DNA from: Labrys wisconsinensis
GTDB lineage: Bacteria; Pseudomonadota; Alphaproteobacteria; Rhizobiales; Labraceae
Direction of reading: 5' to 3'
Assembly (NCBI RefSeq): GCF_030814995.1
Contig: NZ_JAUSVX010000006.1
Coordinates: forward strand, 62,001-126,000
DNA: 64,000 nt
Positions 1 to 64,000 of the stretch are shown here, one piece after another. The translations under genes and the position numbers were made by a program. Each line of letters opens with the position of its first letter. The first letter of the stretch is position 1. Below the pieces are notes generated by a model that was given only the letters and a program-made list of their open reading frames with translations, ran no database searches and had not been told where the DNA came from.

Positions 1-68
1 GCGAGGGCCGCGACGGCGAAGGCCGTCGGCCACAGCAACGATCGCTCGCCCTGCCTGACGGTGGTCAT
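1..68 (-). CDS. SURF1 family cytochrome oxidase assembly protein (N-terminal fragment, runs off the window)
   Basis: Only the first 22 codons are present, reading MTTVRQGERSLLWPTAF, followed by the start of a hydrophobic stretch. The ATG overlaps the stop of the DUF983 gene (ATGA at 65-68). In Hyphomicrobiales the gene after DUF983 in the cta operon is normally SURF1, a membrane factor for heme insertion into oxidase subunit I. The identification rests on position and on the short N-terminus with an oncoming membrane segment, because no SURF1 motif lies inside the window. Confidence 0.6.
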   Translation of the reverse strand, partial: MTTVRQGERSLLWPTAFAVAAL

Positions 69-436
69 GGCTCCACCCGTCCCTCGGCCGCCTTGTGCAC
101 GTATTGCAGCGCCACCAGCACGCCCTTGATCAGGCGCAGCGCCACGACGCAATAGATGACCGCGATCGGCAGCCACAGCACCACATGCACCCAGAGCGGC
201 GGCGAGAAGGTGAATTCCAGCCAGAGCGCCCCGGCCAGGATGCAGAAATTGCCGATCAGGATGACGAACATCGCCGCCCCGTCGCCGGGATCGGCATAGT
301 CGAGGCCGCAGGCCCGGCAGCGCGGCGCCAGCTTCAGCACGCCGTCGAACAGGCGCCCCTGGCCGCAGCGCGGGCAGCGCCCGGAGAGGCCCACCGCGAC
401 GGGGGACTGCGGCGGATAGTGGCGGTCGTCGGGCAT
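65..436 (-). CDS. DUF983 membrane protein of the cytochrome oxidase operon
   Basis: This 123-residue protein has an N-terminal zinc-ribbon-like pair of CxxC motifs (C21/C24 and C40/C43), followed by two closely spaced membrane segments (roughly residues 55-75 and 80-105). That is the DUF983 layout. The family is regularly found beside oxidase subunit III and SURF1 but its biochemical role is not established; an assembly role is inferred from context. I chose the start at 436 because GGAGGGG lies just upstream. A longer frame to 481 lacks a comparable ribosome site. Confidence 0.85.
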   Translation of the reverse strand: MPDDRHYPPQSPVAVGLSGRCPRCGQGRLFDGVLKLAPRCRACGLDYADPGDGAAMFVILIGNFCILAGALWLEFTFSPPLWVHVVLWLPIAVIYCVVALRLIKGVLVALQYVHKAAEGRVEP

Positions 437-505
437 CGCTGCTTCCCCTCCAGGCCGGGGATCGGTCCGGCCTGCAACCATAGCCGCCTCAATGTTCCAA
501 CGTGA

Positions 506-529
506 AACGGCCGGGCTGCCCCGGCCGTT
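506..529 (-). terminator. Strong hairpin between ctaE and DUF983
   Basis: The 10-bp arms AACGGCCGGG and CCCGGCCGTT are separated by four bases. The hairpin lies in the 114-bp gap between the ctaE stop and the DUF983 start. On the minus strand it is followed by a short T-rich stretch (TTTCACGTT), so it could be a partial terminator or a processing/stability hairpin that lowers expression of the distal assembly genes relative to ctaE. Confidence 0.5.
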
Positions 530-550
530 CCGGACCCGCTGCGGCCGGCG

Positions 551-1381
551 TCAGCCGGCGTGGGCGCCCGCGCCCCAGACATAGATGCAGGCGAACAGGA
601 ACAGCCAGACCACGTCGACGAAATGCCAGTACCAGGCGGCGAACTCGAAGCCGAGATGGTGGCGCAGGGTGAACTGGTCGAGATAGGCGCGATAGAGGCA
701 GACCGCCAGGAAGATCGTGCCGATGATCACGTGGAAGCCGTGGAACCCGGTCGCCATGAAGAAGGTGGCGCCGTAGATATGGCCGGAGAAATCGAAGCCG
801 GCATGGGCATATTCATAGGCCTGGCAGGTGGTGAACAGCAGGCCGAGGATGATCGTGCACCACAGGCCCTGCTTGACGCCCTGCTTGTCGCCGGAGATCA
901 GCGCGTGGTGGGCCCAGGTCACCGTGGTGCCCGAGGTCAGGAGAATCAGCGTGTTGAGCAGCGGCAGGTGCCAGGGATCGAGCGTCTCGATGCCCTTGGG
1001 CGGCCAGACGCCGCCGGTGAGCTCGGTGCGGGCGAACTCGTGCGCCTCGTTCGGGAACAGCGCCACGTCGAAATAGGCCCAGAACCAGGCGACGAAGAAC
1101 ATCACCTCCGAGGCGATGAACATGATCATGCCGTAGCGATGGTGCATCTGCACCACCGGCGTATGGTCGCCGTGCTCGGCCTCGGTGATGACGGTCCACC
1201 ACCACATCAGCATGGTGTAGAGGATGCCGAGCACGCCGACGCCGAACACCAGCGGGCCCCAGGCGATCTTGTGCATCCAGGTGATGGCGCCGACCGCGAA
1301 CAGGAAGGCCGACATCGATCCGACGAACGGCCACGGGCTCGGATTGACCAGGTGGTAGTCGTGGTGCTTGGCGTGCGCCAT
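551..1381 (-). CDS. ctaE: Cytochrome c oxidase subunit III
   Basis: This 276-residue, seven-helix membrane protein is subunit III of the aa3-type terminal oxidase. Recognisable features are the N-terminal HDYHLVNPSPWP segment, the acidic segment near residue 90 (ASEVMFF), and the C-terminal EFAAWYWHFVDVVWLFLF helix typical of the family. Subunit III stabilises the core enzyme and contributes to proton uptake. It lies 33 bp downstream of ctaG in the same operon, and its length matches the family. Confidence 0.97.
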   Translation of the reverse strand: MAHAKHHDYHLVNPSPWPFVGSMSAFLFAVGAITWMHKIAWGPLVFGVGVLGILYTMLMWWWTVITEAEHGDHTPVVQMHHRYGMIMFIASEVMFFVAWFWAYFDVALFPNEAHEFARTELTGGVWPPKGIETLDPWHLPLLNTLILLTSGTTVTWAHHALISGDKQGVKQGLWCTIILGLLFTTCQAYEYAHAGFDFSGHIYGATFFMATGFHGFHVIIGTIFLAVCLYRAYLDQFTLRHHLGFEFAAWYWHFVDVVWLFLFACIYVWGAGAHAG

Positions 1382-1414
1382 GGCTTTCTCCAGCGGGCAG
1401 TGCTTCCCCAGACG

Positions 1415-2011
1415 CTACAGCTGAGGTTTGTCGGGTTTGGGCGTCGCGGCCGCGACCGGGGTCGCGGGCTGCTTGGCCGGGAAGAAGGTGTAGGACAGGG
1501 TGATGGTGCGGATGTCGTCGAGCGCCTTCTGCTCGGCGATGGCGGGATCGACGAAGAACACCACCGGCAGCTCCAGCGTCTCGCCGGGCTTGAGCACCTG
1601 CTCGGAGAAGCAGAAGCAGGCGATCTTGGAGAAGAAGGCGCCGGTTTCCATCGGCGTGACGTTGTAGGACGCCACGCCCCGCATCTCTTCGGGGCTGTTG
1701 TTGGTGACGCGGTAATAGACCGTCTTCACCTCGCCGGCGCGCACGGTGACGCTGGTCGTCTCCGGCGTGAACTTCCAGGGCATGGCGCCGTTCAGGTTGG
1801 AATCGAACCGGACCTCGAAGCTGCGGTCGAGCACGCGCCCGGGCGCGGCCAGGGCCTGGCGCGTGGTGCCGGCATAGCCCGTGACCTTGCAGAACAGGTT
1901 GTAGAGCGGGACGGCGGCATAGGCGGCCCCGACCATGGCGCCGACGAAGGCCAGGCAGCAGAGCGCCACCGTGGCATGGCGCCTCGACATCGCGCGGCTC
2001 GGCTCGGCCAT
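1415..2011 (-). CDS. ctaG: Cytochrome c oxidase assembly protein CtaG/Cox11 (CuB insertion)
   Basis: This 198-residue protein has a single N-terminal membrane anchor (about residues 14-34) and a periplasmic beta-rich domain. The copper-binding CFCF motif (C132/C134) and the membrane-proximal NLFCKVTGY cysteine (C41) are both present. It delivers copper to the CuB site of subunit I. A Pro/Lys/Ala-rich tail follows the fold. The gene starts 4 bp after the small coxF gene. An internal Met at residue 8 is an alternative start. Confidence 0.95.
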   Translation of the reverse strand: MAEPSRAMSRRHATVALCCLAFVGAMVGAAYAAVPLYNLFCKVTGYAGTTRQALAAPGRVLDRSFEVRFDSNLNGAMPWKFTPETTSVTVRAGEVKTVYYRVTNNSPEEMRGVASYNVTPMETGAFFSKIACFCFSEQVLKPGETLELPVVFFVDPAIAEQKALDDIRTITLSYTFFPAKQPATPVAAATPKPDKPQL

Positions 2012-2015
2012 GGCG

Positions 2016-2177
2016 TCAGAACCCCTGGTTGGCCACGCCGGGCCCCTTGACGAAGCTGACGGCGTAGAACAGCAGGACCAGGGCGGCGAGCGCCAGCGCC
2101 ATGGCGATGTTGCGCTGGCGGCGGCGGCGCAGCTGCTCGGGCGTCAACGTCACGGTCGGCGGCTCGGGCTTGGTCAT
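2016..2177 (-). CDS. CoxF-like small single-pass protein of the oxidase operon
   Basis: This 53-residue ORF begins MTKPEPPTVTLTPEQLRRRR, carries one hydrophobic helix (about residues 25-43) and ends VKGPGVANQGF. Small proteins of this form (CoxF) sit between ctaB and ctaG in alphaproteobacterial cta operons and are thought to help oxidase biogenesis. Coupling is tight: its ATG is one base past the ctaB stop, and its stop is 4 bp before ctaG. The function is inferred from position and topology. Confidence 0.85.
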   Translation of the reverse strand: MTKPEPPTVTLTPEQLRRRRQRNIAMALALAALVLLFYAVSFVKGPGVANQGF

Positions 2178-2178
2178 G

Positions 2179-3117
2179 TCAGGCTCCCAGGCCGGCGAGA
2201 TGCGCCAGCGCCTCGACGAGGAGCGAAGCGAACAGGGCGAAGAGATAGAGGATGGAGAAGCCGAACATCCGCTTGGCCGGGCGATCGTCCGCGGGCTTCA
2301 GCCAGATGGCGAAGGCGAGCCACAGCATGCCGGCGCCGCCGATCAGCGCCACCACGCCGTAGAGGGCATGGCCGAAGCCCATGAACCAGGGCAGGAGGCC
2401 GACCGGCGCCAGGGCCAGCGTGTAGAGGAGGATCTGCCGGCGCGTCTCCGCCGCGCCCGCGACCACGGGCAGCATGGGCACGCCGGCCCGCTCGTAGTCG
2501 CCGGACTTGAACAGGGCCAGCGCCCAGAAATGCGGCGGCGTCCACATGAAGATGATGGCGAACAGCACCAGGCTTTCCAGCGACACGCTGCCCGTCACCG
2601 CCGCCCAGGCCACCACCGGCGGCAGGGCGCCGGCCGCTCCGCCGATGACGATGTTCTGCGGCGTCCAGCGCTTCAGCCACATGGTGTAGATCACCACGTA
2701 GAACAGGATGGTGAAGGCCAGCAGGCCGGCGGCGACCGCGTTGGCGACCAGGCCCAGCACCATCACCGATCCCGCCGACAGGATGATGCCGAAGGCGAGC
2801 GCCTCGCCCGGCGTGACCCGGCCGGCCGGGATCGGGCGGCGCCTGGTCCGGCTCATCACCGCATCGATGTCGGCGTCGTACCACATGTTGAGCGCGCCCG
2901 AGCCGCCGGCGCCGATGGCGATGGCGATGAGCGAGCACAGGCCGATCACCGGATGGATGTGGCCCGGCGCGAGGACCAGGCCCGTCAGCGCCGTGAACAC
3001 GACGAGCGACATCACCCGCGGCTTGAGCAAGGCGACATAGTCGCCGACGGAGGCGACGTTGGCGTCCGCTGCCGCCGCCTGGTCGTCCGCGTCCATCTGC
3101 AGGCCGATATCGGTCAC
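2179..3117 (-). CDS. ctaB: Protoheme IX farnesyltransferase (heme O synthase)
   Basis: This 312-residue polytopic UbiA-superfamily prenyltransferase farnesylates heme B to heme O, the precursor of heme A for the oxidase. The first Asp-rich motif, N77-x3-D81-x3-D85, is present, as is the later [12 protein letters not shown] segment typical of CtaB. The charged N-terminus is followed by about eight to nine hydrophobic helices. The gene is third in the operon and ends one base before coxF. Confidence 0.96.
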
Positions 3118-3198
3118 GTCGTGGTCTCAACTCTGTCCGGCAGCACGTCCGAACGCCGTGGGCAGGGCGCTCGGAGATGCTGCATTCGCAAACTCGGC

Positions 3199-3247
3199 GG
3201 GAAGGCACGGGATCCCGTGCCTTCCCCGGAGGCGGTCCTTCCGGACC
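3199..3247. repeat. Perfect 28-bp palindrome plus second hairpin in the ctaD-ctaB spacer
   Basis: Positions 3199-3226 form an uninterrupted perfect palindrome centred on GGGATCCC with GGAAGGCAC arms. A second hairpin follows at 3234-3247 (GGTCC/GGACC). They occupy the 142-bp spacer between ctaD and ctaB, the largest gap inside the operon. There is no U-tract on the minus strand, so a classical terminator is unlikely. RNA processing, transcript stabilisation of ctaCD or a dispersed palindromic element are possible. Confidence 0.6.
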
Positions 3248-3259
3248 ACCGCAAGCGTC

Positions 3260-4885
3260 TCAATGGCCGCCGTCGACGATGCGCGGCAGCGTCTCGAACT
3301 GGTGGAACGGCGGCGGCGAGGGCAGCGTCCATTCCAGCGTCGTCGCGCCTTCGCCCCACGGATTGTTCCCAGCCCGCTCCTTGCGCACGAAGATGGCGTA
3401 GAAGTTGATGCCGAGGAACCAGATCACGCCGATGGCGAAGATGTAGGAGCCGATCGAGGAGATCATGTTCCAGCCGGCATAGGCGTCGGGATAGTCGACA
3501 TAGCGGCGCGGCATGCCGGCGAGGCCGAGGAAGTGCTGCGGGAAGAACAGCACGTTGGCGCCGACGAAGGCGAACCAGAAATGCACGTGGCCCATCCAGT
3601 CCGGGATGATGTAGCCGGTGAATTTCGGGAACCAGTAGTACCAGGCCGCGAAGATGGCGAAGACCGCGCCGAGCGACAGCACGTAGTGGAAGTGGGCCAC
3701 CACGTAATAGGTGTCCTGCAGCGAGCGGTCGACGCCGGCATTGGCCAGCACCACGCCGGTGACGCCGCCGACGGTGAACAGGAAGATGAAGCCGATCGCC
3801 CAGACCATCGGCGCCTTGAAGTCGATCGAGCCGCCCCACATCGTGGCGATCCAGGAGAAGATCTTCACGCCGGTCGGCACCGCGATCACCATGGTGGCGA
3901 ACACGAAATAGGCCTGGGTGTCGACGTCGAGGCCCACCGTGTACATGTGGTGGGCCCACACCACGAAGCCGACCAGCCCGATGGCGACCATGGCATAGGC
4001 CATGCCGAGATAGCCGAAGATCGGCTTGCGCGAGAAGGTCGAGACGATGTGGCTGATCATGCCGAAGCCGGGCAGGATCAGGATGTAGACTTCCGGGTGG
4101 CCGAAGAACCAGAACAGGTGCTGGAACAGGATCGGGTCGCCGCCGCCCTGCGGGTTGAAGAAGGTGGTGCCGAAATTGCGGTCGGTCAGCAGCATGGTGA
4201 TGGCGCCGGCCAGCACCGGCAGCGACAGGAGCAGCAGGAAGGCCGTCACCAGCACCGCCCAGGCGAAGAGCGGCATCTTGTGCAGCGTCATGCCCGGGGC
4301 GCGCATGTTGAAGATGGTGGTGATGAAGTTGATGGCGCCCAGGATCGAGGAGGCGCCGGCCAGGTGCAGCGACAGGATGACGAAGTCCATCGCCATGCCC
4401 GGCGTGCCGACCGTGGAGGACATCGGCGCGTACATGGTCCAGCCGCCGCCGAAGCCGTTCTCGCCCTCGCCCGGGCCGCCCGGCACGAACAGCGAGATGA
4501 TCAGGAGGGCGAAGGAGGGCACCAGCAGCCAGAACGAGATGTTGTTCATGCGCGGGAACGCCATGTCGGGCGCTCCGATCATCAGCGGCACGAACCAGTT
4601 GCCGAAGCCGCCGATCATCGCCGGCATCACCATGAAGAAGATCATGATCACGCCGTGGCCGGTGACGAACACGTTGTAGGTGTAGGGATTGGAGAAGATC
4701 TGCAGGCCGGGGGACTGCAGCTCGATGCGCATGCACACCGACAGGAAGCCGCCGATCAGGCCCGCGCAGAGCGCGAAGATCAGGTACATCGTGCCGATGT
4801 CTTTGTGGTTCGTCGAATAGACGTAGCGGCGCCAGCCGGTCGGGTGGTCGTGCGCCTCATCGTGCGCTGCGGCGGCAGTGGCCAT
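3260..4885 (-). CDS. ctaD: Cytochrome c oxidase subunit I
   Basis: This 541-residue heme-copper oxidase subunit I has twelve predicted helices. Characteristic segments are [11 protein letters not shown] near residue 25, [11 protein letters not shown] with H77 (a low-spin heme a ligand), [17 protein letters not shown] with the CuB His and cross-linked Tyr region, and [10 protein letters not shown] with the heme a3 and heme a His ligands. It catalyses O2 reduction coupled to proton pumping. I chose the ATG at 4885; the open frame continues upstream but overlaps ctaC. It lies 20 bp after ctaC. Confidence 0.97.
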
Positions 4886-4905
4886 GATCGTGTCCTTCCA
4901 AGCCG

Positions 4906-5772
4906 TCAATTGGCGATCGTGGTCGCAGCCGAGGCGACCTTGTTCTGGGGCTGGCCGTTCATTTCGGCCTTCTTGGTCGAGATCCACTTGGTGAACTCGT
5001 CGTCGCTGACGATGCGGATCGCGATCGGCATGAAGGCATGGTCGGTGCCGCACAGCTCCGAGCACTGGCCGTAGTACATGCCCTCGCGCGTCGCCTTGAA
5101 CCAGGTCTCGTTGAGGCGCCCGGGGATGGCGTCGATCTTGATGCCGAAGGAGGGCACCGCGAAGGAATGGATCACGTCGGCGCCGGTGACCTGCACGCGG
5201 ATCACCTTGTTGACCGGCAGCACCACCTCGTTGTCCACCGTCAGCAGGCGCGGCTGGCCGGGCTTGAGGTCGGCCTCCTTCACCATCTTGGACAGGACCT
5301 CGATCCCGCCATGATCGGGATATTCATAGTCCCAGTTCCACTGGTAGCCCGTGGCCTTCAGCGTCATGTCGGCCGGCGGGATGACCTGCTCCTCGTAGAG
5401 CAGGCGGAAGGAAGGAATGGCGATGACGACCAGGATCAGGATCGGGATCACCGTCCAGGCGACCTCGAGCCAGGTGTGGTGAGTCACCTTGGAAGGAACG
5501 GGATTGGCCGTCTTGTTGAAGCGCAGCACGACGATCGCCAGCAGCGCCAGCACGAAGAGCACGATCACCACGATGATCCAGAACACCATCGTGTGGAAGC
5601 GCTCGATGTGCTCCATCACCGGGGTGCCCGGCAGCTGGAAGCCGAACTGCCACGGCACAGCCTTGCCGAGCCCTTCCGGCTGGTCCTCCGCCCGGGCCAT
5701 GCTGGCCAGCGCGCCGAGCGTCGCCGCCGCGGCCGCCATGCGGCCCATCCACTTCCTAGCGCCGAAAGCCAT
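4906..5772 (-). CDS. ctaC: Cytochrome c oxidase subunit II
   Basis: This 288-residue protein has a cleavable signal peptide (probably ending near A28), a two-helix hairpin (about residues 60-84 and 104-126) and a periplasmic cupredoxin domain. All binuclear CuA ligands are present: H202, then C237, E239, C241, H245 and M248 in [16 protein letters not shown]. It accepts electrons from cytochrome c. It is the first gene of the minus-strand cta operon. No heme c motif is fused to it. Confidence 0.97.
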
Positions 5773-6100
5773 TCGCCTTCACTCCGAATTCCCGCATGCC
5801 GCACTCCCGCCGCACGGCCTGTTCTTGATGTTGGCCGCGAGGAGCGGACAATGGTGCTGATTTCACGGTTTGGAATGTGTGTAAAGCTCAGAGCCTCTCA
5901 AAAACCATAATCCTCACCACACCGCAATGGCGCGGGCGGGTGAGGTCTGTGCGGCAATTGGGCGCGAAACCGCAGGCGGTCCGAGTCGCCCGCGCCGGGC
6001 GGTCCGGGGCGCTGAACTTGACACCGCGGGCCCCTCTGTTACGGGTCCGCCTTCCATCACACGGCGGGTGTTCGCGCGCCCGATTCGGCAAGGGGCGATC
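5773..6100. other. Divergent intergenic region between ctaC and the IalB-like gene
   Basis: This 328-bp gene-free region must hold the promoter of the cta operon (leftward) and of the IalB-like gene (rightward). The stretch around 5860-5925 is noticeably more AT-rich than its surroundings and is the likeliest promoter zone. I see no convincing operator palindrome or riboswitch. Confidence 0.5.
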
Positions 6101-6625
6101 GTGTCTGCAAAATCCTTGATCGGCATTGTGCGCTGGGCCGGCCTGCTCTGCGCCATGGCGGCGGCGCTGGCCGCGTCCGGCGGCGGCGCCCTGGCCCAGA
6201 GCACCCAGAAGGGCACCTATGGCGACTGGCAGGTGCGCTGCGATACCCCGCCGGGGGCGCAGAAGGAGCAGTGCGCCCTGGTGCAGAGCGTCACCGCCGA
6301 GGACCGGCCCAACGTGGCGCTGACCGTGCTGGTCCTGAAGACGGCCGACCAGAAGAGCCGGATCCTGCGTGTGCTGGCCCCGCTCGGCGTGCTCCTGCCC
6401 TCGGGCCTCGGCCTCAAGATCGATTCCACCGATGTCGGCCGCGCCGGCTTCGTGCGCTGCCTGCCGAACGGCTGCGTCGCCGAGGTGATGCTCGACGACA
6501 CGCTGATCGGCCAGTTGCGCACGGGCAAGACCGCCACCTTCATCATCTTCCAGACGCCGGAGGAAGGCATCGGCATCCCCCTCACCCTCACCGGCTTCGG
6601 CGACGGCTTCGACAAGCTGCCATAG
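6101..6625 (+). CDS. Invasion-associated locus B (IalB) family exported protein
   Basis: The 174-residue product carries an N-terminal signal sequence (about residues 1-33, ending GGGALAQS) and a compact domain beginning GDWQVRCD. Paired cysteines and the CLPNGCVAEV segment are typical of the IalB family (PF06776). Family members are periplasmic or outer-membrane proteins widespread in Hyphomicrobiales; only the Bartonella member is tied to erythrocyte invasion, so the name does not imply virulence here. I chose GTG at 6101 because it puts the signal peptide at the N-terminus behind AGGGG; an open frame extends to 5927. Confidence 0.82.
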   Translation: MSAKSLIGIVRWAGLLCAMAAALAASGGGALAQSTQKGTYGDWQVRCDTPPGAQKEQCALVQSVTAEDRPNVALTVLVLKTADQKSRILRVLAPLGVLLPSGLGLKIDSTDVGRAGFVRCLPNGCVAEVMLDDTLIGQLRTGKTATFIIFQTPEEGIGIPLTLTGFGDGFDKLP

Positions 6626-6690
6626 GACGCGCCATGCGCATTCTTGCTGCGCATAGGGTCTGCTGGTAGACTCCCTATCCGGAGATTGCC

Positions 6691-6921
6691 ATGACCACTG
6701 CGCGCAAGAAGGCTGTCAACGTGAGCCTGGATGCCGATTTGGTCGTGCAGGCGCGGGCCTATGGCATCGGCCTGTCCCAGACTCTTGAAGAGGCGTTGAG
6801 AGAGAAGGTGCGCCAGTCCCGTCTGGAGCAGTGGCAACGGGAGAACCGCGAGGCCTTCGAAGCCCAGAATGCCGAGCTTGCCGACCACGGTCTTTGGTCC
6901 GACGGCGCCCGCCTGTGGTGA
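6691..6921 (+). CDS. ccdA: CcdA-type antitoxin
   Basis: This 76-residue protein has an N-terminal ribbon-helix-helix-like half (NVSLDADLVVQARAYGI) and a C-terminal toxin-binding half, WQRENREAF...DHGLWSDGARLW. That half closely mirrors the RWKAENREG...GSFADENRDW segment of F-plasmid CcdA. It should neutralise the adjacent toxin and autorepress the operon. It overlaps the toxin start by GTGA, the usual coupled arrangement. Confidence 0.9.
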   Translation: MTTARKKAVNVSLDADLVVQARAYGIGLSQTLEEALREKVRQSRLEQWQRENREAFEAQNAELADHGLWSDGARLW

Positions 6922-7235
6922 GCTCGCCGCGTCGGTTCGACATCATCCGAAACGGATCCGCAACGGCCGACAGGCGCCCTTTCCTGATCGTGCTTCAGAG
7001 CGACGATCTCGGATCGATGGAGACACGCGTTGTCGCGCCGTTGGCACGGATTCCGCCGTTCAGGCCCATCCGGATCCTGCAGCCGGTGATCGAGATCGTC
7101 GGAGCAGATCATGCCTTGGTCGCCAACGAGATGGCCGCCGTGCCCCGGAAGATGCCGGGCCCGATCGTCTCGTCGGGGCGCCACTGCCGCTACGAGATTT
7201 TGCGGGCTATCGACCTGATCTTCACCGGCGTTTGA
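6918..7235 (+). CDS. ccdB: CcdB-type toxin with altered C-terminus
   Basis: This 105-residue protein starts with GTG at 6918, overlapping the ccdA stop. CcdB-like features are the FLIVLQSDDL strand, the VVAPLARI segment, the MAAVPRKMPG loop and the final helix EILRAIDLIFTGV, which aligns with the KNAINLMFWGI end of F-plasmid CcdB. The W99 equivalent is Thr here (FTGV instead of FWGI). In F CcdB the last three residues (W-G-I) are needed for gyrase poisoning, so toxicity or target may differ. A chromosomal ccd homologue, not a plasmid maintenance locus, is inferred. Confidence 0.88.
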   Translation: MSSPRRFDIIRNGSATADRRPFLIVLQSDDLGSMETRVVAPLARIPPFRPIRILQPVIEIVGADHALVANEMAAVPRKMPGPIVSSGRHCRYEILRAIDLIFTGV

Positions 7236-7245
7236 TTCCGCTGCC

Positions 7246-8889
7246 TCACGCCACCCTCGCCCGCGCAATGATCGGATCGAGCGCCAGGCCGGCCGGCAGG
7301 GCGCCGTAGCAGCCGCGCATGCCGCCGCCGATGCGGGCGGCGACGAAAGCCTCGCCGATCGGGGCCGGGGCATGGCGCAGCAGCAGCGAGGCCTGCAGCG
7401 CCAGCGCCATGTCCTCCACCAGCCGGCGCGCCGTCGCCTCGGCGCCGGCGAGATCGGCGAGGGCGGCATCGAGGCCGTCGAAGAAGCGGTCGAAGGCCGG
7501 CAGGGCGCCACGCGCCGCCTGTGCCTCCCCCCGCCAGGCCGTCAGCGCGCCGGGCTCGCGGCCGAGCGCCCGCAGCACGTCGAGGGCGTTGACGTTGCCC
7601 GAGCCTTCCCAGATGGCGTTGACCGGCGCCTCGCGGTAGAGCCGCGCCATCGGCGCCTCCTCGACATAGCCGTTGCCGCCGAGGCATTCCAGCGCCTCGT
7701 AGGCGTGGCCCGGCAGGCGCTTGGTCACCCAGAACTTGGCGAGCGCCGAGCCGATGCGCGCGAAGGCCCGCTCCGCCTCGTCGGCGCCGTCGAAGGCACG
7801 CGCCACCCGCATCACCAGCGCCAGCGCCGCCTCCGCCTCCAGGGCGAGGTCGGCCAGGACGGCGCGCATCGCCGGCTGGTCGATGAGCAGGCGTCCGAAG
7901 GCCGAACGATGCGCCGCGTGGTGCGCCGCCTGCACCACGCCCTGGCGCATCATCCCGGCCGAGACCACGGCGGCGTCGAGCCGGGTATGGCGCACCATCT
8001 CCATGATGGCGGCGATGCCGCGGCCCTCCTCGCCGATGCGCTGCGCCCAGGCGCGATCGTACTCGATCTCGGCCGAGGCGTTGGAGCGGTTGCCGAGCTT
8101 GTCCTTGAGCCGCTGCAGCAGGATGCCATTGCGCGTCCCGTCCGGCCGCCAGCGCGGCACGAGGAAGCAGGTGAGGCCGGCGCCCGTCTGCGCCAGCGTC
8201 AGGAAGGCGTCGGACATCGGCGCCGAGCAGAACCATTTATGGCCGGTCAGAGCATAGGAATCGCCCTCCAGCAGCACTGCCCGCGTGGTGTTGGCGCGCA
8301 CGTCCGAGCCGCCCTGCTTCTCCGTCATCGCCATGCCGATGGTGGCCGACCCCTTCGCGGCCACCGGGACGGCGCGCCCGTCATAGCCGCGCCCGAGCAC
8401 CAGCGGCACCAGCCCCTCGAGCGCCGGCGCCTGGCGCAGCGCCGGCACGCCGGCATAGGTCATGGTGATCGGGCAGCACACGCCCGCCTCGACCTGGGTC
8501 AGCATATATTCGAGCGCCGCATGCGCCACATGGGCGCCGGGGCGGGCGGCGGTCCAGGGCAGGGCGTGGATGCCGGCGCCGAGGCCGAGCGCCATCAGCG
8601 CGTGATAGGCGGGATGATACTCCACCTCGTCGAGGCGCCGGCCGTAGCGGTCGAAGCTCTTGAGCTGCGGGGGGAAGCGGTTGGCCGCCTCGCCGAGCGC
8701 GATCGTCTCCTCCCGGCCGAGCACGGCGCCGAAGGCGCTGGCCTCGGCCTCGGCCCAGCCGGCGCCCTCGCGCCGCAGCGCTTCCGTCAGGCCCGGATCG
8801 GTCTCGAACAGGTTGACGTCCACGAGCGGCGGCGGCTGGTTGGCCACCATGTGGGTCGGGAGCGCGGAGGTCGGGGCGCGGGCGGTCAT
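7246..8889 (-). CDS. AidB-like acyl-CoA dehydrogenase family protein
   Basis: This 547-residue flavoprotein is of the AidB branch. The N-terminus NQPPPLVDVNLFETD and REGAGWAEAEA are hallmark AidB sequences. The FAD-binding region has MAMTEKQGGSDVRANTTRA and the C-terminal part has ECLGGNGYVEE and a long extra helical domain. E. coli AidB is induced by alkylation and binds DNA and FAD; its enzymatic substrate is unclear. The gene is convergent with ccdAB and stands alone, so no regulation by Ada is evident from context. Confidence 0.93.
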   Translation of the reverse strand: MTARAPTSALPTHMVANQPPPLVDVNLFETDPGLTEALRREGAGWAEAEASAFGAVLGREETIALGEAANRFPPQLKSFDRYGRRLDEVEYHPAYHALMALGLGAGIHALPWTAARPGAHVAHAALEYMLTQVEAGVCCPITMTYAGVPALRQAPALEGLVPLVLGRGYDGRAVPVAAKGSATIGMAMTEKQGGSDVRANTTRAVLLEGDSYALTGHKWFCSAPMSDAFLTLAQTGAGLTCFLVPRWRPDGTRNGILLQRLKDKLGNRSNASAEIEYDRAWAQRIGEEGRGIAAIMEMVRHTRLDAAVVSAGMMRQGVVQAAHHAAHRSAFGRLLIDQPAMRAVLADLALEAEAALALVMRVARAFDGADEAERAFARIGSALAKFWVTKRLPGHAYEALECLGGNGYVEEAPMARLYREAPVNAIWEGSGNVNALDVLRALGREPGALTAWRGEAQAARGALPAFDRFFDGLDAALADLAGAEATARRLVEDMALALQASLLLRHAPAPIGEAFVAARIGGGMRGCYGALPAGLALDPIIARARVA

Positions 8890-9060
8890 GGCGGGCTCGC
8901 GGGTTGCTGGCGCCGGCCATTATGACACGGACGCGCCGAAAACCCTTGCCGCGCCGCGCAGCGGGCGGCGGCGTTGCGGTGGCGCGACGCCGCGGTGCAG
9001 ACTATATCGCGGTTCATCGCCTCCGTTCGGCCTCCCGCCCCTCCGTCCGACAGGAATTCC

Positions 9061-10905
9061 ATGCATCACGCCAGTGCCAGCTTCCTGCCGAGCCTGCTGC
9101 TCTTCCTCGGCGCGGCCGTGGTCGCCGTGCCGGTGTTCAAGCGCATCGGGCTCGGCGCGATCCTGGGCTATCTCGTCGCCGGCGTCGCCATCGGCCCGTC
9201 GGGCCTGCGGCTCTTCACCGACACCGACACGATCCTGCAGATCGCCGATCTCGGCATCGTGCTGCTGCTGTTCGTCATCGGCCTGGAGCTGCAGCTCAGC
9301 CGCCTGCTCGCCATGCGCCGCGACATTTTCGGTCTCGGCGCGCTGCAGCTCGGGCTCTGCGCTCTCGGCCTCGGCGCCGTGGCGGCGCTGCTCGGCCTCT
9401 CCGTGCTGGGCGCGGCGGTCGCCGGCATCGCCCTGGCGCTCTCGGCCACGGCCATCGCCCTGCAGGTGCTGAACGAGCGCGGCGAGCTGCAGGCGCCCTA
9501 CGGCCAGCGCAGCTTCGCCGTGCTCCTGTTCCAGGACATCTCGATCGTGCCGATCCTGGCGCTGGTGCCGCTGTTCGCGGTCGAGGTGGCGCATGACGAG
9601 GCCTCCGTCTCCGGGCTGGTCGACGCCGGCATGAAGGTGGGCGCCGTCGCGGTGGTGGTGCTGGTCGGGCGCTACCTGCTCAATCCGATGTTCCGCATTC
9701 TCGCCAACACCGGCGCGCGCGAGGTGATGACCGCCGCGGCGCTGCTCCTGGTGCTGGGCACCGCGCTGCTGATGCAGTTCGCCGGCATGTCCATGGCGCT
9801 CGGTGCCTTCCTCGCCGGCGTGCTGCTGGCCGAATCGAATTTCCGCCACGAGCTCGAGGCGGATATCGAGCCCTTCCGCGGCCTGCTGCTCGGCCTGTTC
9901 TTCATGGGTGTCGGCATGGCCATCGACGGGCCGCTGGTGCTCGCCCATTGGCCGCTGCTGGCCGCGCTGGCGATCGGCCTCGCCGTGGTCAAGTCGGCGC
10001 TGGTCGCCGGCCTGTTCAAGCTCACCGGCTCGCCCTGGCGCGATGCGTTCAGGGCCGGCGTGGTGCTGTCGCCGGCGGGCGAGTTCGCCTTCGTCCTGAT
10101 CCCGCTCGGTCGCGCCTCCGGCTTCCTCGAGGCCGAGCAGGCCGGCCTGCTCTCGGCCCTGGCGGCGACGACGATGCTCATCGGGCCGCTGGTCATGGTC
10201 GGCTCCGAGCGCCTGCTCAAGCGCTTCCGCCCGCCGGACCCGACCCGCGACGAGGACTTCTCCGACGCCCATGGCCGGGTGCTGATGATCGGCTTCGGCC
10301 GCTTCGGCCAGATCGTGGCGCAGATCATGCGCACCCAGGAGGTCGACGTCACCATCATCGACAACGACGTCGAGATGATCGATGTCGCGGCGCGCTTCGG
10401 CAGCAAGGTCTATTTCGGCGACGGCACCCGGCTCGACGTGCTGCGGGCCGCCGGCGCCGGGGAGGCGCGCATCATCTGCGTCATGATCGACGACCGGGCG
10501 GCGGCGGCGCGCATCGTCGAGCTGGTCAAGGCGGAATTCCCCCTGGCCAAGGTGCATGCCCGCGCCTATGACCGCCAGCACGCGCTGGCGCTCCTGGAGG
10601 CGGGGGTCGACTATTTCGTCCGCGAGACCTATGAGAGTGCCATGACCTTCGGGCGCCACCTCCTGGAGACGCTCGACGTGCCGGATGAGGAGGCCGAGGA
10701 GGTGATCGGCGACGTGCGCGAGCGCGACGCGGCCCGGCTCGCCGCCCAGATGCAGGGCGGCATCTATGCCGGCATGGATCTGATCAAGTCCCGCCGCGTG
10801 GTGCGGCCCGAGCCGCTCGAGGGCACCGGCCAGATCGGCGTCACCCTCAATGCGGATGCGATCCGCGCCGTGGAAGCGGCCAAGGAGGAGGAGGAGACGG
10901 GCTGA
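9061..10905 (+). CDS. CPA2-family monovalent cation:proton antiporter with TrkA-N domain (KefB/KefC type)
   Basis: The 614-residue protein has an N-terminal Na+/H+ exchanger domain of about twelve helices (residues 5-385) and a cytosolic Rossmann RCK/TrkA-N domain starting at GFGRFGQIV (about residue 408). An acidic, probably coiled tail ends EEEETG. KefB/C proteins are glutathione-gated K+ efflux systems protecting against electrophiles. Gating ligands cannot be read from the sequence, and no KefF/G ancillary gene is adjacent. The start at 9061 follows AGGAA; a longer upstream frame has no membrane sequence. Confidence 0.9.
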   Translation: MHHASASFLPSLLLFLGAAVVAVPVFKRIGLGAILGYLVAGVAIGPSGLRLFTDTDTILQIADLGIVLLLFVIGLELQLSRLLAMRRDIFGLGALQLGLCALGLGAVAALLGLSVLGAAVAGIALALSATAIALQVLNERGELQAPYGQRSFAVLLFQDISIVPILALVPLFAVEVAHDEASVSGLVDAGMKVGAVAVVVLVGRYLLNPMFRILANTGAREVMTAAALLLVLGTALLMQFAGMSMALGAFLAGVLLAESNFRHELEADIEPFRGLLLGLFFMGVGMAIDGPLVLAHWPLLAALAIGLAVVKSALVAGLFKLTGSPWRDAFRAGVVLSPAGEFAFVLIPLGRASGFLEAEQAGLLSALAATTMLIGPLVMVGSERLLKRFRPPDPTRDEDFSDAHGRVLMIGFGRFGQIVAQIMRTQEVDVTIIDNDVEMIDVAARFGSKVYFGDGTRLDVLRAAGAGEARIICVMIDDRAAAARIVELVKAEFPLAKVHARAYDRQHALALLEAGVDYFVRETYESAMTFGRHLLETLDVPDEEAEEVIGDVRERDAARLAAQMQGGIYAGMDLIKSRRVVRPEPLEGTGQIGVTLNADAIRAVEAAKEEEETG

Positions 10906-10964
10906 GGATCGACCCGGCGGGGGCACCCGCCTTCCGCCGGACCTCGCGACCGTCCACACGCCCG

Positions 10965-12341
10965 ATGCCGGACAGCGCCACCACCCTCGACGCCGCCGCG
11001 CCGCCCGAGCGCGCGGCGCCCAAGTTCGTCCACGGCTCGACGGCCCGGCACGTCGTGGTCATGACCGCGACCGCCTCGCTCGGCCTGATGGCGATCTTCG
11101 TCGTCGACCTGCTCAACCTGTTCTACATCGCCCGGCTCGGCGACACCGTGCTGACCGCGGCGGTCGGCTATGCCTCGACCATCCTGTTCGTCACCACCTC
11201 GATCTGCATCGGCCTGATGATCGCCACCGGCGCGCTGTGCTCGCGCGCGCTCGGGGCCGGCGACCGGCCGCTGGCGCGGCGCCTCGCCGCCTCCTCGATC
11301 TTCTGGATGTTCGCGGTCACCATGGCGGTCGCCCTGGTGTCGCTGCCGCTGATCCGGCCGATGCTCGCCGCGCTCGGCGCCATGGGGCGCACGCTCGATG
11401 TGGCCGCGACCTATCTCACCATCGCCACGCCGACCGTGCCGGTCATGGGCCTCGGCATGGCCTTCGCCGGAGTGCTGCGCTCGGTGGGCGATGCCCGGCG
11501 CGCCATGTATGTGACGCTGTCGGGGGCCGTGGTCGCGGCCGTGCTCGATCCGCTCCTGATCCTGTTCCTCGGCTGGGGCGTGCCGGGCGCCGCCGTCGTG
11601 CTGGTGTTCTCGCGCCTGGTGGTGGCCTATGTCGGCTATCGCGGGGCGGTGCGCCTGCACGACCTCGTGGCCCGGCCGACGCTCGCCGCGGCCCGTGCCG
11701 ATGCGCCGGCGATCGCCGCGATCGCCGGGCCGGCGGTGCTGGCCAACCTCGCCACGCCCGTCGCCGCCGGCTACATGACGGCGGTGCTGTCGCCGTTCGG
11801 CGATGCCGCCATCGCCGCCAATGCGGTGATGGGGCGGCTGGTGCCGGTATGCTTCGGCGCGGTCTTCGCGCTCTCGGGCGCGGTCGGCCCGATCCTCGGC
11901 CAGAATCTCGGCGCCGGGCGGCTCGACCGGGTGCGCCGCACGCTCACGGATTCCTTCCTGCTCGTCACCGCCTATGTCGTCGCCGTCTGGGTGGTGCTGG
12001 CCCTGGCGCGCCACGGCGTGGTGGCGGTGTTCGGCATCACCGACCGCGGCGCCGCGGCGCTGGTCGAGTTCTTCTGCCTGTTCGTCGCAGGCTCCTGGGT
12101 GTTCCACGGCCTGCTCTTCGTCGCCAATGCCGCCTTCAACAATCTCGGCTTTCCCCTCACCTCCACCGGCTTCAACTGGGGCAAGGCGACGCTCGGCACC
12201 GTGCCCTTCGCCATGGCCGGCGCCGCCTGGTGGGGCGCGGAGGGAGCGCTGGCCGGGCAGGGCGTCGGCGCCGTGCTGTTCGGCCTCGCCGCCGTCCGGG
12301 CCGCCTATCGGGCGGTCGGCCGCCTCGCAGTCGGCGATTGA
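10965..12341 (+). CDS. MATE family efflux transporter
   Basis: The 458-residue protein shows about twelve hydrophobic helices in two related halves, with MATE features such as LFYIARLGD near the first helix, GVLRSVGDARRAM, and GPILGQNLGAGRLDRVRR between the halves. Family members export cationic compounds using H+ or Na+ gradients; the substrate is unknown. The gene lies 59 bp after the antiporter in the same direction and may be cotranscribed with it. A dispersed repeat follows immediately. Confidence 0.92.
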   Translation: MPDSATTLDAAAPPERAAPKFVHGSTARHVVVMTATASLGLMAIFVVDLLNLFYIARLGDTVLTAAVGYASTILFVTTSICIGLMIATGALCSRALGAGDRPLARRLAASSIFWMFAVTMAVALVSLPLIRPMLAALGAMGRTLDVAATYLTIATPTVPVMGLGMAFAGVLRSVGDARRAMYVTLSGAVVAAVLDPLLILFLGWGVPGAAVVLVFSRLVVAYVGYRGAVRLHDLVARPTLAAARADAPAIAAIAGPAVLANLATPVAAGYMTAVLSPFGDAAIAANAVMGRLVPVCFGAVFALSGAVGPILGQNLGAGRLDRVRRTLTDSFLLVTAYVVAVWVVLALARHGVVAVFGITDRGAAALVEFFCLFVAGSWVFHGLLFVANAAFNNLGFPLTSTGFNWGKATLGTVPFAMAGAAWWGAEGALAGQGVGAVLFGLAAVRAAYRAVGRLAVGD

Positions 12342-12346
12342 GGCCG

Positions 12347-12449
12347 AAGTGTTTTTGCGATTCGGCGACCTCGCCGAGTCTGGCAAAGACGCGTCGAAAC
12401 AAAGCGCTGGAGCAAAGCCGCGTTTCCGCCCGAACGCGCTTTGCTCCAG
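12347..12449 (+). repeat. Dispersed ~103-bp intergenic repeat, copy 1
   Basis: A close copy of this element lies inverted at 23328-23430. Shared blocks are GTGTTTT-GCGA, GCAAAGACGCGTCGAAACAAA and the terminal hairpin. In this copy the hairpin arms are CTGGAGCAAAG (12407-12417) and CTTTGCTCCAG (12439-12449), extended inward by CGCGTT/AACGCG; a smaller hairpin lies near 12362-12380. The element begins five bases past the MATE stop codon. It is non-coding and resembles rhizobial RIME/REP-type elements. Confidence 0.8.
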
Positions 12450-12501
12450 GAGGCTTCCGGCATAGCCTGCGCGGGACAAGACCAGCGCGGGAGGGCGCCC
12501 C

Positions 12502-13236
12502 ATGACCAATCTCTACGAGATCCTGCAGAACGCCCAGGGCGGCCAGGCGATGGAGAACCTCGCCCGCCAGTTCAACCTGTCGCAGCAGCAGACGCAGGCC
12601 GCGGTCGAGGCGCTGCTCCCCGCCTTCTCCATGGGTCTGAAGCGCCAGGCCGGCGACCCGGCGGCGGCGCCGAACCTGTTCGGCCTGATGGGCGGCGTCA
12701 GCCCCGAGGCCTTCCAGAATCCGATGGCCGCCTTCACGCAAGTGCAGGCCCAGGGCAACGAGGTGCTCGGCGCCCTGTTCGGCTCCAAGGATGCCAGCCG
12801 TGCCGTCGCGGACCAGGCGGCGGCGCTCAGCGGCGTCGGGTCTGCCGTGCTCAAGGCGATGCTGCCGGTCCTCGCCGCCATGCTGATGGGCGGCCTGCAG
12901 AAGACCGCGACGACGCAGCCCGGCCTGCAGGACGTGTTCGGCCAGGTGCTCGGCGGCCTGTTCGGCGGCCAGGCCGCCCCGCAGGCGCCCCAGCCGACGC
13001 CGCAGGTCCAGCCCAACCTCAACGGCGGCGGCCTGCTCGGCGCCATCCTCGGCTCGCTGTTGCAGCAGGGCGTCCAGCAGGCCCAGCCCGCCGCGCCGCC
13101 GCCCCAGGCCGCGCCGCCGTCGCAGCCCTCGCCGGCGGACGTGCTTGGCGGGATGTTCGAGACCGGGCGGCAGATGCAGCAGGCGCATCTCGACTCCCTG
13201 CAGACGATCTTCGACAGCTTCCTCGGCAAGAAGTAA
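12502..13236 (+). CDS. DUF937 domain protein
   Basis: This 244-residue protein has an N-terminal helical DUF937 domain (residues 1-150, NLARQFNLSQQQTQAAVEALLP). A Pro/Gln/Ala-rich linker (about 165-215) contains glycine-rich LLGAILGSLL segments, and a short amphipathic C-terminal helix follows. DUF937 proteins resemble the YidB family and have no settled function. GGAG lies just upstream of the ATG at 12502. The gene stands alone between two repeat-bearing spacers. Confidence 0.85.
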   Translation: MTNLYEILQNAQGGQAMENLARQFNLSQQQTQAAVEALLPAFSMGLKRQAGDPAAAPNLFGLMGGVSPEAFQNPMAAFTQVQAQGNEVLGALFGSKDASRAVADQAAALSGVGSAVLKAMLPVLAAMLMGGLQKTATTQPGLQDVFGQVLGGLFGGQAAPQAPQPTPQVQPNLNGGGLLGAILGSLLQQGVQQAQPAAPPPQAAPPSQPSPADVLGGMFETGRQMQQAHLDSLQTIFDSFLGKK

Positions 13237-13274
13237 TCGCGACACCCGCGGTGTTCGCCGCGACACCCGCGGTG

Positions 13275-13644
13275 TTCGCGTGGATGGCCGGGTCAAGCCC
13301 CATAGGCGCTAAGATAAGGTCTGCCGGGAGGCAAATATCGCGCTGTGCGTGACGCGCCTTTGTAAGATTTGCACGACGCCTGTGCCCTCCCTCCCCCTTG
13401 TGGGGAGGGATAAAGGGTGGGGGTCGTGGGCATAAGTCTCGACATATCCTGATGGACCCCCACCCCTAACCCCTCCCCACAAGGGGGAGGGGATTGATCG
13501 ACGTCGCGCCCAACTGGCTACTGCGTTCTTATCTTAGCGCCTATGGGGTCAAGCCCGGCCATGACGTCGAGGGTGGCGCCGCCGTCGTCGTTCCTGCCGC
13601 AACCGTTCCGTCATGGCCGGGCTTGACCCGGCCATCCACGCGAA
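13275..13644. repeat. Outer inverted repeat (26-bp perfect arms)
   Basis: The left arm 13275-13300 (TTCGCGTGGATGGCCGGGTC...) is the exact reverse complement of 13619-13644. A related 20-bp pair (GGTCAAGCCCGGCCATGACG) sits at 13547-13566 and 13609-13628. The GTCATGGCCGGGCTTGACCCGG core is of a type often found as a dispersed intergenic palindrome in Hyphomicrobiales. No transposase is enclosed. Confidence 0.8.
13298..13548. repeat. 251-bp element with perfect 21-bp terminal inverted repeats (MITE-like)
   Basis: The termini CCCCATAGGCGCTAAGATAA(G) at 13298-13318 and their exact complement at 13528-13548 bound a non-coding interior. The interior contains a second, imperfect inverted repeat of C/G-rich sequence (about 13387-13424 against 13455-13493, centred on CCCCACAAGGGGGAGGGG). 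The size, the perfect ends and the lack of an ORF are compatible with a non-autonomous mobile element. No clear target-site duplication is seen, so mobility is inference. Confidence 0.65.
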
Positions 13645-13684
13645 CGCAGTCAGAACAGAACGAAACACCCCCGCGTTGAGTCCC

Positions 13685-13718
13685 CAAGAAAAAAGCCCGC
13701 TTCTGGTGAAGCGGGCTT
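13685..13718 (-). terminator. Intrinsic terminator of the DUF1127 gene
   Basis: The arms AAGCCCGCTTC and GAAGCGGGCTT (13693-13718) enclose a four-base loop. On the minus strand the hairpin is followed by TTTTTTCTT, a good U-tract. It lies 66 bp past the DUF1127 stop codon. Confidence 0.88.
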
Positions 13719-13783
13719 GCAGTTGCGGGGCCAGAGAGACCCCCGGGTTTCCGTCGCAGGGGAGCGCCGGAACGGAGAAATGC

Positions 13784-14131
13784 CTAGAGGCAGCGCTCGG
13801 CCGGGCGGGTGCCGGAGCCGTCCGGCTCGGACGCCAGGCCGAGAAGATTGTCGCGCGCGGCGGCGCGGGCGGCGGCCCGCCGTTCGACGGACCAGATCAG
13901 CAGCCGGGCCGAAGGATCGCGCCACAGCGGCTCGGCGAGCGCGCCGTGCACGTCCATCGGCGTCAGGCCGAGATCGCGCAGCATGCCGGGGTCGGCCTCC
14001 AGGAGGCTCGCGACTTGCCGGCGATTTTTCAGGGCCGTGAGAATGCGCCCGACGCCACGGACCACCGTGCGCGCCGCTGCCGCCACCGAGGCGACGAAAC
14101 CGGACGAGGAACGGGACGTGATCGCGGACAT
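13784..14131 (-). CDS. DUF1127 domain small protein
   Basis: The 115-residue product has an arginine-rich amphipathic core, LKNRRQVASLLEADPGMLRDLGLTPMDV (about residues 36-63), which is the YjiS-like DUF1127 signature. An Ala/Arg-rich extension follows. DUF1127 proteins of alphaproteobacteria are small, often VtlR/LysR-regulated factors affecting sugar metabolism and RNA-related phenotypes. This one is longer than the 45-50 residue minimal forms. The start at 14131 follows GGAGAG. It is divergent from a LysR gene. Confidence 0.8.
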   Translation of the reverse strand: MSAITSRSSSGFVASVAAAARTVVRGVGRILTALKNRRQVASLLEADPGMLRDLGLTPMDVHGALAEPLWRDPSARLLIWSVERRAAARAAARDNLLGLASEPDGSGTRPAERCL

Positions 14132-14255
14132 GGGACTCTCCATCGGTGCCGGAGACGAGCCGGCTAAGGCTGATTGCTCAAGACAACTCATCACCTTTTC
14201 TGAACGATCGCAGGATCGCAGAAGGGTATTGATCAATCAAACGAATGTTTCTAAT

Positions 14256-14268
14256 GTTGAGCATCAAC
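14256..14268. promoter_or_regulatory. Candidate LysR operator between DUF1127 and the LysR gene
   Basis: GTTGA-GCA-TCAAC is a perfect interrupted palindrome in the AT-richer 198-bp divergent spacer, 62 bp upstream of the LysR ATG. Position and T-N11-A-like geometry suit autoregulation by the LysR protein. This is inferred, and the exact protein that binds is unknown. Confidence 0.4.
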
Positions 14269-14329
14269 GTCGCTTATGGTGCCGCCGCGGCGTCTCCCGC
14301 CGGCCGGGCGGCCCGCAGGGAGCTTGCCC

Positions 14330-15211
14330 ATGGCCGTGCTTCTCGACATCGACCAGCTCAGGACCTTCATCGCCATTGCCGAGACCGGCAGCTTCACCAA
14401 GGCGGCGGAGGCGGTCTACAAGACCCAGTCCGCGGTTTCCATGCAGATGAAGCGGCTGGAAGAGCGCATCGGCAAGGCGATCTTCGAGCGCGACGGCCGC
14501 GCCTCGAAGCTGACCGAGGACGGCGAGCGCCTGCTCGACTATGCCCGGCGCATCGTCAAGCTCAACATGGACGCGATCAACGCCTTCTCCGAGACCGAGC
14601 TCACCGGACGGGTGCGCCTCGGGGTGCCGGACGACTATGCCGACCGCTACCTGCCGGAGATCATGGCCCGCTTCTCCCAGTCCAATCCGCGGGTCGAGGT
14701 CACCATCGTCTGCGAGCCGACGCCGATGCTGGTCGACCGCATCCTGGCCTCGGACCTGGACCTGGCCATCATCACCCATGTCGAGCACAAGGGGCCGGCG
14801 GAGTTCATCCGCCACGAGCGCCTGCTCTGGGTGACCTCCAACCGCCATTCCGTGCACGAGGAGACGCCGGTGCCGCTCGCCCTCGGCCGGGTCAACTGCA
14901 ACTGGCGGCAGGCGGCGATCGACCGGCTGGAGACGCTCGGCCGCGCCTATCGCGTGCTCTATTCCAGCTGGAACTCCACCGCGGTCGGCGCCGCCGTCCT
15001 GGCGGGCCTGGCCGTCTCCGTGCTGCCGGAAAGCGCCATCCGTCCCGGCATGCGCGTGCTCGGGCCCTCCGACGGCTACCCGCCGCTGCCCTCCTGCAAG
15101 ATCGGCCTCCTGCGCAACTGGCGCGAGCGCACCTCGCTGGCCGACGCGCTCGCCGACCTGATCATCCAGAGCCTCGACAACCTGGCCAGCCAGTCCGAAG
15201 CGGCGGAGTAG
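14330..15211 (+). CDS. LysR family transcriptional regulator
   Basis: This 293-residue regulator has an N-terminal winged HTH (residues 5-65: LRTFIAIAETGSFTKAAEAVYKTQ, AVSMQMKRLEERIG) and a periplasmic-binding-like effector domain from about residue 92. The sequence around the HTH resembles the LrhA/HexA group. The ATG at 14330 is preceded by GGGAG, and the frame upstream is not LysR-like. A cupin gene starts 4 bp downstream, so the two are surely cotranscribed; DUF1127 is divergent. Confidence 0.92.
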   Translation: MAVLLDIDQLRTFIAIAETGSFTKAAEAVYKTQSAVSMQMKRLEERIGKAIFERDGRASKLTEDGERLLDYARRIVKLNMDAINAFSETELTGRVRLGVPDDYADRYLPEIMARFSQSNPRVEVTIVCEPTPMLVDRILASDLDLAIITHVEHKGPAEFIRHERLLWVTSNRHSVHEETPVPLALGRVNCNWRQAAIDRLETLGRAYRVLYSSWNSTAVGAAVLAGLAVSVLPESAIRPGMRVLGPSDGYPPLPSCKIGLLRNWRERTSLADALADLIIQSLDNLASQSEAAE

Positions 15212-15215
15212 GGGG

Positions 15216-15560
15216 ATGAAGGACTGGATCCTGCCGCTCCGGCATTTCCGCGATGAGCTCGGCCGCGACGGCAAGCCCTTCTTCGTCGGCATGGCCCACG
15301 GCTCGATGACGGTGGAGCTCTACAAGCCGGTCGGCCGCGACCCCCAGCAGCCGCACGAGCAGGACGAGCTCTATTTCGTCGTCGCCGGCACCGGCACCTT
15401 CTTCAAGAACGGCGAGCGGCGCCCCTTCGCCCCCGGCGACGTCATCTTCGTCGAGGCCTGGGCCGAGCACCGCTTCGAGGATTTCTCCGAAGGTTTCGAG
15501 ACCTGGGTGGTGTTCTGGGGGCCGAAGGGCGGGGAAGCAGGCCTGCCCGCCGCCGGGTGA
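15216..15560 (+). CDS. Cupin domain protein
   Basis: This 114-residue single cupin has metal-binding cupin motif 1, PHEQDELYFVVAGTGTFFKNGE (HxxxxE arrangement), and motif 2, PGDVIFVEAWAEHRFEDF. The substrate cannot be inferred. Its start lies four bases after the LysR stop behind TAGGGGG, indicating translational coupling. A ligand-modifying or sensing partner of the LysR protein is a possible role. Confidence 0.85.
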   Translation: MKDWILPLRHFRDELGRDGKPFFVGMAHGSMTVELYKPVGRDPQQPHEQDELYFVVAGTGTFFKNGERRPFAPGDVIFVEAWAEHRFEDFSEGFETWVVFWGPKGGEAGLPAAG

Positions 15561-15565
15561 GCGGC

Positions 15566-16714
15566 TCAGCCGCCCGGCAAGGCCCGCGCGGCCAGCTCGG
15601 CCCAGCCGTGATAGCCGACATAGAGGCCGACGGCGATGATCAGGATGCCGGAGACATAGGGGGCCCGCCGAGCCAGGCCGCCGAACCATGACCAGCGCCT
15701 GGTCGCCTGGCGCACGCTCAGGGCTGCCGCGGCGCCGACGGTGACGAGGGTGATGGCGAGCCCGATCGAGAAGCAGAGCACCAGGACGAAGCCGAGGCTG
15801 AACTGCTTGATCTGCAGGCAGAGCAGCAGCACCGTGATCGCGGCCGGGCAGGGGATCAGGCCGCCGGTCAGGCCGAAGATGACGATCTGCCAGGTGGTCA
15901 CGCTGCGATCGGCGAACCTGCGACGGATGTCGTCGGCGTGCGCCAGCTCGTGGGCGTCCCGATAGCCGTCCGTGGCGACCTCCAGCCCGCGCGACGCCTC
16001 GTGCATGGGGCCGTGGCCCTCGACGAAGGTCAGGTCGTAGTCATGGCTATGGCCGCCGTGGCCGAGGCTGACGCGCGCCGTGAATGCGTGCGGCTCGGGG
16101 ATCTCGTCGATCGATTCGAGATAGGCGCCCTTGTCGGCGAAGGCGAAGGATTGCCGTGCGCCGTCCGGCCGCTCGGTGACGATCGCGACATCCCCCGCGG
16201 CCCAGGTGTGGCCGCGCTCGGTGCGGATGCGCCAGCGCGGCGGCACCCCGTCCTCGAACACCTCGACCGCGATCACGCCGTGTCCGGTGTCGATGCGGCG
16301 GATCGCCTCGCCGTGGCTGTGGCCGTGGCGGGCATGATCGTGATCGCCTGCCGCCGCCCTGGCCCGTCGCTGGTCCTCCCGGGTGCGCCACAGCATCCAG
16401 AGCGCGATGCCGATGATGATCGCGGCCGAGGCGAGCTGGAAATAGGGCTCGAACGTCTCGGCGTTCACGCCCTGCCAGAGATAGAGGCCGCCGAGCGCGA
16501 TGGCCCAGACGACGAGGGTGTGCGACGCCGTGGCGGCGAGGCCCAGCAGCACGGCCTGCGTCACCGTTCCGCGGATTGCGACGATGAAGGCGGCCATCAT
16601 CGTCTTCGAATGCCCCGGCTCCAGCCCGTGCAGGGCGCCGAGCAGGATCGCGCTCGGGACGAACAGCCACGCATGGGCGGAGCTCTGCTGCAGCAGATCG
16701 GCAAAGGACGGCAT
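15566..16714 (-). CDS. Nickel/cobalt efflux transporter (NicO/RcnA family)
   Basis: The 382-residue inner-membrane protein has six or more helices. The NicO motif GALHGLEPGHSKT comes near residue 27, and a long His-rich cytoplasmic insert (DHDHARHGHSHGE and GHGGHSHDYD, about residues 135-270) suits Ni/Co binding. The second motif LTGGLIPCPAAITVLLLC follows. It lies just downstream of the CsoR-like repressor in the same operon, so metal-inducible export is likely. Confidence 0.92.
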   Translation of the reverse strand: MPSFADLLQQSSAHAWLFVPSAILLGALHGLEPGHSKTMMAAFIVAIRGTVTQAVLLGLAATASHTLVVWAIALGGLYLWQGVNAETFEPYFQLASAAIIIGIALWMLWRTREDQRRARAAAGDHDHARHGHSHGEAIRRIDTGHGVIAVEVFEDGVPPRWRIRTERGHTWAAGDVAIVTERPDGARQSFAFADKGAYLESIDEIPEPHAFTARVSLGHGGHSHDYDLTFVEGHGPMHEASRGLEVATDGYRDAHELAHADDIRRRFADRSVTTWQIVIFGLTGGLIPCPAAITVLLLCLQIKQFSLGFVLVLCFSIGLAITLVTVGAAAALSVRQATRRWSWFGGLARRAPYVSGILIIAVGLYVGYHGWAELAARALPGG

Positions 16715-16722
16715 CGGGCAGC

Positions 16723-17004
16723 TCAGAGGTACTTGGTGATTTCCTTGAACTCGTCGATCGACCGGCGCTGGTCGCGCGCCAGCGGCCCGACGACGTCCTC
16801 GAGGCAATGGTCGAGATGATCCTGGATCAGGGTCTTCTTGGCCTGGGAGATCGCCTTCTCGACCGCATGGAGCTGCTGGGCGATGTCCAGGCAGGGCCGC
16901 CCCGTCTCGATCATCTCGATGATCCCCTTGAGATGCCCTTCGGCCCGCTTCAGCCGCTTGGCGATCTCGGGATGGGTCGCGTGGACGTGAGGATGTTTCT
17001 CCAT
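16723..17004 (-). CDS. CsoR/RcnR/InrS-family metal-sensing repressor
   Basis: This 93-residue all-helical repressor carries the CsoR-type ligand triad C38, H63 and C67 with canonical spacing (25 and 4), plus an N-terminal His cluster HPHVHATH. RcnR has His at the last triad position, while InrS (a Ni sensor) and CsoR (a Cu(I) sensor) have Cys. The linked NicO exporter favours an InrS-like Ni/Co role. It probably represses its own operon through the palindrome just upstream. Confidence 0.9.
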   Translation of the reverse strand: MEKHPHVHATHPEIAKRLKRAEGHLKGIIEMIETGRPCLDIAQQLHAVEKAISQAKKTLIQDHLDHCLEDVVGPLARDQRRSIDEFKEITKYL

Positions 17005-17014
17005 GTGCCTATGC

Positions 17015-17033
17015 TATCCCCCTGGAGGGGATA
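17015..17033. promoter_or_regulatory. Operator of the nickel/cobalt efflux operon
   Basis: TATCCCC-CTGGA-GGGGATA is a perfect 7+5+7 palindrome ending 11 bp before the repressor ATG. G/C tracts flanked by AT-rich ends are the known binding pattern of RcnR/CsoR/InrS proteins. The site is so close to the start codon that the transcript must have a very short leader or begin within it. Confidence 0.75.
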
Positions 17034-17071
17034 TGACAAGTGCGGGACCCGCCCTGCGGAGCGGGTGAGGC

Positions 17072-17614
17072 TCAGGCCGCCGTCCCGTCGTCGAAGCGAT
17101 ATTCGAGGTGGATGTCCCGCGGCTCGAGGGCGAACAGGTCCGGATCGGGCGTGGCCGCGAGCGTGCAGCCGCGGCGGCGATAGAAGTCGACGGTCGCCTG
17201 GCTCTCGGTCGCGGAGACATAGAGCCCGGCGGCGCCCCGCGCGCGGGCTGCGCGCAGGCACAGCCCGAACAGCTCGACCCCGAGGCCGCGCCCGCGGCAG
17301 GCGCTGCCGACATGCAGGAACATCAGCTGCAGGAGATCGCGGGAGGAGCCGCGCCCCAGCGTGTCCAGCACGGCGGCGCCGGCCAGCGCCGCTCCGTCGA
17401 AGGCGCCGAAGAAGGCTCCGCCCCGATCGTGGCAGGCCAGGAGCAGGGGCGTGTAGGCCTCGGGCTCGCCCGGCGGCCAGCCCCGCACGTCGTGGTGCTC
17501 GGGCGTGAGCACCAGGCGGCCCTCGCGCAGGACATAGATCGCATCGATGATCTCGGAACGGTCGATGGCCCAGAGCGTCCCGACCTCGTCGCGTCGCAGG
17601 AGGCGGATCTGCAT
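17072..17614 (-). CDS. GNAT family N-acetyltransferase
   Basis: This 180-residue GNAT-fold enzyme has the acetyl-CoA loop motif CRGRGLGVELF (Q/RxxGxG type) near residue 108 and a C-terminal SATESQATVDFYRRRGC strand-helix unit. The substrate is unknown. It is transcribed toward the rcn-like operon but separated from it, and is probably monocistronic. Confidence 0.88.
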   Translation of the reverse strand: MQIRLLRRDEVGTLWAIDRSEIIDAIYVLREGRLVLTPEHHDVRGWPPGEPEAYTPLLLACHDRGGAFFGAFDGAALAGAAVLDTLGRGSSRDLLQLMFLHVGSACRGRGLGVELFGLCLRAARARGAAGLYVSATESQATVDFYRRRGCTLAATPDPDLFALEPRDIHLEYRFDDGTAA

Positions 17615-17706
17615 GGTCGGGCTCCCCGGGGCGCGGCGCCGGTCCGATCCGCCGCCTCACCCGGGACATGCCCCAACCCGGCCTCGAGGGGAAGCCCGAG
17701 CCCCGT

Positions 17707-18309
17707 TCACGCCATCCGGTCGAGCGCCTGCTGGGCCTCCGGCCCGGGCGCGTAGGGGCGCTCCTGCGGCAGCAGGGCGCGGGCCTCCTCGAGCCGCCCG
17801 GCCGAGACATGGGCATGGACGGCATGCGCGAGCGGCGTGACGTCGGTGATCGCCCGGATCCAGCCGTCGACATAGCGACCGACCGATTCGCCGCCGAGAC
17901 CGATCTGGATCGCCCGATGGTCGAGCGCCTGCAGATGCAGGTCGCGCTCGGGGTCCCACTGGATCCGCACCGGCGAGCGCTCCTTCATGCGCTCCCATTC
18001 GTCGTGCGTCATCGACGCCGGCGGCCTGCTCGGGCAGCTGTTCGCCAGCGCCCAGGCGAAACCCTCCCGGCTGATGTCGATGGCGAGGATGCGGTGCTGG
18101 TTCTTGTCCTTGAAGCCCCACCCGGCCCGATACATCATCCACAGGAAGGATGGCTTGATCCAGGTCATGCGCGTCCGGCTGAACGGCGGCGAGACGAAGG
18201 TGCCGCGCGCCAGCGCCGTGTCGGCGATCTCGTCGCGATAGGCCTGGTAGACCCGGATGGTGTGGGCGTCGTGGACGGCGCGGATCTGCCGTTGCGGGAT
18301 CTGTCTCAT
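17707..18309 (-). CDS. DUF4291 protein in the NrtR-like module
   Basis: This 200-residue protein matches DUF4291 throughout: an N-terminal RQIRAVHDAHTIRVYQAY, a central MTWIKPSFLWMMYRAGWG, LAIDISREGFAWAL, and QIGLGGESVGRYVDGWI near residue 135. The biochemical function of DUF4291 is unknown. It starts 44 bp after the Nudix-like regulator on the same strand, so the two form an operon. The regulatory link suggests nucleotide or ADP-ribose-related metabolism, which is inference. ATG at 18309 was chosen because homology begins there. Confidence 0.85.
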   Translation of the reverse strand: MRQIPQRQIRAVHDAHTIRVYQAYRDEIADTALARGTFVSPPFSRTRMTWIKPSFLWMMYRAGWGFKDKNQHRILAIDISREGFAWALANSCPSRPPASMTHDEWERMKERSPVRIQWDPERDLHLQALDHRAIQIGLGGESVGRYVDGWIRAITDVTPLAHAVHAHVSAGRLEEARALLPQERPYAPGPEAQQALDRMA

Positions 18310-18353
18310 GTCGGTCTCGGTTCCTGGCGGCGGAGCGTGGGCCCGGCGCGCGC

Positions 18354-19013
18354 TCACACCATGCGGTTGAATTCCTGCAGCGCCTCCTGCCGCAGCCGGT
18401 AGAGCCGGGCCGGCCGGTCGCTCGCCCGGCTGAAGGCGCCGGCGACCGGCTCGATCACCTGCAATTCGTCGATCTTGCGGCGGAAGGCGCTGTCGTTGAG
18501 GGCCATGCCGAGCACCACCTCGTAGATCTCCCGGAGCTGGGGCAGGGTGAAGTGCTCGGGCAGCAGGAAGGCCGGCAGCGAGGACCAGGCGCCCTTGTTG
18601 CGCAGCCGGCGCACGCCGGCGGCGACGATCCGCTCGTGATCGAAGGGCAGAGGCGGAATGGCCTCGACCGGGACGATCTCGCTGCCGCGCTCCAGCACCG
18701 GCGCCAGCCGGGCCTCCGGCACCAGCGCGTAATAGGCCACCGAGGCCGACCAGCCGCGCGGGTCGCGCCCGGGCCCCGAGAAGGTCGCGAGCTGCTCCAG
18801 GAACAGGCCGGCGAGGCCGGCCTTGTCCCGCAGCACCCGCCCCGCCGTCGCCAGCGTGTCCGCATCCTCGTCGACATGGACATAGCCGCCGATCAGGGCC
18901 GGCCGCCCGGCGAAGGGCTCGCGGTCGCGGCGCTGCAGGGCCACGCAGAGGTCGCTGCCGCGAATGGTGAACAGCACGACGTCGACGGTGAGGATCGGGC
19001 GGATCTCGTCCAT
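18354..19013 (-). CDS. NrtR-like regulator: degenerate Nudix domain plus winged helix
   Basis: This 219-residue protein has an N-terminal Nudix fold (to about residue 135) and a C-terminal winged-helix domain (FTLPQLREIYEVVLG...AFRRKIDEL). The Nudix box region (residues 42-68) keeps glycines but replaces catalytic acidic residues: the REUxEE segment reads RVLRDK. That degeneracy is typical of NrtR repressors, which sense ADP-ribose or related nucleotides rather than hydrolyse them. It sits divergently from the vWA/PurA-like genes, the usual position for a regulator. Confidence 0.85.
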   Translation of the reverse strand: MDEIRPILTVDVVLFTIRGSDLCVALQRRDREPFAGRPALIGGYVHVDEDADTLATAGRVLRDKAGLAGLFLEQLATFSGPGRDPRGWSASVAYYALVPEARLAPVLERGSEIVPVEAIPPLPFDHERIVAAGVRRLRNKGAWSSLPAFLLPEHFTLPQLREIYEVVLGMALNDSAFRRKIDELQVIEPVAGAFSRASDRPARLYRLRQEALQEFNRMV

Positions 19014-19030
19014 GCCCCGACCTTAGAGTG

Positions 19031-19070
19031 TCGATGTGCAAAAAGCAACTTGCAATATGCAAATTACAAT
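19031..19070. promoter_or_regulatory. Candidate operator of the NrtR-like regulator
   Basis: The 94-bp divergent spacer contains an AT-rich array: TGCAAAAAGCA, then the palindrome TTGCA-ATA-TGCAA (19050-19062), then TGCAAATTACAA. TGCAA units recur in both orientations at roughly helical spacing, unlike the surrounding GC-rich DNA. Location between regulator and target operon suggests the binding site. Confidence 0.55.
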
Positions 19071-19107
19071 GATAGAGAAGACCATCGATGCAGCACAGGA
19101 GGATGCC

Positions 19108-20013
19108 ATGGGACATGGACGCTGGGACGCCAATTCATGGGCGGGCTATGCCGCCCGCCATGCCGGCCGCGCCGCGCACGAGATCTTCAACGCCAGGCAG
19201 ATGAACCCCGCCTTCGATCCCGCCCGGATCGTCCTGCGCGAATCCTGCGACAGCGCCGAGAATCCGGCCTCGACCGCCATCATCCTGGCGAGCGACGTCA
19301 CCGGCTCGATGGGGCGGATCGCCGAGGTGATGATCCGCTCGGGCCTCGACACCACCATGCGTGAGATCTACGCCCGCAAGCCGGTCTCCGATCCGCATGT
19401 GATGGTGATGGCGGTGGGCGACGCCGAATGCGACCGCGCGCCGCTGCAGGCCACCCAGTTCGAGGCCGACATCCGCCTGGCGGAGCAGCTCGCCGGCCTG
19501 TGGATCGAGAGCGGCGGCGGCGGCAATGGCGGCGAGAGCTACCATCTGCCCTGGTACTTCGCCGCCACGCGCACCCGTACCGACTGCTTCGCCAGGCGCG
19601 GGCGCAAGGGCTATCTCTTCACCATCGGCGACGAGCCGATCCTCGGCGGCATCACGCCGCCCAATCTGCGGCGCGTGTTCGGCGACGAGGTGCGGCGGGG
19701 CCTGAGCTCGATGGAGCTGCTGGCGATGGCGCAGCAGAGCTACGAGGTGTTCCACATCCTCCTGACGAATGTCGGCTACGCGACGTCGCGCCTGGACGAG
19801 GTGTTGGCGACCTGGCAGCCCCTGCTCGGCGAGCGGGTGATCCGCTGCGACGACCACGAGCGCATCGCCGAGGTGATCGTCTCGGCCATCCAGGTGGCCG
19901 AGGGCGCCGACTGGACCTCCGTGGCGCAGTCCTGGTCGGGGACGACCGCCGCCACCGTCGCCAGGGCCGTCCAGGCCCTGAAGGCGCCGCCACTCGCCTG
20001 GTGGGACAGGTAG
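19108..20013 (+). CDS. Hypothetical protein with a vWA-like MIDAS motif
   Basis: This 301-residue protein has no signal peptide or membrane segment. Residues 56-68 (AIILASDVTGSMG) form a MIDAS-type DxTGS motif after a hydrophobic strand, characteristic of von Willebrand A folds. Later segments include GGGGNGGESYHLPWYF (about 132-147), a Gly-rich loop, and YLFTIGDEPILGG (about 167-179). Such soluble vWA proteins often assemble with ATPases, but no MoxR-type ATPase is adjacent. The start follows CAGGAGG. Ten bases separate it from the PurA-like gene. I do not recognise a named family. Confidence 0.75.
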   Translation: MGHGRWDANSWAGYAARHAGRAAHEIFNARQMNPAFDPARIVLRESCDSAENPASTAIILASDVTGSMGRIAEVMIRSGLDTTMREIYARKPVSDPHVMVMAVGDAECDRAPLQATQFEADIRLAEQLAGLWIESGGGGNGGESYHLPWYFAATRTRTDCFARRGRKGYLFTIGDEPILGGITPPNLRRVFGDEVRRGLSSMELLAMAQQSYEVFHILLTNVGYATSRLDEVLATWQPLLGERVIRCDDHERIAEVIVSAIQVAEGADWTSVAQSWSGTTAATVARAVQALKAPPLAWWDR

Positions 20014-20023
20014 GCGCTTGGCC

Positions 20024-21202
20024 ATGCCCATCACCGCAGAGGTCGTGATCGGTGCCGGCTACGGCGACGAAGGCAAGGGCCTCCTCACCGATGCCCTGGC
20101 CGCCCCCCTGGGCGCCGACGCCGCCGTCATCCGCTTCAACGGCGGCGCCCAGGCCGGCCACACCGTGCAGGCGCCGGACGGGCGGCGCCACGTGTTCCAT
20201 CACGTCGGCAGCGGCGCCCTGGCCGGGGCGCGCAGCTTCCTGTCGCGCTTCTTCGTCGCCAACCCGATCCTGCTGCGCGAGGAGCTGGCCGTGCTGGCGG
20301 GGCTCGGCGTTCGCCCGCTCATGGCGATCGATCCGGCGGCCCCGGTGACGCTGCCCTTCGACATGATGCTGAACCAGATGGCCGAGCGGGCGCGGGGCGA
20401 GCGCCGCCACGGCTCCTGTGGCCTCGGCTTCGGCGAGACGCTCGAGCGCAGCCGGCACGAGGCCCTGCGGGTGGTCGCGGCCGATCTCGCCCGCGCCGGC
20501 CTGCGCGAGCGCCTCGAGCATGTCAGGCGCGCCTGGCTGCCGCAGCGCCTCGCCGCCCTCGGCCTGGAGCCGGCGGCCGAGGATGCGGCCCTGCTGGCGG
20601 ACGAGCGCATCCTCGAGCGCTGGCTGGAGGATGCGGCGATCTTCGCCGATGCCGTCCCGGTCATGACCATCGACGCCGTGCCCGGCCGCATCGTCTTCGA
20701 GGGGGCGCAGGGCCTGATGCTCGACCAGGACCGCGGCGCCTTTCCCTTCGTCACCCGTTCCAACACCGGGCTGCGCAACGTCGTCGCCCTGGCGCGGGAG
20801 GCCGGCATCGACGGTCTCGACGTCACCTATGTCACCCGCGCCTATGTCACCCGCCACGGCGCCGGCCCGCTCGCCCACGAATTGTCCGGCGCGCCCTGGC
20901 CGGATGCGACCAACCTGCCCAATCCCTGGCAGGGCACGCTGCGCTACGGCACGCTCGACCTCGACGTGCTGCACCGGGCCGTCGCCGCCGATCTCGGCGA
21001 TGCCGGCGGCCTCGCCGTCACGCCGCGCCTTGCGGTGACCTGCCTCGACCAGGTCGGCCCGGCCGTCGACTTCGTCGAAGGCGGCGTGCGGAGCTCCGCG
21101 GCGCCGGAGGCGCTGGCGCGCCGCCTCGCCGCGCGCCTCGGCGCCGCCTCCGTGCTCGCCGGCCGCGGCCCGACGCGGGCGGACCTCGCCCCGGTCGGCT
21201 GA
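20024..21202 (+). CDS. Divergent adenylosuccinate synthetase-like protein (PurA paralogue)
   Basis: This 392-residue protein (E. coli PurA has 432) keeps the P-loop GYGDEGKG (13-19, catalytic Asp15), GGAQAGHT (40-47, catalytic His46), [10 protein letters not shown] (225-234) and a C-terminal GPTRADL. Three substrate regions differ. TTGRGIGP is SCGLGFGE (131-138), the Arg-rich aspartate loop TTGRRRRTG is PWQGTLRYG (301-309), and guanine-recognising TKLD is TCLD (339-342). It therefore probably ligates a different acceptor or amine, or uses another nucleotide. The ATG at 20024 was preferred over TTG at 20018. It is co-operonic with the vWA gene. Confidence 0.88.
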
Positions 21203-21303
21203 CGGCCGGCATTTTCGCCGGACCCACCAAATATTTACCTTGCTCGGGCAGAAGAGGGCACCGGCCGCAGCCGGCCCTCCCGCGATCCCGGCAAGGCCCC
21301 GCG

Positions 21304-23325
21304 ATGACCCTGAGCATCGGCCGCAAGCTCGGCCTCTCCTCCGCCCTCGGCATCCTGCTCCTGGCCGGAATGATGGCGGCCCAGTTCCATCTCAACCGCA
21401 CCATCCTCGACACCCATGCCCAGAGCATCGCGCAGGAGAAGATGCGCGCCGCCGCGGCCGGCGGCGCGGCCGGCCTGCGCGGGGCGCGCGCTGCCGGCCT
21501 CGACGTGCTGCTGGCGCGGAACACGGCCGCGCTGAAGCAGGCCTCCGCCGCCTTCGACGCCGACGCCGCCCGCGCCGACGCCGCCTTCGCGGCCGGCGCG
21601 GCGAGCGCCGCGGATCCGGCCAGCGCCGATCGGTTCGCCCGGCTGAAGGCGCTGCTCGGCGACTATCGTGCCACCCTGGCGGCGATCGCCGCCGACCAGG
21701 AGACCATCCTCACCCTCGGCGAGAAGCACCGGGCGCTCGAGGCGGCCTGGGACGAGAATTTCCAGGCCGTGATGCTCAACGTCCAGATCTTCGGGGCGAG
21801 CGCCGACAAGGACATCCCGGCCAGGCTCGCTGCCGCCAACGCCCTGGCGGCCCAGGCACGCATCGCCTTCTGGCGCTATCTCACCACCGGCGAGCAGGCG
21901 CTGCAGGCCAAGCTCGAGGGCTATGTCGACGGCGCGGCGACCCAGCTCGCCGACGTCAAGGCGCTCGACAAGGACGGGGTGTTCGCCGAGCAGCTCGATC
22001 CCCTGATCAAGGCCGCGGCCGACCTGAAGCCGGTGATCGCCGGCGCCGTGGCGGCGCGGCAGGACCAGGACGGCCTAGACGCCGGCAAGGCGCTGCCGAC
22101 CATGGCGGCGGCGGACAAGCTGATCGGCGAGACGCTCTCGGCATCGGAGGCGAGCGCCGCGGCGGCCGTCGAGGCCACGGTCGAGGCCATCACCGCGGCC
22201 GGCCGCATCGCGCTCGGCGTCGGCGCCCTGGTCATGCTCGTGCTCGTCGGCTCGGCGCTGATGGCGATGCTGTCGGTCGCCCGGCCGCTCAGGCGGATCG
22301 CCGACGTGCTGCTGCGGCTCGGCCGGGGCGAGCGCGACATGGCCATCCCCTATGCCGGGCGCAGCGACGAGGTCGGCCGCACCGCGCAGGCCGCCGAGAC
22401 CTTCCGCCGCAACCTCGTCGAGGTCGAGCGCCTGCAGGCCGAGCGCAGGCAGGCCGAGGCGCACCTCGCCGCCGAGCGCAGCGAAGCGATGCGCCTGCTG
22501 GCCGACGCCTTCGAGACCTCCGTCGGCGGCGTGGTCGCGACCGTGTCGAGCGCGGCGGGCCGGCTCGAATCCTCCTCGCGCGCCCTGACCGGGACGGCGG
22601 AAGGCACGGCGATGCAGAGCTCGGCCGCGACCCGCGTCTCGGACGAGGCGGCCGCCCATGTCCAGACCGTGGCGGCTGCGGCCGAGGAGCTCTCCGCCTC
22701 GGTCGACGAAATCGGCCGCCAGGTCGAACGCTCGGCCCGCATCGCGGCCGAGGCCGAGCGCGAGACCGGCGCCACCAGCCAGAAGGTGAAGGCGCTCGCC
22801 GCCGCGGCCGAGGGCATCGGCGACATCGTCAACCTCATCACCTCCATCGCCGGCCAGACCAACCTCCTGGCCCTCAACGCCACCATCGAGGCGGCCCGGG
22901 CCGGGGTGGCCGGGCGCGGCTTCGCTGTCGTTGCGAGCGAGGTCAAGATGCTGGCGGACCAGACCGGCCGGGCGACGCAGGAGATCGCCCAGCGCATCGG
23001 CGCCATCCAGGCCATGACCGGCGAGGGCGTCGCGGCGATCGGCGCCATCGCCGCCATCATCCGCGAGATCAGCGCGATCTCGGAGTCCATCGCCTCGGCG
23101 GTGACGCAGCAGGGCGCGGCGGCGAGCGAGATCGCCCAGAGCGTGCAGCAGGCCGCAGCCGGCACGGCGGAGGTGAATCGCAGCATCGCCGATGTGGCGC
23201 AGGCCGCCGCCGCTTCCAAGACCGAGGCGGCGGCGCTCTCCGCCTCGGCCGAGGACCTCGCCGGCCAGTCGGCCGTGCTGAGCTCGGAGATGGCGCGCTT
23301 CCTCGCCACCGTGCGCGCCGCCTGA
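21304..23325 (+). CDS. Methyl-accepting chemotaxis protein
   Basis: This 673-residue receptor has a first membrane helix (about 8-27), a helical periplasmic sensor of about 270 residues rich in Ala, and a second helix (about 297-322). A HAMP domain ([18 protein letters not shown]...) and a cytoplasmic signalling domain with the hairpin tip [20 protein letters not shown] (residues 515-535) follow. The ligand is unknown. No CheR-binding NWETF pentapeptide is present at the C-terminus and no che genes are nearby. Confidence 0.95.
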
Positions 23326-23327
23326 GG

Positions 23328-23430
23328 CCAGAGCAAAGCGCGTTTCGGCGGAAACGCTGCCTTGCTCTGGCCTTTTGTTTCGACGCGTCTTTGCGATGCT
23401 TGGCGATTCCGCCAAGTCGCAAAACACTTT
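23328..23430 (-). repeat. Dispersed ~103-bp intergenic repeat, copy 2
   Basis: This is the inverted partner of the element at 12347-12449, starting three bases past the chemoreceptor stop codon. The terminal hairpin arms CCAGAGCAAAG and CCTTGCTCTGG show compensated changes relative to copy 1 (GG/CC exchange in the arms), evidence that base-pairing is maintained. Immediately beyond (23431-23490) lies an AGAGCAAAAACAAAGAGATAG motif of a kind also common in rhizobial spacers. Confidence 0.8.
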
Positions 23431-23490
23431 AGAGCAAAAACAAAGAGATAGGGTGCGGTCGATTCAACTTGAAGCGACGACGCTCCAGCG

Positions 23491-23751
23491 TCAGAGCGCG
23501 AAGCGCACGCCCATCTCGCTGCGCCGGCGCCAGACCACGTGGCACTTGCGGAACGGCTTGCCGGTGCGCGAGAGCTGCAGGATGAATTCGTCGGGCAGCG
23601 GCGTCTCGTCGACCACGTCGAGCCGGGCGCCGGTGTCGGATACGTCGTTCATCATGCACACGATCGGCGGCAGGGCCGGATCGTAGCGCAGCCAGACGGA
23701 ATAGCTGACGGCGCGCCGGCGCGAGCGCCTGCTGTCCCTGGGATCCTTCAT
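23491..23751 (-). CDS. PilZ domain protein
   Basis: This 86-residue single-domain protein has an Arg-rich N-terminus RRSRRRAVSYSVWLRYD, matching the RxxxR c-di-GMP motif, then DVSDTGARL (D/NxSxxG type) and VVWRRRSEMGVRFAL at the end. All elements for c-di-GMP binding seem present. It lies convergent with the chemoreceptor gene; a link to motility is plausible but unproven. Confidence 0.88.
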   Translation of the reverse strand: MKDPRDSRRSRRRAVSYSVWLRYDPALPPIVCMMNDVSDTGARLDVVDETPLPDEFILQLSRTGKPFRKCHVVWRRRSEMGVRFAL

Positions 23752-23850
23752 GGGCCGTCCCGGCCCGTGCCGTCGTCCATGGCCATTCCATGCCTGCGCG
23801 CGCGGCCATTGGCATGCCGCAGCCCCCCGTCCTCTGTGCGCGAGAGCCCG

Positions 23851-24804
23851 TTAATGGGCGCTTAAAGCGCCTCGGCGCGGCCGGGTCAGCATGAGCAGGT
23901 TGCCAACGATCACCAGCACCAGCCCGGCAATGGCCGGCCAGGTCCAGACATAGCCCTCGGCCACCGTCGAGATCGCCAGCGCCACCACCGGGTACATCAC
24001 CGTGGAATAGCCGGTGCGGTCGGCGCCGATGCGCCCGAGCAGGGTCATGTAGGCGGCGAAGGCGAAGACCGAGGAGAAGAGCGCGGACCAGACCAGCGCC
24101 CCGAGATAGCGTGTCGTCGGCTCGATGATGAAGGCCTGGCCGCGCAGCAGGCTGAGCAGGATCAGGAACAGCGTGCCGTAGATCATGCCCCAGGTCGTGG
24201 CCGAGGCCACCGGCACGCCGCGGCGCTGGCCCGACACCGACACCATGGTGCCGAGGCAGAAGGAGAGCGTGCCGGCGACGCCGAGGCCGAGGCCATGCCA
24301 GGCGGCGGCGGTGAACGCGGCGCCGAGCAGCTGCGGCGCGAACATCGCCGCGACGCCGGCAAAGCCCAGCACCGCCGCCGTGACCACGCGCGCGCCCGGC
24401 CGCTCGCCGAAGAACAGCGCCGAGAGCAGGATGTTGAACACCGCGGCGAGCGAGAACACCACGGCGAGCAGGCCCGACGGCGTCGACATGCCGCCATAGT
24501 AGAACAGCAGGAAATTGCTGGAGAACAGGGTGACGCCGAGGACGGCGAAGCGCAGATGCTCGCCGAGGGCGAAGCGGAGCGGCTGGCCGGTCAGCACCGT
24601 CCAGCCGACCATGATCAGGGCCGCGAGGGCGAAGCGCCAGACCAGGGAGACCTCGGGCGCGACCACGCCGAGCTGCAGGTGCAGCGCGATCCAGGACGAG
24701 CCCCACAGCAGCACGATGAGCGTGTAGAGGCCATAGTCGAAGGGGGCGAAGCCGCCGCCTCGGGCGGAGGGGCGTTCGGCCGCGAAGGCTCGCGCTTGGG
24801 ACAT
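23851..24804 (-). CDS. EamA/DMT superfamily transporter
   Basis: The 317-residue protein has about ten helices arranged as two EamA repeats (about residues 22-150 and 165-300). Features include LLWGSSWIALH in the first helix and YMTLLGRIGADRTGYSTVMYPVVAL in the second repeat. Such proteins export amino acids or metabolites; the substrate is unknown. Start 24804 follows AAGGG; the extra 13 codons upstream are unlikely. Confidence 0.9.
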   Translation of the reverse strand: MSQARAFAAERPSARGGGFAPFDYGLYTLIVLLWGSSWIALHLQLGVVAPEVSLVWRFALAALIMVGWTVLTGQPLRFALGEHLRFAVLGVTLFSSNFLLFYYGGMSTPSGLLAVVFSLAAVFNILLSALFFGERPGARVVTAAVLGFAGVAAMFAPQLLGAAFTAAAWHGLGLGVAGTLSFCLGTMVSVSGQRRGVPVASATTWGMIYGTLFLILLSLLRGQAFIIEPTTRYLGALVWSALFSSVFAFAAYMTLLGRIGADRTGYSTVMYPVVALAISTVAEGYVWTWPAIAGLVLVIVGNLLMLTRPRRGALSAH

Positions 24805-24892
24805 GGCGCCCTTATCCCGCGCTCCGGCTGCCGCGTCCAACAACCGATAGGAATGGAAGGGATCGGTTTCGGTTATGCGCGGCGCCGTGCCT

Positions 24893-26263
24893 TCAATAGG
24901 CGTGCTCGTCGAACACCTTGTCGATGTCGCCGTTCCAGGCCCTCTGGTATTTTTCCAGGAGCGCGTCGGCTGACGTCACGCCGCTCGCCACGATCGCGTC
25001 GAGCCCGTCGAGGAAGAACGCCTCGGTCCGCCCCTGCCAGTCGAGGACGTTGCGCGCCTCCAGCCCGGCCCGGGCGATCTTCAGCACCTCGCGCGCCACC
25101 TCGCGCACGGTGCCGGTGCGGAACGGCGTCCTCAGGGCCTGGCGCGAGACGCTGTCGCGCAGCGCCTGGCGTTCGCCCTCGGTCCAGTCCTTGACCAGGT
25201 CCCAGGCGGCGTCGAGCGCGGTCTGGTCGTAGAGCAGGCCGACCCAGAAGGCCGAGAGCGCCGCCAGGCGGCCGGTCGGCCCGGCATCGGCGCCGCGCAT
25301 TTCCAGGTAGCGCTTCAGCCGCACCTCGGGAAACAGCGTGCCGAGATGGTTGGCCCAGTCGGAGATCGTGGCCCGCTCGCCGGGAAGCTGCTCCAGCCGG
25401 CCCGCCAGCAGGTCGCGGAACGAGGCCCCGGCCACGTCGTGATAGGTGTCGCCGCGCTTGACGAAATAGAGCGGCACGTCCAGCGCCCAGTCGACATAGC
25501 GCTCGAAGCCCATGCCGTCCTCGAAGGCGAAGGGCAGCATGCCGGTGCGGTCGAGATCGGTGTGCCGCCACACTTCCGAGCGCATGGAGAGGAAGCCGTT
25601 CGGCCGCCGGTGCTGGAACGGCGAATTGGCGAAGAGTGCCGTCGCCAGCGGCTGCAGCGCCAGCGAGACGCGCAGCTTCTTGACCATGTCCGCCTCGGAG
25701 GCGAAGTCGAGGTTCACCTGGACGGTGGAGGTGCGGTACATCATGTCGAGACCCATGACGCCGACCTTGGGCATGTAGCGCGTCATGATCTCGTAGCGGC
25801 GCTTGGGCATGACCGGCGTCTGCGCCCGCGTCCACACCGGCGACATGCCCAGCGCCAGGAAGCGGATGCCGAGCGGCTCGCCGATCTCGTGCACCTGCGC
25901 CAGATGGGCGTGGATCTCCGAGCAGGTTTCGTGGATCGAGACGAGCGGCGCGCCGGAGAGCTCGAACTGGCCGCCCGGCTCCAGCGAGATGGCGCCGCCG
26001 CCGGTGACGTCGAGCATGCCGATGATGTTCTCGCCTTCCATGATCGGCTCCCAGCCGAGCATGTGGCGCAGGCCCTCCAGCAGGGCGCGGATGCCGTCCG
26101 GCCCCTCATAGGGCACGGGCGCGTGGCCGACGGCGCGGAATGGGAACTTCTCGTGCTCGGTGCCGATGCGGAAGGCGGCTTTCGGCTTCACGCCCTTCTC
26201 GATCCAGGCGACGAGGTCGTCGCGCGAGGAGACGGGCGCTGCATCGGTGACGTCACGAGCCAT
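24893..26263 (-). CDS. gshA: Glutamate-cysteine ligase (alphaproteobacterial/plant type)
   Basis: This 456-residue enzyme has the standard length of the plant-like GCS2 family. Signature stretches are FRIGTEHEKFPF (about 31-42), GGGAISLEPGGQFELSGAP (about 88-106), TCSEIHAHL, and MYRTSTVQVNLDF. It makes gamma-glutamylcysteine, the first step of glutathione synthesis, in the cytoplasm. gshB is not in the window. ATG at 26263 follows AGGACC; another Met eleven codons upstream is possible. Confidence 0.95.
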   Translation of the reverse strand: MARDVTDAAPVSSRDDLVAWIEKGVKPKAAFRIGTEHEKFPFRAVGHAPVPYEGPDGIRALLEGLRHMLGWEPIMEGENIIGMLDVTGGGAISLEPGGQFELSGAPLVSIHETCSEIHAHLAQVHEIGEPLGIRFLALGMSPVWTRAQTPVMPKRRYEIMTRYMPKVGVMGLDMMYRTSTVQVNLDFASEADMVKKLRVSLALQPLATALFANSPFQHRRPNGFLSMRSEVWRHTDLDRTGMLPFAFEDGMGFERYVDWALDVPLYFVKRGDTYHDVAGASFRDLLAGRLEQLPGERATISDWANHLGTLFPEVRLKRYLEMRGADAGPTGRLAALSAFWVGLLYDQTALDAAWDLVKDWTEGERQALRDSVSRQALRTPFRTGTVREVAREVLKIARAGLEARNVLDWQGRTEAFFLDGLDAIVASGVTSADALLEKYQRAWNGDIDKVFDEHAY

Positions 26264-26359
26264 GGAGACAAGGTCCTGCAGAGAGGCGCGGACCATAGAC
26301 ACAGGGGCGCCGCAATTACAATCGGGCGGTGCGCAACCCGCCTCCGCGCCGGACCGCGT

Positions 26360-26388
26360 GGAGCGGCGGACCATGGGCCCGCCGCTCC
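26360..26388 (-). terminator. Hairpin downstream of rlpA copy 1
   Basis: The arms GGAGCGGCGG and CCGCCGCTCC enclose a nine-base loop just after the rlpA stop codon. There is no U-tract, so it may be an RNA-stability structure or a weak terminator separating rlpA from gshA. Confidence 0.4.
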
Positions 26389-26394
26389 GGCCGT

Positions 26395-26760
26395 TCAGGT
26401 CAGGCGCTCGATCTTCACCTTGGCGGTGCCGCTGCGCACGAAGTCCAGGGCGCGCGCGGCGCCGTAGGACAGGTCGAGCATGCGGCCGCGGACGAAGGGG
26501 CCGCGGTCCGACACCCGCACGACGACCGAGCGGCCGTTGCGCAGGTTGGTGACGGAAAGCTTGGTGCCGAAGGGCAGGCTGCGATGGGCTGCCGTCATGG
26601 CGTTCATGTTGAACCGCGTGCCATCTGCGCAGCGGCGGCCGTGAAACTCTCTGCCGTAATAGGATGCCATGCCGACAGAGCCGGCGAATGCCGGCACCGC
26701 TGAGGCCGCAACAGTGATGGCAACGGCACAAAGCTTCACAGTCGTCGTTAGTGACGTCAT
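26395..26760 (-). CDS. RlpA-like double-psi beta-barrel protein, copy 1
   Basis: The 121-residue product has a signal peptide (about 1-26, ending PAFA) and a double-psi beta-barrel domain: GMASYYGREFHGRRCADGTRF, AAHRSLPFGTKLSVTNLRNG, and VRVSDRGPFVRGRMLDLSYGAARAL. The SDRGPF Asp and PFG segment match RlpA. E. coli RlpA is a septal lytic transglycosylase, but this protein lacks a SPOR domain, so septal targeting cannot be inferred. Confidence 0.9.
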   Translation of the reverse strand: MTSLTTTVKLCAVAITVAASAVPAFAGSVGMASYYGREFHGRRCADGTRFNMNAMTAAHRSLPFGTKLSVTNLRNGRSVVVRVSDRGPFVRGRMLDLSYGAARALDFVRSGTAKVKIERLT

Positions 26761-27087
26761 TCAGTCGATCTCTCGATTGTTGGAGGGATGTCGTCTGATC
26801 GTCGCCAAATGTGGTGATAAAATGAAATTAATTTAGAAAAATACCGAAAATAGACACTGATTTAATGATTTTTGAAGGATTTATGTGAATATATTCACAA
26901 TATTATGGTGCATGATATCCGTATAAGCACGCGAAAGACGGTCAACGCCAACTGGTTGACTTATCAATCGCAATGATATTTGCTGAATTTGCAGACGCAG
27001 GTGAAATATTTCTGGATTTATACGAAGGCGCGGTCTGAGCATGAGTCGCCCGGCGTCGGGCTGCTCCGCGCCGCCGCGGCGGGCTCG
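26761..27087. other. AT-rich spacer between the two rlpA copies
   Basis: The 327-bp spacer contains a stretch from about 26805 to 27030 that is strikingly AT-rich compared with the ~70% GC surroundings. It contains the perfect 14-bp palindrome GTGAATATATTCAC (26885-26898) and poly-A/T tracts. No ORF was found. It must carry the promoter of rlpA copy 1 and may be bound by nucleoid or regulatory proteins; foreign origin is an alternative. Confidence 0.6.
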
Positions 27088-27459
27088 TCAGAGCCGCTCG
27101 AGCTTCACCCGGGTGACGCCGGCGCGCACGAAGCCGAGGGCCTGCGCCGCGCCGTAGGAGACGTCGATGATGCGCCCGCGCGTGAACGGGCCACGGTCGG
27201 CGACCTCGACCACGACGCTGTGGCCGTTGCGGAGGTTGGTCACCTTGAGGCGGGTGCCGAAGGGCAGGCTGCGATGCGCGGCGGTGAGGCCCGTCATGCT
27301 GAAGCGGGCGCCGGCGGCGGTGCGCTTGCCGGCATGCTCGCGGCCGTAGAACGAGGCCATGCCGACATCGGCGGCGAGGGCGGGAAGCGCCAGGAGCGCG
27401 AAGCTCAGGGAGAGGAGGCTGGTCCCCCATGGCCTTGCGGGTCTTGCGCTGGCCGCCAT
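27088..27459 (-). CDS. RlpA-like double-psi beta-barrel protein, copy 2
   Basis: This 123-residue paralogue of the gene at 26395 shares GMASFYGREHAGKRTAAGARF, LTAAHRSLPFGTRLKVTNLRNG and VADRGPFTRGRIIDVSYGAAQALGF, with a different signal peptide (ending PALAAD). Both copies face the same way, indicating local duplication. The start at 27459 follows GAGG; a frame reaching 27507 is possible but delays the signal peptide. Confidence 0.9.
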   Translation of the reverse strand: MAASARPARPWGTSLLSLSFALLALPALAADVGMASFYGREHAGKRTAAGARFSMTGLTAAHRSLPFGTRLKVTNLRNGHSVVVEVADRGPFTRGRIIDVSYGAAQALGFVRAGVTRVKLERL

Positions 27460-27779
27460 GCGTATAGCCTCGTGCTTGTTGATGCCTGGGGCCTCCCTGA
27501 CGACCAAATGTGTTCAAAAAGAGGACAGGGCTTTGTCGAGGCCGCTGGTATAGCCGCGATCTGCTTGCGGAAATACGTGCCGTCGACACCGCGACGACTC
27601 GCCGATCGTGCCTGATCTTGCGAATATAGTCTCATGGGATCGGCCGTCGGCTGATGCCGCGACGTCAAATGCCCGCCGCCTCCGTGGTGCCCCCCGGGCA
27701 CGGGGCATCGGGCGGGCGCTTGCGTCCGGCGCGCGGTCATGGGAGGCGTCTGCGCGTCTTTCCTGCAACCAGCGTGACC
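27460..27779. other. Divergent spacer between rlpA copy 2 and the ELM1-family gene
   Basis: This gap of about 320 bp contains no supported gene. The part nearest rlpA (27470-27620) has lower GC and probably holds its promoter. Short open frames here overlap the ELM1 gene in other frames and lack family features. Confidence 0.5.
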
Positions 27780-29703
<1,924 letters not shown>

Positions 29704-29714
29704 GCGAGGGGAGG

Positions 29715-29741
29715 CGCGGGGCAAATCACGCCTTCCCCGCG
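29715..29741 (+). terminator. Hairpin after trxB
   Basis: CGCGGGG and CCCCGCG arms enclose a thirteen-base loop, 12 bp past the trxB stop, with a weak following T-run (CATTTCC). It could partially terminate trxB transcription before lsrB. A second perfect hairpin, GGTGCCC-GCA-GGGCACC (29773-29789), lies in the lsrB leader directly before its Shine-Dalgarno sequence. Confidence 0.4.
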
Positions 29742-29802
29742 ACATTTCCGTCATCTACAAGTCATTGGCGGTGGTGCCCGCAGGGCACCCGAAGGGGGAG
29801 TT

Positions 29803-30693
29803 ATGGACTGGGACAAGCTGAAGGTCTTTCACGCGGCGGCGGAAGCGGGCAGCTTCACCCACGCCGGCGATGTCCTCGGCCTGTCCCAATCGGCGGTGAG
29901 CCGGCAGGTCTCGGCCCTCGAGGGCGAGCTGCGCACGCCGCTGTTCCATCGCCACGCCCGCGGCCTGATCCTCACCGAGCAGGGCGAGATGCTGTTCCGC
30001 ACCACCCAGGAGGTGATGCTCAAGCTCGAATCGGCCCGCACCGCCCTCACCGACAGCCGCGAGCGGCCGAACGGCGAGCTCAGGGTGACCACGACGGTCG
30101 GCCTCGGCACCTATTGGCTGACGCCGCGCATCGGCGAGTTCCTCGACCTCTATCCCGACATCCGCCTGAAGATGCTCCTGACCGAGCAGGAGCTCGACCT
30201 CGGCATGCGCGAGGCCGACGTGGCGCTGCGCCTGCGCCAGCCCGAGCAGGGCGACCTGATCCAGCGGCGGCTGTTCACCGTGCATTTCCACATCTACGCC
30301 TCGCCCGAATACATCAAGCGCTTCGGCCAGCCCAAGAGCATCGAGGAAATCGACCGGCACCGCATCATCACCTTCGGCGGCACCGCGGGCAGCTTCATCC
30401 AGGAGATCAACTGGCTCAACACCGCCGGGCGCGATGCGCGCGACGCGCGCGAGCCGGTGTTCGAGATCAACAATCTCGGCGGGGTGAAGACGGCGGTCGA
30501 GCGCGGCGTGGGCCTCGCCGTGCTGCCCGACTATCTCGTCGGCCGCGACAGCGCCCTGGTGCAGGTGCTCACCGAGGCGGAGATGCCGCAGCTCGACACC
30601 TATTTCGTCTACCCCGAGGAAATGAAGAATCTCGCCCGCATCCAGGTGTTCCGTGACTTCCTGGTCGGCAAGGCGCAGCGCTGGGCGTTCTGA
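29803..30693 (+). CDS. lsrB: LysR regulator of the LsrB/VtlR group
   Basis: This 296-residue LysR protein begins MDWDKLKVFHAAAEAGSFTHAGD, the distinctive start of LsrB (Sinorhizobium) and VtlR (Brucella, Agrobacterium). An HTH (AVSRQVSALEGEL) and effector domain follow. LsrB affects redox balance and lipopolysaccharide; VtlR activates AbcR sRNA and DUF1127 genes. Its position after trxB and before an AbcR-like sRNA agrees with this assignment. GGGGGAG precedes the ATG. Confidence 0.9.
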   Translation: MDWDKLKVFHAAAEAGSFTHAGDVLGLSQSAVSRQVSALEGELRTPLFHRHARGLILTEQGEMLFRTTQEVMLKLESARTALTDSRERPNGELRVTTTVGLGTYWLTPRIGEFLDLYPDIRLKMLLTEQELDLGMREADVALRLRQPEQGDLIQRRLFTVHFHIYASPEYIKRFGQPKSIEEIDRHRIITFGGTAGSFIQEINWLNTAGRDARDAREPVFEINNLGGVKTAVERGVGLAVLPDYLVGRDSALVQVLTEAEMPQLDTYFVYPEEMKNLARIQVFRDFLVGKAQRWAF

Positions 30694-30703
30694 TGCCCAG
30701 TTC

Positions 30704-30738
30704 TGCAGCATGATTAAAATTTAATCAGAAATGCTGCA
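30704..30738. promoter_or_regulatory. AT-rich nested palindrome downstream of lsrB
   Basis: TGATTAAA-A-TTTAATCA (30711-30727) is a perfect palindrome flanked by TGCAGCA (30704-30710) and TGCTGCA (30732-30738). It lies 10 bp past the lsrB stop and about 95 bp before the start of the sRNA. It may be the binding site through which the LysR protein controls the sRNA, or it may fold as the end of the lsrB transcript. Confidence 0.5.
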
Positions 30739-30797
30739 CATTCGCAAGGCAAGTGCATCCATGCGCATCACGCAATGCGGACATGTGCAAGCTGCCG

Positions 30798-30826
30798 TTG
30801 CCCGAAGCCGGAGCCGGCTCTATATC
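30798..30826 (+). promoter_or_regulatory. Sigma-70-type promoter of the AbcR-like sRNA
   Basis: TTGCCC (30798-30803) and TATATC (30821-30826) are separated by exactly 17 bp, an ideal housekeeping promoter spacing. Transcription would begin near 30833. Confidence 0.7.
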
Positions 30827-30832
30827 TCACCT

Positions 30833-30954
30833 TGTCGAGAGCGCGGGCCATCATCCTCCCGGTGGCGACCTGAGCTCTTGACGTTCCCCTCTGGATGGTG
30901 ACTTTTGGACTTGTGTCCAAGCAACGGCTGGGTTCGTCCCGGCCGTCTTTTTTT
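30833..30954 (+). ncRNA. AbcR/alpha-r15-like small RNA
   Basis: About 120 nt lie between the promoter and an intrinsic terminator, with no ORF. Three stem-loops can be drawn: GCCA/TGGC at 30847-30866 exposing CCTCCC in its loop, TTGGAC/GTCCAA at 30905-30920, and the terminator. A single-stranded TTGACGTTCCCCTCTGGATGG lies between. Pyrimidine-rich anti-Shine-Dalgarno loops, three hairpins and a neighbouring lsrB/vtlR gene are features of the AbcR family, which represses ABC transporter mRNAs. The family assignment is from layout and remembered motifs, not from an alignment. Confidence 0.7.
30924..30954 (+). terminator. Intrinsic terminator of the sRNA
   Basis: ACGGCTGGG and CCCGGCCGT arms (one G-T pair) close a five-base loop at 30924-30946, followed by C and seven T residues ending at 30954. 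It also lies directly past the end of the convergent rsmE gene. Confidence 0.9.
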
Positions 30955-30957
30955 GTC

Positions 30958-31692
30958 TCACCGCCAGTCGCCGCGCACCGCCTGCACCAGCGCCAGCGCC
31001 GCCACCGCCGCCGTGTCGGCTCGCAGGATGCGCGGGCCCAGGGCGATTCGCGTCACCGCCGGCAGGGCGAGCAGCGCCGTCCGTTCCTCGGCGTCGAAGC
31101 CGCCTTCCGGCCCGATCAGCACCGCCATCGGCCCGGGCGGCACGGCCGAGAGCGTGGCGACGGGGTCGGCGAGCGGGGCGTCCTCGTCGCAGAACACCAG
31201 CCGCGTCGCGCCGTCCCAATCCTCCAGCCGCCGGGCGAGCGGCGCCTCGGCCGCCACCTCGGGCACGGCGAGCACGCCGCACTGCTCGGCCGCCTCGACC
31301 ACATTGGCACGCATCCGCTCCAGGTTGACGCGCGCGACCTGGGTGCGGCGGGTGATCACCGGCTCGATCGAGCCGGCGCCCATCTCCACCGCCTTCTGCA
31401 CCATGTAGTCGAGCCGGGCGTGCTTGAGCGGCGCGAACAGCCAGCGCAGGGCCGGCCGCGGCGTCTGCGCCCGGGTCTGCCCCAAGAGCTCCAGCGCCAG
31501 GCGCTTGCCCTCGGTGCGGATGGTGGCGGCGAACTCGCCGTCCCGGCCGTTGAACACCATGAGGCGCTCGCCGCCGCGCAGACGCAGCACATTGCCGAGA
31601 TAGTTCTGCTGGACCTTGTCCAGCGGCAGGACCGTCCCCTCCGCCATGGCGGCGTCGACGAACAGGCGGGCGGAACAGAAGTCGTAGCGCAT
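30958..31692 (-). CDS. rsmE: 16S rRNA m3U1498 methyltransferase
   Basis: The 244-residue SPOUT-class enzyme has an N-terminal PUA-like domain (MRYDFCSARLFVD...NVLRLRGGERLMVFNG) and the knotted C-terminal domain. RsmE signatures include QKAVEMGAGSIEPVITRRTQ, AAEQCGVLAVPEV, and the SAM-binding IGPEGGFDAEE and IALGPRILRADTA. It methylates U1498 of 16S rRNA. ATG 31692 was chosen since homology begins there; the open frame goes further upstream. Confidence 0.95.
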   Translation of the reverse strand: MRYDFCSARLFVDAAMAEGTVLPLDKVQQNYLGNVLRLRGGERLMVFNGRDGEFAATIRTEGKRLALELLGQTRAQTPRPALRWLFAPLKHARLDYMVQKAVEMGAGSIEPVITRRTQVARVNLERMRANVVEAAEQCGVLAVPEVAAEAPLARRLEDWDGATRLVFCDEDAPLADPVATLSAVPPGPMAVLIGPEGGFDAEERTALLALPAVTRIALGPRILRADTAAVAALALVQAVRGDWR

Positions 31693-31841
31693 CACGTTTG
31701 CGTCCCGGATCATCCGGGCCGGCGATAACATGGTACCGGAATTCTGGCGAGCGGGCCCGGAGTCGCCATGCCGCTGCCGCGATGTTGCGGGAAATGCCGG
31801 ATGGCTATATCGAGTTGCGGTCTGATCGCGTGGGTGCACTT

Positions 31842-32252
31842 ATGCTGCGTTTCCTCTCGGCCTCTTTGTTGACCGCGATGGTCTTCGCTGGCGCTCCGGC
31901 CTTCGCCAACGAATTCTGCGATAAGGAAATGGCGCCCCTGGTGCAGCAGCGCACCGCGCTGACCGCCAAGCTGAACGACATCGGCAAGCACGCCAAGCAG
32001 GCGGGCGCGCGCGAGAAATTCTGCGGCACCCTGACCACCTATATCGGCAACATCACGAAGTTCGTGAACTATATGGAGCAGAACAAGGACTTCTGCGGCA
32101 TTCCGCAGGAGGCGATCGATTCCGCGCGCAAGGGCCTGGGGCAGAACCAGACCCTGCGCAAGCGGGTCTGCTCGGGCCCGCCGCCGGAGGCCAGGCCGGG
32201 CAACGGCAAGCCGGCCGTGCCGCAGCCGCCGGTCGAGCTGCGTCTGCAATAG
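31842..32252 (+). CDS. Hypothetical exported protein
   Basis: This 136-residue protein has a signal peptide (about 1-22, ending AFAN), four Cys residues (in EFCDKE, EKFCGTL, DFCGIPQ and RVCSG) that may form two disulfides in the periplasm, and a Pro-rich tail. A short helical core lies between. I do not recognise a named family. It precedes ubiA by two bases, so the genes are probably cotranscribed. Confidence 0.75.
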   Translation: MLRFLSASLLTAMVFAGAPAFANEFCDKEMAPLVQQRTALTAKLNDIGKHAKQAGAREKFCGTLTTYIGNITKFVNYMEQNKDFCGIPQEAIDSARKGLGQNQTLRKRVCSGPPPEARPGNGKPAVPQPPVELRLQ

Positions 32253-32254
32253 CG

Positions 32255-33181
32255 ATGAGCGGGCAGGTCGCCGACGCGCCGGCCGGCAACTGGGTCGATC
32301 GGTACGCGCCGCCGCTCCTGCGCCCGTTCCTGCGGCTGTCGCGGGCCGACCGCCCGATCGGCGGCTGGCTCCTGATGTGGCCGTGCTGGTGGTCGGCAGC
32401 GCTGGCCGCCCTGCAGCTCGGCCATGCCGCGCCCAATCCCTGGCACCTCGCGCTGTTCCTGATCGGCGCCTTCGCCATGCGCGGAGCCGGCTGCACCTAC
32501 AACGACATCGTCGACCGCGACATCGACGCCGCGGTCGAGCGCACGCGCTCGCGGCCGCTGCCCTCCGGCCAGGTCGGGCTGTCGGCGGCGGTGGCCTGGC
32601 TGGTGGTGCAGGCGCTGGCCGGCTTCGTCGTGCTGCTGCAGTTCAACGCCTACACGGTCTGGCTCGGCCTCGCCTCGCTGCTGGTGGTCGCCGCCTATCC
32701 CTTCGTGAAGCGCTTCTCCTCCTGGCCGCAGGCGGTGCTGGGCCTGGCCTTCTCCTGGGGCGCGCTGATGGGCTGGGCCGCGTCCTACGGCCATCTCAAC
32801 TCGGCGCCCGAGCTGCTCTTCGCCGGCTGCGTGCTGTGGGTGATGGGCTATGACACCATCTATGCCTGCCAGGACCGCGAGGACGACGCCCTCGTCGGCG
32901 TGCGCTCGACGGCGCGCCTGTTCGGCCGCCACGCCCGTGCCGGCGTCGCCCTGCTCTATGTCGGCGCGGTGGCGCTGATGGCCCTGTCGCTGGCGCTGGC
33001 CGACGCCGCGCTGTTCGCCTTCCTCGGCCTCGGCGCCTTCATGGTGCACCTCGCCTGGCAGGTGGTGCTGCTCGACGTCGACAATGCCGGGCGCTGCCTC
33101 AGGCTGTTCCGCTCGAACCGCGAAGCCGGGCTGGTGCTGTTCGCCGGCCTCCTGCTGGAATGCCTGGTGCGCTGGTTCTGA
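32255..33181 (+). CDS. ubiA: 4-hydroxybenzoate polyprenyltransferase
   Basis: This 308-residue integral membrane prenyltransferase has the first aspartate motif NDIVDRDIDAAVERTRSRPLPSG (about 82-104) and the second YDTIYACQDREDD (about 207-219). It attaches the polyprenyl tail to 4-hydroxybenzoate in ubiquinone synthesis. The polyprenyl diphosphate synthase gene at the right edge of this window would supply its substrate. Confidence 0.95.
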   Translation: MSGQVADAPAGNWVDRYAPPLLRPFLRLSRADRPIGGWLLMWPCWWSAALAALQLGHAAPNPWHLALFLIGAFAMRGAGCTYNDIVDRDIDAAVERTRSRPLPSGQVGLSAAVAWLVVQALAGFVVLLQFNAYTVWLGLASLLVVAAYPFVKRFSSWPQAVLGLAFSWGALMGWAASYGHLNSAPELLFAGCVLWVMGYDTIYACQDREDDALVGVRSTARLFGRHARAGVALLYVGAVALMALSLALADAALFAFLGLGAFMVHLAWQVVLLDVDNAGRCLRLFRSNREAGLVLFAGLLLECLVRWF

Positions 33182-33187
33182 CGCGAT

Positions 33188-33763
33188 TCACGTCCGGGCG
33201 ATGATCTCGCGTTCGCGGTGCACCTTGGGGTGCTTGGGCAGCCTGCCGGTGCGCCGGCGCGTCAGGAAGCGCGGCCGGCGCCGGGCGATGTGGGACGGCA
33301 TGCGGCGCGGCCGCACCCGGCCGATCGCCAAGGCGCCGAGGCGGGGGAAGGGCTCGGAAAAGCTGCCGTCCAGCTCCGCCACCAGCATCGGCAGGCAGAA
33401 GCGGTTGGCCCAGTATTGCCACTCCGCCGCGACGTCGTGGTCGTCCGACGCCTCGAACAGCACCACGTCGAGGTCGCGGTCCTCGTGCACCAGGCGCACG
33501 AGCACGCGTGCGCCGTGCGCCGCCGTCGGCCGGACCTCCAGGGCGACGCCCTCGTAGAGGGGATAGGGGATGGCCACGCGCATCCTGACGCCGGCGCGGC
33601 TGCGCTCGATCTGCACCGCATGCTCGAGGATCTCGATGTGCCGCCGGCCGCCGTCGGCACGCGGATCCTCGACCTCGAAACGAATCGGGACGGCCAGGGC
33701 GCCGGACCGACTGGGTCGGTCCGGCGCGGCCACGTGCGTTCGGCACGCTGAGTGACGCCTCAT
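33188..33763 (-). CDS. DUF6101-like conserved hypothetical protein
   Basis: This 191-residue soluble protein has a beta-rich N-terminal part (VPIRFEVED...VAIPYPLYEGVAL) and a very basic C-terminal tail rich in RRRPRFLTRRRTGR, ending REREIIART. This pattern fits DUF6101, a Hyphomicrobiales family often encoded next to ubiA. Function is unknown; the tail may contact nucleic acid or ribosomes. It is convergent with ubiA, six bases apart. GGGAG precedes the ATG. Confidence 0.65.
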   Translation of the reverse strand: MRRHSACRTHVAAPDRPSRSGALAVPIRFEVEDPRADGGRRHIEILEHAVQIERSRAGVRMRVAIPYPLYEGVALEVRPTAAHGARVLVRLVHEDRDLDVVLFEASDDHDVAAEWQYWANRFCLPMLVAELDGSFSEPFPRLGALAIGRVRPRRMPSHIARRRPRFLTRRRTGRLPKHPKVHREREIIART

Positions 33764-34156
33764 GAAACTTGCTCCCTGCGGAACTCTTCGGTTCCGTCAC
33801 GGCGCGAGACTGGCGCGGACCTCCCTCCCGGCGGCTTAAGGATCTCGGTTAAGCCTTGGTTGCCCCGCCCGGCCCGGCCGCTTTCGGTGGCTATGCTTAG
33901 GAAGGGCTTGCCGGGCAGGGTGAACGACTGGTTTTTAATCTCGTTCAAAAGCTTGGCTTGCGCCGCCCCGAGCCCTCGCCTAAATCGGGCGGGCTCGGCG
34001 GATCCCTCCGGGCGCGCCTTCCCCGACAGCCTGTTGCATCAAGCGGCGGCCGAGGACCGGCGTGCCGGCGGAAGGCCCGCGGAGCCGCCCGGCTTTGTGG
34101 ACCGGCCGAAACGGCCTGCCCCGTCGCGCGGCCGATCGACTGCGGAAGGACTGGCC
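33764..34156. other. Divergent spacer upstream of the cysQ-like gene
   Basis: This 393-bp gap has no supported gene, although the cysQ-like frame is open throughout. One hairpin, CCGAGCCC/GGGCTCGG (33968-33998), is visible. An AT-richer tract near 33930-33955 (GGTTTTTAATCTCG) may mark a promoter. Confidence 0.45.
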
Positions 34157-34966
34157 TTGCCCCACCCCGAAGGATTGACCGCGAAGGAAGCCCTGGCGCT
34201 GCTGATCGCCGCCGTGCGCGAGGCGGGCGAGATCGGCCTGCGCTTCGTGCGCGACGGAGCCAGGACCTTCACCAAGGCCGATGCCTCGCCGGTGACGGAG
34301 GCGGACCTTGCCATCGACGCCCATCTCGCCGGGCAGCTGCGCGCCGCCGCGCCCGCCATCGGCTGGCTGTCGGAGGAGACCGCCGACAGCGCCGAGCGGC
34401 TGGCCCGGCGCCAGGTCTGGATCGTCGATCCCATCGACGGCACGCGCGGCTTCGTCGCCGGCAACGGCGAATGGGTGATCTCGGCGGCGCTGGTCGAGGA
34501 CGGAAGGCCCCTGGCCGGCGTGCTCTACCGCCCGACCACCGGCGATCTCTACGAGGCGCGCCGCGGCGGCGGCGCCTTCAAGAACGGCGTCCGCCTCGTC
34601 GTCCCCGACGGCGCGCTGTCCGATATCGGCCCGGTCGCCGGCCCCAAACCCTTCTTCGACATGCTGCGCCGCGGTGCCCCGCTCGCCGAGCGGGCCCCGA
34701 GCCTGGCCTCGCTCGCCCTCCGGCTCGCCTTCCTCGCCGAAGGCCTCATCGACGTCGCCTTTGCCGGGGCCAACAGCCATGACTGGGACATCGCCGCCGC
34801 CGAGCTGATCGTCGAGGAGGCGGGAGGGCGCGTCACGGGGTGCGACGGCGCTCCGATCCTGTACAACAGGCCCGAGCCCGTGCACCAGGCGCTGGTCTGT
34901 GCCGGGCCGGCGCGCCATGCCGCGCTCGCGGCGCTGCTGCGCGAGCAGACGATGGCGCATCACTGA
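34157..34966 (+). CDS. CysQ-like 3'(2'),5'-bisphosphate nucleotidase / inositol monophosphatase family
   Basis: This 269-residue IMPase-fold phosphatase has metal-binding motifs LSEET (about residue 72), WIVDPIDGTRGF (about 92-103) and a C-terminal HDWDIAAAELIVEEAGG. The DPIDGT plus GNGEW pattern favours CysQ (PAP phosphatase), but inositol phosphate specificity cannot be excluded. No ATG is available near the conserved start; TTG at 34157 lies eight bases behind AAGGA and is the best choice. It heads the DUF4170-DUF374-kdtA-lpxK block. Confidence 0.85.
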   Translation: MPHPEGLTAKEALALLIAAVREAGEIGLRFVRDGARTFTKADASPVTEADLAIDAHLAGQLRAAAPAIGWLSEETADSAERLARRQVWIVDPIDGTRGFVAGNGEWVISAALVEDGRPLAGVLYRPTTGDLYEARRGGGAFKNGVRLVVPDGALSDIGPVAGPKPFFDMLRRGAPLAERAPSLASLALRLAFLAEGLIDVAFAGANSHDWDIAAAELIVEEAGGRVTGCDGAPILYNRPEPVHQALVCAGPARHAALAALLREQTMAHH

Positions 34967-35107
34967 CAGCAGCGGCCGGAATGCCGGCGCATCCGGCCGC
35001 TCGAAGCCAAGCCTTCCCGGGGACCCGCATCGGGATCTCCGCAAGATCAGGGAGGAGCGCCGGGAGTGGTCTCGAACTCACCCCGTTTGCTCTGCAAAGG
35101 ACCTGCG

Positions 35108-35356
35108 ATGGCGGACCAACCCAAGCAATTGCTGCATCTGGTGATCGGCGGCGAATTGACCTCGCTCGGCGGCACCGAGTTCAGGGACCTCAAGGCCGTC
35201 GACATCGTCGGGGTCTTCCCCGACTATGCCAGCGCCAAGGTCGCCTGGAAGGCCAAGGCGCAGTCGACCGTGGACAGCGCCCAGACCCGCTACTTCATCG
35301 TGCACCTGCATCGTCTGCTCGATCCCTCGACGGACACGACGGCCGGGCAATCCTGA
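35108..35356 (+). CDS. DUF4170 protein
   Basis: The 82-residue product reads LLHLVIGGELTSLGGTEFRDL and DIVGVFPDYASAKVAWKAKAQSTVD, the DUF4170 signature. The family is small, restricted to alphaproteobacteria, and found in this lipid A gene order; its role is unknown. It starts 141 bp after the phosphatase and ends four bases before the acyltransferase-like gene. Confidence 0.88.
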   Translation: MADQPKQLLHLVIGGELTSLGGTEFRDLKAVDIVGVFPDYASAKVAWKAKAQSTVDSAQTRYFIVHLHRLLDPSTDTTAGQS

Positions 35357-35360
35357 CGCG

Positions 35361-36065
35361 ATGTTCAAGCGGCTGGGTCGATCGGTTGCGGTGCAGCGCT
35401 TCGCCGGAGAATGCCTTGCGCTCTGGTTGAAGTTCGTGCGCGCGACGTCGCGCTTCACCGATCAACCCGCCGATCTCTACGGGCCGATCCGGGACCGCTA
35501 CCCCTATATCGTCGCCATGTGGCACGGGCAGCACTTCCTGGTGCCGTTCATGCGGCGCGAGGGGCATTCCTTCAAGGTCCTGATCTCGCGCCACGGCGAC
35601 GGCGAGATCAACGCGGTGGCGGTGACGCGCCTCGGCCTCGGCCTGGTCCGCGGCTCCGGCGGACGCCCGGCGCGGCAGTTCCGCAAGGGCGGCCCGGCGG
35701 CGCTGCGCGAGATGGTGGCGACGCTGGGCGAGGGCAGCTCGGTCGGCTCGACCGCCGACGTGCCGCGCAAGGGCGGCGTCGCCGGGCCCGGCATCGTCGC
35801 CCTGGCCCGCCTCTCCGGCCGGCCGATCGTGCCGGTGGCGGTCGCGACCTCCAACCTGATCCGCCTCTCGACCTGGGACCGGGCGGTGATCAACCTGCCT
35901 TTCTCGCGCGGGGCCTTCGTCGTCGGCGATCTCGTCCACGTGCCGGCCGACGCGGACGCGGCCCTCCTGGAGGAAAAGCGCCGCGAGGTCGAGCGGGCGC
36001 TCGACCTCGCGCACGAGCGGGCCTATGCCATGGTCGGCCGCACATTCCGGAAGGCGCGACCGTGA
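35361..36065 (+). CDS. DUF374 lysophospholipid acyltransferase-like protein
   Basis: The 234-residue protein matches DUF374 (PF04028) with YIVAMWHGQHFLVPF, VLISRHGDGEI (a catalytic H-x-D-like motif) and GGPAALREM, followed by GSTADVPRK and PIVPVAVATSN. Related enzymes acylate lysophospholipids or lipid A precursors at the inner membrane. Position just upstream of kdtA supports a lipid A or Kdo-related acylation role. Confidence 0.88.
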   Translation: MFKRLGRSVAVQRFAGECLALWLKFVRATSRFTDQPADLYGPIRDRYPYIVAMWHGQHFLVPFMRREGHSFKVLISRHGDGEINAVAVTRLGLGLVRGSGGRPARQFRKGGPAALREMVATLGEGSSVGSTADVPRKGGVAGPGIVALARLSGRPIVPVAVATSNLIRLSTWDRAVINLPFSRGAFVVGDLVHVPADADAALLEEKRREVERALDLAHERAYAMVGRTFRKARP

Positions 36066-36123
36066 CGCCGGCATCCCGGGTCCGCAGGGGCGGGCCGCTC
36101 CCTCCCGGCCGATCGGCGGCGCG

Positions 36124-37422
36124 ATGAGCCGATCCCTGCCCATCGGCCTCAGGCTGTACCGGCTCGGCGCGTCGGTGCTGGGCCTTGCGGCGCCGCTGTT
36201 CCTCGCCGTGCGCCGCGCCCGCGGCAAGGAGGACGGCGCCCGCATCGGCGAACGGCACGGCATTCCCGGCCTCGACCGGCCGGGGGGACCGCTGTTCTGG
36301 CTGCACGGCGCCAGCGTCGGCGAGACTCTGACCGTGCTGCCGCTGGCCGAGCGGCTGGTGGCGCGCGGCTGCACCGTGCTCGTGACGTCGGGCACGGTCA
36401 CGTCGGCCGCCGTGCTGGCGCGGCGCCTGCCCCCGGGCTGCCTGCACCAGTTCGTCCCGCTCGACGTGCCCGCCTTCGTGCGGCGCTTCCTCCGGGCCTG
36501 GCGCCCGGATGTGGCGATCTTCGTGGAATCGGAGCTGTGGCCGGTGATGATCACCGAGGCCCACCGCCACAGGGTGCCGCTGGTGCTGGTCAACGGGCGG
36601 ATGTCGTCGCGCTCCTTCGCCCGCTGGCGCCGCCTGCCGCGCACCATTGCCGCGCTGCTCGGCCGCTTCGACCTCTGCCTCGCCCAAAGCGCGGCGGATG
36701 CCGAGCGTTTCGCCGCCCTCGCGGCGCCGCGCGTCTCGGCGCCCGGCAACCTGAAGTTCGACGCCGCGCCGCTGCCCTTCGACGGCGCCGCGCTGGCCCG
36801 CCTGCAGGCGACGCTGCGGGGCCGGCCGGTCTGGGTCGCCGCCTCCACCCACGAGGGCGAGGAGGCCATCGCCGCCGCCGTCCACGCCCGCGTGCGCAGC
36901 GGCGTGCCCGACCTCCTCACCATCATCGTCCCGCGCCATCCCGAGCGGGGCGATGCCATCGCCGACGTGGCGGCCGGGCAGGGCTTCAACGTCCTGCAGC
37001 GCTCGCGCGGCTTCGAGCCCGACCGCGGCGTCGAGATCTATGTCGCCGATACGGTGGGCGAGCTCGGCCTGTTCTATCGCCTCGCCCGCATCGTCTTCGT
37101 CGGCGGTTCGCTGGTGCGCCACGGCGGCCAGAATCCGGCCGAGGCGGCGCGGCTCGGCGCGGCGGTCCTGCACGGGCCCCATACCGGCAATTTCGTCGAT
37201 GCCTATGCCGCGCTCGACCGGCACGGCGGCGCCGCGGCGGTCGCGGACGGTGATGCGCTGGCGGCCGAGGTCGAGCGGCTGCTCGTCGATCCCGCGGCGG
37301 TGGGGGCCATGGCGGCGGCGGGCGAGCGGGCCGTTGCCGGCCTCGCCGGCGCGCTCGACCGGGTGGTCGGAGCGCTCGACCCCTATCTCGTCCATCTCGC
37401 CCTCAGCGGGAGCCGGCGGTGA
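36124..37422 (+). CDS. waaA: 3-deoxy-D-manno-octulosonic acid transferase
   Basis: This 432-residue GT-B glycosyltransferase (KdtA/WaaA) has an N-terminal membrane anchor and LFWLHGASVGETLTVLPL (about 57-74), with the catalytic Glu in GASVGE. It also has FVESELWPVMI, LVNGRMSSRSF and the donor domain FVGGSLVRHGGQNPAEAARLG. It transfers Kdo to lipid IVA. It overlaps lpxK by TGATG, so the genes are translationally coupled. Confidence 0.96.
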   Translation: MSRSLPIGLRLYRLGASVLGLAAPLFLAVRRARGKEDGARIGERHGIPGLDRPGGPLFWLHGASVGETLTVLPLAERLVARGCTVLVTSGTVTSAAVLARRLPPGCLHQFVPLDVPAFVRRFLRAWRPDVAIFVESELWPVMITEAHRHRVPLVLVNGRMSSRSFARWRRLPRTIAALLGRFDLCLAQSAADAERFAALAAPRVSAPGNLKFDAAPLPFDGAALARLQATLRGRPVWVAASTHEGEEAIAAAVHARVRSGVPDLLTIIVPRHPERGDAIADVAAGQGFNVLQRSRGFEPDRGVEIYVADTVGELGLFYRLARIVFVGGSLVRHGGQNPAEAARLGAAVLHGPHTGNFVDAYAALDRHGGAAAVADGDALAAEVERLLVDPAAVGAMAAAGERAVAGLAGALDRVVGALDPYLVHLALSGSRR

Positions 37423-38441
37423 TGCGCTGGCCTCGGCCCGTCCTGCGTCCGCCGCCGTTCTGGTACCGCCCGCCGGGCATGGCGGCGCGGCTGCTCGGCC
37501 CTGTCGCCCGCGCCTATGGTGATGCCGTCGCCGAGCGGATGGCGCGGCCTGGCGGGCGGGTCTCGGCGCCGGTGCTGTGCGTCGGCAATTTCACCGTCGG
37601 CGGCGCGGGCAAGACGCCGCTGGCGCTCGCCATCGCAGGCATGCTGCTGGAGGCGGGCGAGCAGCCGATCTTCCTCACCCGCGGCTATGGCGGCGACGAG
37701 CACGGGCCGGTGCTGGTCTCGCCCGACGACGGTGCCGACCGCGTCGGCGACGAGGCGCTGCTGCTCGCCGAATGCGCGCCCACCATCGTCGCCGCCGACC
37801 GGCTCGCCGGCGCCATCCTCGCCTGCCAGAGCGGAGCGAGCATCGTCGTCATGGATGACGGCTTCCAGAACCCGGCGCTGGTCAAGGATTGCTCGATCGT
37901 CGCCGTGGACGGGGAGACCGGCATCGGTAACGGCCTCGCCCTGCCCGCCGGGCCGCTGCGGGCGCCCGTGCACGCCCAGATGCCCTTCGCCTCGGCCGTG
38001 GTGGTGATCGGCGCGGGCGATCCCGGCGCCCGCGTCGCCGACTTCGCCAGGGAGTCCGGCCGGGCGGTGTTCCATGCCCGCGTCGGCCCCGAGCCTTCCG
38101 CGCCGGGCCTGCGCGGCAAGCGCGTGCTGGCCTTCGCCGGCATCGGCCGCCCGGAAAAATTCTTCAAGACCCTCGCCGACCTCGGCGCCATCATCGCGGC
38201 CACCGAGGTGTTCCCCGACCATCATCGCTTCAGCGAAGCCGATGCCCTGCGCATCGCCGGCCGCGCCCGCGGCGGCAAGCTCGTGCCGGTGACCACCGCC
38301 AAGGACATGGTGCGCCTCGCCGGCGGCCCGGCCCGCGACGCCCTCGCCTCGATCAGCCGCGTCGTGCCGGTGCGGCTGACCTTCGAGGACGGCCAGGCGG
38401 TGCGGCGCTTCCTGGCCAAGATGCTCAACGTCAGCTTCTGA
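37422..38441 (+). CDS. lpxK: Tetraacyldisaccharide 4'-kinase
   Basis: The 339-residue membrane-associated kinase has a P-loop TVGGAGKT (58-65), FLTRGYGGD, VVMDDGFQNPAL (about 143-154) and a C-terminal FPDHHRFSEADAL and TTAKDMVRL. It phosphorylates the 4' position of the lipid A disaccharide. The ATG overlaps the waaA stop codon. Family length is about 330. Confidence 0.96.
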   Translation: MRWPRPVLRPPPFWYRPPGMAARLLGPVARAYGDAVAERMARPGGRVSAPVLCVGNFTVGGAGKTPLALAIAGMLLEAGEQPIFLTRGYGGDEHGPVLVSPDDGADRVGDEALLLAECAPTIVAADRLAGAILACQSGASIVVMDDGFQNPALVKDCSIVAVDGETGIGNGLALPAGPLRAPVHAQMPFASAVVVIGAGDPGARVADFARESGRAVFHARVGPEPSAPGLRGKRVLAFAGIGRPEKFFKTLADLGAIIAATEVFPDHHRFSEADALRIAGRARGGKLVPVTTAKDMVRLAGGPARDALASISRVVPVRLTFEDGQAVRRFLAKMLNVSF

Positions 38442-38607
38442 GCGGCGGCCGGCCCCCGTGGATCGCGCGTGCCGGTCGCTCGGACGCCGCGTCCGATGCC
38501 TTCGTCCGGTCCGCCGTTTCGCCTCGCGCCACCCCGTTGCCGACGCCTGCAGCCTGCGCTCGCGAGGGATGCGCGCGTCGCATGGCAGAACCCCTGTTGA
38601 CGTTTTA

Positions 38608-38619
38608 TAGCAATTGCTA
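38608..38619. promoter_or_regulatory. Candidate MntR/Mur box upstream of the first NRAMP gene
   Basis: TAGCAATTGCTA is a perfect 12-bp palindrome directly after a TTGACG -35 hexamer (38597-38602), so a bound repressor would block the promoter. The sequence TATAGCAATTG recurs in closely related form (TATAGCATATTG) before the second NRAMP gene at 44156-44167. It also resembles the ATAGC...GCTAT half-sites of enterobacterial MntR. An mntR gene lies in the window. Confidence 0.65.
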
Positions 38620-38654
38620 AATCATATTGCAGGGGCGAAGAAAGCGGACGCGAC

Positions 38655-39965
38655 ATGCAAACGGCTCTCGCACGACAGACGATGACGGACCGCACGACAG
38701 CGGCCATCCGCGACGCCCTGGCCGGCCGCCGGCGGGGACCCATGGCCGCCATGCTGTTCGCCGGCCCGGCGGTGATCGCCTCGATCGCCTACATGGATCC
38801 CGGCAATTTCGCCACGAACATCCAGGCCGGCGCCAAGTATGGCTATGCCTTGCTCTGGGTGGTGCTGATGGCGAACGTCATCGCCATGCTGTTCCAGGCC
38901 CTCTCGGCCAAGCTCGGCATCGTCACCGGCCGTAACCTCGCCGAGATGTGCCGCGAGCATTTCCCGCTTCCCGTCGTCCTCGCCATGTGGGCGGTCAGCG
39001 AGGTCGCCGCCATGGCGACCGACCTCGCCGAATTCCTCGGCGGCGCGATCGGCCTGTCCCTGTTGTTCCAGATGCCGCTCCTGGCGGGCATGATCGTCAC
39101 CGCCGTCGTGACCTACGGGATCCTGCTGTTCGAGAAGCACGGGTTCCGGCCGATGGAGCTGATCATCGGCGCGCTCGTGGCGGTCATCGGCCTGTGCTAT
39201 CTCGCGGAGATGTTCATCGCCCCGGTCTCATGGGGAGAGGTGGCGCTCCACTCGGTGCTGCCGCAGATGCCCGACGCCGCGGCGCTGACCATCGCGGTCG
39301 GCATCATCGGCGCCACCGTCATGCCGCACGCGATCTATCTCCATTCCGGCCTGACCCAGAACCGTGCGCCGGCGCGCGACGAGACGGAGCGGGGCAAGCT
39401 GATCAAATTCTCGAACATCGAGGTTTTCGTCGCGCTGGCGATCGCCGGCCTCGTCAACATGGCGATGGTGGTCATGGCCTCGAGCGCCTTTCACGCCGGG
39501 CATAGCGACGTCGCGGAGATCGAGACCGCCTATCACACGCTGACGCCGCTGCTGGGCATCGGCGCGGCCGGAATCTTCCTGGCATCCCTCATCGCCTCCG
39601 GCGTTTCCAGCTCGGTCGTCGGCACGATGGCGGGGCAGATGATCATGCAGGGCTTTGTCGGCTTCCGCATCCCGATCTGGGTGCGGCGCCTGGTGACGAT
39701 GATCCCTGCCTTCATCGTGGTCGCGCTCGGCGTCAACGCCACCGATGCCCTCGTCCTCAGCCAGGTGGTTCTCAGCATCGCCCTGCCCGTGCCGATGATC
39801 GCCCTCGTCATCCTCACCCGGCGGGTCGACATCATGGGATCCTTCGCCAACGGCAAGCTGACGGACGTGCTCGCCATCGTCGGCACCGCGATCGTCCTGA
39901 TCCTCAACGCGGTGCTGCTGCTGCAGACCTTCGGCGTCGACATCCCGGGACTGCCGACCGGCTGA
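38655..39965 (+). CDS. NRAMP family divalent metal (Mn2+) transporter, copy 1
   Basis: This 436-residue transporter of about eleven helices has the metal-binding DPGN (YMDPGNFATN, about residue 46) and the helix 6 GATVMPHAIYLHSG. Most MntH proteins read MPHN at the second site; here it is MPHA, but the metal-ligand Met is kept. Import of Mn2+ with H+ across the inner membrane is the expected role. A candidate MntR box lies upstream. Confidence 0.92.
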   Translation: MQTALARQTMTDRTTAAIRDALAGRRRGPMAAMLFAGPAVIASIAYMDPGNFATNIQAGAKYGYALLWVVLMANVIAMLFQALSAKLGIVTGRNLAEMCREHFPLPVVLAMWAVSEVAAMATDLAEFLGGAIGLSLLFQMPLLAGMIVTAVVTYGILLFEKHGFRPMELIIGALVAVIGLCYLAEMFIAPVSWGEVALHSVLPQMPDAAALTIAVGIIGATVMPHAIYLHSGLTQNRAPARDETERGKLIKFSNIEVFVALAIAGLVNMAMVVMASSAFHAGHSDVAEIETAYHTLTPLLGIGAAGIFLASLIASGVSSSVVGTMAGQMIMQGFVGFRIPIWVRRLVTMIPAFIVVALGVNATDALVLSQVVLSIALPVPMIALVILTRRVDIMGSFANGKLTDVLAIVGTAIVLILNAVLLLQTFGVDIPGLPTG

Positions 39966-40036
39966 TCGCCGGCGCCGGGCGCCGCGGACAACGCAAGGCC
40001 GGGCGCCGTGCCCGGCCTGCGACGGCGTCGCGCGTC

Positions 40037-40258
40037 CTACGCCAGTCCCAGCGCCCGCAGCCGCGTCATCACCGCGTCGCGCGAGGAATAGGCCTCCTGC
40101 CGGTCGACGCTCCAGTAGCGCAGGTCGTCCAGCGCGATCGGCTCGCCGGTCACGGCGCAGCGCACGAAGGCGCCGGGGCGGATGACCCTGAGGTCGCCGT
40201 CGAGATATTGCAATTGCGCCTCGCCGGGTGTCGGCGGGCGGCGTTCATATCGGTTCAT
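40037..40258 (-). CDS. DUF2093 protein
   Basis: The 73-residue product reads QLQYLDGDLRVIRPGAFVRCAVTGEPIALDDLRYWSV, the DUF2093 signature, ending AYSSRDAVMTRL. The family is alphaproteobacterial and usually encoded between lipid A genes and xseA, as here. The function is unknown; the single RCAVTG cysteine is not enough for a zinc ribbon. Confidence 0.9.
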   Translation of the reverse strand: MNRYERRPPTPGEAQLQYLDGDLRVIRPGAFVRCAVTGEPIALDDLRYWSVDRQEAYSSRDAVMTRLRALGLA

Positions 40259-40315
40259 GGCGCGAACTGCGGTTGCTTTGGCTCTTTCTAGCGTCTTGCG
40301 GGGGGCGGCGCCACC

Positions 40316-41827
40316 TCAGTCGAACAGGCCCTTCTGCGGCACGTCGGTGCCCGGGCGCGTCCGCCGCATCGCCGGCCTGGACGGGGGAGCGGGCGGGCCG
40401 TCCTCGCTGCGCACCCTCACCCGGCCGTCGGCGAACTGGATGTCGAGCAGGCCGGCCGCCCGCGCCGTCTCGACGTCGCGCACCGGCCGGTCGCCGCCGT
40501 CGCGCACCAGCGCGAAGCCGCGCTTCAGCACGCCCTGGTAGGAATAGGCCTCCAGCAGGGTGGCGAGGCGGGTGAGGGCGTCGCGCCGCCGATGGGTGCG
40601 CGTCTGCGCCACCGCCGAGAGTCGCGAGAACAGGGTCTGCAGCCGCTCGCGGCCGATGTGCGCCTCGCGGGCCAGCAGGCGGGGAGCGAGCCGCTCGGCC
40701 AGGGAGGCCAGCCGCGCCCGGCCGATCTCGAGGCGGGCGCGGGGACTGCACGCCAGGAGCCGCCGCGACAACGCGTCGAAGCGCTGCTGGTGGCGCCGCG
40801 CATTGAGGATCAGCGCCTGCGTCAGCCGTCCGGCGGTGAGGTCGAGCCGCTGGCGCGGCGTCGCCAGCAGCGCCTCGGCGCCGGGCAGGCCGCGAGCGAG
40901 GTTGCGCAGGTCGCTGCGCCGGCGCTCGATGTGCCGCAGCGTGCTGGCGGTGAGCCGCCCGCCGAGATCGGCGAGATCGGCGAGGAGGTCGGCCCTGACC
41001 GGCACCGCCATCTCGGCCGCGCCGGTCGGCGTCGGGGCCCGGCGATCCGCCACGTGATCGATCAGCGTCCAGTCCGTCTCGTGGCCGACCGCCGAGATCA
41101 GCGGGATCGGGCAGGCCGCGGCGGCGCGCACCACCACCTCCTCGTTGAAGGACCACAGGTCCTCCAGGCTGCCGCCGCCGCGCGCCACGATCAGCACGTC
41201 GGGGCGCGGTATGGGGCCGCCCGGAGCGAGGGCGCCGAAGCCGGCGATGGCGGCGGCGACCTCGGCGGCGCTGGTCTCGCCCTGCACCCGCACCGGCCAC
41301 ACCACCACCCGGCGCGGGAAGCGGTCGGAGAGGCGGTGCAGGATGTCGCGGATCACCGCCCCGGTCGGCGAGGTGACGACGCCGATCACCTGCGGCAGAT
41401 AGGGCAGCGGCTTCTTGCGCGCCTCGTCGAACAGGCCCTCGGCCGCGAATTTGCGGCGGCGCTCCTCCAGGAGCGCCATCAGCGCGCCGAGACCGGCCGG
41501 CTCCAGCCGGTCGATGACGATCTGGTAGGAGGACTTGCCGGGGAAGGTGGTCAGCCGGCCATGGGCGATCACCTCCATGCCCTCCTCGGGCCGCGTCTTC
41601 AGCCGGGCGAGCGTGCCCTTCCAGACCACGGCGTCGATCTTGGCGCCTTCGTCCTTCAGGGCGAAATAGGCATGGCCCGAGGCGACCGGGCCGCGATAGC
41701 CGGAAATCTCGCCGCGCACGCGGACATAGCCATAGGCCTCCTCGACCGTGCGCTTGAGGGCCTGCGACAGCTCGGAGACGGACCATTCGGGCGCATTGGA
41801 CGGCGATTCGGCGGGAAGATCGGACAT
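40316..41827 (-). CDS. xseA: Exodeoxyribonuclease VII large subunit
   Basis: The 503-residue subunit has an N-terminal OB-fold ([30 protein letters not shown]), the central catalytic domain with [18 protein letters not shown]-like sequence, [19 protein letters not shown] and [28 protein letters not shown], and a long coiled-coil C-terminal region rich in Arg and Leu. Exonuclease VII degrades single-stranded DNA with the small subunit XseB, which is not in the window. Confidence 0.96.
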
Positions 41828-41875
41828 GGCGAGAGCTTAGCCGCCGCTCCCGGCGAGGTCGAGCGCCCGCGGCCC

Positions 41876-42889
41876 TCAGCCGTTGCGGAAGGCGTAGGCA
41901 TAGCCGTTGATCGCGGGCACGCCGCCGAGATGGGCGTAGAGCACCTTCGACCCCGCGGGAAATGCGCCCTTGCGCACCAGGTCGATCAGGCCCTGCATGG
42001 ATTTGCCCTCGTAGACGGGGTCGGTGATCATGCCTTCGAGGCGCGCGCAGAGCCGGATCGCCGCCTTCGTCTCGTCCGACGGCACGCCGTAGAGGGGATA
42101 GGCGTAGTCCTCGTGCAGGACGACGTCCTCGGCGACGATGTCCCGGCCGAGCTCGACCAGCCCGGCGGTGTCGCGGGCGATCTGCAGCACCTGCGCCCGG
42201 GTCTGCTCCGGCGTCGCCGAGGCGTCGATGCCGATCACCCGGCGGGCGCGGCCGTCGGCGGCGAAGCCGACCAGCATGCCGGCATGGGTCGAGCCGGTGA
42301 CGGTGCAGACGATGATGAAGTCGAACTGGAAGCCGAGCTCGCGCTCCTGCCGGCGCACCTCCTCGGCGAAGCCGACATAGCCGAGGCCGCCATATTTGTG
42401 CACCGACGCCCCGGCCGGGATCGGGTAGGGCCTGCCGCCCCGGGCCTCGACGTCGGCGATCGCCTCTTCCCAGCTGCGCCGGATGCCGATGTCGAAGCCG
42501 TCCTCGACCAGGCGCACATCCGCGCCCATGATCCGGCTCAGCATGATGTTGCCGACACGGTCGTAGACCGCGTCCTCGTGCGGCACCCAGCTCTCCTGCA
42601 CCAGCCGGCACTTCATGCCGATCTTGGCGGCCACGGCCGCCACCATCCGGGTGTGGTTGGACTGCACGCCGCCGATCGAGACCAGCGTGTCGGCGCCGGA
42701 GGCGATGGCGTCGGGAATGATGAACTCGAGCTTGCGCAGCTTGTTGCCGCCGAAGGCGAGGCCCGAATTGCAGTCCTCGCGCTTGGCATAGAGCTCGACC
42801 TGGCCGCCGAGATGGGCGCCGAGGCGCTCGAGCTTCTCGATCGGCGTCGGGCCGAAGGTGAGGGGATAGCGGGCGAATTTCTCCAGCAT
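41876..42889 (-). CDS. acdS: 1-aminocyclopropane-1-carboxylate deaminase
   Basis: This 337-residue PLP enzyme has the PLP lysine K50 in [12 protein letters not shown], and [11 protein letters not shown]. The two residues separating true ACC deaminase from D-cysteine desulfhydrase are both of the deaminase type: E294 in YEGKSM and L321 in YAHLGG. It converts the ethylene precursor ACC to 2-oxobutyrate and ammonia, typical of plant-associated bacteria. A divergent Lrp-type gene presumably controls it. Confidence 0.96.
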
Positions 42890-43032
42890 GGGTGGGCTCC
42901 AGCGGCGGTGATCGACATGTGGAGGCTATCACTCCCGCATTGAACGATCTCACCGAAGCTGTGCACATTTTCAGTCGAAAGAGTTATAGATGAGGACAAT
43001 CATCAGAAATTCATCGGATATCGTACCAGAAA
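42890..43032. promoter_or_regulatory. acdS-acdR divergent promoter region
   Basis: This AT-richer spacer of 143 bp separates acdS from its putative activator. It must hold both promoters and the Lrp-type binding sites. Candidate A/T tracts are at 42965-43030 (AAAGAGTTATAGATGAGGAC and following). No precise operator can be fixed by eye. Confidence 0.5.
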
Positions 43033-43512
43033 ATGAAAGAATCTTCCAAAAAGCAGGGAATGGATCGCATCGACCTCAAGCTGCTGCGTCTGCTGCAGGT
43101 CGACGGCCGTATCAGCAATGCCGATCTGGCGGACCGGGTCGGCGTCAGCCCGGCAACCTGCCACCGGCGCATGCAGCGCCTGTTCGCGGAGGGCTTCATC
43201 AGGCAGGTGCGTGCCATGGTGGCGCCGCACAAGGTCGACCGAGGGGCGCTGGTGATGGTCGGCGTCGTGCTCGACCGTTCGACGCCGGAGAGCTTCGCGG
43301 CGTTCGAGAAGGCGGTGGCGACGCTGAAATTCGTGCTCGACTGCCACCTCGTCGCCGGCGACTTCGACTATGTCCTGAAGATCCGGGTCGGCGACATGGC
43401 CGATTTCAACCGCATCCATGGCGACCAGCTGATCGCGCTGCCGGGCGTGCGCCAGACCCGGACCTTCTTCGTCATGAAGGAGGTGGTCGACAATGCGCCC
43501 CTCGACTTCTGA
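43033..43512 (+). CDS. acdR: Lrp/AsnC family regulator, probably AcdR
   Basis: The 159-residue protein has an N-terminal HTH (DRIDLKLLRLLQVDGRISNADLADRVGVSPATCHRRMQRL) and a C-terminal RAM ligand-binding domain (ALVMVGVVLDR...HLVAGDFDYVLKIRVGDM). AcdR, a leucine-responsive-like regulator, lies divergent to acdS in many ACC deaminase loci, exactly as here. An internal Met at residue 10 is an alternative start. Confidence 0.9.
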   Translation: MKESSKKQGMDRIDLKLLRLLQVDGRISNADLADRVGVSPATCHRRMQRLFAEGFIRQVRAMVAPHKVDRGALVMVGVVLDRSTPESFAAFEKAVATLKFVLDCHLVAGDFDYVLKIRVGDMADFNRIHGDQLIALPGVRQTRTFFVMKEVVDNAPLDF

Positions 43513-43524
43513 GCCGCGCGGGTC

Positions 43525-43977
43525 CTAAGCCTTGGCCAGCGCCCTCCGGAACGCCTCCAGCGTCTCGGCGCTGACATGGTGCTCGATGCCCTCGGCGTCG
43601 ATCCGGGCCGTCTCGGCGCTGACGCCGAGCGAGCGCAGGAAGGCCTCCACGGTCTGGTGACGCACCCGGCTCTGATGCGCGACCGCGTGCCCGGCTTCGG
43701 TCAGGAACACGCCGCGATAGGGCTTGCGCGACACCAGGCCCTCGCTCGCGAGGCGGGCGAGCATCTTGGCCACGGTCGGCTGCGCGACGCCGAGCCGCGC
43801 GGCGATGTCGACCTGCCGGGCCTCGTTGCCGTCCTCGATCAGGTCCGCGATCAGCTCGACATAGTCCTCCACCAGCGCCGAGCGGCGGGCTTCGCGGGTC
43901 TGCCGAAATCCCGCCGAATGGATCTCGGCATCGGGGAGCGGCTCCTGGCGCGGCGCAGGCCGGCGTGTACGCGGCAC
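43525..43977 (-). CDS. mntR: Manganese-responsive transcriptional repressor MntR (DtxR family)
   Basis: This 150-residue protein is collinear with E. coli Mnt[26 protein letters not shown], the [29 protein letters not shown]-like region, [27 protein letters not shown], and the metal-site [10 protein letters not shown]. It represses Mn importers when Mn is ample. No ATG is suitably placed; GTG at 43977 behind GGAG gives the expected length. It is divergent from the second NRAMP gene and ends 12 bp after acdR. Confidence 0.92.
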
Positions 43978-44153
43978 GATCGGTGGCTCTCCTCGTGGTG
44001 CGGCCTCCCGGAGGCCGCCGCGGTCTTCATAGCACAGGCGCCGGCGGTTCGCCCCCGGATGCCCGTCCAGCCCCGTTATCACGGACCGGGGCCGCGGAGA
44101 GCCGAACCTCGGCGCAATGCACGGAAAAATCTGCATTTAAGCAGTGGCGATGA

Positions 44154-44167
44154 AATATAGCATATTG
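44154..44167. promoter_or_regulatory. Candidate MntR box in the mntR-mntH spacer
   Basis: AATAT-AGC-ATATT is an interrupted palindrome in the AT-rich 261-bp divergent spacer, 72 bp before the NRAMP start. TATAGCATATTG matches TATAGCAATTG before the first NRAMP gene with one inserted base. Joint control of mntR and both transporters is inferred. Confidence 0.55.
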
Positions 44168-44238
44168 AATAATGTCGAGCCGCGGTCCATATTGGAATTG
44201 ATCCAACGTCAATCTCCCCCTTCTCGTGGAATGGTCCG

Positions 44239-45594
44239 ATGTCCGAGGCCGAGAGCGTGTTGCGGCACCGAGCCTGGAAAGCCTCCGCTGCCGAGGACGA
44301 TGCGCGGCCGAGCCTGCCGGAGGTGCACGCCTCGGTGAGCGTGCCGCGGGGCGGCTCCTGGATCCGGCGTCTGCTGGCCTTCACCGGCCCGGGCTACATG
44401 ATCTCGGTCGGCTACATGGATCCCGGCAACTGGGCGACCGACCTCGCCGGCGGCGCCCAGTTCGGCTACACCTTGCTGACGGTGATCATGCTGTCGAACC
44501 TGATGGCGATCCTGCTGCAGGCGCTGTCGGCGCGCCTGGGCATCGCCACCGGCCGCGACCTGGCGCAGGCCTGCCGCGACCACTATTCCAGGCCGGTCAA
44601 CATCGCGCTGTGGATCGCCTGCGAGCTGGCGATCATCGCCTGCGACCTCGCCGAGGTCATCGGCACGGCGATCGCCCTGCAGCTCCTGTTCGGCATCCCG
44701 CTCATCGCCGGCGCCCTGATCACGGCCCTGGACGCCTTCCTGCTCCTGCTCCTGATGAACAAGGGCTTCCGCTTCATCGAGGCCTTCGTCATCGCCCTCC
44801 TGGTGGTGATCGCCACCTGCTTCGCCATCCAGATCGTCGCGGCGGCGCCGCCCGTGGCCGCGATCCTGAAGGGCTTCGTGCCTTCGCCGGAGATCGTCAC
44901 CAACCCGGCGATGCTCTATGTCGCCATCGGCATCATCGGCGCGACGGTGATGCCGCACAATCTCTACCTCCACTCCTCGATCGTGCAGACCCGCGCCTAT
45001 GAGCGGACGGAGGAGGGGCGCCGGGACGCGATCAAATGGTCGACCGCCGACAGCACCATCGCGCTGATGCTGGCCCTGTTCGTCAACGCGGCGATCCTGA
45101 TCGTCGCCGCCGCCGCCTTCCACGAGACCGGCCATGCCGACGTGGCCGAGATCGACCAGGCCTACGAGCTCCTGTCGCCGCTGCTCGGTCTCGGCATCGC
45201 CTCGACCCTGTTCGCCGTGGCGCTGCTCGCCTCGGGCCTCAACTCGACGGTGACCGCGACGCTCGCCGGCCAGATCGTCATGGAAGGCTTCCTGCGCCTG
45301 CGCCTGCCCAACTGGGCCCGCCGCCTCATCACCCGCGGCATCGCCATCGTCCCGGTCGTGGTCGTCACCGCCCTGTACGGCGAGAAGGGCACGGCGCAGC
45401 TCCTGGTGCTCAGCCAGGTCATCCTTTCCATGCAGCTGCCCTTCGCCGTGATCCCGCTGGTGCGCTTCGTCACCGACCGGCGCAAGATGGGCGTCTTCAC
45501 CATTCCCCGCTGGGCCGCCGTCCTGTCCTGGACCGTGGCCGGCATCATCCTGGTGCTGAACTTCAAGCTGTTGTTCGACACCGTGCTCGGGTGA
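44239..45594 (+). CDS. mntH: NRAMP family Mn2+ transporter, copy 2
   Basis: The 451-residue transporter has a soluble N-terminal extension of about 40 residues, then [19 protein letters not shown] (canonical DPGN) and [19 protein letters not shown] (canonical MPHN). About eleven helices follow. The divergent mntR gene indicates Mn-dependent repression. It is more canonical than the copy at 38655 and only distantly related, so the two are not a recent duplication. Confidence 0.94.
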
Positions 45595-45622
45595 GGCCCA
45601 GATCGGCTAGGCCGGCCTCGAC

Positions 45623-45718
45623 GTGGCCAGCCGCGGTCTCCTCCTCTCGGATGAGGAGGTGGAGGTCGCCGAACGCCGCGCCGAGACGCTTCGGCGGCTG
45701 AACGGGCGGCCCGCGTGA
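45623..45718 (+). CDS. Possible 31-residue ORF or gene remnant
   Basis: A GTG-initiated frame reads VASRGLLLSDEEVEVAERRAETLRR... and ends LNGRPA. It is helical and charged, lacks a clear ribosome-binding site, and may be the tail of a decayed antitoxin-like gene next to the HigBA-like pair. Low confidence; the frame is closed by TAG immediately upstream. Confidence 0.2.
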   Translation: MASRGLLLSDEEVEVAERRAETLRRLNGRPA

Positions 45719-45764
45719 AGCTGGCGCGGACGCCGAAGGCGGCTCGATTCCGCTGATCGCCGGC

Positions 45765-46076
45765 TTATCGCTCTACCGGCGCGGTCTTGGCCGGTGCGAA
45801 ACTGATGCGCAGGCGGTTGCCTGTCGCCTTGGCGAACCTTTGCAGCGTGCGCGTCGATGGCATGGTGCGGCCGCTTTCCAAGCGGGCAACGACCGCCTGT
45901 GTCGTGCCCATCGCCTTCGCCACGTCCGCCTGGGTCATCGCGGCGGCAGTTCGAGCCTTGATCAGAGCCTCGGCGAGCGCGAATTCCTCATCCAAGGCGT
46001 CATAAGCCGCGCGGAATTCCGGATCCTTGAACCAGTCCCGAGCTGCTTCTTCGACCGGTATATAGTGGCGGATCAT
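45765..46076 (-). CDS. XRE-family HigA-like antitoxin
   Basis: The 103-residue protein has a helix-turn-helix (MTQADVAKAMGTTQAVVARLESGRTMPSTRTLQRFAKATG, about 47-86) and an N-terminal helical extension. Antitoxins of the HigA type pair with Gp49/RelE-like toxins. It overlaps the upstream toxin gene by ATGA, so it is translationally coupled and second in the operon, the usual HigBA order. Confidence 0.9.
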   Translation of the reverse strand: MIRHYIPVEEAARDWFKDPEFRAAYDALDEEFALAEALIKARTAAAMTQADVAKAMGTTQAVVARLESGRTMPSTRTLQRFAKATGNRLRISFAPAKTAPVER

Positions 46077-46396
46077 CGAACCTCCTTCGCCCTTTGCAGG
46101 GCCAACTCGATTTCGCGGCGCGGGGTCTTCTGGGTCTTTTTCGCGAAGACCCGGACAATCACGACACGCTGGCCTGTGGCGGTGACATAGGCCGCACGGG
46201 CGATACCGTCCTTGCCCTTCAGTCGCATTTCCCAGAGAACACCCTGGAGGTGTTTCACATAAGGTTCGTGCACCTCGTGCAATCCGCCGGCCTCGATAAG
46301 CCGCGAAATGCGCAGGAAGCTTGCCACGATGTCGCGCGGGAGCGCCTCAAGCTCCGCCCGCACATCGGCATTCAGAAAACTGACGGTCCAAGGTAT
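46073..46396 (-). CDS. HigB/Gp49-like (RelE superfamily) toxin with missing canonical start codon
   Basis: The 107-residue conserved region begins PWTVSFLNADVRAELEALP and continues with LEVHEPYVKHLQGVLWEMR-type RelE-fold sequence and VIVRVFAKKTQKTPRREIELALQRAKE. Homologues normally begin MxWTV; here the codon is ATA (46394-46396), with no in-frame ATG, GTG or TTG close by. The nearest in-frame ATG, at 46465, has no ribosome site. I report the span of homology; translation might begin at ATA, upstream, or not at all. Confidence 0.8.
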   Translation of the reverse strand: MPWTVSFLNADVRAELEALPRDIVASFLRISRLIEAGGLHEVHEPYVKHLQGVLWEMRLKGKDGIARAAYVTATGQRVVIVRVFAKKTQKTPRREIELALQRAKEVR

Positions 46397-46403
46397 TCCG
46401 AGA

Positions 46404-46431
46404 AATATATCTTTTTTGCAATAACGGGCAA
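46404..46431 (-). promoter_or_regulatory. Promoter of the HigBA-like operon
   Basis: On the minus strand TTGCCC (46431-46426) and TATATT (46409-46404) are separated by 16 bp in an AT-rich block. The predicted start of transcription falls at or next to the ATA codon of the toxin, so the mRNA would be essentially leaderless. Confidence 0.6.
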
Positions 46432-46588
46432 GCGGCCTTCCTTTTCTTTTCGTCGGCAGCTGCATCGATGCCGTCGTGAAGGCAGGCCCTCGCGACGGCT
46501 GCATCGGAAAGGGGATTGGGCGATCGTGCGCCTGCAACGGGGCCGATGCAGGTTGGGGTGGGGTGATGTCAGACGACCTCGCCGTCCC

Positions 46589-49261
<2,673 letters not shown>

Positions 49262-49618
49262 GCTTCACCTCTCCCACGCGGCCATCGTCCGAACCCTGTC
49301 CGGGGACCGGACGGACATGCCGCAGTTCCGAAGGCTCCGGCCGGCATGCGCAGGGGCTGATCCCCTCGCGCGCCGGCCGGGCAGTGGTTGCCGGCAGGCT
49401 TTTCACAGCGCGACGCGAATTGCAATTGCTATGTGCGGACGGCCGGCGTGATTTGCGCAAATCCTCACAACCCTGCGTAATGGGTTGGCATTGCTGATCT
49501 TTTGTCTGACAAGACTCTGCCGGGCGTGGCAGCGGCATGCGCCGGCCGCGCCGGACATTCCGCTTGCGTTCCCCGCCGTGCGGCAGGACAAACGCCTCGG
49601 TTGTCCCCGGAGATGCGC
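49262..49618. other. Divergent spacer between ppdK and the AcuI-like gene
   Basis: The 357-bp gap contains no credible gene. An AT-richer part near 49420-49510 (GCAATTGCTATGTG, TTGATCTTTTGTCTG-like sequence) probably carries promoters. No ribosomal or riboswitch motif was recognised. Confidence 0.5.
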
Positions 49619-50605
49619 ATGCCCACCTTCAAGGCCCTCGTCGTGACCAAGCCGGACACCGGCTATGCCTGCGACTTCGCCGAGTTCGACGAGCAGGACC
49701 TGATGGAGGGCGACGTCACCGTCCGCATCACCCATTCCACCGTCAACTACAAGGACGGCCTGGCCATCACGGGCAAGAGCCCGGTGGTGCGGCGCTTCCC
49801 GATGATTCCGGGCGTCGATTTCGCCGGCGAGGTTACCGCCTCCACCCACAAGGACTGGCGGCCCGGCGACCATGTCGTGCTCAACGGCTTCGGCGTCGGC
49901 GAGACCCATCTCGGCGGCTATGCCGAGAAGGCGCGGATCAAGGGCGACTGGCTGGTGCCGCTGCCCTACGGCCTCAGCCATGCCCAGGCCATGGCCATCG
50001 GCACGGCCGGCTACACCGCCATGCTCTGCCTGATGGCCCTGGAGGCCCATGCCATCGCGCCGAGCCGCGGCCCGGTGCTGGTGACCGGCGCCGCCGGCGG
50101 CGTCGGCTCGGTGGCGGTAGCCCTGCTGGCCAAGGCCGGCCACGAGGTGGTCGCCTCGACCGGGCGCACGGAGGAGGCGGACTATCTCAAGGACCTCGGC
50201 GCCGCCGAGGTGATCGACCGGGCCGAGCTCACCGGCAAGGTCCGCCCGCTCGGCAAGGAGCGATTCGCCGGCGTGGTCGACACCGTCGGCTCGACCACGC
50301 TCGCCAATGCCCTGTCGATGACGAAGTATGGCGGCGCCGTCGCGGCCTGCGGCCTCGCCGGCGGCATGGACCTGCCGGCGACGGTCGCCCCCTTCATCCT
50401 GCGCGGGGTGTCGCTGCTCGGCGTCGACTCGGTGATGTGCCCCCTGGTGGTGCGCAAGGAGGCCTGGCGCCGCCTCGGCAACGAGCTCGACCGCGGCAAG
50501 CTCGCGGCCATGACCAGCACCGTGCCCTTCGCCGAGGTCAAGGAGGTGGCGGCCCGCATCCTGGAAGGCCGCACGCGCGGGCGCGTGGTGGTCGAGATCG
50601 GCTGA
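49619..50605 (+). CDS. AcuI/YhdH-type acrylyl-CoA reductase (MDR family)
   Basis: This 328-residue zinc-less medium-chain reductase has [31 protein letters not shown] (about 36-66) and a Rossmann [65 protein letters not shown] in the C-terminal part is diagnostic of the YhdH/AcuI quinone-reductase-like family. The family reduces acryloyl-CoA to propionyl-CoA with NADPH. No dimethylsulfoniopropionate lyase genes are adjacent, so detoxification is likely. Confidence 0.92.
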
Positions 50606-50724
50606 GGCGCGCCTGCCGAAGATGTGGAAAGCGCCGCCCGGGCGGCCCCGGGGATTTCATCGGCCGGCCGATGCCGGTATTGAGGGGCTGCCGAAGGCGA
50701 GGGCGGCCGGGCCGGAGGAGGGGA

Positions 50725-52254
50725 ATGAAGATCGAGATCGAGATGGGCAGCGTCTCCGCCCCCGGCGGAGCCGGTGGGCCGGCGATGCTCGATATCGAGG
50801 AACTCCTGGCCACCCGCCTCCTGGTGCAGGGCAATTCCGGCTCGGGCAAGTCGCATCTGCTGCGCCGGCTGCTGGAGCAGAGCGCCCCGCATGTGCAGCA
50901 GGTGATCGTCGACCCCGAGGGCGAGTTTTCCGGCCTCGCCGAGCGCTTCGGCCATGTCGTGGTCGATGCCGACCGCAGCGTCGCCGAGCTCGGCACCATC
51001 GCCGGGCGCGTGCGCCAGCACCGCGTCTCCGCCGTGCTCAACCTGGAGAGCCTCGACGCCGAGCGGCAGATGCGGGCGGCGGCGGTGTTCCTCAACGCCC
51101 TGTTCGACGCCGAGCGCGACCATTGGTACCCGATGCTGGTGGTGGTGGACGAGGCGCAGCTCTTCGCCCCCGCCGTCTCCGGCGACGTGGCCGAGGAGGT
51201 GCGCAAGCTCTCGCTCGGCGCCATGACCAACCTGATGTGCCGCGGCCGCAAGCGCGGCCTCGCCGGCATCATCGCCACCCAGCGCCTGGCCAAGCTCGCC
51301 AAGAACGTCGCGGCCGAGGCTTCCAACTTCCTGATGGGCCGCACCTTCCTCGACATCGACATGGCCCGCGCCGCCGACCTGCTCGGCCTCGACCGGCGCC
51401 AGGCCGAGACCTTCCGCGAATTGCAGCGCGGCCATTTCGTCGCCCTCGGCCCGGCCATCTCGCGCCGGCCGCTGCCGATCAAGGTCGGGCCGGTGGAGAC
51501 GCAGATGCGCGCCGCCGCGCCGAAGCTGACGCCGCTGCCCGAGCAGCCCTCGGAAGAGGCGCGCGAGCTGATCCTGGCGCCGGTCCCGGCCGCGCCGGCC
51601 CGCGCTGCGGCCGAGCGGCGGCCGAGCGTCCCGCCGCCGCTGTCGACCAACCAGATCCTCGAGCAGGTGGTGCGCAACCGTCCCGCGGCGCCCGCTGAGG
51701 AGGAGCCGGTGGTGCCCTGGGCGGAGCGTGAGGCGCTGTTCCGCCGCATCGCCTACGAGATGATGCTGGAGCCGCAGGCCCATTTCCGGCCCGAGCCTGG
51801 GCTCTACCAGGATTTCCTCGCCCGCTGCCGTCTGGAGAAGCTGCCCGGCGCCTTGCCGCTCGCCGATTTCCGGCTGCAGCTCAGCATCGCCCGCGCCGGC
51901 CTCGACCCCGCGGCCGTCGACGCCGAGGCCTGGCAGGCGGCGATCGACGTCGCCCGCCGCGTGCCGAGCGACCTGCAGGCCGTGTTCCTGATCCTCGCCG
52001 CCGCGGCGCTGCAGGGCGCCGCCTGCCCCTCCAACATGGAGCTCGCCCATCGCTGCGGCTCCCATTCGGCCGGGCGGGCCAAGAGCCAGATCCGCCACCT
52101 CGAGCGCGCCGGCTTCGTCGTCACCCGCGCCGACATGCGCGGCAACCGCATCGCCGCCATCCCGGACCTCGGCTGGGAGACGGCGCTGGGCGACCCGAAC
52201 GCGCCGGCCGCCCCGGCGGCGGTCGCCGAGGACGACATCATCGCTGCCGAATAG
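50725..52254 (+). CDS. HerA-like DUF87 ATPase with C-terminal helical region
   Basis: The 509-residue protein has Walker A GNSGSGKS (36-43), Walker B LVVVDEAQ (D142/E143), the HerA-type LMCRGRKRGLAGIIATQR, and NFLMGRTFLDIDMARAADLLGL. After a Pro-rich linker (about 255-320) comes a helical, possibly HTH-bearing region (NMELAHRCGSHSAGRAKSQIRHLERAGFVV). HerA/FtsK ATPases pump DNA; here no NurA nuclease is adjacent. Role unknown. GGAGGAGGGGA precedes the ATG. Confidence 0.85.
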   Translation: MKIEIEMGSVSAPGGAGGPAMLDIEELLATRLLVQGNSGSGKSHLLRRLLEQSAPHVQQVIVDPEGEFSGLAERFGHVVVDADRSVAELGTIAGRVRQHRVSAVLNLESLDAERQMRAAAVFLNALFDAERDHWYPMLVVVDEAQLFAPAVSGDVAEEVRKLSLGAMTNLMCRGRKRGLAGIIATQRLAKLAKNVAAEASNFLMGRTFLDIDMARAADLLGLDRRQAETFRELQRGHFVALGPAISRRPLPIKVGPVETQMRAAAPKLTPLPEQPSEEARELILAPVPAAPARAAAERRPSVPPPLSTNQILEQVVRNRPAAPAEEEPVVPWAEREALFRRIAYEMMLEPQAHFRPEPGLYQDFLARCRLEKLPGALPLADFRLQLSIARAGLDPAAVDAEAWQAAIDVARRVPSDLQAVFLILAAAALQGAACPSNMELAHRCGSHSAGRAKSQIRHLERAGFVVTRADMRGNRIAAIPDLGWETALGDPNAPAAPAAVAEDDIIAAE

Positions 52255-52290
52255 GCCGCGGCAGCCTCACAGCCCCGCGGCGCGAGGGCT

Positions 52291-53220
52291 TTACAGCCCC
52301 GCGGCGATGCCCTTGCCCTCGATCAGCCCGCGGCGCCTGGCGAGGGCGTCCCAGGCATGGTCCATGAACACCCGCACCCGGGCGGAATGCTTCAGGTCCG
52401 GATGGGTCAGGAGCCAGAGCGGCGAGGAGAGCTCGTCGAGCGGCTCGGAAATCCGCGCCAGGCTGGAGATCTGGTCGCCGATGAAGCAGGGCAGGGGCGC
52501 GAAGCCGACGCCGGCCTCGATCGCCTCGGCGACGCCGAGCACGGTGTTGAGGCGCATCACCACGCGCTCCACCGCCACCTCCCGCTCCATCCAGCGCGAG
52601 GGCTGGATATGAGCGAGGTTCTCGCCGAAGCCGACCCAGCGCCCGCCGAGCGCATCCACCATGTCGCGTCCGGCGAAGGGCGACTGGCCGTAGACCGCCC
52701 AGGCGATGACGCAGATCTTGCGGCCGACCAGCGTCTCCGGCGGCGCCGACGTCGCGCGGATCGCCACGTCGGCGTCGCGCTTGGACAGGTTGAGCGAGGC
52801 GTTGGCGATCACCACGTCGAGGCGGATGTCCGGGCACGCCTTGAGGAAGCTGGCGAAGACCGGCGTCATCAGGTGCACCATCAGCGTGTCGTTGGTGGTG
52901 ACGCGCAGATCTCCCGAGGGCTTGATGTCGCGCCCGGCGATGCGGCGCTCGAAGCTGGTGATCTCCCCGTCCATGCGCCCGGCCAGCGCCACCATCTCCT
53001 CGCCTGCGGCGGTGAGGGCGTAGCCCTGGCGGCCGCGCTCGAACAGGCGGGTGCCGAGGACCTCCTCCACGGCGTTGATGCGCCGGAACACGGTGGAATG
53101 GTTGACGCCGAGCTTCTCGGCCGCCCCGACCAGCGACTTCGCATCCGCCACCGCCTGGACATAGCGATAGTCGTCCCAGGAGGTCTGCACGCGGGAGGGG
53201 GCGGTCGGGGACGTCGTCAT
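52291..53220 (-). CDS. LysR family transcriptional regulator
   Basis: The 309-residue regulator has a Thr/Ser/Pro N-terminal extension, an HTH (AKSLVGAAEKLGVNHSTVFRRINAVEEVLGTRLF, about residues 29-62), and a type 2 periplasmic-binding effector domain. The unusual HSTVFRRI recognition helix differs from common LysR NQPAVS sequences. It is convergent with the HerA-like gene; the target is unknown. Confidence 0.9.
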   Translation of the reverse strand: MTTSPTAPSRVQTSWDDYRYVQAVADAKSLVGAAEKLGVNHSTVFRRINAVEEVLGTRLFERGRQGYALTAAGEEMVALAGRMDGEITSFERRIAGRDIKPSGDLRVTTNDTLMVHLMTPVFASFLKACPDIRLDVVIANASLNLSKRDADVAIRATSAPPETLVGRKICVIAWAVYGQSPFAGRDMVDALGGRWVGFGENLAHIQPSRWMEREVAVERVVMRLNTVLGVAEAIEAGVGFAPLPCFIGDQISSLARISEPLDELSSPLWLLTHPDLKHSARVRVFMDHAWDALARRRGLIEGKGIAAGL

Positions 53221-53342
53221 CGGCAGGCCATCTGCTTGCAATCTTGCAAACAAATGCGCCGTGACGATGACGTTGGCAAGCGCCCGTGGTGCCGGGCCCG
53301 ATCCGTGGCCGGCCTGGGCGGATATCTCCGATGATCCGGCCG

Positions 53343-54209
53343 TCAGCCGAAATGCTCGATCAGCAATTCGGTGAGGGCACGGATCTTTCGCGTGGGGTGC
53401 TGCCCCGGCGGCCGGACGACGAACAGGCCGGCCTCGGGCAGCGGATACTGCGGCATCACCGGGACCAGGGAACCCGACGCCAGGTCCTTCTCCGTCAGGA
53501 AGTCCGGCAAGGCGGCGATGCCGAGCCCGGCGACGGCTGCCGCCGCAAGCGCCGTCCCGTTATCCGCCTTGAACCGGCCCTGCGGATGAACGGCGATCGT
53601 CCTGTCTCCGTCGATGAACCGCCAGGTCTCGGTGCCTTGCAACAGGGCCTGGTGCGAGACCAGCCCTTCCGGCGTCTCGGGCGCCCCATGCTCCCTGATA
53701 TAGGCGGGACTGGCAACGAGCCTGCCATGGATGGGCCCGACGCGCCGTGCGATCAGGTTCGAGTCGCTGAGGTAGCCGACGCGGACGGCGCAGTCGAAGC
53801 CTTCTCCCACGATATCGACGAAACGATCGCTGTAGCAGGCATGCACGTGAAGGAGCGGATGCCTGCTGGCCAGGTCCGCCAGCACCGGCGCCAGATGCGT
53901 CGGGCCGAAGGATAGCGGCGCCGCAATCCGCAGGCGACCGCGCAGGTCGCCGGCGGGCAGGATCGTCTCCCGCGCGACGTCGATCTCGGCGCAGACCCTG
54001 GCCGCATGCTCGCGGAACGTGACGCCGGCCTCGGTGAGCGCCGCGCCGCGGGTGGTCCGTGCGAGAAGCTGGACGCCGAGCTCGGATTCCACCCGGATCA
54101 GCCGCCGGCTGACGATGGACTTCGAGACACCGAGCCGGCGGGCGGCCGGCGACACGCCGCCGGCATCGGCCACCTCGACAAAGGTCTGCAGGTCTTCGAG
54201 ATCCAGCAT
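53343..54209 (-). CDS. LysR family transcriptional regulator
   Basis: The 288-residue regulator has an HTH (LQTFVEVADAGGVSPAARRLGVSKSIVSRRLIRVESELG) and an effector domain with LRIAAPLSFGPTHLAPVLADLA and AVRVGYLSDSNLIARR, resembling the CrgA/DsdC-like group. It lies divergent to an LLM oxidoreductase operon separated by 195 bp, so it most likely controls that operon. Confidence 0.92.
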   Translation of the reverse strand: MLDLEDLQTFVEVADAGGVSPAARRLGVSKSIVSRRLIRVESELGVQLLARTTRGAALTEAGVTFREHAARVCAEIDVARETILPAGDLRGRLRIAAPLSFGPTHLAPVLADLASRHPLLHVHACYSDRFVDIVGEGFDCAVRVGYLSDSNLIARRVGPIHGRLVASPAYIREHGAPETPEGLVSHQALLQGTETWRFIDGDRTIAVHPQGRFKADNGTALAAAAVAGLGIAALPDFLTEKDLASGSLVPVMPQYPLPEAGLFVVRPPGQHPTRKIRALTELLIEHFG

Positions 54210-54404
54210 CGGCGTTCCAGTTTTCGCGACACAGCTTACCAGGCTGTGAGGCTACCACGCCGCCGCGCGGAACGGCATCTTGCCGTCAGCCAAAGCCGGC
54301 GAGGGCTCGCGGCGCGGCCGCTTCCCGGGATCGCCGGCGAGACGGACCTCGTGCCGCCGCCGCTGGTCGCGTCTGCCGGCTGACAACTGCGCAGGAAACG
54401 CATC

Positions 54405-55445
54405 ATGGACATCGGCATCGACAGTTTCGCGGCAATCCTCCCCGATCCCGCGACGGGCCAGCTGCCTTCGGCAACCGATCGCATGGCCGATCTCCTCGAA
54501 GAGGTCGAGGTCGCCGACCGCGTCGGGCTCGATGTGTTCGGCATCGGCGAGCACCATCGCGCCGAATTCCTGGATTCCGCGCCGGCGATCATTCTGGCGG
54601 CGGCGGCGGCCCGCACCACCAGGATCCGCCTCACGAGCGCGGTTACGGTGCTGAGCGCCGCCGATCCCGTGCGGGTCTTCCAGGAGTTCGCGACCCTCGA
54701 CCTGATCGCGAAGGGGCGCGCCGAAATCGTCGTCGGCCGCGGCTCGTTCGGCGAGGCCTATCCGCTGTTCGGTCTGAACCTGCGGGACTATGACGATCTC
54801 TTCGCGGAGAAGCTCGACCTCTTCCTCAAGCTCCGCGAGACGACCAATCTCAAATGGGAAGGCCGGTTCCGTCCGGCGCTCGAGGGCCAGGGCGTTTTCC
54901 CTCGCCCCCATCAATCGCGCTTGCCGGTCTGGCTCGGCGTCGGCGGCACGCCGGACTCCTTCGTGCGCGCCGGCATGCTGGGCCTTCCCCTGATGGTCGC
55001 GATCATCGGCGGCAGCTTCCGGCGCTTCCGCCCGCTCATCGATCTCTACCGCGAGAGCGGTCTGCGTGCCGGGCATGCGCCCGGGCAACTCAAGGTCGGC
55101 GTCCATGCGATGGGCTTCGTCGGAGAAACCACTGCCGAGGCCAAGGATGCCTTCTTCCCCGGCTGGGCGCATCTGACGGCGAAGATTGGTGGCGAGCGCG
55201 GCTGGTCGGCGCCGACGCGCCAGCAGTTCGAGGCGATGTGCAGCCCGGAAGGCGCCTTCCTCATCGGCGACCCCGCGACCGTCGCCGCCAAGATGCTCGA
55301 TGCCGGCGATGCGCTCGGCGGCATCTCGCGCATCACCTTCCAGATGAGCACCGCATCCCTCGAAACGGCGGCGATGAAGCGCTCGATCGAGCTGCTCGGA
55401 CGCGAGGTGGCGCCCATCGTCCGGGCAGCGCCGGCAAAGCCGTGA
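54405..55445 (+). CDS. LLM-class flavin-dependent oxidoreductase
   Basis: The 346-residue TIM-barrel luciferase-like monooxygenase has VADRVGLDVFGIGEHHRAEFLDSAP, RLTSAVTVLSAADPVRVFQEFATLDLIAKGRAEIVVGRGSFGEAYPLFG and a C-terminal FLIGDPATVAAKML. It resembles the 2I7G-type subfamily. The substrate is unknown. It is the first gene of a three-gene operon with an SDR and an NTF2-like protein, opposite a LysR gene. Confidence 0.92.
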   Translation: MDIGIDSFAAILPDPATGQLPSATDRMADLLEEVEVADRVGLDVFGIGEHHRAEFLDSAPAIILAAAAARTTRIRLTSAVTVLSAADPVRVFQEFATLDLIAKGRAEIVVGRGSFGEAYPLFGLNLRDYDDLFAEKLDLFLKLRETTNLKWEGRFRPALEGQGVFPRPHQSRLPVWLGVGGTPDSFVRAGMLGLPLMVAIIGGSFRRFRPLIDLYRESGLRAGHAPGQLKVGVHAMGFVGETTAEAKDAFFPGWAHLTAKIGGERGWSAPTRQQFEAMCSPEGAFLIGDPATVAAKMLDAGDALGGISRITFQMSTASLETAAMKRSIELLGREVAPIVRAAPAKP

Positions 55446-55487
55446 CGGAACCTGCGTCACCCCGCGCCATCTGAAAGGAGACACCTG

Positions 55488-56357
55488 ATGTCATCGGCAT
55501 CCCGACAGTCCGGCCGGTCCGCTGCGGTGACCGGCGCCGGCGGCGGCCTCGGCCGCGATATCGCGCTCGGGCTCGCGGCCAAAGGCTATATCGTGTTCGG
55601 CACGGCCATGTCCGCCGCGGAAGTCGGGGATCTGAAGGCCGCCTCCGGCGGGCGCGTCAGCCTGACCGTCTGCGACATGACCAGGGAACAGGCCGTGAAG
55701 GCCTGGGCCGGCGGCGTGTCCGACGCGCTCGGCAATGCCGGCCTCGACCTCCTCATCAACAATGCCGGCATCCTGACCCCGGGACCCATCGAGGTTCTGC
55801 CGCTCGACGCCATCCGGCGCGAATTCGAGGTCAATGTGTTCGGCGCGCTCTCGGTCATGAACGCCTATCTGCCGGCGCTGCGGAAGGCCCGTGGCCGCAT
55901 CGTCCAGGTCAGCACCTGGACGGCCAGCGTGCCGCTGCCCTTCAACGGGCCATCGGGCGCCTCGAAGGCGGCCATGGAGGTGTTCTCGGCCGTCTATCGC
56001 GCCGAGCTGAAGCGGTTCGGCATCGACGTCGTGGTGGCCGCGGCCGGAAACATGAGAACCGGCGGCCCGGCGAAGACGGCGGCGGCTCTCGCCCGCATTG
56101 CCGACGGCATGACGCCTGAACACCGCGCGTTGTACGCGGACGCGTTCGGAACCTTTGCCACCACCCTCAACGGCATGCAGGCGGGCGGGCTCGACTCCGT
56201 CGCGGCGGCCGCGCGCGTGATCGAGCTCGCCGAGCAGGTGCCCGCGCCCAGCCGCGCGCCGGTCGGCCCGGACGCCGACGCGATGCTTCGGGCCGCCCGC
56301 GAGAAATCCGACGCCGAACTGGATGCGCTGCGCCTCGAGATCGTCGGCCTGAGCTAG
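55488..56357 (+). CDS. SDR-family oxidoreductase lacking the catalytic tyrosine
   Basis: The 289-residue Rossmann protein has TGAGGGLGRDIA (15-26), LLINNAGILTPGP (88-100) and FEVNVFGALSVMNAYL. The usual YxxxK site reads SGASK (S156-K160), so the catalytic Tyr is Ser; changing TCG back to Tyr needs two substitutions, arguing against a single read error. Lys and the upstream Ser (S142) are kept. It may be a low-activity or binding role, or a shifted mechanism. It starts 42 bp after the LLM gene. Confidence 0.88.
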   Translation: MSSASRQSGRSAAVTGAGGGLGRDIALGLAAKGYIVFGTAMSAAEVGDLKAASGGRVSLTVCDMTREQAVKAWAGGVSDALGNAGLDLLINNAGILTPGPIEVLPLDAIRREFEVNVFGALSVMNAYLPALRKARGRIVQVSTWTASVPLPFNGPSGASKAAMEVFSAVYRAELKRFGIDVVVAAAGNMRTGGPAKTAAALARIADGMTPEHRALYADAFGTFATTLNGMQAGGLDSVAAAARVIELAEQVPAPSRAPVGPDADAMLRAAREKSDAELDALRLEIVGLS

Positions 56358-56397
56358 CGCGTCCGACCCTCCATCACGTCACAACCAGGAGTGAGCC

Positions 56398-56856
56398 ATG
56401 ATCGAGCTCGTCGACACCAGCGACACCCGTGCCGTCCGCAACAAGGACAACGTCCTTGAGTTCTATGATCTGGTGATCAACCAGAAGAAGTCGGAGGAAT
56501 TCGTGGGCCGGTTCATGACCCCCGGATATGTCCAGCACAATCCGCTCATCGCGGACGGCGCGGAAGCGCTGGGACAGTTCTTCGGTGGAATCACCAGGGA
56601 CCGCGCTGAGGCTCGCGTCATCGTCCATAAGATCATCGCCGTCGGCGACTATGTCTTCGCCCACGTGAATTTCCTGAATCTCTTCAACGACGACCCAGCG
56701 GATACCGGGATCGCCGGCGTCGACATCTACAGGATGGATGCGGAGGGAAAGGCGATCGAGCATTGGGACACATTGCAGGTCGTCGGCACCCCTGAAAACG
56801 CGGCCCCATGGCTCGCGCCGGATATCCCGCGCGCCAATCCGCACGGGATGTTCTGA
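56398..56856 (+). CDS. NTF2-like (SnoaL-type) protein
   Basis: The 152-residue protein has the NTF2 fold pattern: helical VLEFYDLVINQKKSEEFVGRFM, YVQHNPLIADGAEALGQFF, then strands VIVHKIIAVGDYVFAHVNFLN and IDIYRMDAEGKAIEHWDTLQ-type sequence. Such proteins act as small hydrolases, isomerases or binding proteins for small molecules. It is the third gene of the LLM-SDR operon, 40 bp downstream. Confidence 0.88.
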   Translation: MIELVDTSDTRAVRNKDNVLEFYDLVINQKKSEEFVGRFMTPGYVQHNPLIADGAEALGQFFGGITRDRAEARVIVHKIIAVGDYVFAHVNFLNLFNDDPADTGIAGVDIYRMDAEGKAIEHWDTLQVVGTPENAAPWLAPDIPRANPHGMF

Positions 56857-56867
56857 GCCGGAGGACC

Positions 56868-56963
56868 ATGAGCGACACGCGCGATCAGACCTGCGCGGGC
56901 GTGAGCAGGCTCGCCGGGCTCGGCATATCGCCGATCGCGCCGCTGGAAACGCTCGCGGCCTGA
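56868..56963 (+). CDS. Small 31-residue ORF at the end of the LLM operon
   Basis: ATG at 56868 sits eleven bases past the NTF2 stop behind CCGGAGGACC, a strong ribosome site. The product MSDTRDQTCAGVSRLAGLGI... ends at residue 31 with TLAA. It may be a genuine microprotein, or the start of a truncated fourth operon gene whose remainder has been lost. No homology is recognised. Confidence 0.35.
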   Translation: MSDTRDQTCAGVSRLAGLGISPIAPLETLAA

Positions 56964-57042
56964 GCCGGGCAACGCCGCCCGGTCAGCGAAGGACGCGCGG
57001 ACGCGGATCGGAAGGGCGCCGACTGACGCAGGGCGGGTTGCC

Positions 57043-57070
57043 ACCCCTCTCCCGGCCGGGAGCGGGGTTT
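57043..57070 (+). terminator. Bidirectional hairpin between the NTF2 operon and glyS
   Basis: ACCCC-T-CTCCCGG and CCGGGAG-C-GGGGT arms form a long stem with one internal mismatch at 57043-57068, followed by a short T run on the plus strand. It lies between two convergent transcription units and probably ends both, though the U-tract is weak. Confidence 0.5.
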
Positions 57071-57103
57071 CCCGCGTTGCTTCAGGCACGCGGGGACGCC
57101 GCC

Positions 57104-59221
57104 CTACCCCTCGATCTTCGAGAAGTCGGCGACCGTCCGGGTCGCCGCGCGCATCTCGTCCAGCAGCTTCAGGCGGTTGGCCCGCAGCGCCCGGTCGTCG
57201 GCATTGACCAGGATCTTGTCGAAGAAGGCGTCCACCGGCGGGCGCAGCCGTGCCAGTGCCGCCATCGCCGCTTCGAAATCCTCCCGCTCGACCGCGGCCG
57301 CCACGGCGGCCTTGGCGGTCTGGAGCGCGGCATGCAGCGCCGTCTCCTCCGGCTCGGCCAGGAGCGCGGCGTCGGCCCCGCCGGCGAAGGCGCCGTCGCC
57401 GTCCTTCTTCTCCTCGGCCCGCAGGATATTGGCGGCGCGGCGCGTGCCGGCCAGCAGCGTGCGGCCATCCTCGCTGTCGAGGAAGCGACCCAGCGCCTCG
57501 ACGCGGCGCACGATCAGGAGCAGGTCGTCCTGGCCGCCGAGCGCGAACACGGCGTCGACCAGATCGTGACGGGCGCCCTGCTCGCGCAGCTGCACCTTCA
57601 GCCGGTCGGCGAAGAAGGCGAGGAGGTCGCTGCTCGACTCGGCGGCTCCGGCGCCGGGCATCGGCGTCAGCGCCATGCCGAGCGGCCCGGCGAGCGGCAG
57701 GCGCAGCTCGTTCTCCAGCACGGTCCGGATCACCCCGAGCGCCGCGCGCCGCAGCGCATAGGGGTCCTTGCTGCCCGTCGGCTTCTCGTCGATGGCCCAG
57801 AAGCCGGCCAGCGTGTCGAGCTTGTCGGCCAGCGCCACGGCGATCGCCACCGGGTCGGCGGGGACGCGGTCGCCCGCACCCTTGGGCCGGTAATGGTCCT
57901 CGACCGCGGCGGCGACCGAGGCATCCTCGCCCTGCGCCGCGGCGTAGTAGCGCCCCATCAGGCCCTGGAGCTCGGGAAACTCGCCGACCATCTCGGTCAT
58001 CAGGTCGGCCTTGGCGAGCCGTGCCGCCCGCCGGGCCTTGGCCGCATCGGCGCCGACCAGCGGCGCGAGCGTGGCCGCCAGGGCTTCGATGCGGTCGATG
58101 CGGGCGGCCTGGGTGCCGAGCTTCTCGTGGAACACCACCTTGAGGTCGGCGAGCTTGCGCAGCCGCTGGTCCAGCGGCTTGCCTTCAGCCTCGAAGCCGG
58201 GCAGGGGCTTGAGGTCGGTCTCCCAGAAGAACTTGGCGTCGGACAGCCGCGCCCGGATCACCCGCTGATTGCCGGCGACGATCTCGCGGCCCCCGTCCTT
58301 GGCCTCGATATTGGCCACCAGCACGAAATGGTTCGAGAGCTTGCCGGTCGAGGGATCGCGCACGACGAAGCATTTCTGGTTGGCGCGGATCGTCGCCTGG
58401 ATCGCCTCGTCCGGCACGCCGAGAAAGCCTTCGTCGAAGGAGCCGAGCAGCACTACCGGCCATTCCACCAGCCCGGCGGCCTCGTGCAGCACCGCTTCAT
58501 CCTCGACCAACTCCAGGCCGCGGGCGAAGGCGAGGGTCTTGGCATCGGCCAGGATGATGTCGCGGCGGCGAGCGGGGTCGAGCACCACCTTGGCGGCCTC
58601 GAGCTTGCGCACGTAATCGCCGAAGTGCTTCACCTGGATCGGACCGCCCGCCATGAAGCGATGGCCGCGGGTGATGTCGCCGACGCTGACGCCCTCGATC
58701 TCGAAGCGGACCACCTCCGGATCCTCGGTCTCCGGCCCGAAGGTGCAGAGGATCGAGTGCAGCGGCCGCACCCAGCGCAGGTTGCCCGAGCCCCAGCGCA
58801 TCGATTTCGGCCAGGGGAAGGTGCGCACCACCTCCGGCACGATCTCGGCGATCAGCTCGGCCACCGCGCGGCCGGGCTTTTCCAGGATCGCGACATAGAA
58901 CTCGCCCTTCTTCGGGTCGCTCTCGATCCTCGCCTGATCGATGGACGCCAGGCCGGCGGATTTGAGGAAGCCTTGCAGCGCCGCCTCCGGCGCGCCGACG
59001 CGCGGGCCCTTGCGCTCTTCGCGCGTGTCGGGCTGGCGCGCCGGCAGGCCTTGCACGGTCAGCGCCAGGCGGCGCGGCGTGGCATAGGCCGAGGCGCCCT
59101 CGTAGAGCACGCCGCGCGCCACCAGGGCGTCGGTGACGAGCTTCCTGAGGTCGTCGGCCGCCTTGGCCTGCATGCGGGCGGGGATTTCTTCGGAGAACAG
59201 TTCCAGGAGGAGGTCGGGCAT
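57104..59221 (-). CDS. glyS: Glycyl-tRNA synthetase beta subunit
   Basis: The 705-residue subunit starts [21 protein letters not shown], the standard GlyS beginning, and has [58 protein letters not shown] and a C-terminal anticodon-binding [22 protein letters not shown]. It binds and helps charge tRNA-Gly with the alpha subunit, and is encoded next to it (49-bp gap). Confidence 0.97.
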
Positions 59222-59270
59222 CGGGCTGGTCCGGACAGGGGGCGGCGGGGACGGGCGGGGCGTGCGGCGG

Positions 59271-60209
59271 TCAGCCGCCGGCGCGGGCGCCGCCGCCGGC
59301 CTCCGTCCTCACCCAGGCCTCGCCGCACGCCTTGGCCAGCTCGCGCACCCGGAGGATGTAGCTCTGCCGCTCGGTCACCGAGATCGCGCCGCGCGCGTCG
59401 AGCAGGTTGAAGCGATGGCTGGCCTTGATGCACTGGTCATAGGCCGGCAGGGCCATGTCGTGATGACCGCCCTTGTCGCCGGCCGCCAGCAGCGCCCGGC
59501 ATTCCATCTCCGCGTCGAGGAAATGGCGCTTCAACATCTCGATGTCGGCATGCTCGAAATTGTGGCGCGAATATTCCTGCTCCGCCTGCAGGAACACCTC
59601 GCCATAGGTGACCTTCTCCGCGCCCTCGCGGCCGTTGAAATTGAGGTCGTAGACGTTCTCCACGCCCTGCACATACATGGCGAGGCGCTCGAGGCCGTAG
59701 GTGAGCTCGCCCGAGACCGGATTGCACTCCTGGCCGGCCACCTGCTGGAAATAGGTGAACTGCGACACTTCCATGCCGTCGCACCAGCATTCCCAGCCCA
59801 GGCCCCAGGCGCCGAGCGTCGGGCTCTCCCAGTCGTCCTCGACGAAGCGGATGTCGTGCAGCAGCGGATCGACCCCGATCGCCGCGAGCGAGCCGAGATA
59901 GAGCTCCTGCAGGTCCGGCGGCGAGGGCTTCAGGATCACCTGGAACTGGTAATAATGCTGCAGCCGGTTCGGGTTCTCGCCATAGCGCCCGTCCTTGGGC
60001 CGGCGCGAGGGCTGGACATAGGCGGCGTTCCAGCGCCGGGGGCCGAGCGAGCGCAGCGTCGTGGCGGGATGGAACGTACCGGCGCCGACCTCCATGTCGT
60101 AGGGCTGCAGCACCACGCAGCCATAGTCGGCCCAGTAGCGCTGCAAGGTCAGGATCAGGCCCTGGAACGATCGGTCCGGGCGCATATGCGGAGGGAGGTC
60201 GGCAGCCAT
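59271..60209 (-). CDS. glyQ: Glycyl-tRNA synthetase alpha subunit
   Basis: The 312-residue catalytic subunit has [39 protein letters not shown] at the start, [42 protein letters not shown] and [18 protein letters not shown]. It has the class II synthetase fold and forms glycyl adenylate. glyQ precedes glyS in the usual order. Family length is about 300. Confidence 0.97.
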
Positions 60210-60274
60210 GGTCTCTCGCGGGGGCGCAATGTGCGGCGCACCCTAAGCAGCTTCTCGCGGCTTTCGCCACGATT

Positions 60275-60348
60275 GATTTTGCATCCCCGATGCAAAATCG
60301 ACGCTGCTCAGATCCTCGAGTGCAGGCAGGTTCGCGAGAACCTGCCTG
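60275..60348. repeat. Two perfect hairpins upstream of glyQ
   Basis: GATTTTGCAT-CCCCG-ATGCAAAATC (60275-60299) and CAGGCAGGTTC-GCGA-GAACCTGCCTG (60323-60348) are perfect inverted repeats in the 196-bp spacer between glyQ and the small membrane-protein gene. They have no U-tract. They may be REP-like elements, or fold in the leader of the glyQ transcript. Confidence 0.6.
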
Positions 60349-60405
60349 GCCATGCCGCCCTTCAAGGCAAGGAAGGCGCCCGGTCGAACGGACGCGCAGA
60401 GCCGC

Positions 60406-60582
60406 TCAGCGATGCGGCCGCCACTCCCCGGTCACGGGGTCACGCCGCAGAGTATGGGTGTCCTTGACGCGGACCGGCACCGCGTCGAGCTCGCGATTGA
60501 CGCGCTGCCATTCACGCCGGAGCACGCTCACGACGACGATGGCGGCCGCAACGGTGGCGACGGTGGCAAGGACTGGCGGCAT
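60406..60582 (-). CDS. Small membrane-anchored conserved hypothetical protein
   Basis: The 58-residue product MPPVLATVATVAAAIVVVSVL... has one hydrophobic N-terminal helix (about 3-22), then a charged cytoplasmic part RREWQRVNRELD, and ends VKDTHTLRRDPVTGEWRPHR. A small gene of this type often lies between the S49 peptidase and glyQ in Hyphomicrobiales. Function is unknown; the fold is too short for enzymatic activity. Confidence 0.7.
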   Translation of the reverse strand: MPPVLATVATVAAAIVVVSVLRREWQRVNRELDAVPVRVKDTHTLRRDPVTGEWRPHR

Positions 60583-60606
60583 GGCGATCCTCTCGTTGGT
60601 TTGTCA

Positions 60607-61497
60607 CTATAATCCGAAACGCGCCCAGATTGCACGTGTTTCCAATGTCGCAAGCGCCTCCTCCGCCAGGCGGGGGCTGACGGGTTCGGCGGCGCCGGCG
60701 AGGCGGCGCATCAGGAAGCCGCGCTCGGATGCGACCGTCTTGAGCCTGACCTTGTCGCCGAAGCGCTGGCGCAGGCTCGAGCGCACGTCGCCGATGGCGT
60801 CGGCAAGGCCGAGCTCGATCGCCTTGCCCGCCGTCCAGAAGGCGCCCGAGAAGAGCTCCTCCTCGGTGCCGTTGAGGCGCTCGCCGCGGCGCTCCTTCAC
60901 CAGGGCGATGAACAGCGCATGGATCTCCTGCTGCAAGGCCTCGAGCCGTGCCACGTCCTCCGGATTCTCCGGCCGGAACGGGTCGAGCATCGCCTTGGAG
61001 CGGCCGGCGGTATGGACGCGCCGCTCGACGCCGATCTTCTCGATCAGCCGGTCGAAGCCGAAGGAGGCGGAGACGACGCCGATCGACCCCAGGATCGAGG
61101 TGGGGTCGGCGATGATCTCGTCGGCGGCGCAGGCGATCATGTAGCCGCCCGAGGCCGCCACGTCCTCGACGAAGGCATAGACCGGCAGCTTCTTCTCGGC
61201 GGCGAGCGCCCGGATGCGGCGCATGATCAGGTGCGACTGGGCGGGCGAGCCGCCGGGCGAGTTGATCACCAGCGCCACCGCCTTGGCGCCCTTGGCCGAA
61301 AAGGCGCGGTCGAGCGCGTCGGCGATCCGCGCCATGTTGAGGCCGCTGCGCAGCGGCGCGGTCGGCCCGATCACGCCGGAGAGCCGCAGCACCGGCACCA
61401 GCGGCGCCGGCTCGCGCCACCGCGCCGGCAGCAGCCGGCGCAGGCCGGCCAGGAAAGGGTGGGGACGGGCCGCGCCAGGGGCGGCGGAATTGATCAT
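60607..61497 (-). CDS. S49 family (SppA/SohB-like) serine peptidase
   Basis: The 296-residue protein has the S49 core ALVINSPGGSPAQSHLIMRRI, the nucleophile Ser in VEDVAASGGYMIACAADEIIAD, and the catalytic Lys region AGRSKAMLDPFRPEN. There is no obvious N-terminal membrane anchor, so it may be cytoplasmic or peripherally bound. It cleaves signal peptides or membrane protein fragments. ATG at 61497 was preferred because GGAG lies six bases before it; another ATG and a TTG are directly upstream. Confidence 0.92.
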   Translation of the reverse strand: MINSAAPGAARPHPFLAGLRRLLPARWREPAPLVPVLRLSGVIGPTAPLRSGLNMARIADALDRAFSAKGAKAVALVINSPGGSPAQSHLIMRRIRALAAEKKLPVYAFVEDVAASGGYMIACAADEIIADPTSILGSIGVVSASFGFDRLIEKIGVERRVHTAGRSKAMLDPFRPENPEDVARLEALQQEIHALFIALVKERRGERLNGTEEELFSGAFWTAGKAIELGLADAIGDVRSSLRQRFGDKVRLKTVASERGFLMRRLAGAAEPVSPRLAEEALATLETRAIWARFGL

Positions 61498-61691
61498 CAT
61501 GCTCTCCAAAATGGCGGAGTCTGTGCCGCAAATAAGGCGGCGTCGTTCATCATGATGAACCGTAGATGAACGATGTCATCAAGATGCGTTCAGTCCCTGC
61601 GGCAATAATGCTAACGTCAGGACACCGGACCGATCCGTTGGGCGGCAGGGTCGGGATTGACCGGTAGCAGCAGCAATCGGAGGAAGCATCC

Positions 61692-62012
61692 ATGCTCCGT
61701 AAGATCGTGTTGGCCGTCGCTCTCGCCCTCGGGCTTGGCGGCGGAGCTCTCGTGACAGGTTCGGCCCAGGCGGCGGTGGCGCAGACCGCGTTGCCGGCCA
61801 TCGATCCGGCCCGGACCGCGTCACCTGCCACGATGCAGTTCGCCTACTACTACTATCGTGTATACCATCGTCACTATCACTACTACAGGCCTCGGTACTA
61901 TAGGCCTCGGTACTACTACAGGCCGCATTACTACAGGCCCTGCCGCATCGTCTGGGTCAAGCGGTGGAACTATGGTCGCCGCTACTATGTGAGGCGTCGC
62001 GTGTGCTATTGA
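61692..62012 (+). CDS. Secreted Tyr/Arg-rich hypothetical protein
   Basis: The 106-residue protein has a signal peptide (about 1-27, ending AQA), then a C-terminal half extremely rich in Tyr, Arg and His with tandem YYRPRY units (about residues 52-83), and two late Cys residues. Similar small cationic YRP-repeat proteins recur in Hyphomicrobiales with no known function; envelope adhesion or heme/metal binding are possible. GGAGG precedes the ATG. Confidence 0.8.
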   Translation: MLRKIVLAVALALGLGGGALVTGSAQAAVAQTALPAIDPARTASPATMQFAYYYYRVYHRHYHYYRPRYYRPRYYYRPHYYRPCRIVWVKRWNYGRRYYVRRRVCY

Positions 62013-62063
62013 TGCGAGCTTGAGAGAACCTGCCCGTCATGCTTGACGGACGGGCCACCGCTT

Positions 62064-62100
62064 CGGCCGGCAGGGCGGCGCGCCCCTGCCGGCCGTTTCG
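62064..62100 (+). terminator. Terminator after the Tyr-rich gene
   Basis: CGGCCGGCAGGG and CCCTGCCGGCCG arms (62064-62075 and 62084-62095) with an eight-base loop are followed by TTTCGTTTCG. It lies between convergent genes. Confidence 0.7.
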
Positions 62101-62112
62101 TTTCGGGCCGCC

Positions 62113-62880
62113 TCATGCCCCGGGAAACCAGGCGATCGCCGCCGTGCCGCGATGCAGCGCTTCGGCCGTGGCGGTGAAGCCGCCCGGGGGCTCGTGCAGC
62201 ACCAGCGGCGGCAGCAGCACGGGCAGGGCTCGGCTGCCCTTGACGGCACGGACGATCAGACGCGTCGCCGCCGCCTCGGCCCGTGGCGACACGGGCTTCA
62301 GCCGGATGTCGCCGAAGCGGCCGGCGAGGGCCGTGAGCAGGCGCGGCAGGGCGTCGGCGCGGTGGATCAGCGCCAGCACGCCGCCGGGCCGGAGCAGCGC
62401 CGCCGCCGCGCAGATCCAGGCTTCGTCCGTCGCGGCGGGCAGCACATGCGCCTGGCGGCGATAGGCGTCCGGCGAGGCGCGCACCGCGCCGGGCAGGTGG
62501 AAGGGCGGGTTCATCATCACCATGCCGGCGCTGTTCGGGGCGAGGCCCGCGGCGGTGCGCTGGCGCGCCGGGGCGGTGACGTCGGCCTCGATCACGGCCA
62601 CGCGTGCGGACAAGCCGTTGGCCTCGACATTGCCGCGCGCCAGGGCCGCGATGGCCGGATCGAGCTCGACCAGCACGACGCGGCAGCCGGGAACCCGCGC
62701 CGCCAGCGCCAGGCCGGCGGCACCGACGCCGGCGCCGAGATCGAACACCGTGTCGTTGGCGCCGGGGGAGAGGGCGGCCGCCAGCAGCGCCGCGTCGGTG
62801 CCGGCCCTGTGGCCCTTCGGCGGCTGCGACAGGACGAGCCGCCCGCCGAGGAAGGCGTCGCGCGTCGGCGCCGTGCTCAC
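62113..62880 (-). CDS. TrmN6-like methyltransferase
   Basis: The 255-residue Rossmann methylase begins at GTG 62880, overlapping the DUF2007 stop by GTGA. SAM-binding VFDLGAGVGAAGLALAARVPG and the catalytic NPPF (MVMMNPPFHLPG, about residue 137) fit tRNA1(Val) A37 N6-adenine methylases (YfiC/TrmN6). It is possibly an N6-methyladenine RNA or DNA enzyme; the substrate cannot be proven here. Confidence 0.88.
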   Translation of the reverse strand: MSTAPTRDAFLGGRLVLSQPPKGHRAGTDAALLAAALSPGANDTVFDLGAGVGAAGLALAARVPGCRVVLVELDPAIAALARGNVEANGLSARVAVIEADVTAPARQRTAAGLAPNSAGMVMMNPPFHLPGAVRASPDAYRRQAHVLPAATDEAWICAAAALLRPGGVLALIHRADALPRLLTALAGRFGDIRLKPVSPRAEAAATRLIVRAVKGSRALPVLLPPLVLHEPPGGFTATAEALHRGTAAIAWFPGA

Positions 62881-63101
62881 GCCGGCCTGAGCTCGTGGGC
62901 GAGGCCGGCGTCGCGGATCAGGGTGCGCGCCTGCTGGGCTCGGCTCGCCTCGACCAGGATGCGCCGCGGCAGCATGCCGATCGAGCCTTCCAGCACGCTC
63001 ATATGCGTGTCGAGCACCATGTAGCCGATGCCCGCCCCGTCGAGCAGCGCCTCGACATAGGAAATCAAAACCGCGTCGTTGGTACGCATGAGCTCTTCCA
63101 T
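62877..63101 (-). CDS. DUF2007 small protein
   Basis: The 74-residue product reads MRTNDAVLISYVEALLDGAGIGYMVLDTHMSVLEGSIG and RRILVEASRAQQARTLIRDAGLAHEL, a DUF2007 (putative signal-transducing protein) pattern. It overlaps the methylase gene and is divergent from the polyprenyl synthase, a common alphaproteobacterial order. A later Met (residue 5) is an alternative start. Confidence 0.9.
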   Translation of the reverse strand: MEELMRTNDAVLISYVEALLDGAGIGYMVLDTHMSVLEGSIGMLPRRILVEASRAQQARTLIRDAGLAHELRPA

Positions 63102-63267
63102 GGCTGGATTGTGGGTGCTCGCGCCGCCGGACGCAACGGGCAGATGCGCCGAGATGCCGCCTGTCCCCCGCTCGCCGGCGCAGGGCCGGGTTGCCGCGGG
63201 CGGCCATCGGGTCCTTGTGTCGGGAGCGCGGCGTTTCTATGGTGCCGGCGTTCAACGGAGACAGGCA

Positions 63268-64000
63268 GTGGGCGTTGTCGTTGCATTCGAGGACAAGTCG
63301 GCGGCCGGCGGATCGATCGATGCGATCGTCGCCCTGACCAAGGCGGACATGGCGCGGGTGAACGCTACCATCCTCTCGCGCACGGGATCCGAGGTCGCGA
63401 TGATTCCGGAAGTGGCCAACCACCTGATCTCGTCCGGCGGCAAGCGGCTGCGGCCGATGCTGACCCTGGCCACGGCCCAGCTCGCCAACCATCGCGGCGA
63501 CGGCCACATCAAGCTGGCGGCTTCGGTGGAGTTCATGCACACCGCCACGCTGCTGCACGACGACGTGGTCGACGAGAGCGACATGCGTCGCGGCAAGCCG
63601 GCCGCGCGCATGGTCTGGGGCAACGAGGCGAGCGTGCTCGTCGGTGACTTCCTGCTCGGCCAGGCCTTCAAGATGATGGTCGAGGTCGGCTCGCTGCGCG
63701 CCCTCGACATCCTGTCCAGCGCCGCCACCGTCATCGCCGAGGGCGAGGTCGCCCAGCTCGCGGCGGCCAAGAACACCGCCACCACCGAGGACGAGTATCT
63801 CGCGGTCATCCGCGGCAAGACCGCCGAGCTCTTCGCCGCGGCCTGCGAGGTCGGCCCGGTGCTGGCCGACCGGCCGCGCGAGGAGCAGGCTTCCTGCCGC
63901 TCCTTCGGCATGAATCTCGGCATCGCCTTCCAGCTCGTCGACGACGCGCTCGACTATGGCGGCTCCGACGTCAAGCTCGGCAAGAACATCGGCGACGATT
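63268..64000 (+). CDS. ispB: Polyprenyl diphosphate synthase (octaprenyl/decaprenyl, IspB-like), partial at window end
   Basis: The first 244 residues are present. Motifs are SSGGKRLRPML, the first Asp-rich motif LLHDDVVDESDMRRGKPAAR (about 92-111), GDFLLGQAFKMM, and the second FQLVDDALDY (about 222-231). It makes the long isoprenoid tail of ubiquinone and so feeds UbiA. The GTG start at 63268 has GGAG eight bases upstream; no ATG is available. The end lies beyond 64000. Confidence 0.92.
   Translation, partial: MGVVVAFEDKSAAGGSIDAIVALTKADMARVNATILSRTGSEVAMIPEVANHLISSGGKRLRPMLTLATAQLANHRGDGHIKLAASVEFMHTATLLHDDVVDESDMRRGKPAARMVWGNEASVLVGDFLLGQAFKMMVEVGSLRALDILSSAATVIAEGEVAQLAAAKNTATTEDEYLAVIRGKTAELFAAACEVGPVLADRPREEQASCRSFGMNLGIAFQLVDDALDYGGSDVKLGKNIGDD

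What the first reader, a model, noticed from the sequence alone, without database searches (positions are those of the whole stretch)
17707..21202. Four-gene divergent module: degenerate-Nudix regulator, DUF4291, vWA-like protein and an unusual PurA homologue
Seen: two head-to-head operons, NrtR-like/DUF4291 leftward and vWA-like/PurA-like rightward, separated by a 94-bp AT-rich operator-like spacer. Family knowledge: NrtR-type Nudix regulators sense ADP-ribose or NAD-related nucleotides and repress linked genes. Inference: the four genes form a stress or nucleotide-modification pathway with an adenylosuccinate-like ligation step. I know of no characterised pathway of this composition.
Basis: partly seen in the sequence, partly recalled or inferred. 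Interest (0 to 1): 0.85.

Follow-up and report, generated by a model that had tools for sequence, protein, structure and literature searches.

The report
NAD-regulator-linked vWA and PurA-like gene module
A bacterium carries a small switchable gene set, shared in part with many bacteria and large phages, whose core enzyme looks like a purine-making enzyme that has lost the site for its usual partner, aspartate; it may make or repair an unknown nucleotide when NAD metabolism is disturbed.

Summary
The four genes and the 94-bp AT-rich spacer are real, but surveys show they are not one fixed unit. The conserved core is a vWA-like protein plus a PurA-like enzyme: PurA-like lies within 300 bases downstream in 79 of 80 bacterial loci, and in 76 of 80 viral contigs it lies downstream (53 within 300 bases). 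An NrtR-like regulator accompanies 54 of 80 bacterial loci. A J-domain/pseudokinase gene lies just upstream in 51 of 80 but is missing in the window. DUF4291 joins only 4 of 80, in two other lineages and gene orders: a recurrent accessory. A TTGCAA-type operator recurs in 21 of 41 relatives' divergent spacers and occurs once in the 8.9-Mb genome. The PurA-like clade (100/99) is neither PurA nor PurZ; it keeps catalytic Asp13/His41 but lacks the aspartate-loop motif in 157 of 157, so plain adenylosuccinate synthesis is unlikely. DUF4291 models as an ADP-ribosyltransferase fold (best match RhsP2) and sometimes sits beside NADAR, ADP-ribosylglycohydrolase, KptA and RtcB. Most likely: an NAD/ADP-ribose-responsive nucleotide modification or repair module. 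Chemistry is unknown; no description was found in the library searched. Composition and regulation are supported; a single four-gene pathway with aspartate-type ligation is not.

The parts
17707..18309 (-). DUF4291 protein (200 aa), predicted ADP-ribosyltransferase fold
   Evidence: Pfam PF14124 E 5.6e-72; AF2 model pLDDT 91.4; best PDB fold match RhsP2 toxin domain 7rt7, E 2.4e-4, TM 0.70 on the target length, 0.51 on the query length
18354..19013 (-). NrtR-family regulator (219 aa), degenerate Nudix domain plus winged helix
   Evidence: Pfam PF21906 E 1.9e-18, no NUDIX hit; closest solved by sequence 3gz5/3gz6 (MutT/nudix family protein; recalled as Shewanella NrtR), E 5.2e-31
19014..19107 (.). 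94-bp divergent spacer
   Evidence: 46.8% GC against 69.8% for the window; 0.84% of 94-bp windows as low
19044..19069 (+). operator-like site AGCAACTTGCAATATGCAAATTACAA
   Evidence: first 21 bases matched above chance in 21 of 41 divergent spacers of relatives, up to 20 of 21 identical; the 24-base pattern CAACTTGCAANNTGCANNTTRCAA, up to 3 mismatches, occurs once in the genome
19108..20013 (+). vWA-like protein (301 aa) with intact MIDAS-type motif; phrog_2971
   Evidence: DVTGS motif, D/T/S 99-100% conserved in 165 sequences; phrog_2971 E 3.7e-44
20024..21202 (+). PurA-like enzyme (392 aa from ATG; TTG start possible at 20018), separate clade lacking the aspartate-loop motif; phrog_1211
   Evidence: PF00709 E 1.1e-44, phrog_1211 E 2.1e-66, AF2 pLDDT 95.2, fold of E. 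coli PurA 1cg3 TM 0.79, clade 100/99, no TGRxRR motif

Best explanation
The locus is a locally controlled NAD/ADP-ribose-responsive nucleotide modification or repair module. The NrtR-like protein represses both divergent transcripts from one operator in the spacer and, like characterised NrtRs, releases it when an NAD breakdown product such as ADP-ribose builds up (inferred). Rightward it switches on a vWA-like MIDAS protein and a PurA-fold enzyme that act as a pair (pairing shown by conservation). The enzyme keeps the residues that in PurA activate O6 of a 6-oxopurine nucleotide but has lost the loop motif that holds free aspartate and some IMP contacts. It probably acts on a different nucleotide or attaches a different nucleophile, with the vWA protein, and in many other organisms a J-domain/pseudokinase, as scaffold or adaptor (inferred). 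Leftward it switches on DUF4291, a predicted ADP-ribosyltransferase-fold protein that in some genomes lies beside enzymes that remove or process ADP-ribose; here it is an optional accessory. Shown: gene order, conservation, operator-like site conservation, active-site changes, predicted folds. Inferred: ligand, substrate, product, physiological trigger.
For: PurA-like downstream of vWA in 79/80 bacterial loci (all within 300 bases) and 76/80 viral loci (53 within 300 bases); NrtR in 54/80 bacterial loci and divergent in 4 of 5 other loci from an even draw of the phylum; operator-like site conserved in 21 of 41 spacers and unique in the genome. Active site over 157 sequences: D13, K16, H41, Q224 and T239 positions 99-100% kept, N38 to Gln 97%, V273 to His 100%; TGRxRR in 0 of 157, R303 and R305 columns not Arg in the commonest residues, one Arg kept at the R306 column in 154, K331 Cys or His in 154, T129 Cys in 132 (E. 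coli numbers mapped by offset from the own canonical PurA). A canonical PurA is encoded elsewhere in the genome. Viral copies lie near one of nine searched NAD/ADP-ribose/RNA-repair families in 15 of 80 loci against 2 of 80 control loci. DUF4291: ART-like fold; next to NADAR and ADP-ribosylglycohydrolase (L176, L182), inside an NrtR/PRPP synthetase-NAMPT-NADAR-KptA-DUF4291-RtcB-PrfH cluster (L183); in Dyella NrtR/kin-vWA-PurA-DUF4291-ADP-ribosylglycohydrolase lie together.
Against: No substrate, product or ligand is known. DUF4291 is absent from 76 of 80 module loci, and 5 of the 7 other DUF4291 genes drawn from genome samples have no searched NAD-linked neighbour. NAD-linked genes are rare around bacterial modules: of the nine families only one ADP-ribosylglycohydrolase in 80 loci. 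The 15-against-2 comparison is not a fair test: the families and some seeds were chosen after seeing them near vWA, and related phages count as independent. The pair is not strict: three viral loci with room for it (L130, L156, L159) and a Rhodovulum plasmid locus (L292: NrtR, kin, vWA) show no PurA-like gene, and in 23 of 76 viral loci the gap exceeds 300 bases. The operator-like site does not pass in 20 of 41 spacers. DUF4291 has an invariant Gln (YQAY) near where ARTs are expected to carry Arg or His, so catalytic competence is unproven; the match to RhsP2 is moderate (TM 0.51 on query length) and has no sequence support.
Confidence: 0.42

Rival explanations
1. The PurA-like enzyme is a spare adenylosuccinate synthetase, that is, ordinary purine metabolism with a divergent paralogue.
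For: Pfam PF00709 and PurA fold, TM 0.79; catalytic Asp and His kept; one Arg of the aspartate loop region kept in 154 of 157.
Against: TGRxRR motif absent from 157 of 157, R303/R305 columns changed, V273 to His, N38 to Gln; score 136.7 bits against the curated PurA cut-off of 402; canonical PurA present elsewhere; near-constant pairing with a vWA protein.
Confidence: 0.1
2. The module is an anti-phage or conflict system (abortive infection or toxin-antitoxin), with DUF4291 as toxin-like ART and the rest as sensor or effector.
For: Patchy distribution (1 of 5 genomes of the genus, 6 of 398 of the phylum plus 3 weak hits); DUF4291 resembles an RNA-targeting toxin fold; plasmid copies.
Against: No PADLOC match at E 0.1 for the four proteins; the core is carried by many phages (252 viral contigs; 206 isolated-phage records for vWA); metabolite-type regulator; DUF4291 absent from 76 of 80 loci.
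Confidence: 0.2
3. DUF4291 is a chance or loosely linked neighbour; the only functional unit is NrtR-(J-domain/pseudokinase)-vWA-PurA.
For: DUF4291 in 4 of 80 module loci; 5 of 7 others without a searched partner.
Against: DUF4291 is rare (6 of 299 phylum genomes; 4 of 385 class genomes with 3 over the cut-off), yet sits beside the module in three lineages with three gene orders (window; L019; L060/L061/L065), and in Dyella with an ADP-ribosylglycohydrolase.
Confidence: 0.25
4. The PurA-like enzyme makes a modified DNA precursor, as PurZ does for 2-aminoadenine genomes.
For: Phage distribution; weak PurZ model hit (48.6 bits); loss of the R303 contact to the ribose 2'-OH, also displaced in PurZ (PMC8342488 passages).
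Against: The catalytic Asp is kept, whereas phage PurZ has Ser (PMC12884076 section 24); score far below the PurZ cut-off of 300; the clade excludes S-2L PurZ; chromosomal copies in many bacteria with an NrtR regulator.
Confidence: 0.05

Closest known systems
Adenylosuccinate synthetase (PurA)
   Same: Fold, P-loop, catalytic Asp13 and His41, GAQG and T239 regions
   Different: Aspartate-loop motif TGRxRR absent (0 of 157); V273 to His; N38 to Gln; TKLD lysine Cys or His; usually next to a vWA gene; separate clade at 100/99
PurZ/PurZ0, 2-amino-adenylosuccinate synthetases of Z-DNA phages
   Same: PurA-derived, phage-borne, altered ribose/aspartate contact
   Different: Phage PurZ has Ser for the catalytic Asp (PMC12884076); NCBIfam PurZ score 48.6 against 300; S-2L PurZ lies outside the clade
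NrtR regulators of NAD metabolism
   Same: Degenerate Nudix plus NrtR winged helix; divergent operator-like site; closest solved 3gz5/3gz6
   Different: Below the NCBIfam NtrR equivalog cut-off (146.5 against 400); no NAD biosynthesis gene at the operator; one operator-like site in the genome
RhsP2 and other ADP-ribosyltransferase folds (for DUF4291)
   Same: Predicted fold; in some genomes neighbourhoods with NADAR, ADP-ribosylglycohydrolase and KptA
   Different: No sequence similarity found; the R-Y-E triad of RhsP2 (PMC12340436 passages) is not evident; nothing here links it to secretion or Rhs proteins

Membership tests
PurA (adenylosuccinate synthetase) | Catalytic Asp13 and His41 | tested here: met
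   99% and 99% of 157 sequences
PurA (adenylosuccinate synthetase) | Aspartate-binding loop with R303/R305 | tested here: not met
   TGRxRR in 0 of 157; R303 column mostly Thr/Ser/Ala/Lys, R305 column Leu in 110; one Arg kept at the R306 column in 154. The loop is 1 residue shorter in the 157-row alignment and 4 in the 34-row one, so exact column matching is uncertain
PurA (adenylosuccinate synthetase) | Score above the curated family cut-off | tested here: not met
   NCBIfam PRK01117 136.7 against 402; TIGR00184 115.8 against 395.55. The broader Pfam cut-off is met
PurZ | Ser or Gly in place of the catalytic Asp | tested here: not met
   Asp kept in 99%
PurZ | Score above cut-off NF038379 (300) | tested here: not met
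   48.6 bits
NrtR | Nudix-derived domain plus NrtR winged helix | tested here: met
   PF21906 E 1.9e-18; near full-length match to 3gz5, E 5.2e-31
NrtR | ADP-ribose or NAD ligand; operator binding | not testable with these tools
   needs EMSA
NrtR | Controls NAD biosynthesis genes | tested here: not met
   only the local site found in the genome with up to 3 mismatches; none of the four genes is NAD biosynthetic
vWA | MIDAS DxSxS/DxTxS motif | tested here: met
   D63, T65 and S67 at 99-100% of 165 sequences
vWA | Match to a vWA profile | tested here: not met
   no Pfam hit at E 0.001; one weak PDB profile hit, E 0.017
DUF4291 (Pfam PF14124) | Profile match above cut-off | tested here: met
   241.8 bits against 27
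ADP-ribosyltransferase superfamily | ART fold | tested here: met
   Foldseek 7rt7_I and 7rt7_A E 2.4e-4 and 2.7e-4, probability 1.00, TM about 0.7 on target and 0.51 on query; chain A is the RhsP2 toxin domain (PMC12340436 passage); prediction, not structure
ADP-ribosyltransferase superfamily | Catalytic R-S-E, H-Y-E or R-Y-E triad | tested here: inconclusive
   invariant Y21, Q22, Y24, Y60 and E183 in 7 sequences; no residue-level structural alignment available
Anti-phage defence system | Match to a catalogued system | tested here: not met
   no PADLOC hit at E 0.1 for the four proteins

The most novel reading that the evidence does not exclude
The vWA-PurA pair, with its optional J-domain/pseudokinase, is an undescribed enzyme system shared by bacteria and large phages. 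In it a PurA-fold enzyme activates the O6 of a purine nucleotide and couples it to something other than aspartate, perhaps a group on a larger molecule held by the vWA protein, producing an unknown purine conjugate or repairing an ADP-ribose-related lesion. Its expression is set by an ADP-ribose-sensing NrtR and sometimes linked to an ART-fold DUF4291.
Probability: 0.35. Interest if true: 0.9.

Novelty: new variant of a known kind. Interest (0 to 1): 0.7.

Why it matters
A module found in at least 550 genome stretches, 252 viral contigs and over 200 phage records (mostly Mycobacterium phages) rests on an enzyme annotated as adenylosuccinate synthetase that probably does not make adenylosuccinate. 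Knowing its product would correct a widespread annotation, could reveal a new purine-nucleotide chemistry in phage-host metabolism, and would connect NAD/ADP-ribose sensing to it. The regulator, with one operator-like site in the genome, makes the ligand question directly testable by gel shift.

Tried and rejected
Chance neighbours: rejected for vWA-PurA. A purine-salvage spare PurA: judged unlikely from the lost aspartate-loop motif and the canonical copy elsewhere. PurZ: Asp kept, low score, outside the clade. Known defence system: no PADLOC hit. A kinase gene elsewhere in the own genome: only pieces covering the J-domain part of the profile, or little more, matched. Insertion-site comparison in the genus: the flanking genes have no close counterpart in the four congeners (best 48% over part of the chemotaxis gene, 39% or less over part of the acetyltransferase), so no empty site could be shown. 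KptA-DUF4291 profile similarity: none. Viral fold library: no match at E 0.001. The ORF clusters 1, 4 and 5 were set aside as shadows of conserved genes on other frames. First control attempt with a single protein gave only 7 loci; an alignment of those gave the 80 used. Literature: DUF4291, no paper; NrtR + adenylosuccinate synthetase, none; 228 papers by two of three terms; the 15 listed were irrelevant; adenylosuccinate synthetase + vWA + phage + kinase, none; two listings, not read. The library lacks most subscription papers, so earlier comparative-genomics work could exist; I recall work on NAD-utilising and RNA-repair operons by Aravind and colleagues, which I could not check.
Full report
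Observation. The window carries, leftward, DUF4291 (17707-18309) behind an NrtR-like gene (18354-19013) and, rightward, a vWA-like gene (19108-20013) followed after 10 bases by a PurA-like gene (20024-21202). The spacer is 94 bp and 46.8% GC against 69.8% for the window; 0.84% of 94-bp windows are as low. Pfam confirms DUF4291, the NrtR winged helix and Adenylsucc_synt; no NUDIX profile is found, so the Nudix domain is degenerate. The vWA call rests on the MIDAS-type motif, not on a Pfam match.

Survey of the core. These are the nearest to the query, so window-like layouts may be over-represented. In these 80, PurA-like follows vWA on the same strand in 79, always within 235 bases (the exception, L058, ends 50 bases after the vWA frame); NrtR is present in 54, DUF4291 in 4, and a further gene of about 350 aa upstream of vWA, within 256 bases, in 51. 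In IMG/VR 252 viral contigs encode a relative. Of the 80 kept, 76 have PurA-like downstream of vWA on the same strand, 53 within 300 bases and the rest up to 2,549 bases away; L137 is cut by the contig end, and L130, L156 and L159 lack it with room to spare; 36 have the upstream gene and 5 NrtR. A Rhodovulum plasmid locus has NrtR, kin and vWA but no PurA-like match (L292). Phage records match both proteins: 206 for vWA and 223 for PurA-like, the latter including some canonical PurA; the pair is adjacent in the four phages inspected, from Vibrio, Rhizobium, Mycobacterium and a gut metagenome. In an even draw of 398 genomes of the phylum, 6 have the gene, the own one included (three further hits are weak); of the other five, four show NrtR divergent from vWA-PurA and one shows kin-vWA-PurA. 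In the genus only 1 of 5 genomes, the own, has it.

The missing fifth gene. The upstream protein has an N-terminal J-domain (HPD in the first 90 residues of 77 of 86 sequences; DnaJ profile below its cut-off in the three bacterial members scanned) and a kinase-like C-terminal part in which the residue that I take for the catalytic-loop Asp is Asp in only 13 of 86. The Shrimp mycobacteriophage version still matches Pkinase, E 1.5e-9. Most copies are therefore probably pseudokinases. The own genome has no full-length match: three hits covered only the J-domain part of the profile or little more. The same no-kinase layout, NrtR- vWA+ PurA+, occurs in 20 of 84 loci (80 bacterial and 4 phage), several of them Rhizobium.

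Regulation. The spacer contains AGCAACTTGCAATATGCAAAT at 19044-19064. Against 200 base shuffles each, 21 of 41 divergent spacers of relatives contain a match reached by at most 2 shuffles, the best 20 of 21 identical (Rhizobium L045); the other 20, from gammaproteobacteria, Bacillota and also alphaproteobacteria, do not pass. The 24-base form with up to 3 mismatches is found once in the 8.93-Mb genome, although a second protein with the NrtR winged helix exists. So the regulator looks local and dedicated. Its closest solved relatives by sequence are 3gz5/3gz6 (which I recall as Shewanella NrtR) and AraR. The ligand is inferred from family knowledge only.

The PurA-like enzyme. In a tree of 34 sequences, all 29 module proteins form one group (100/99) on a long branch, apart from four PurA sequences and S-2L PurZ; the program warns of long branches (PurZ, L006 and others), so placements inside and of PurZ are uncertain. 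Over 157 module proteins (positions mapped to E. coli by offset from the own canonical PurA) the Asp13, Lys16, His41, Gln224 and Thr239 positions are kept at 99-100%, Asn38 is Gln in 97% and Val273 is His in 100%. The TGRxRR motif is in 0 of 157: the R303 column is mostly Thr, Ser, Ala or Lys, the R305 column Leu in 110, while one Arg stays at the R306 column in 154; K331 is Cys or His in 154; T129 is Cys in 132; the R143 region is variable. The loop is 1 or 4 residues shorter depending on the alignment, so the kept Arg could sit where R303 or R305 does. In PurA R303 touches the IMP 2'-OH and the aspartate (PMC8342488, passages). The AF2 model (pLDDT 95.2) matches E. coli PurA (TM 0.79) better than S-2L PurZ (0.60). 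PMC12884076 (passages and section 24) sorted 767 PurA homologues into a 251-member PurA and a 151-member PurZ group and in that section says nothing of the rest. I infer that the enzyme still activates a 6-oxopurine nucleotide, perhaps not IMP, and does not use free aspartate as PurA does.

DUF4291. It is rare: 6 of 299 genomes of the phylum and 4 of 385 of the class, 3 above the cut-off. Of the seven other genes above the cut-off in these two draws, two lie by NrtR and NADAR: L182 (also ADP-ribosylglycohydrolase) and L183, a cluster of NrtR, PRPP synthetase, NAMPT, NADAR, KptA, DUF4291, RtcB, a release-factor-like gene (PrfH, name recalled), RNA ligase and an HD/AAA_33 protein. The other five (L180, L181, L184, L195, L196) show none of the searched families nearby, though L180 and L181 are cut close by contig ends. 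A viral contig, L176, has DUF4291-NADAR-ADP-ribosylglycohydrolase; the other viral DUF4291 loci checked (L174, L175, L177, and L178, where even DUF4291 did not pass) show no searched neighbour. In the vWA loci it occurs as NrtR-DUF4291-kin-vWA-PurA (three Lachnospiraceae) and NrtR/kin-vWA-PurA-DUF4291-ADP-ribosylglycohydrolase (Dyella). Of ten module genomes searched whole, three have it (two were chosen for their adjacency; the third, Caulobacter, has it on another contig). The AF2 model (pLDDT 91.4) has two PDB matches at E below 0.001, both of 7rt7 (E 2.4e-4 and 2.7e-4; TM about 0.7 target, 0.51 query); no other chain is significant. Chain A of 7rt7 is the RhsP2 toxin domain, which modifies RNA 2'-OH groups (PMC12340436, passages). 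Sequence comparison gives no support, the viral fold library gives no match at E 0.001, and the catalytic triad is not assigned.

Phage context. Within 6 kb of vWA, one of nine searched families (NAMPT, NADAR, RNA ligase, TROVE, PRPP synthetase, ADP-ribosylglycohydrolase, KptA, RtcB, PrfH) occurs in 15 of 80 viral loci against 2 of 80 loci around a control gene, anaerobic ribonucleotide reductase (Fisher p 7e-4). The families were partly chosen after seeing them there and related phages count as independent, so the p value is too favourable. Taken singly only NAMPT (7 against 0) stands out. Around the bacterial copies this is not seen (1 of 80).

Conclusion. The four genes do recur together, but DUF4291 is an accessory. 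The function proposed, NAD/ADP-ribose-responsive nucleotide modification or repair, is an inference; the substrate of the PurA-like enzyme is the open question.

Noticed in passing
L183 670-11219: A genome (G011, by eye gammaproteobacterial) joins NrtR, PRPP synthetase, NAMPT, NADAR, KptA, DUF4291, RtcB, a release-factor-like gene, an unidentified gene (3103-3726), RNA ligase and an HD/AAA_33 protein: RNA repair and NAD salvage in one place.
   Followed up: partly
L140 5261-5977; L007 3483-4091: A small protein with a Met/Gly-rich tail lies upstream of vWA in 8 of 80 viral loci (L109, L127, L140, L141, L144, L164, L165, L166) and, by eye, in gut phage L007; no Pfam hit for the L140 copy.
   Followed up: no
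window 17072-17614: A GNAT acetyltransferase lies 92 bp downstream of DUF4291 on the same strand and could be co-transcribed.
   Followed up: no
L290 4942-6923 (NC_012811): The Methylorubrum extorquens AM1 megaplasmid carries PurA-like next to a shorter vWA frame (251 codons), with no NrtR match in the fetched stretch; the vWA gene may be truncated.
   Followed up: no
L292 3876-6798 (NZ_CP020385): A Rhodovulum plasmid has NrtR, the J-domain/pseudokinase gene and vWA but no PurA-like match in the 10.3-kb stretch.
   Followed up: no
window 15566-17004: A metal-sensitive repressor gene (PF02583, 16723-17004) lies beside a gene for a His-rich, by eye membrane-type protein: perhaps a metal-efflux pair.
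   Followed up: no
window 26000-26999: G+C drops to about 61% in a 70% G+C window.
   Followed up: no
phage records, e.g. NC_070967 gp019: Public phage annotation names this PurA-like family '2-aminooxy adenylosuccinate synthetase', a name for which the conserved residues give no support.
   Followed up: partly
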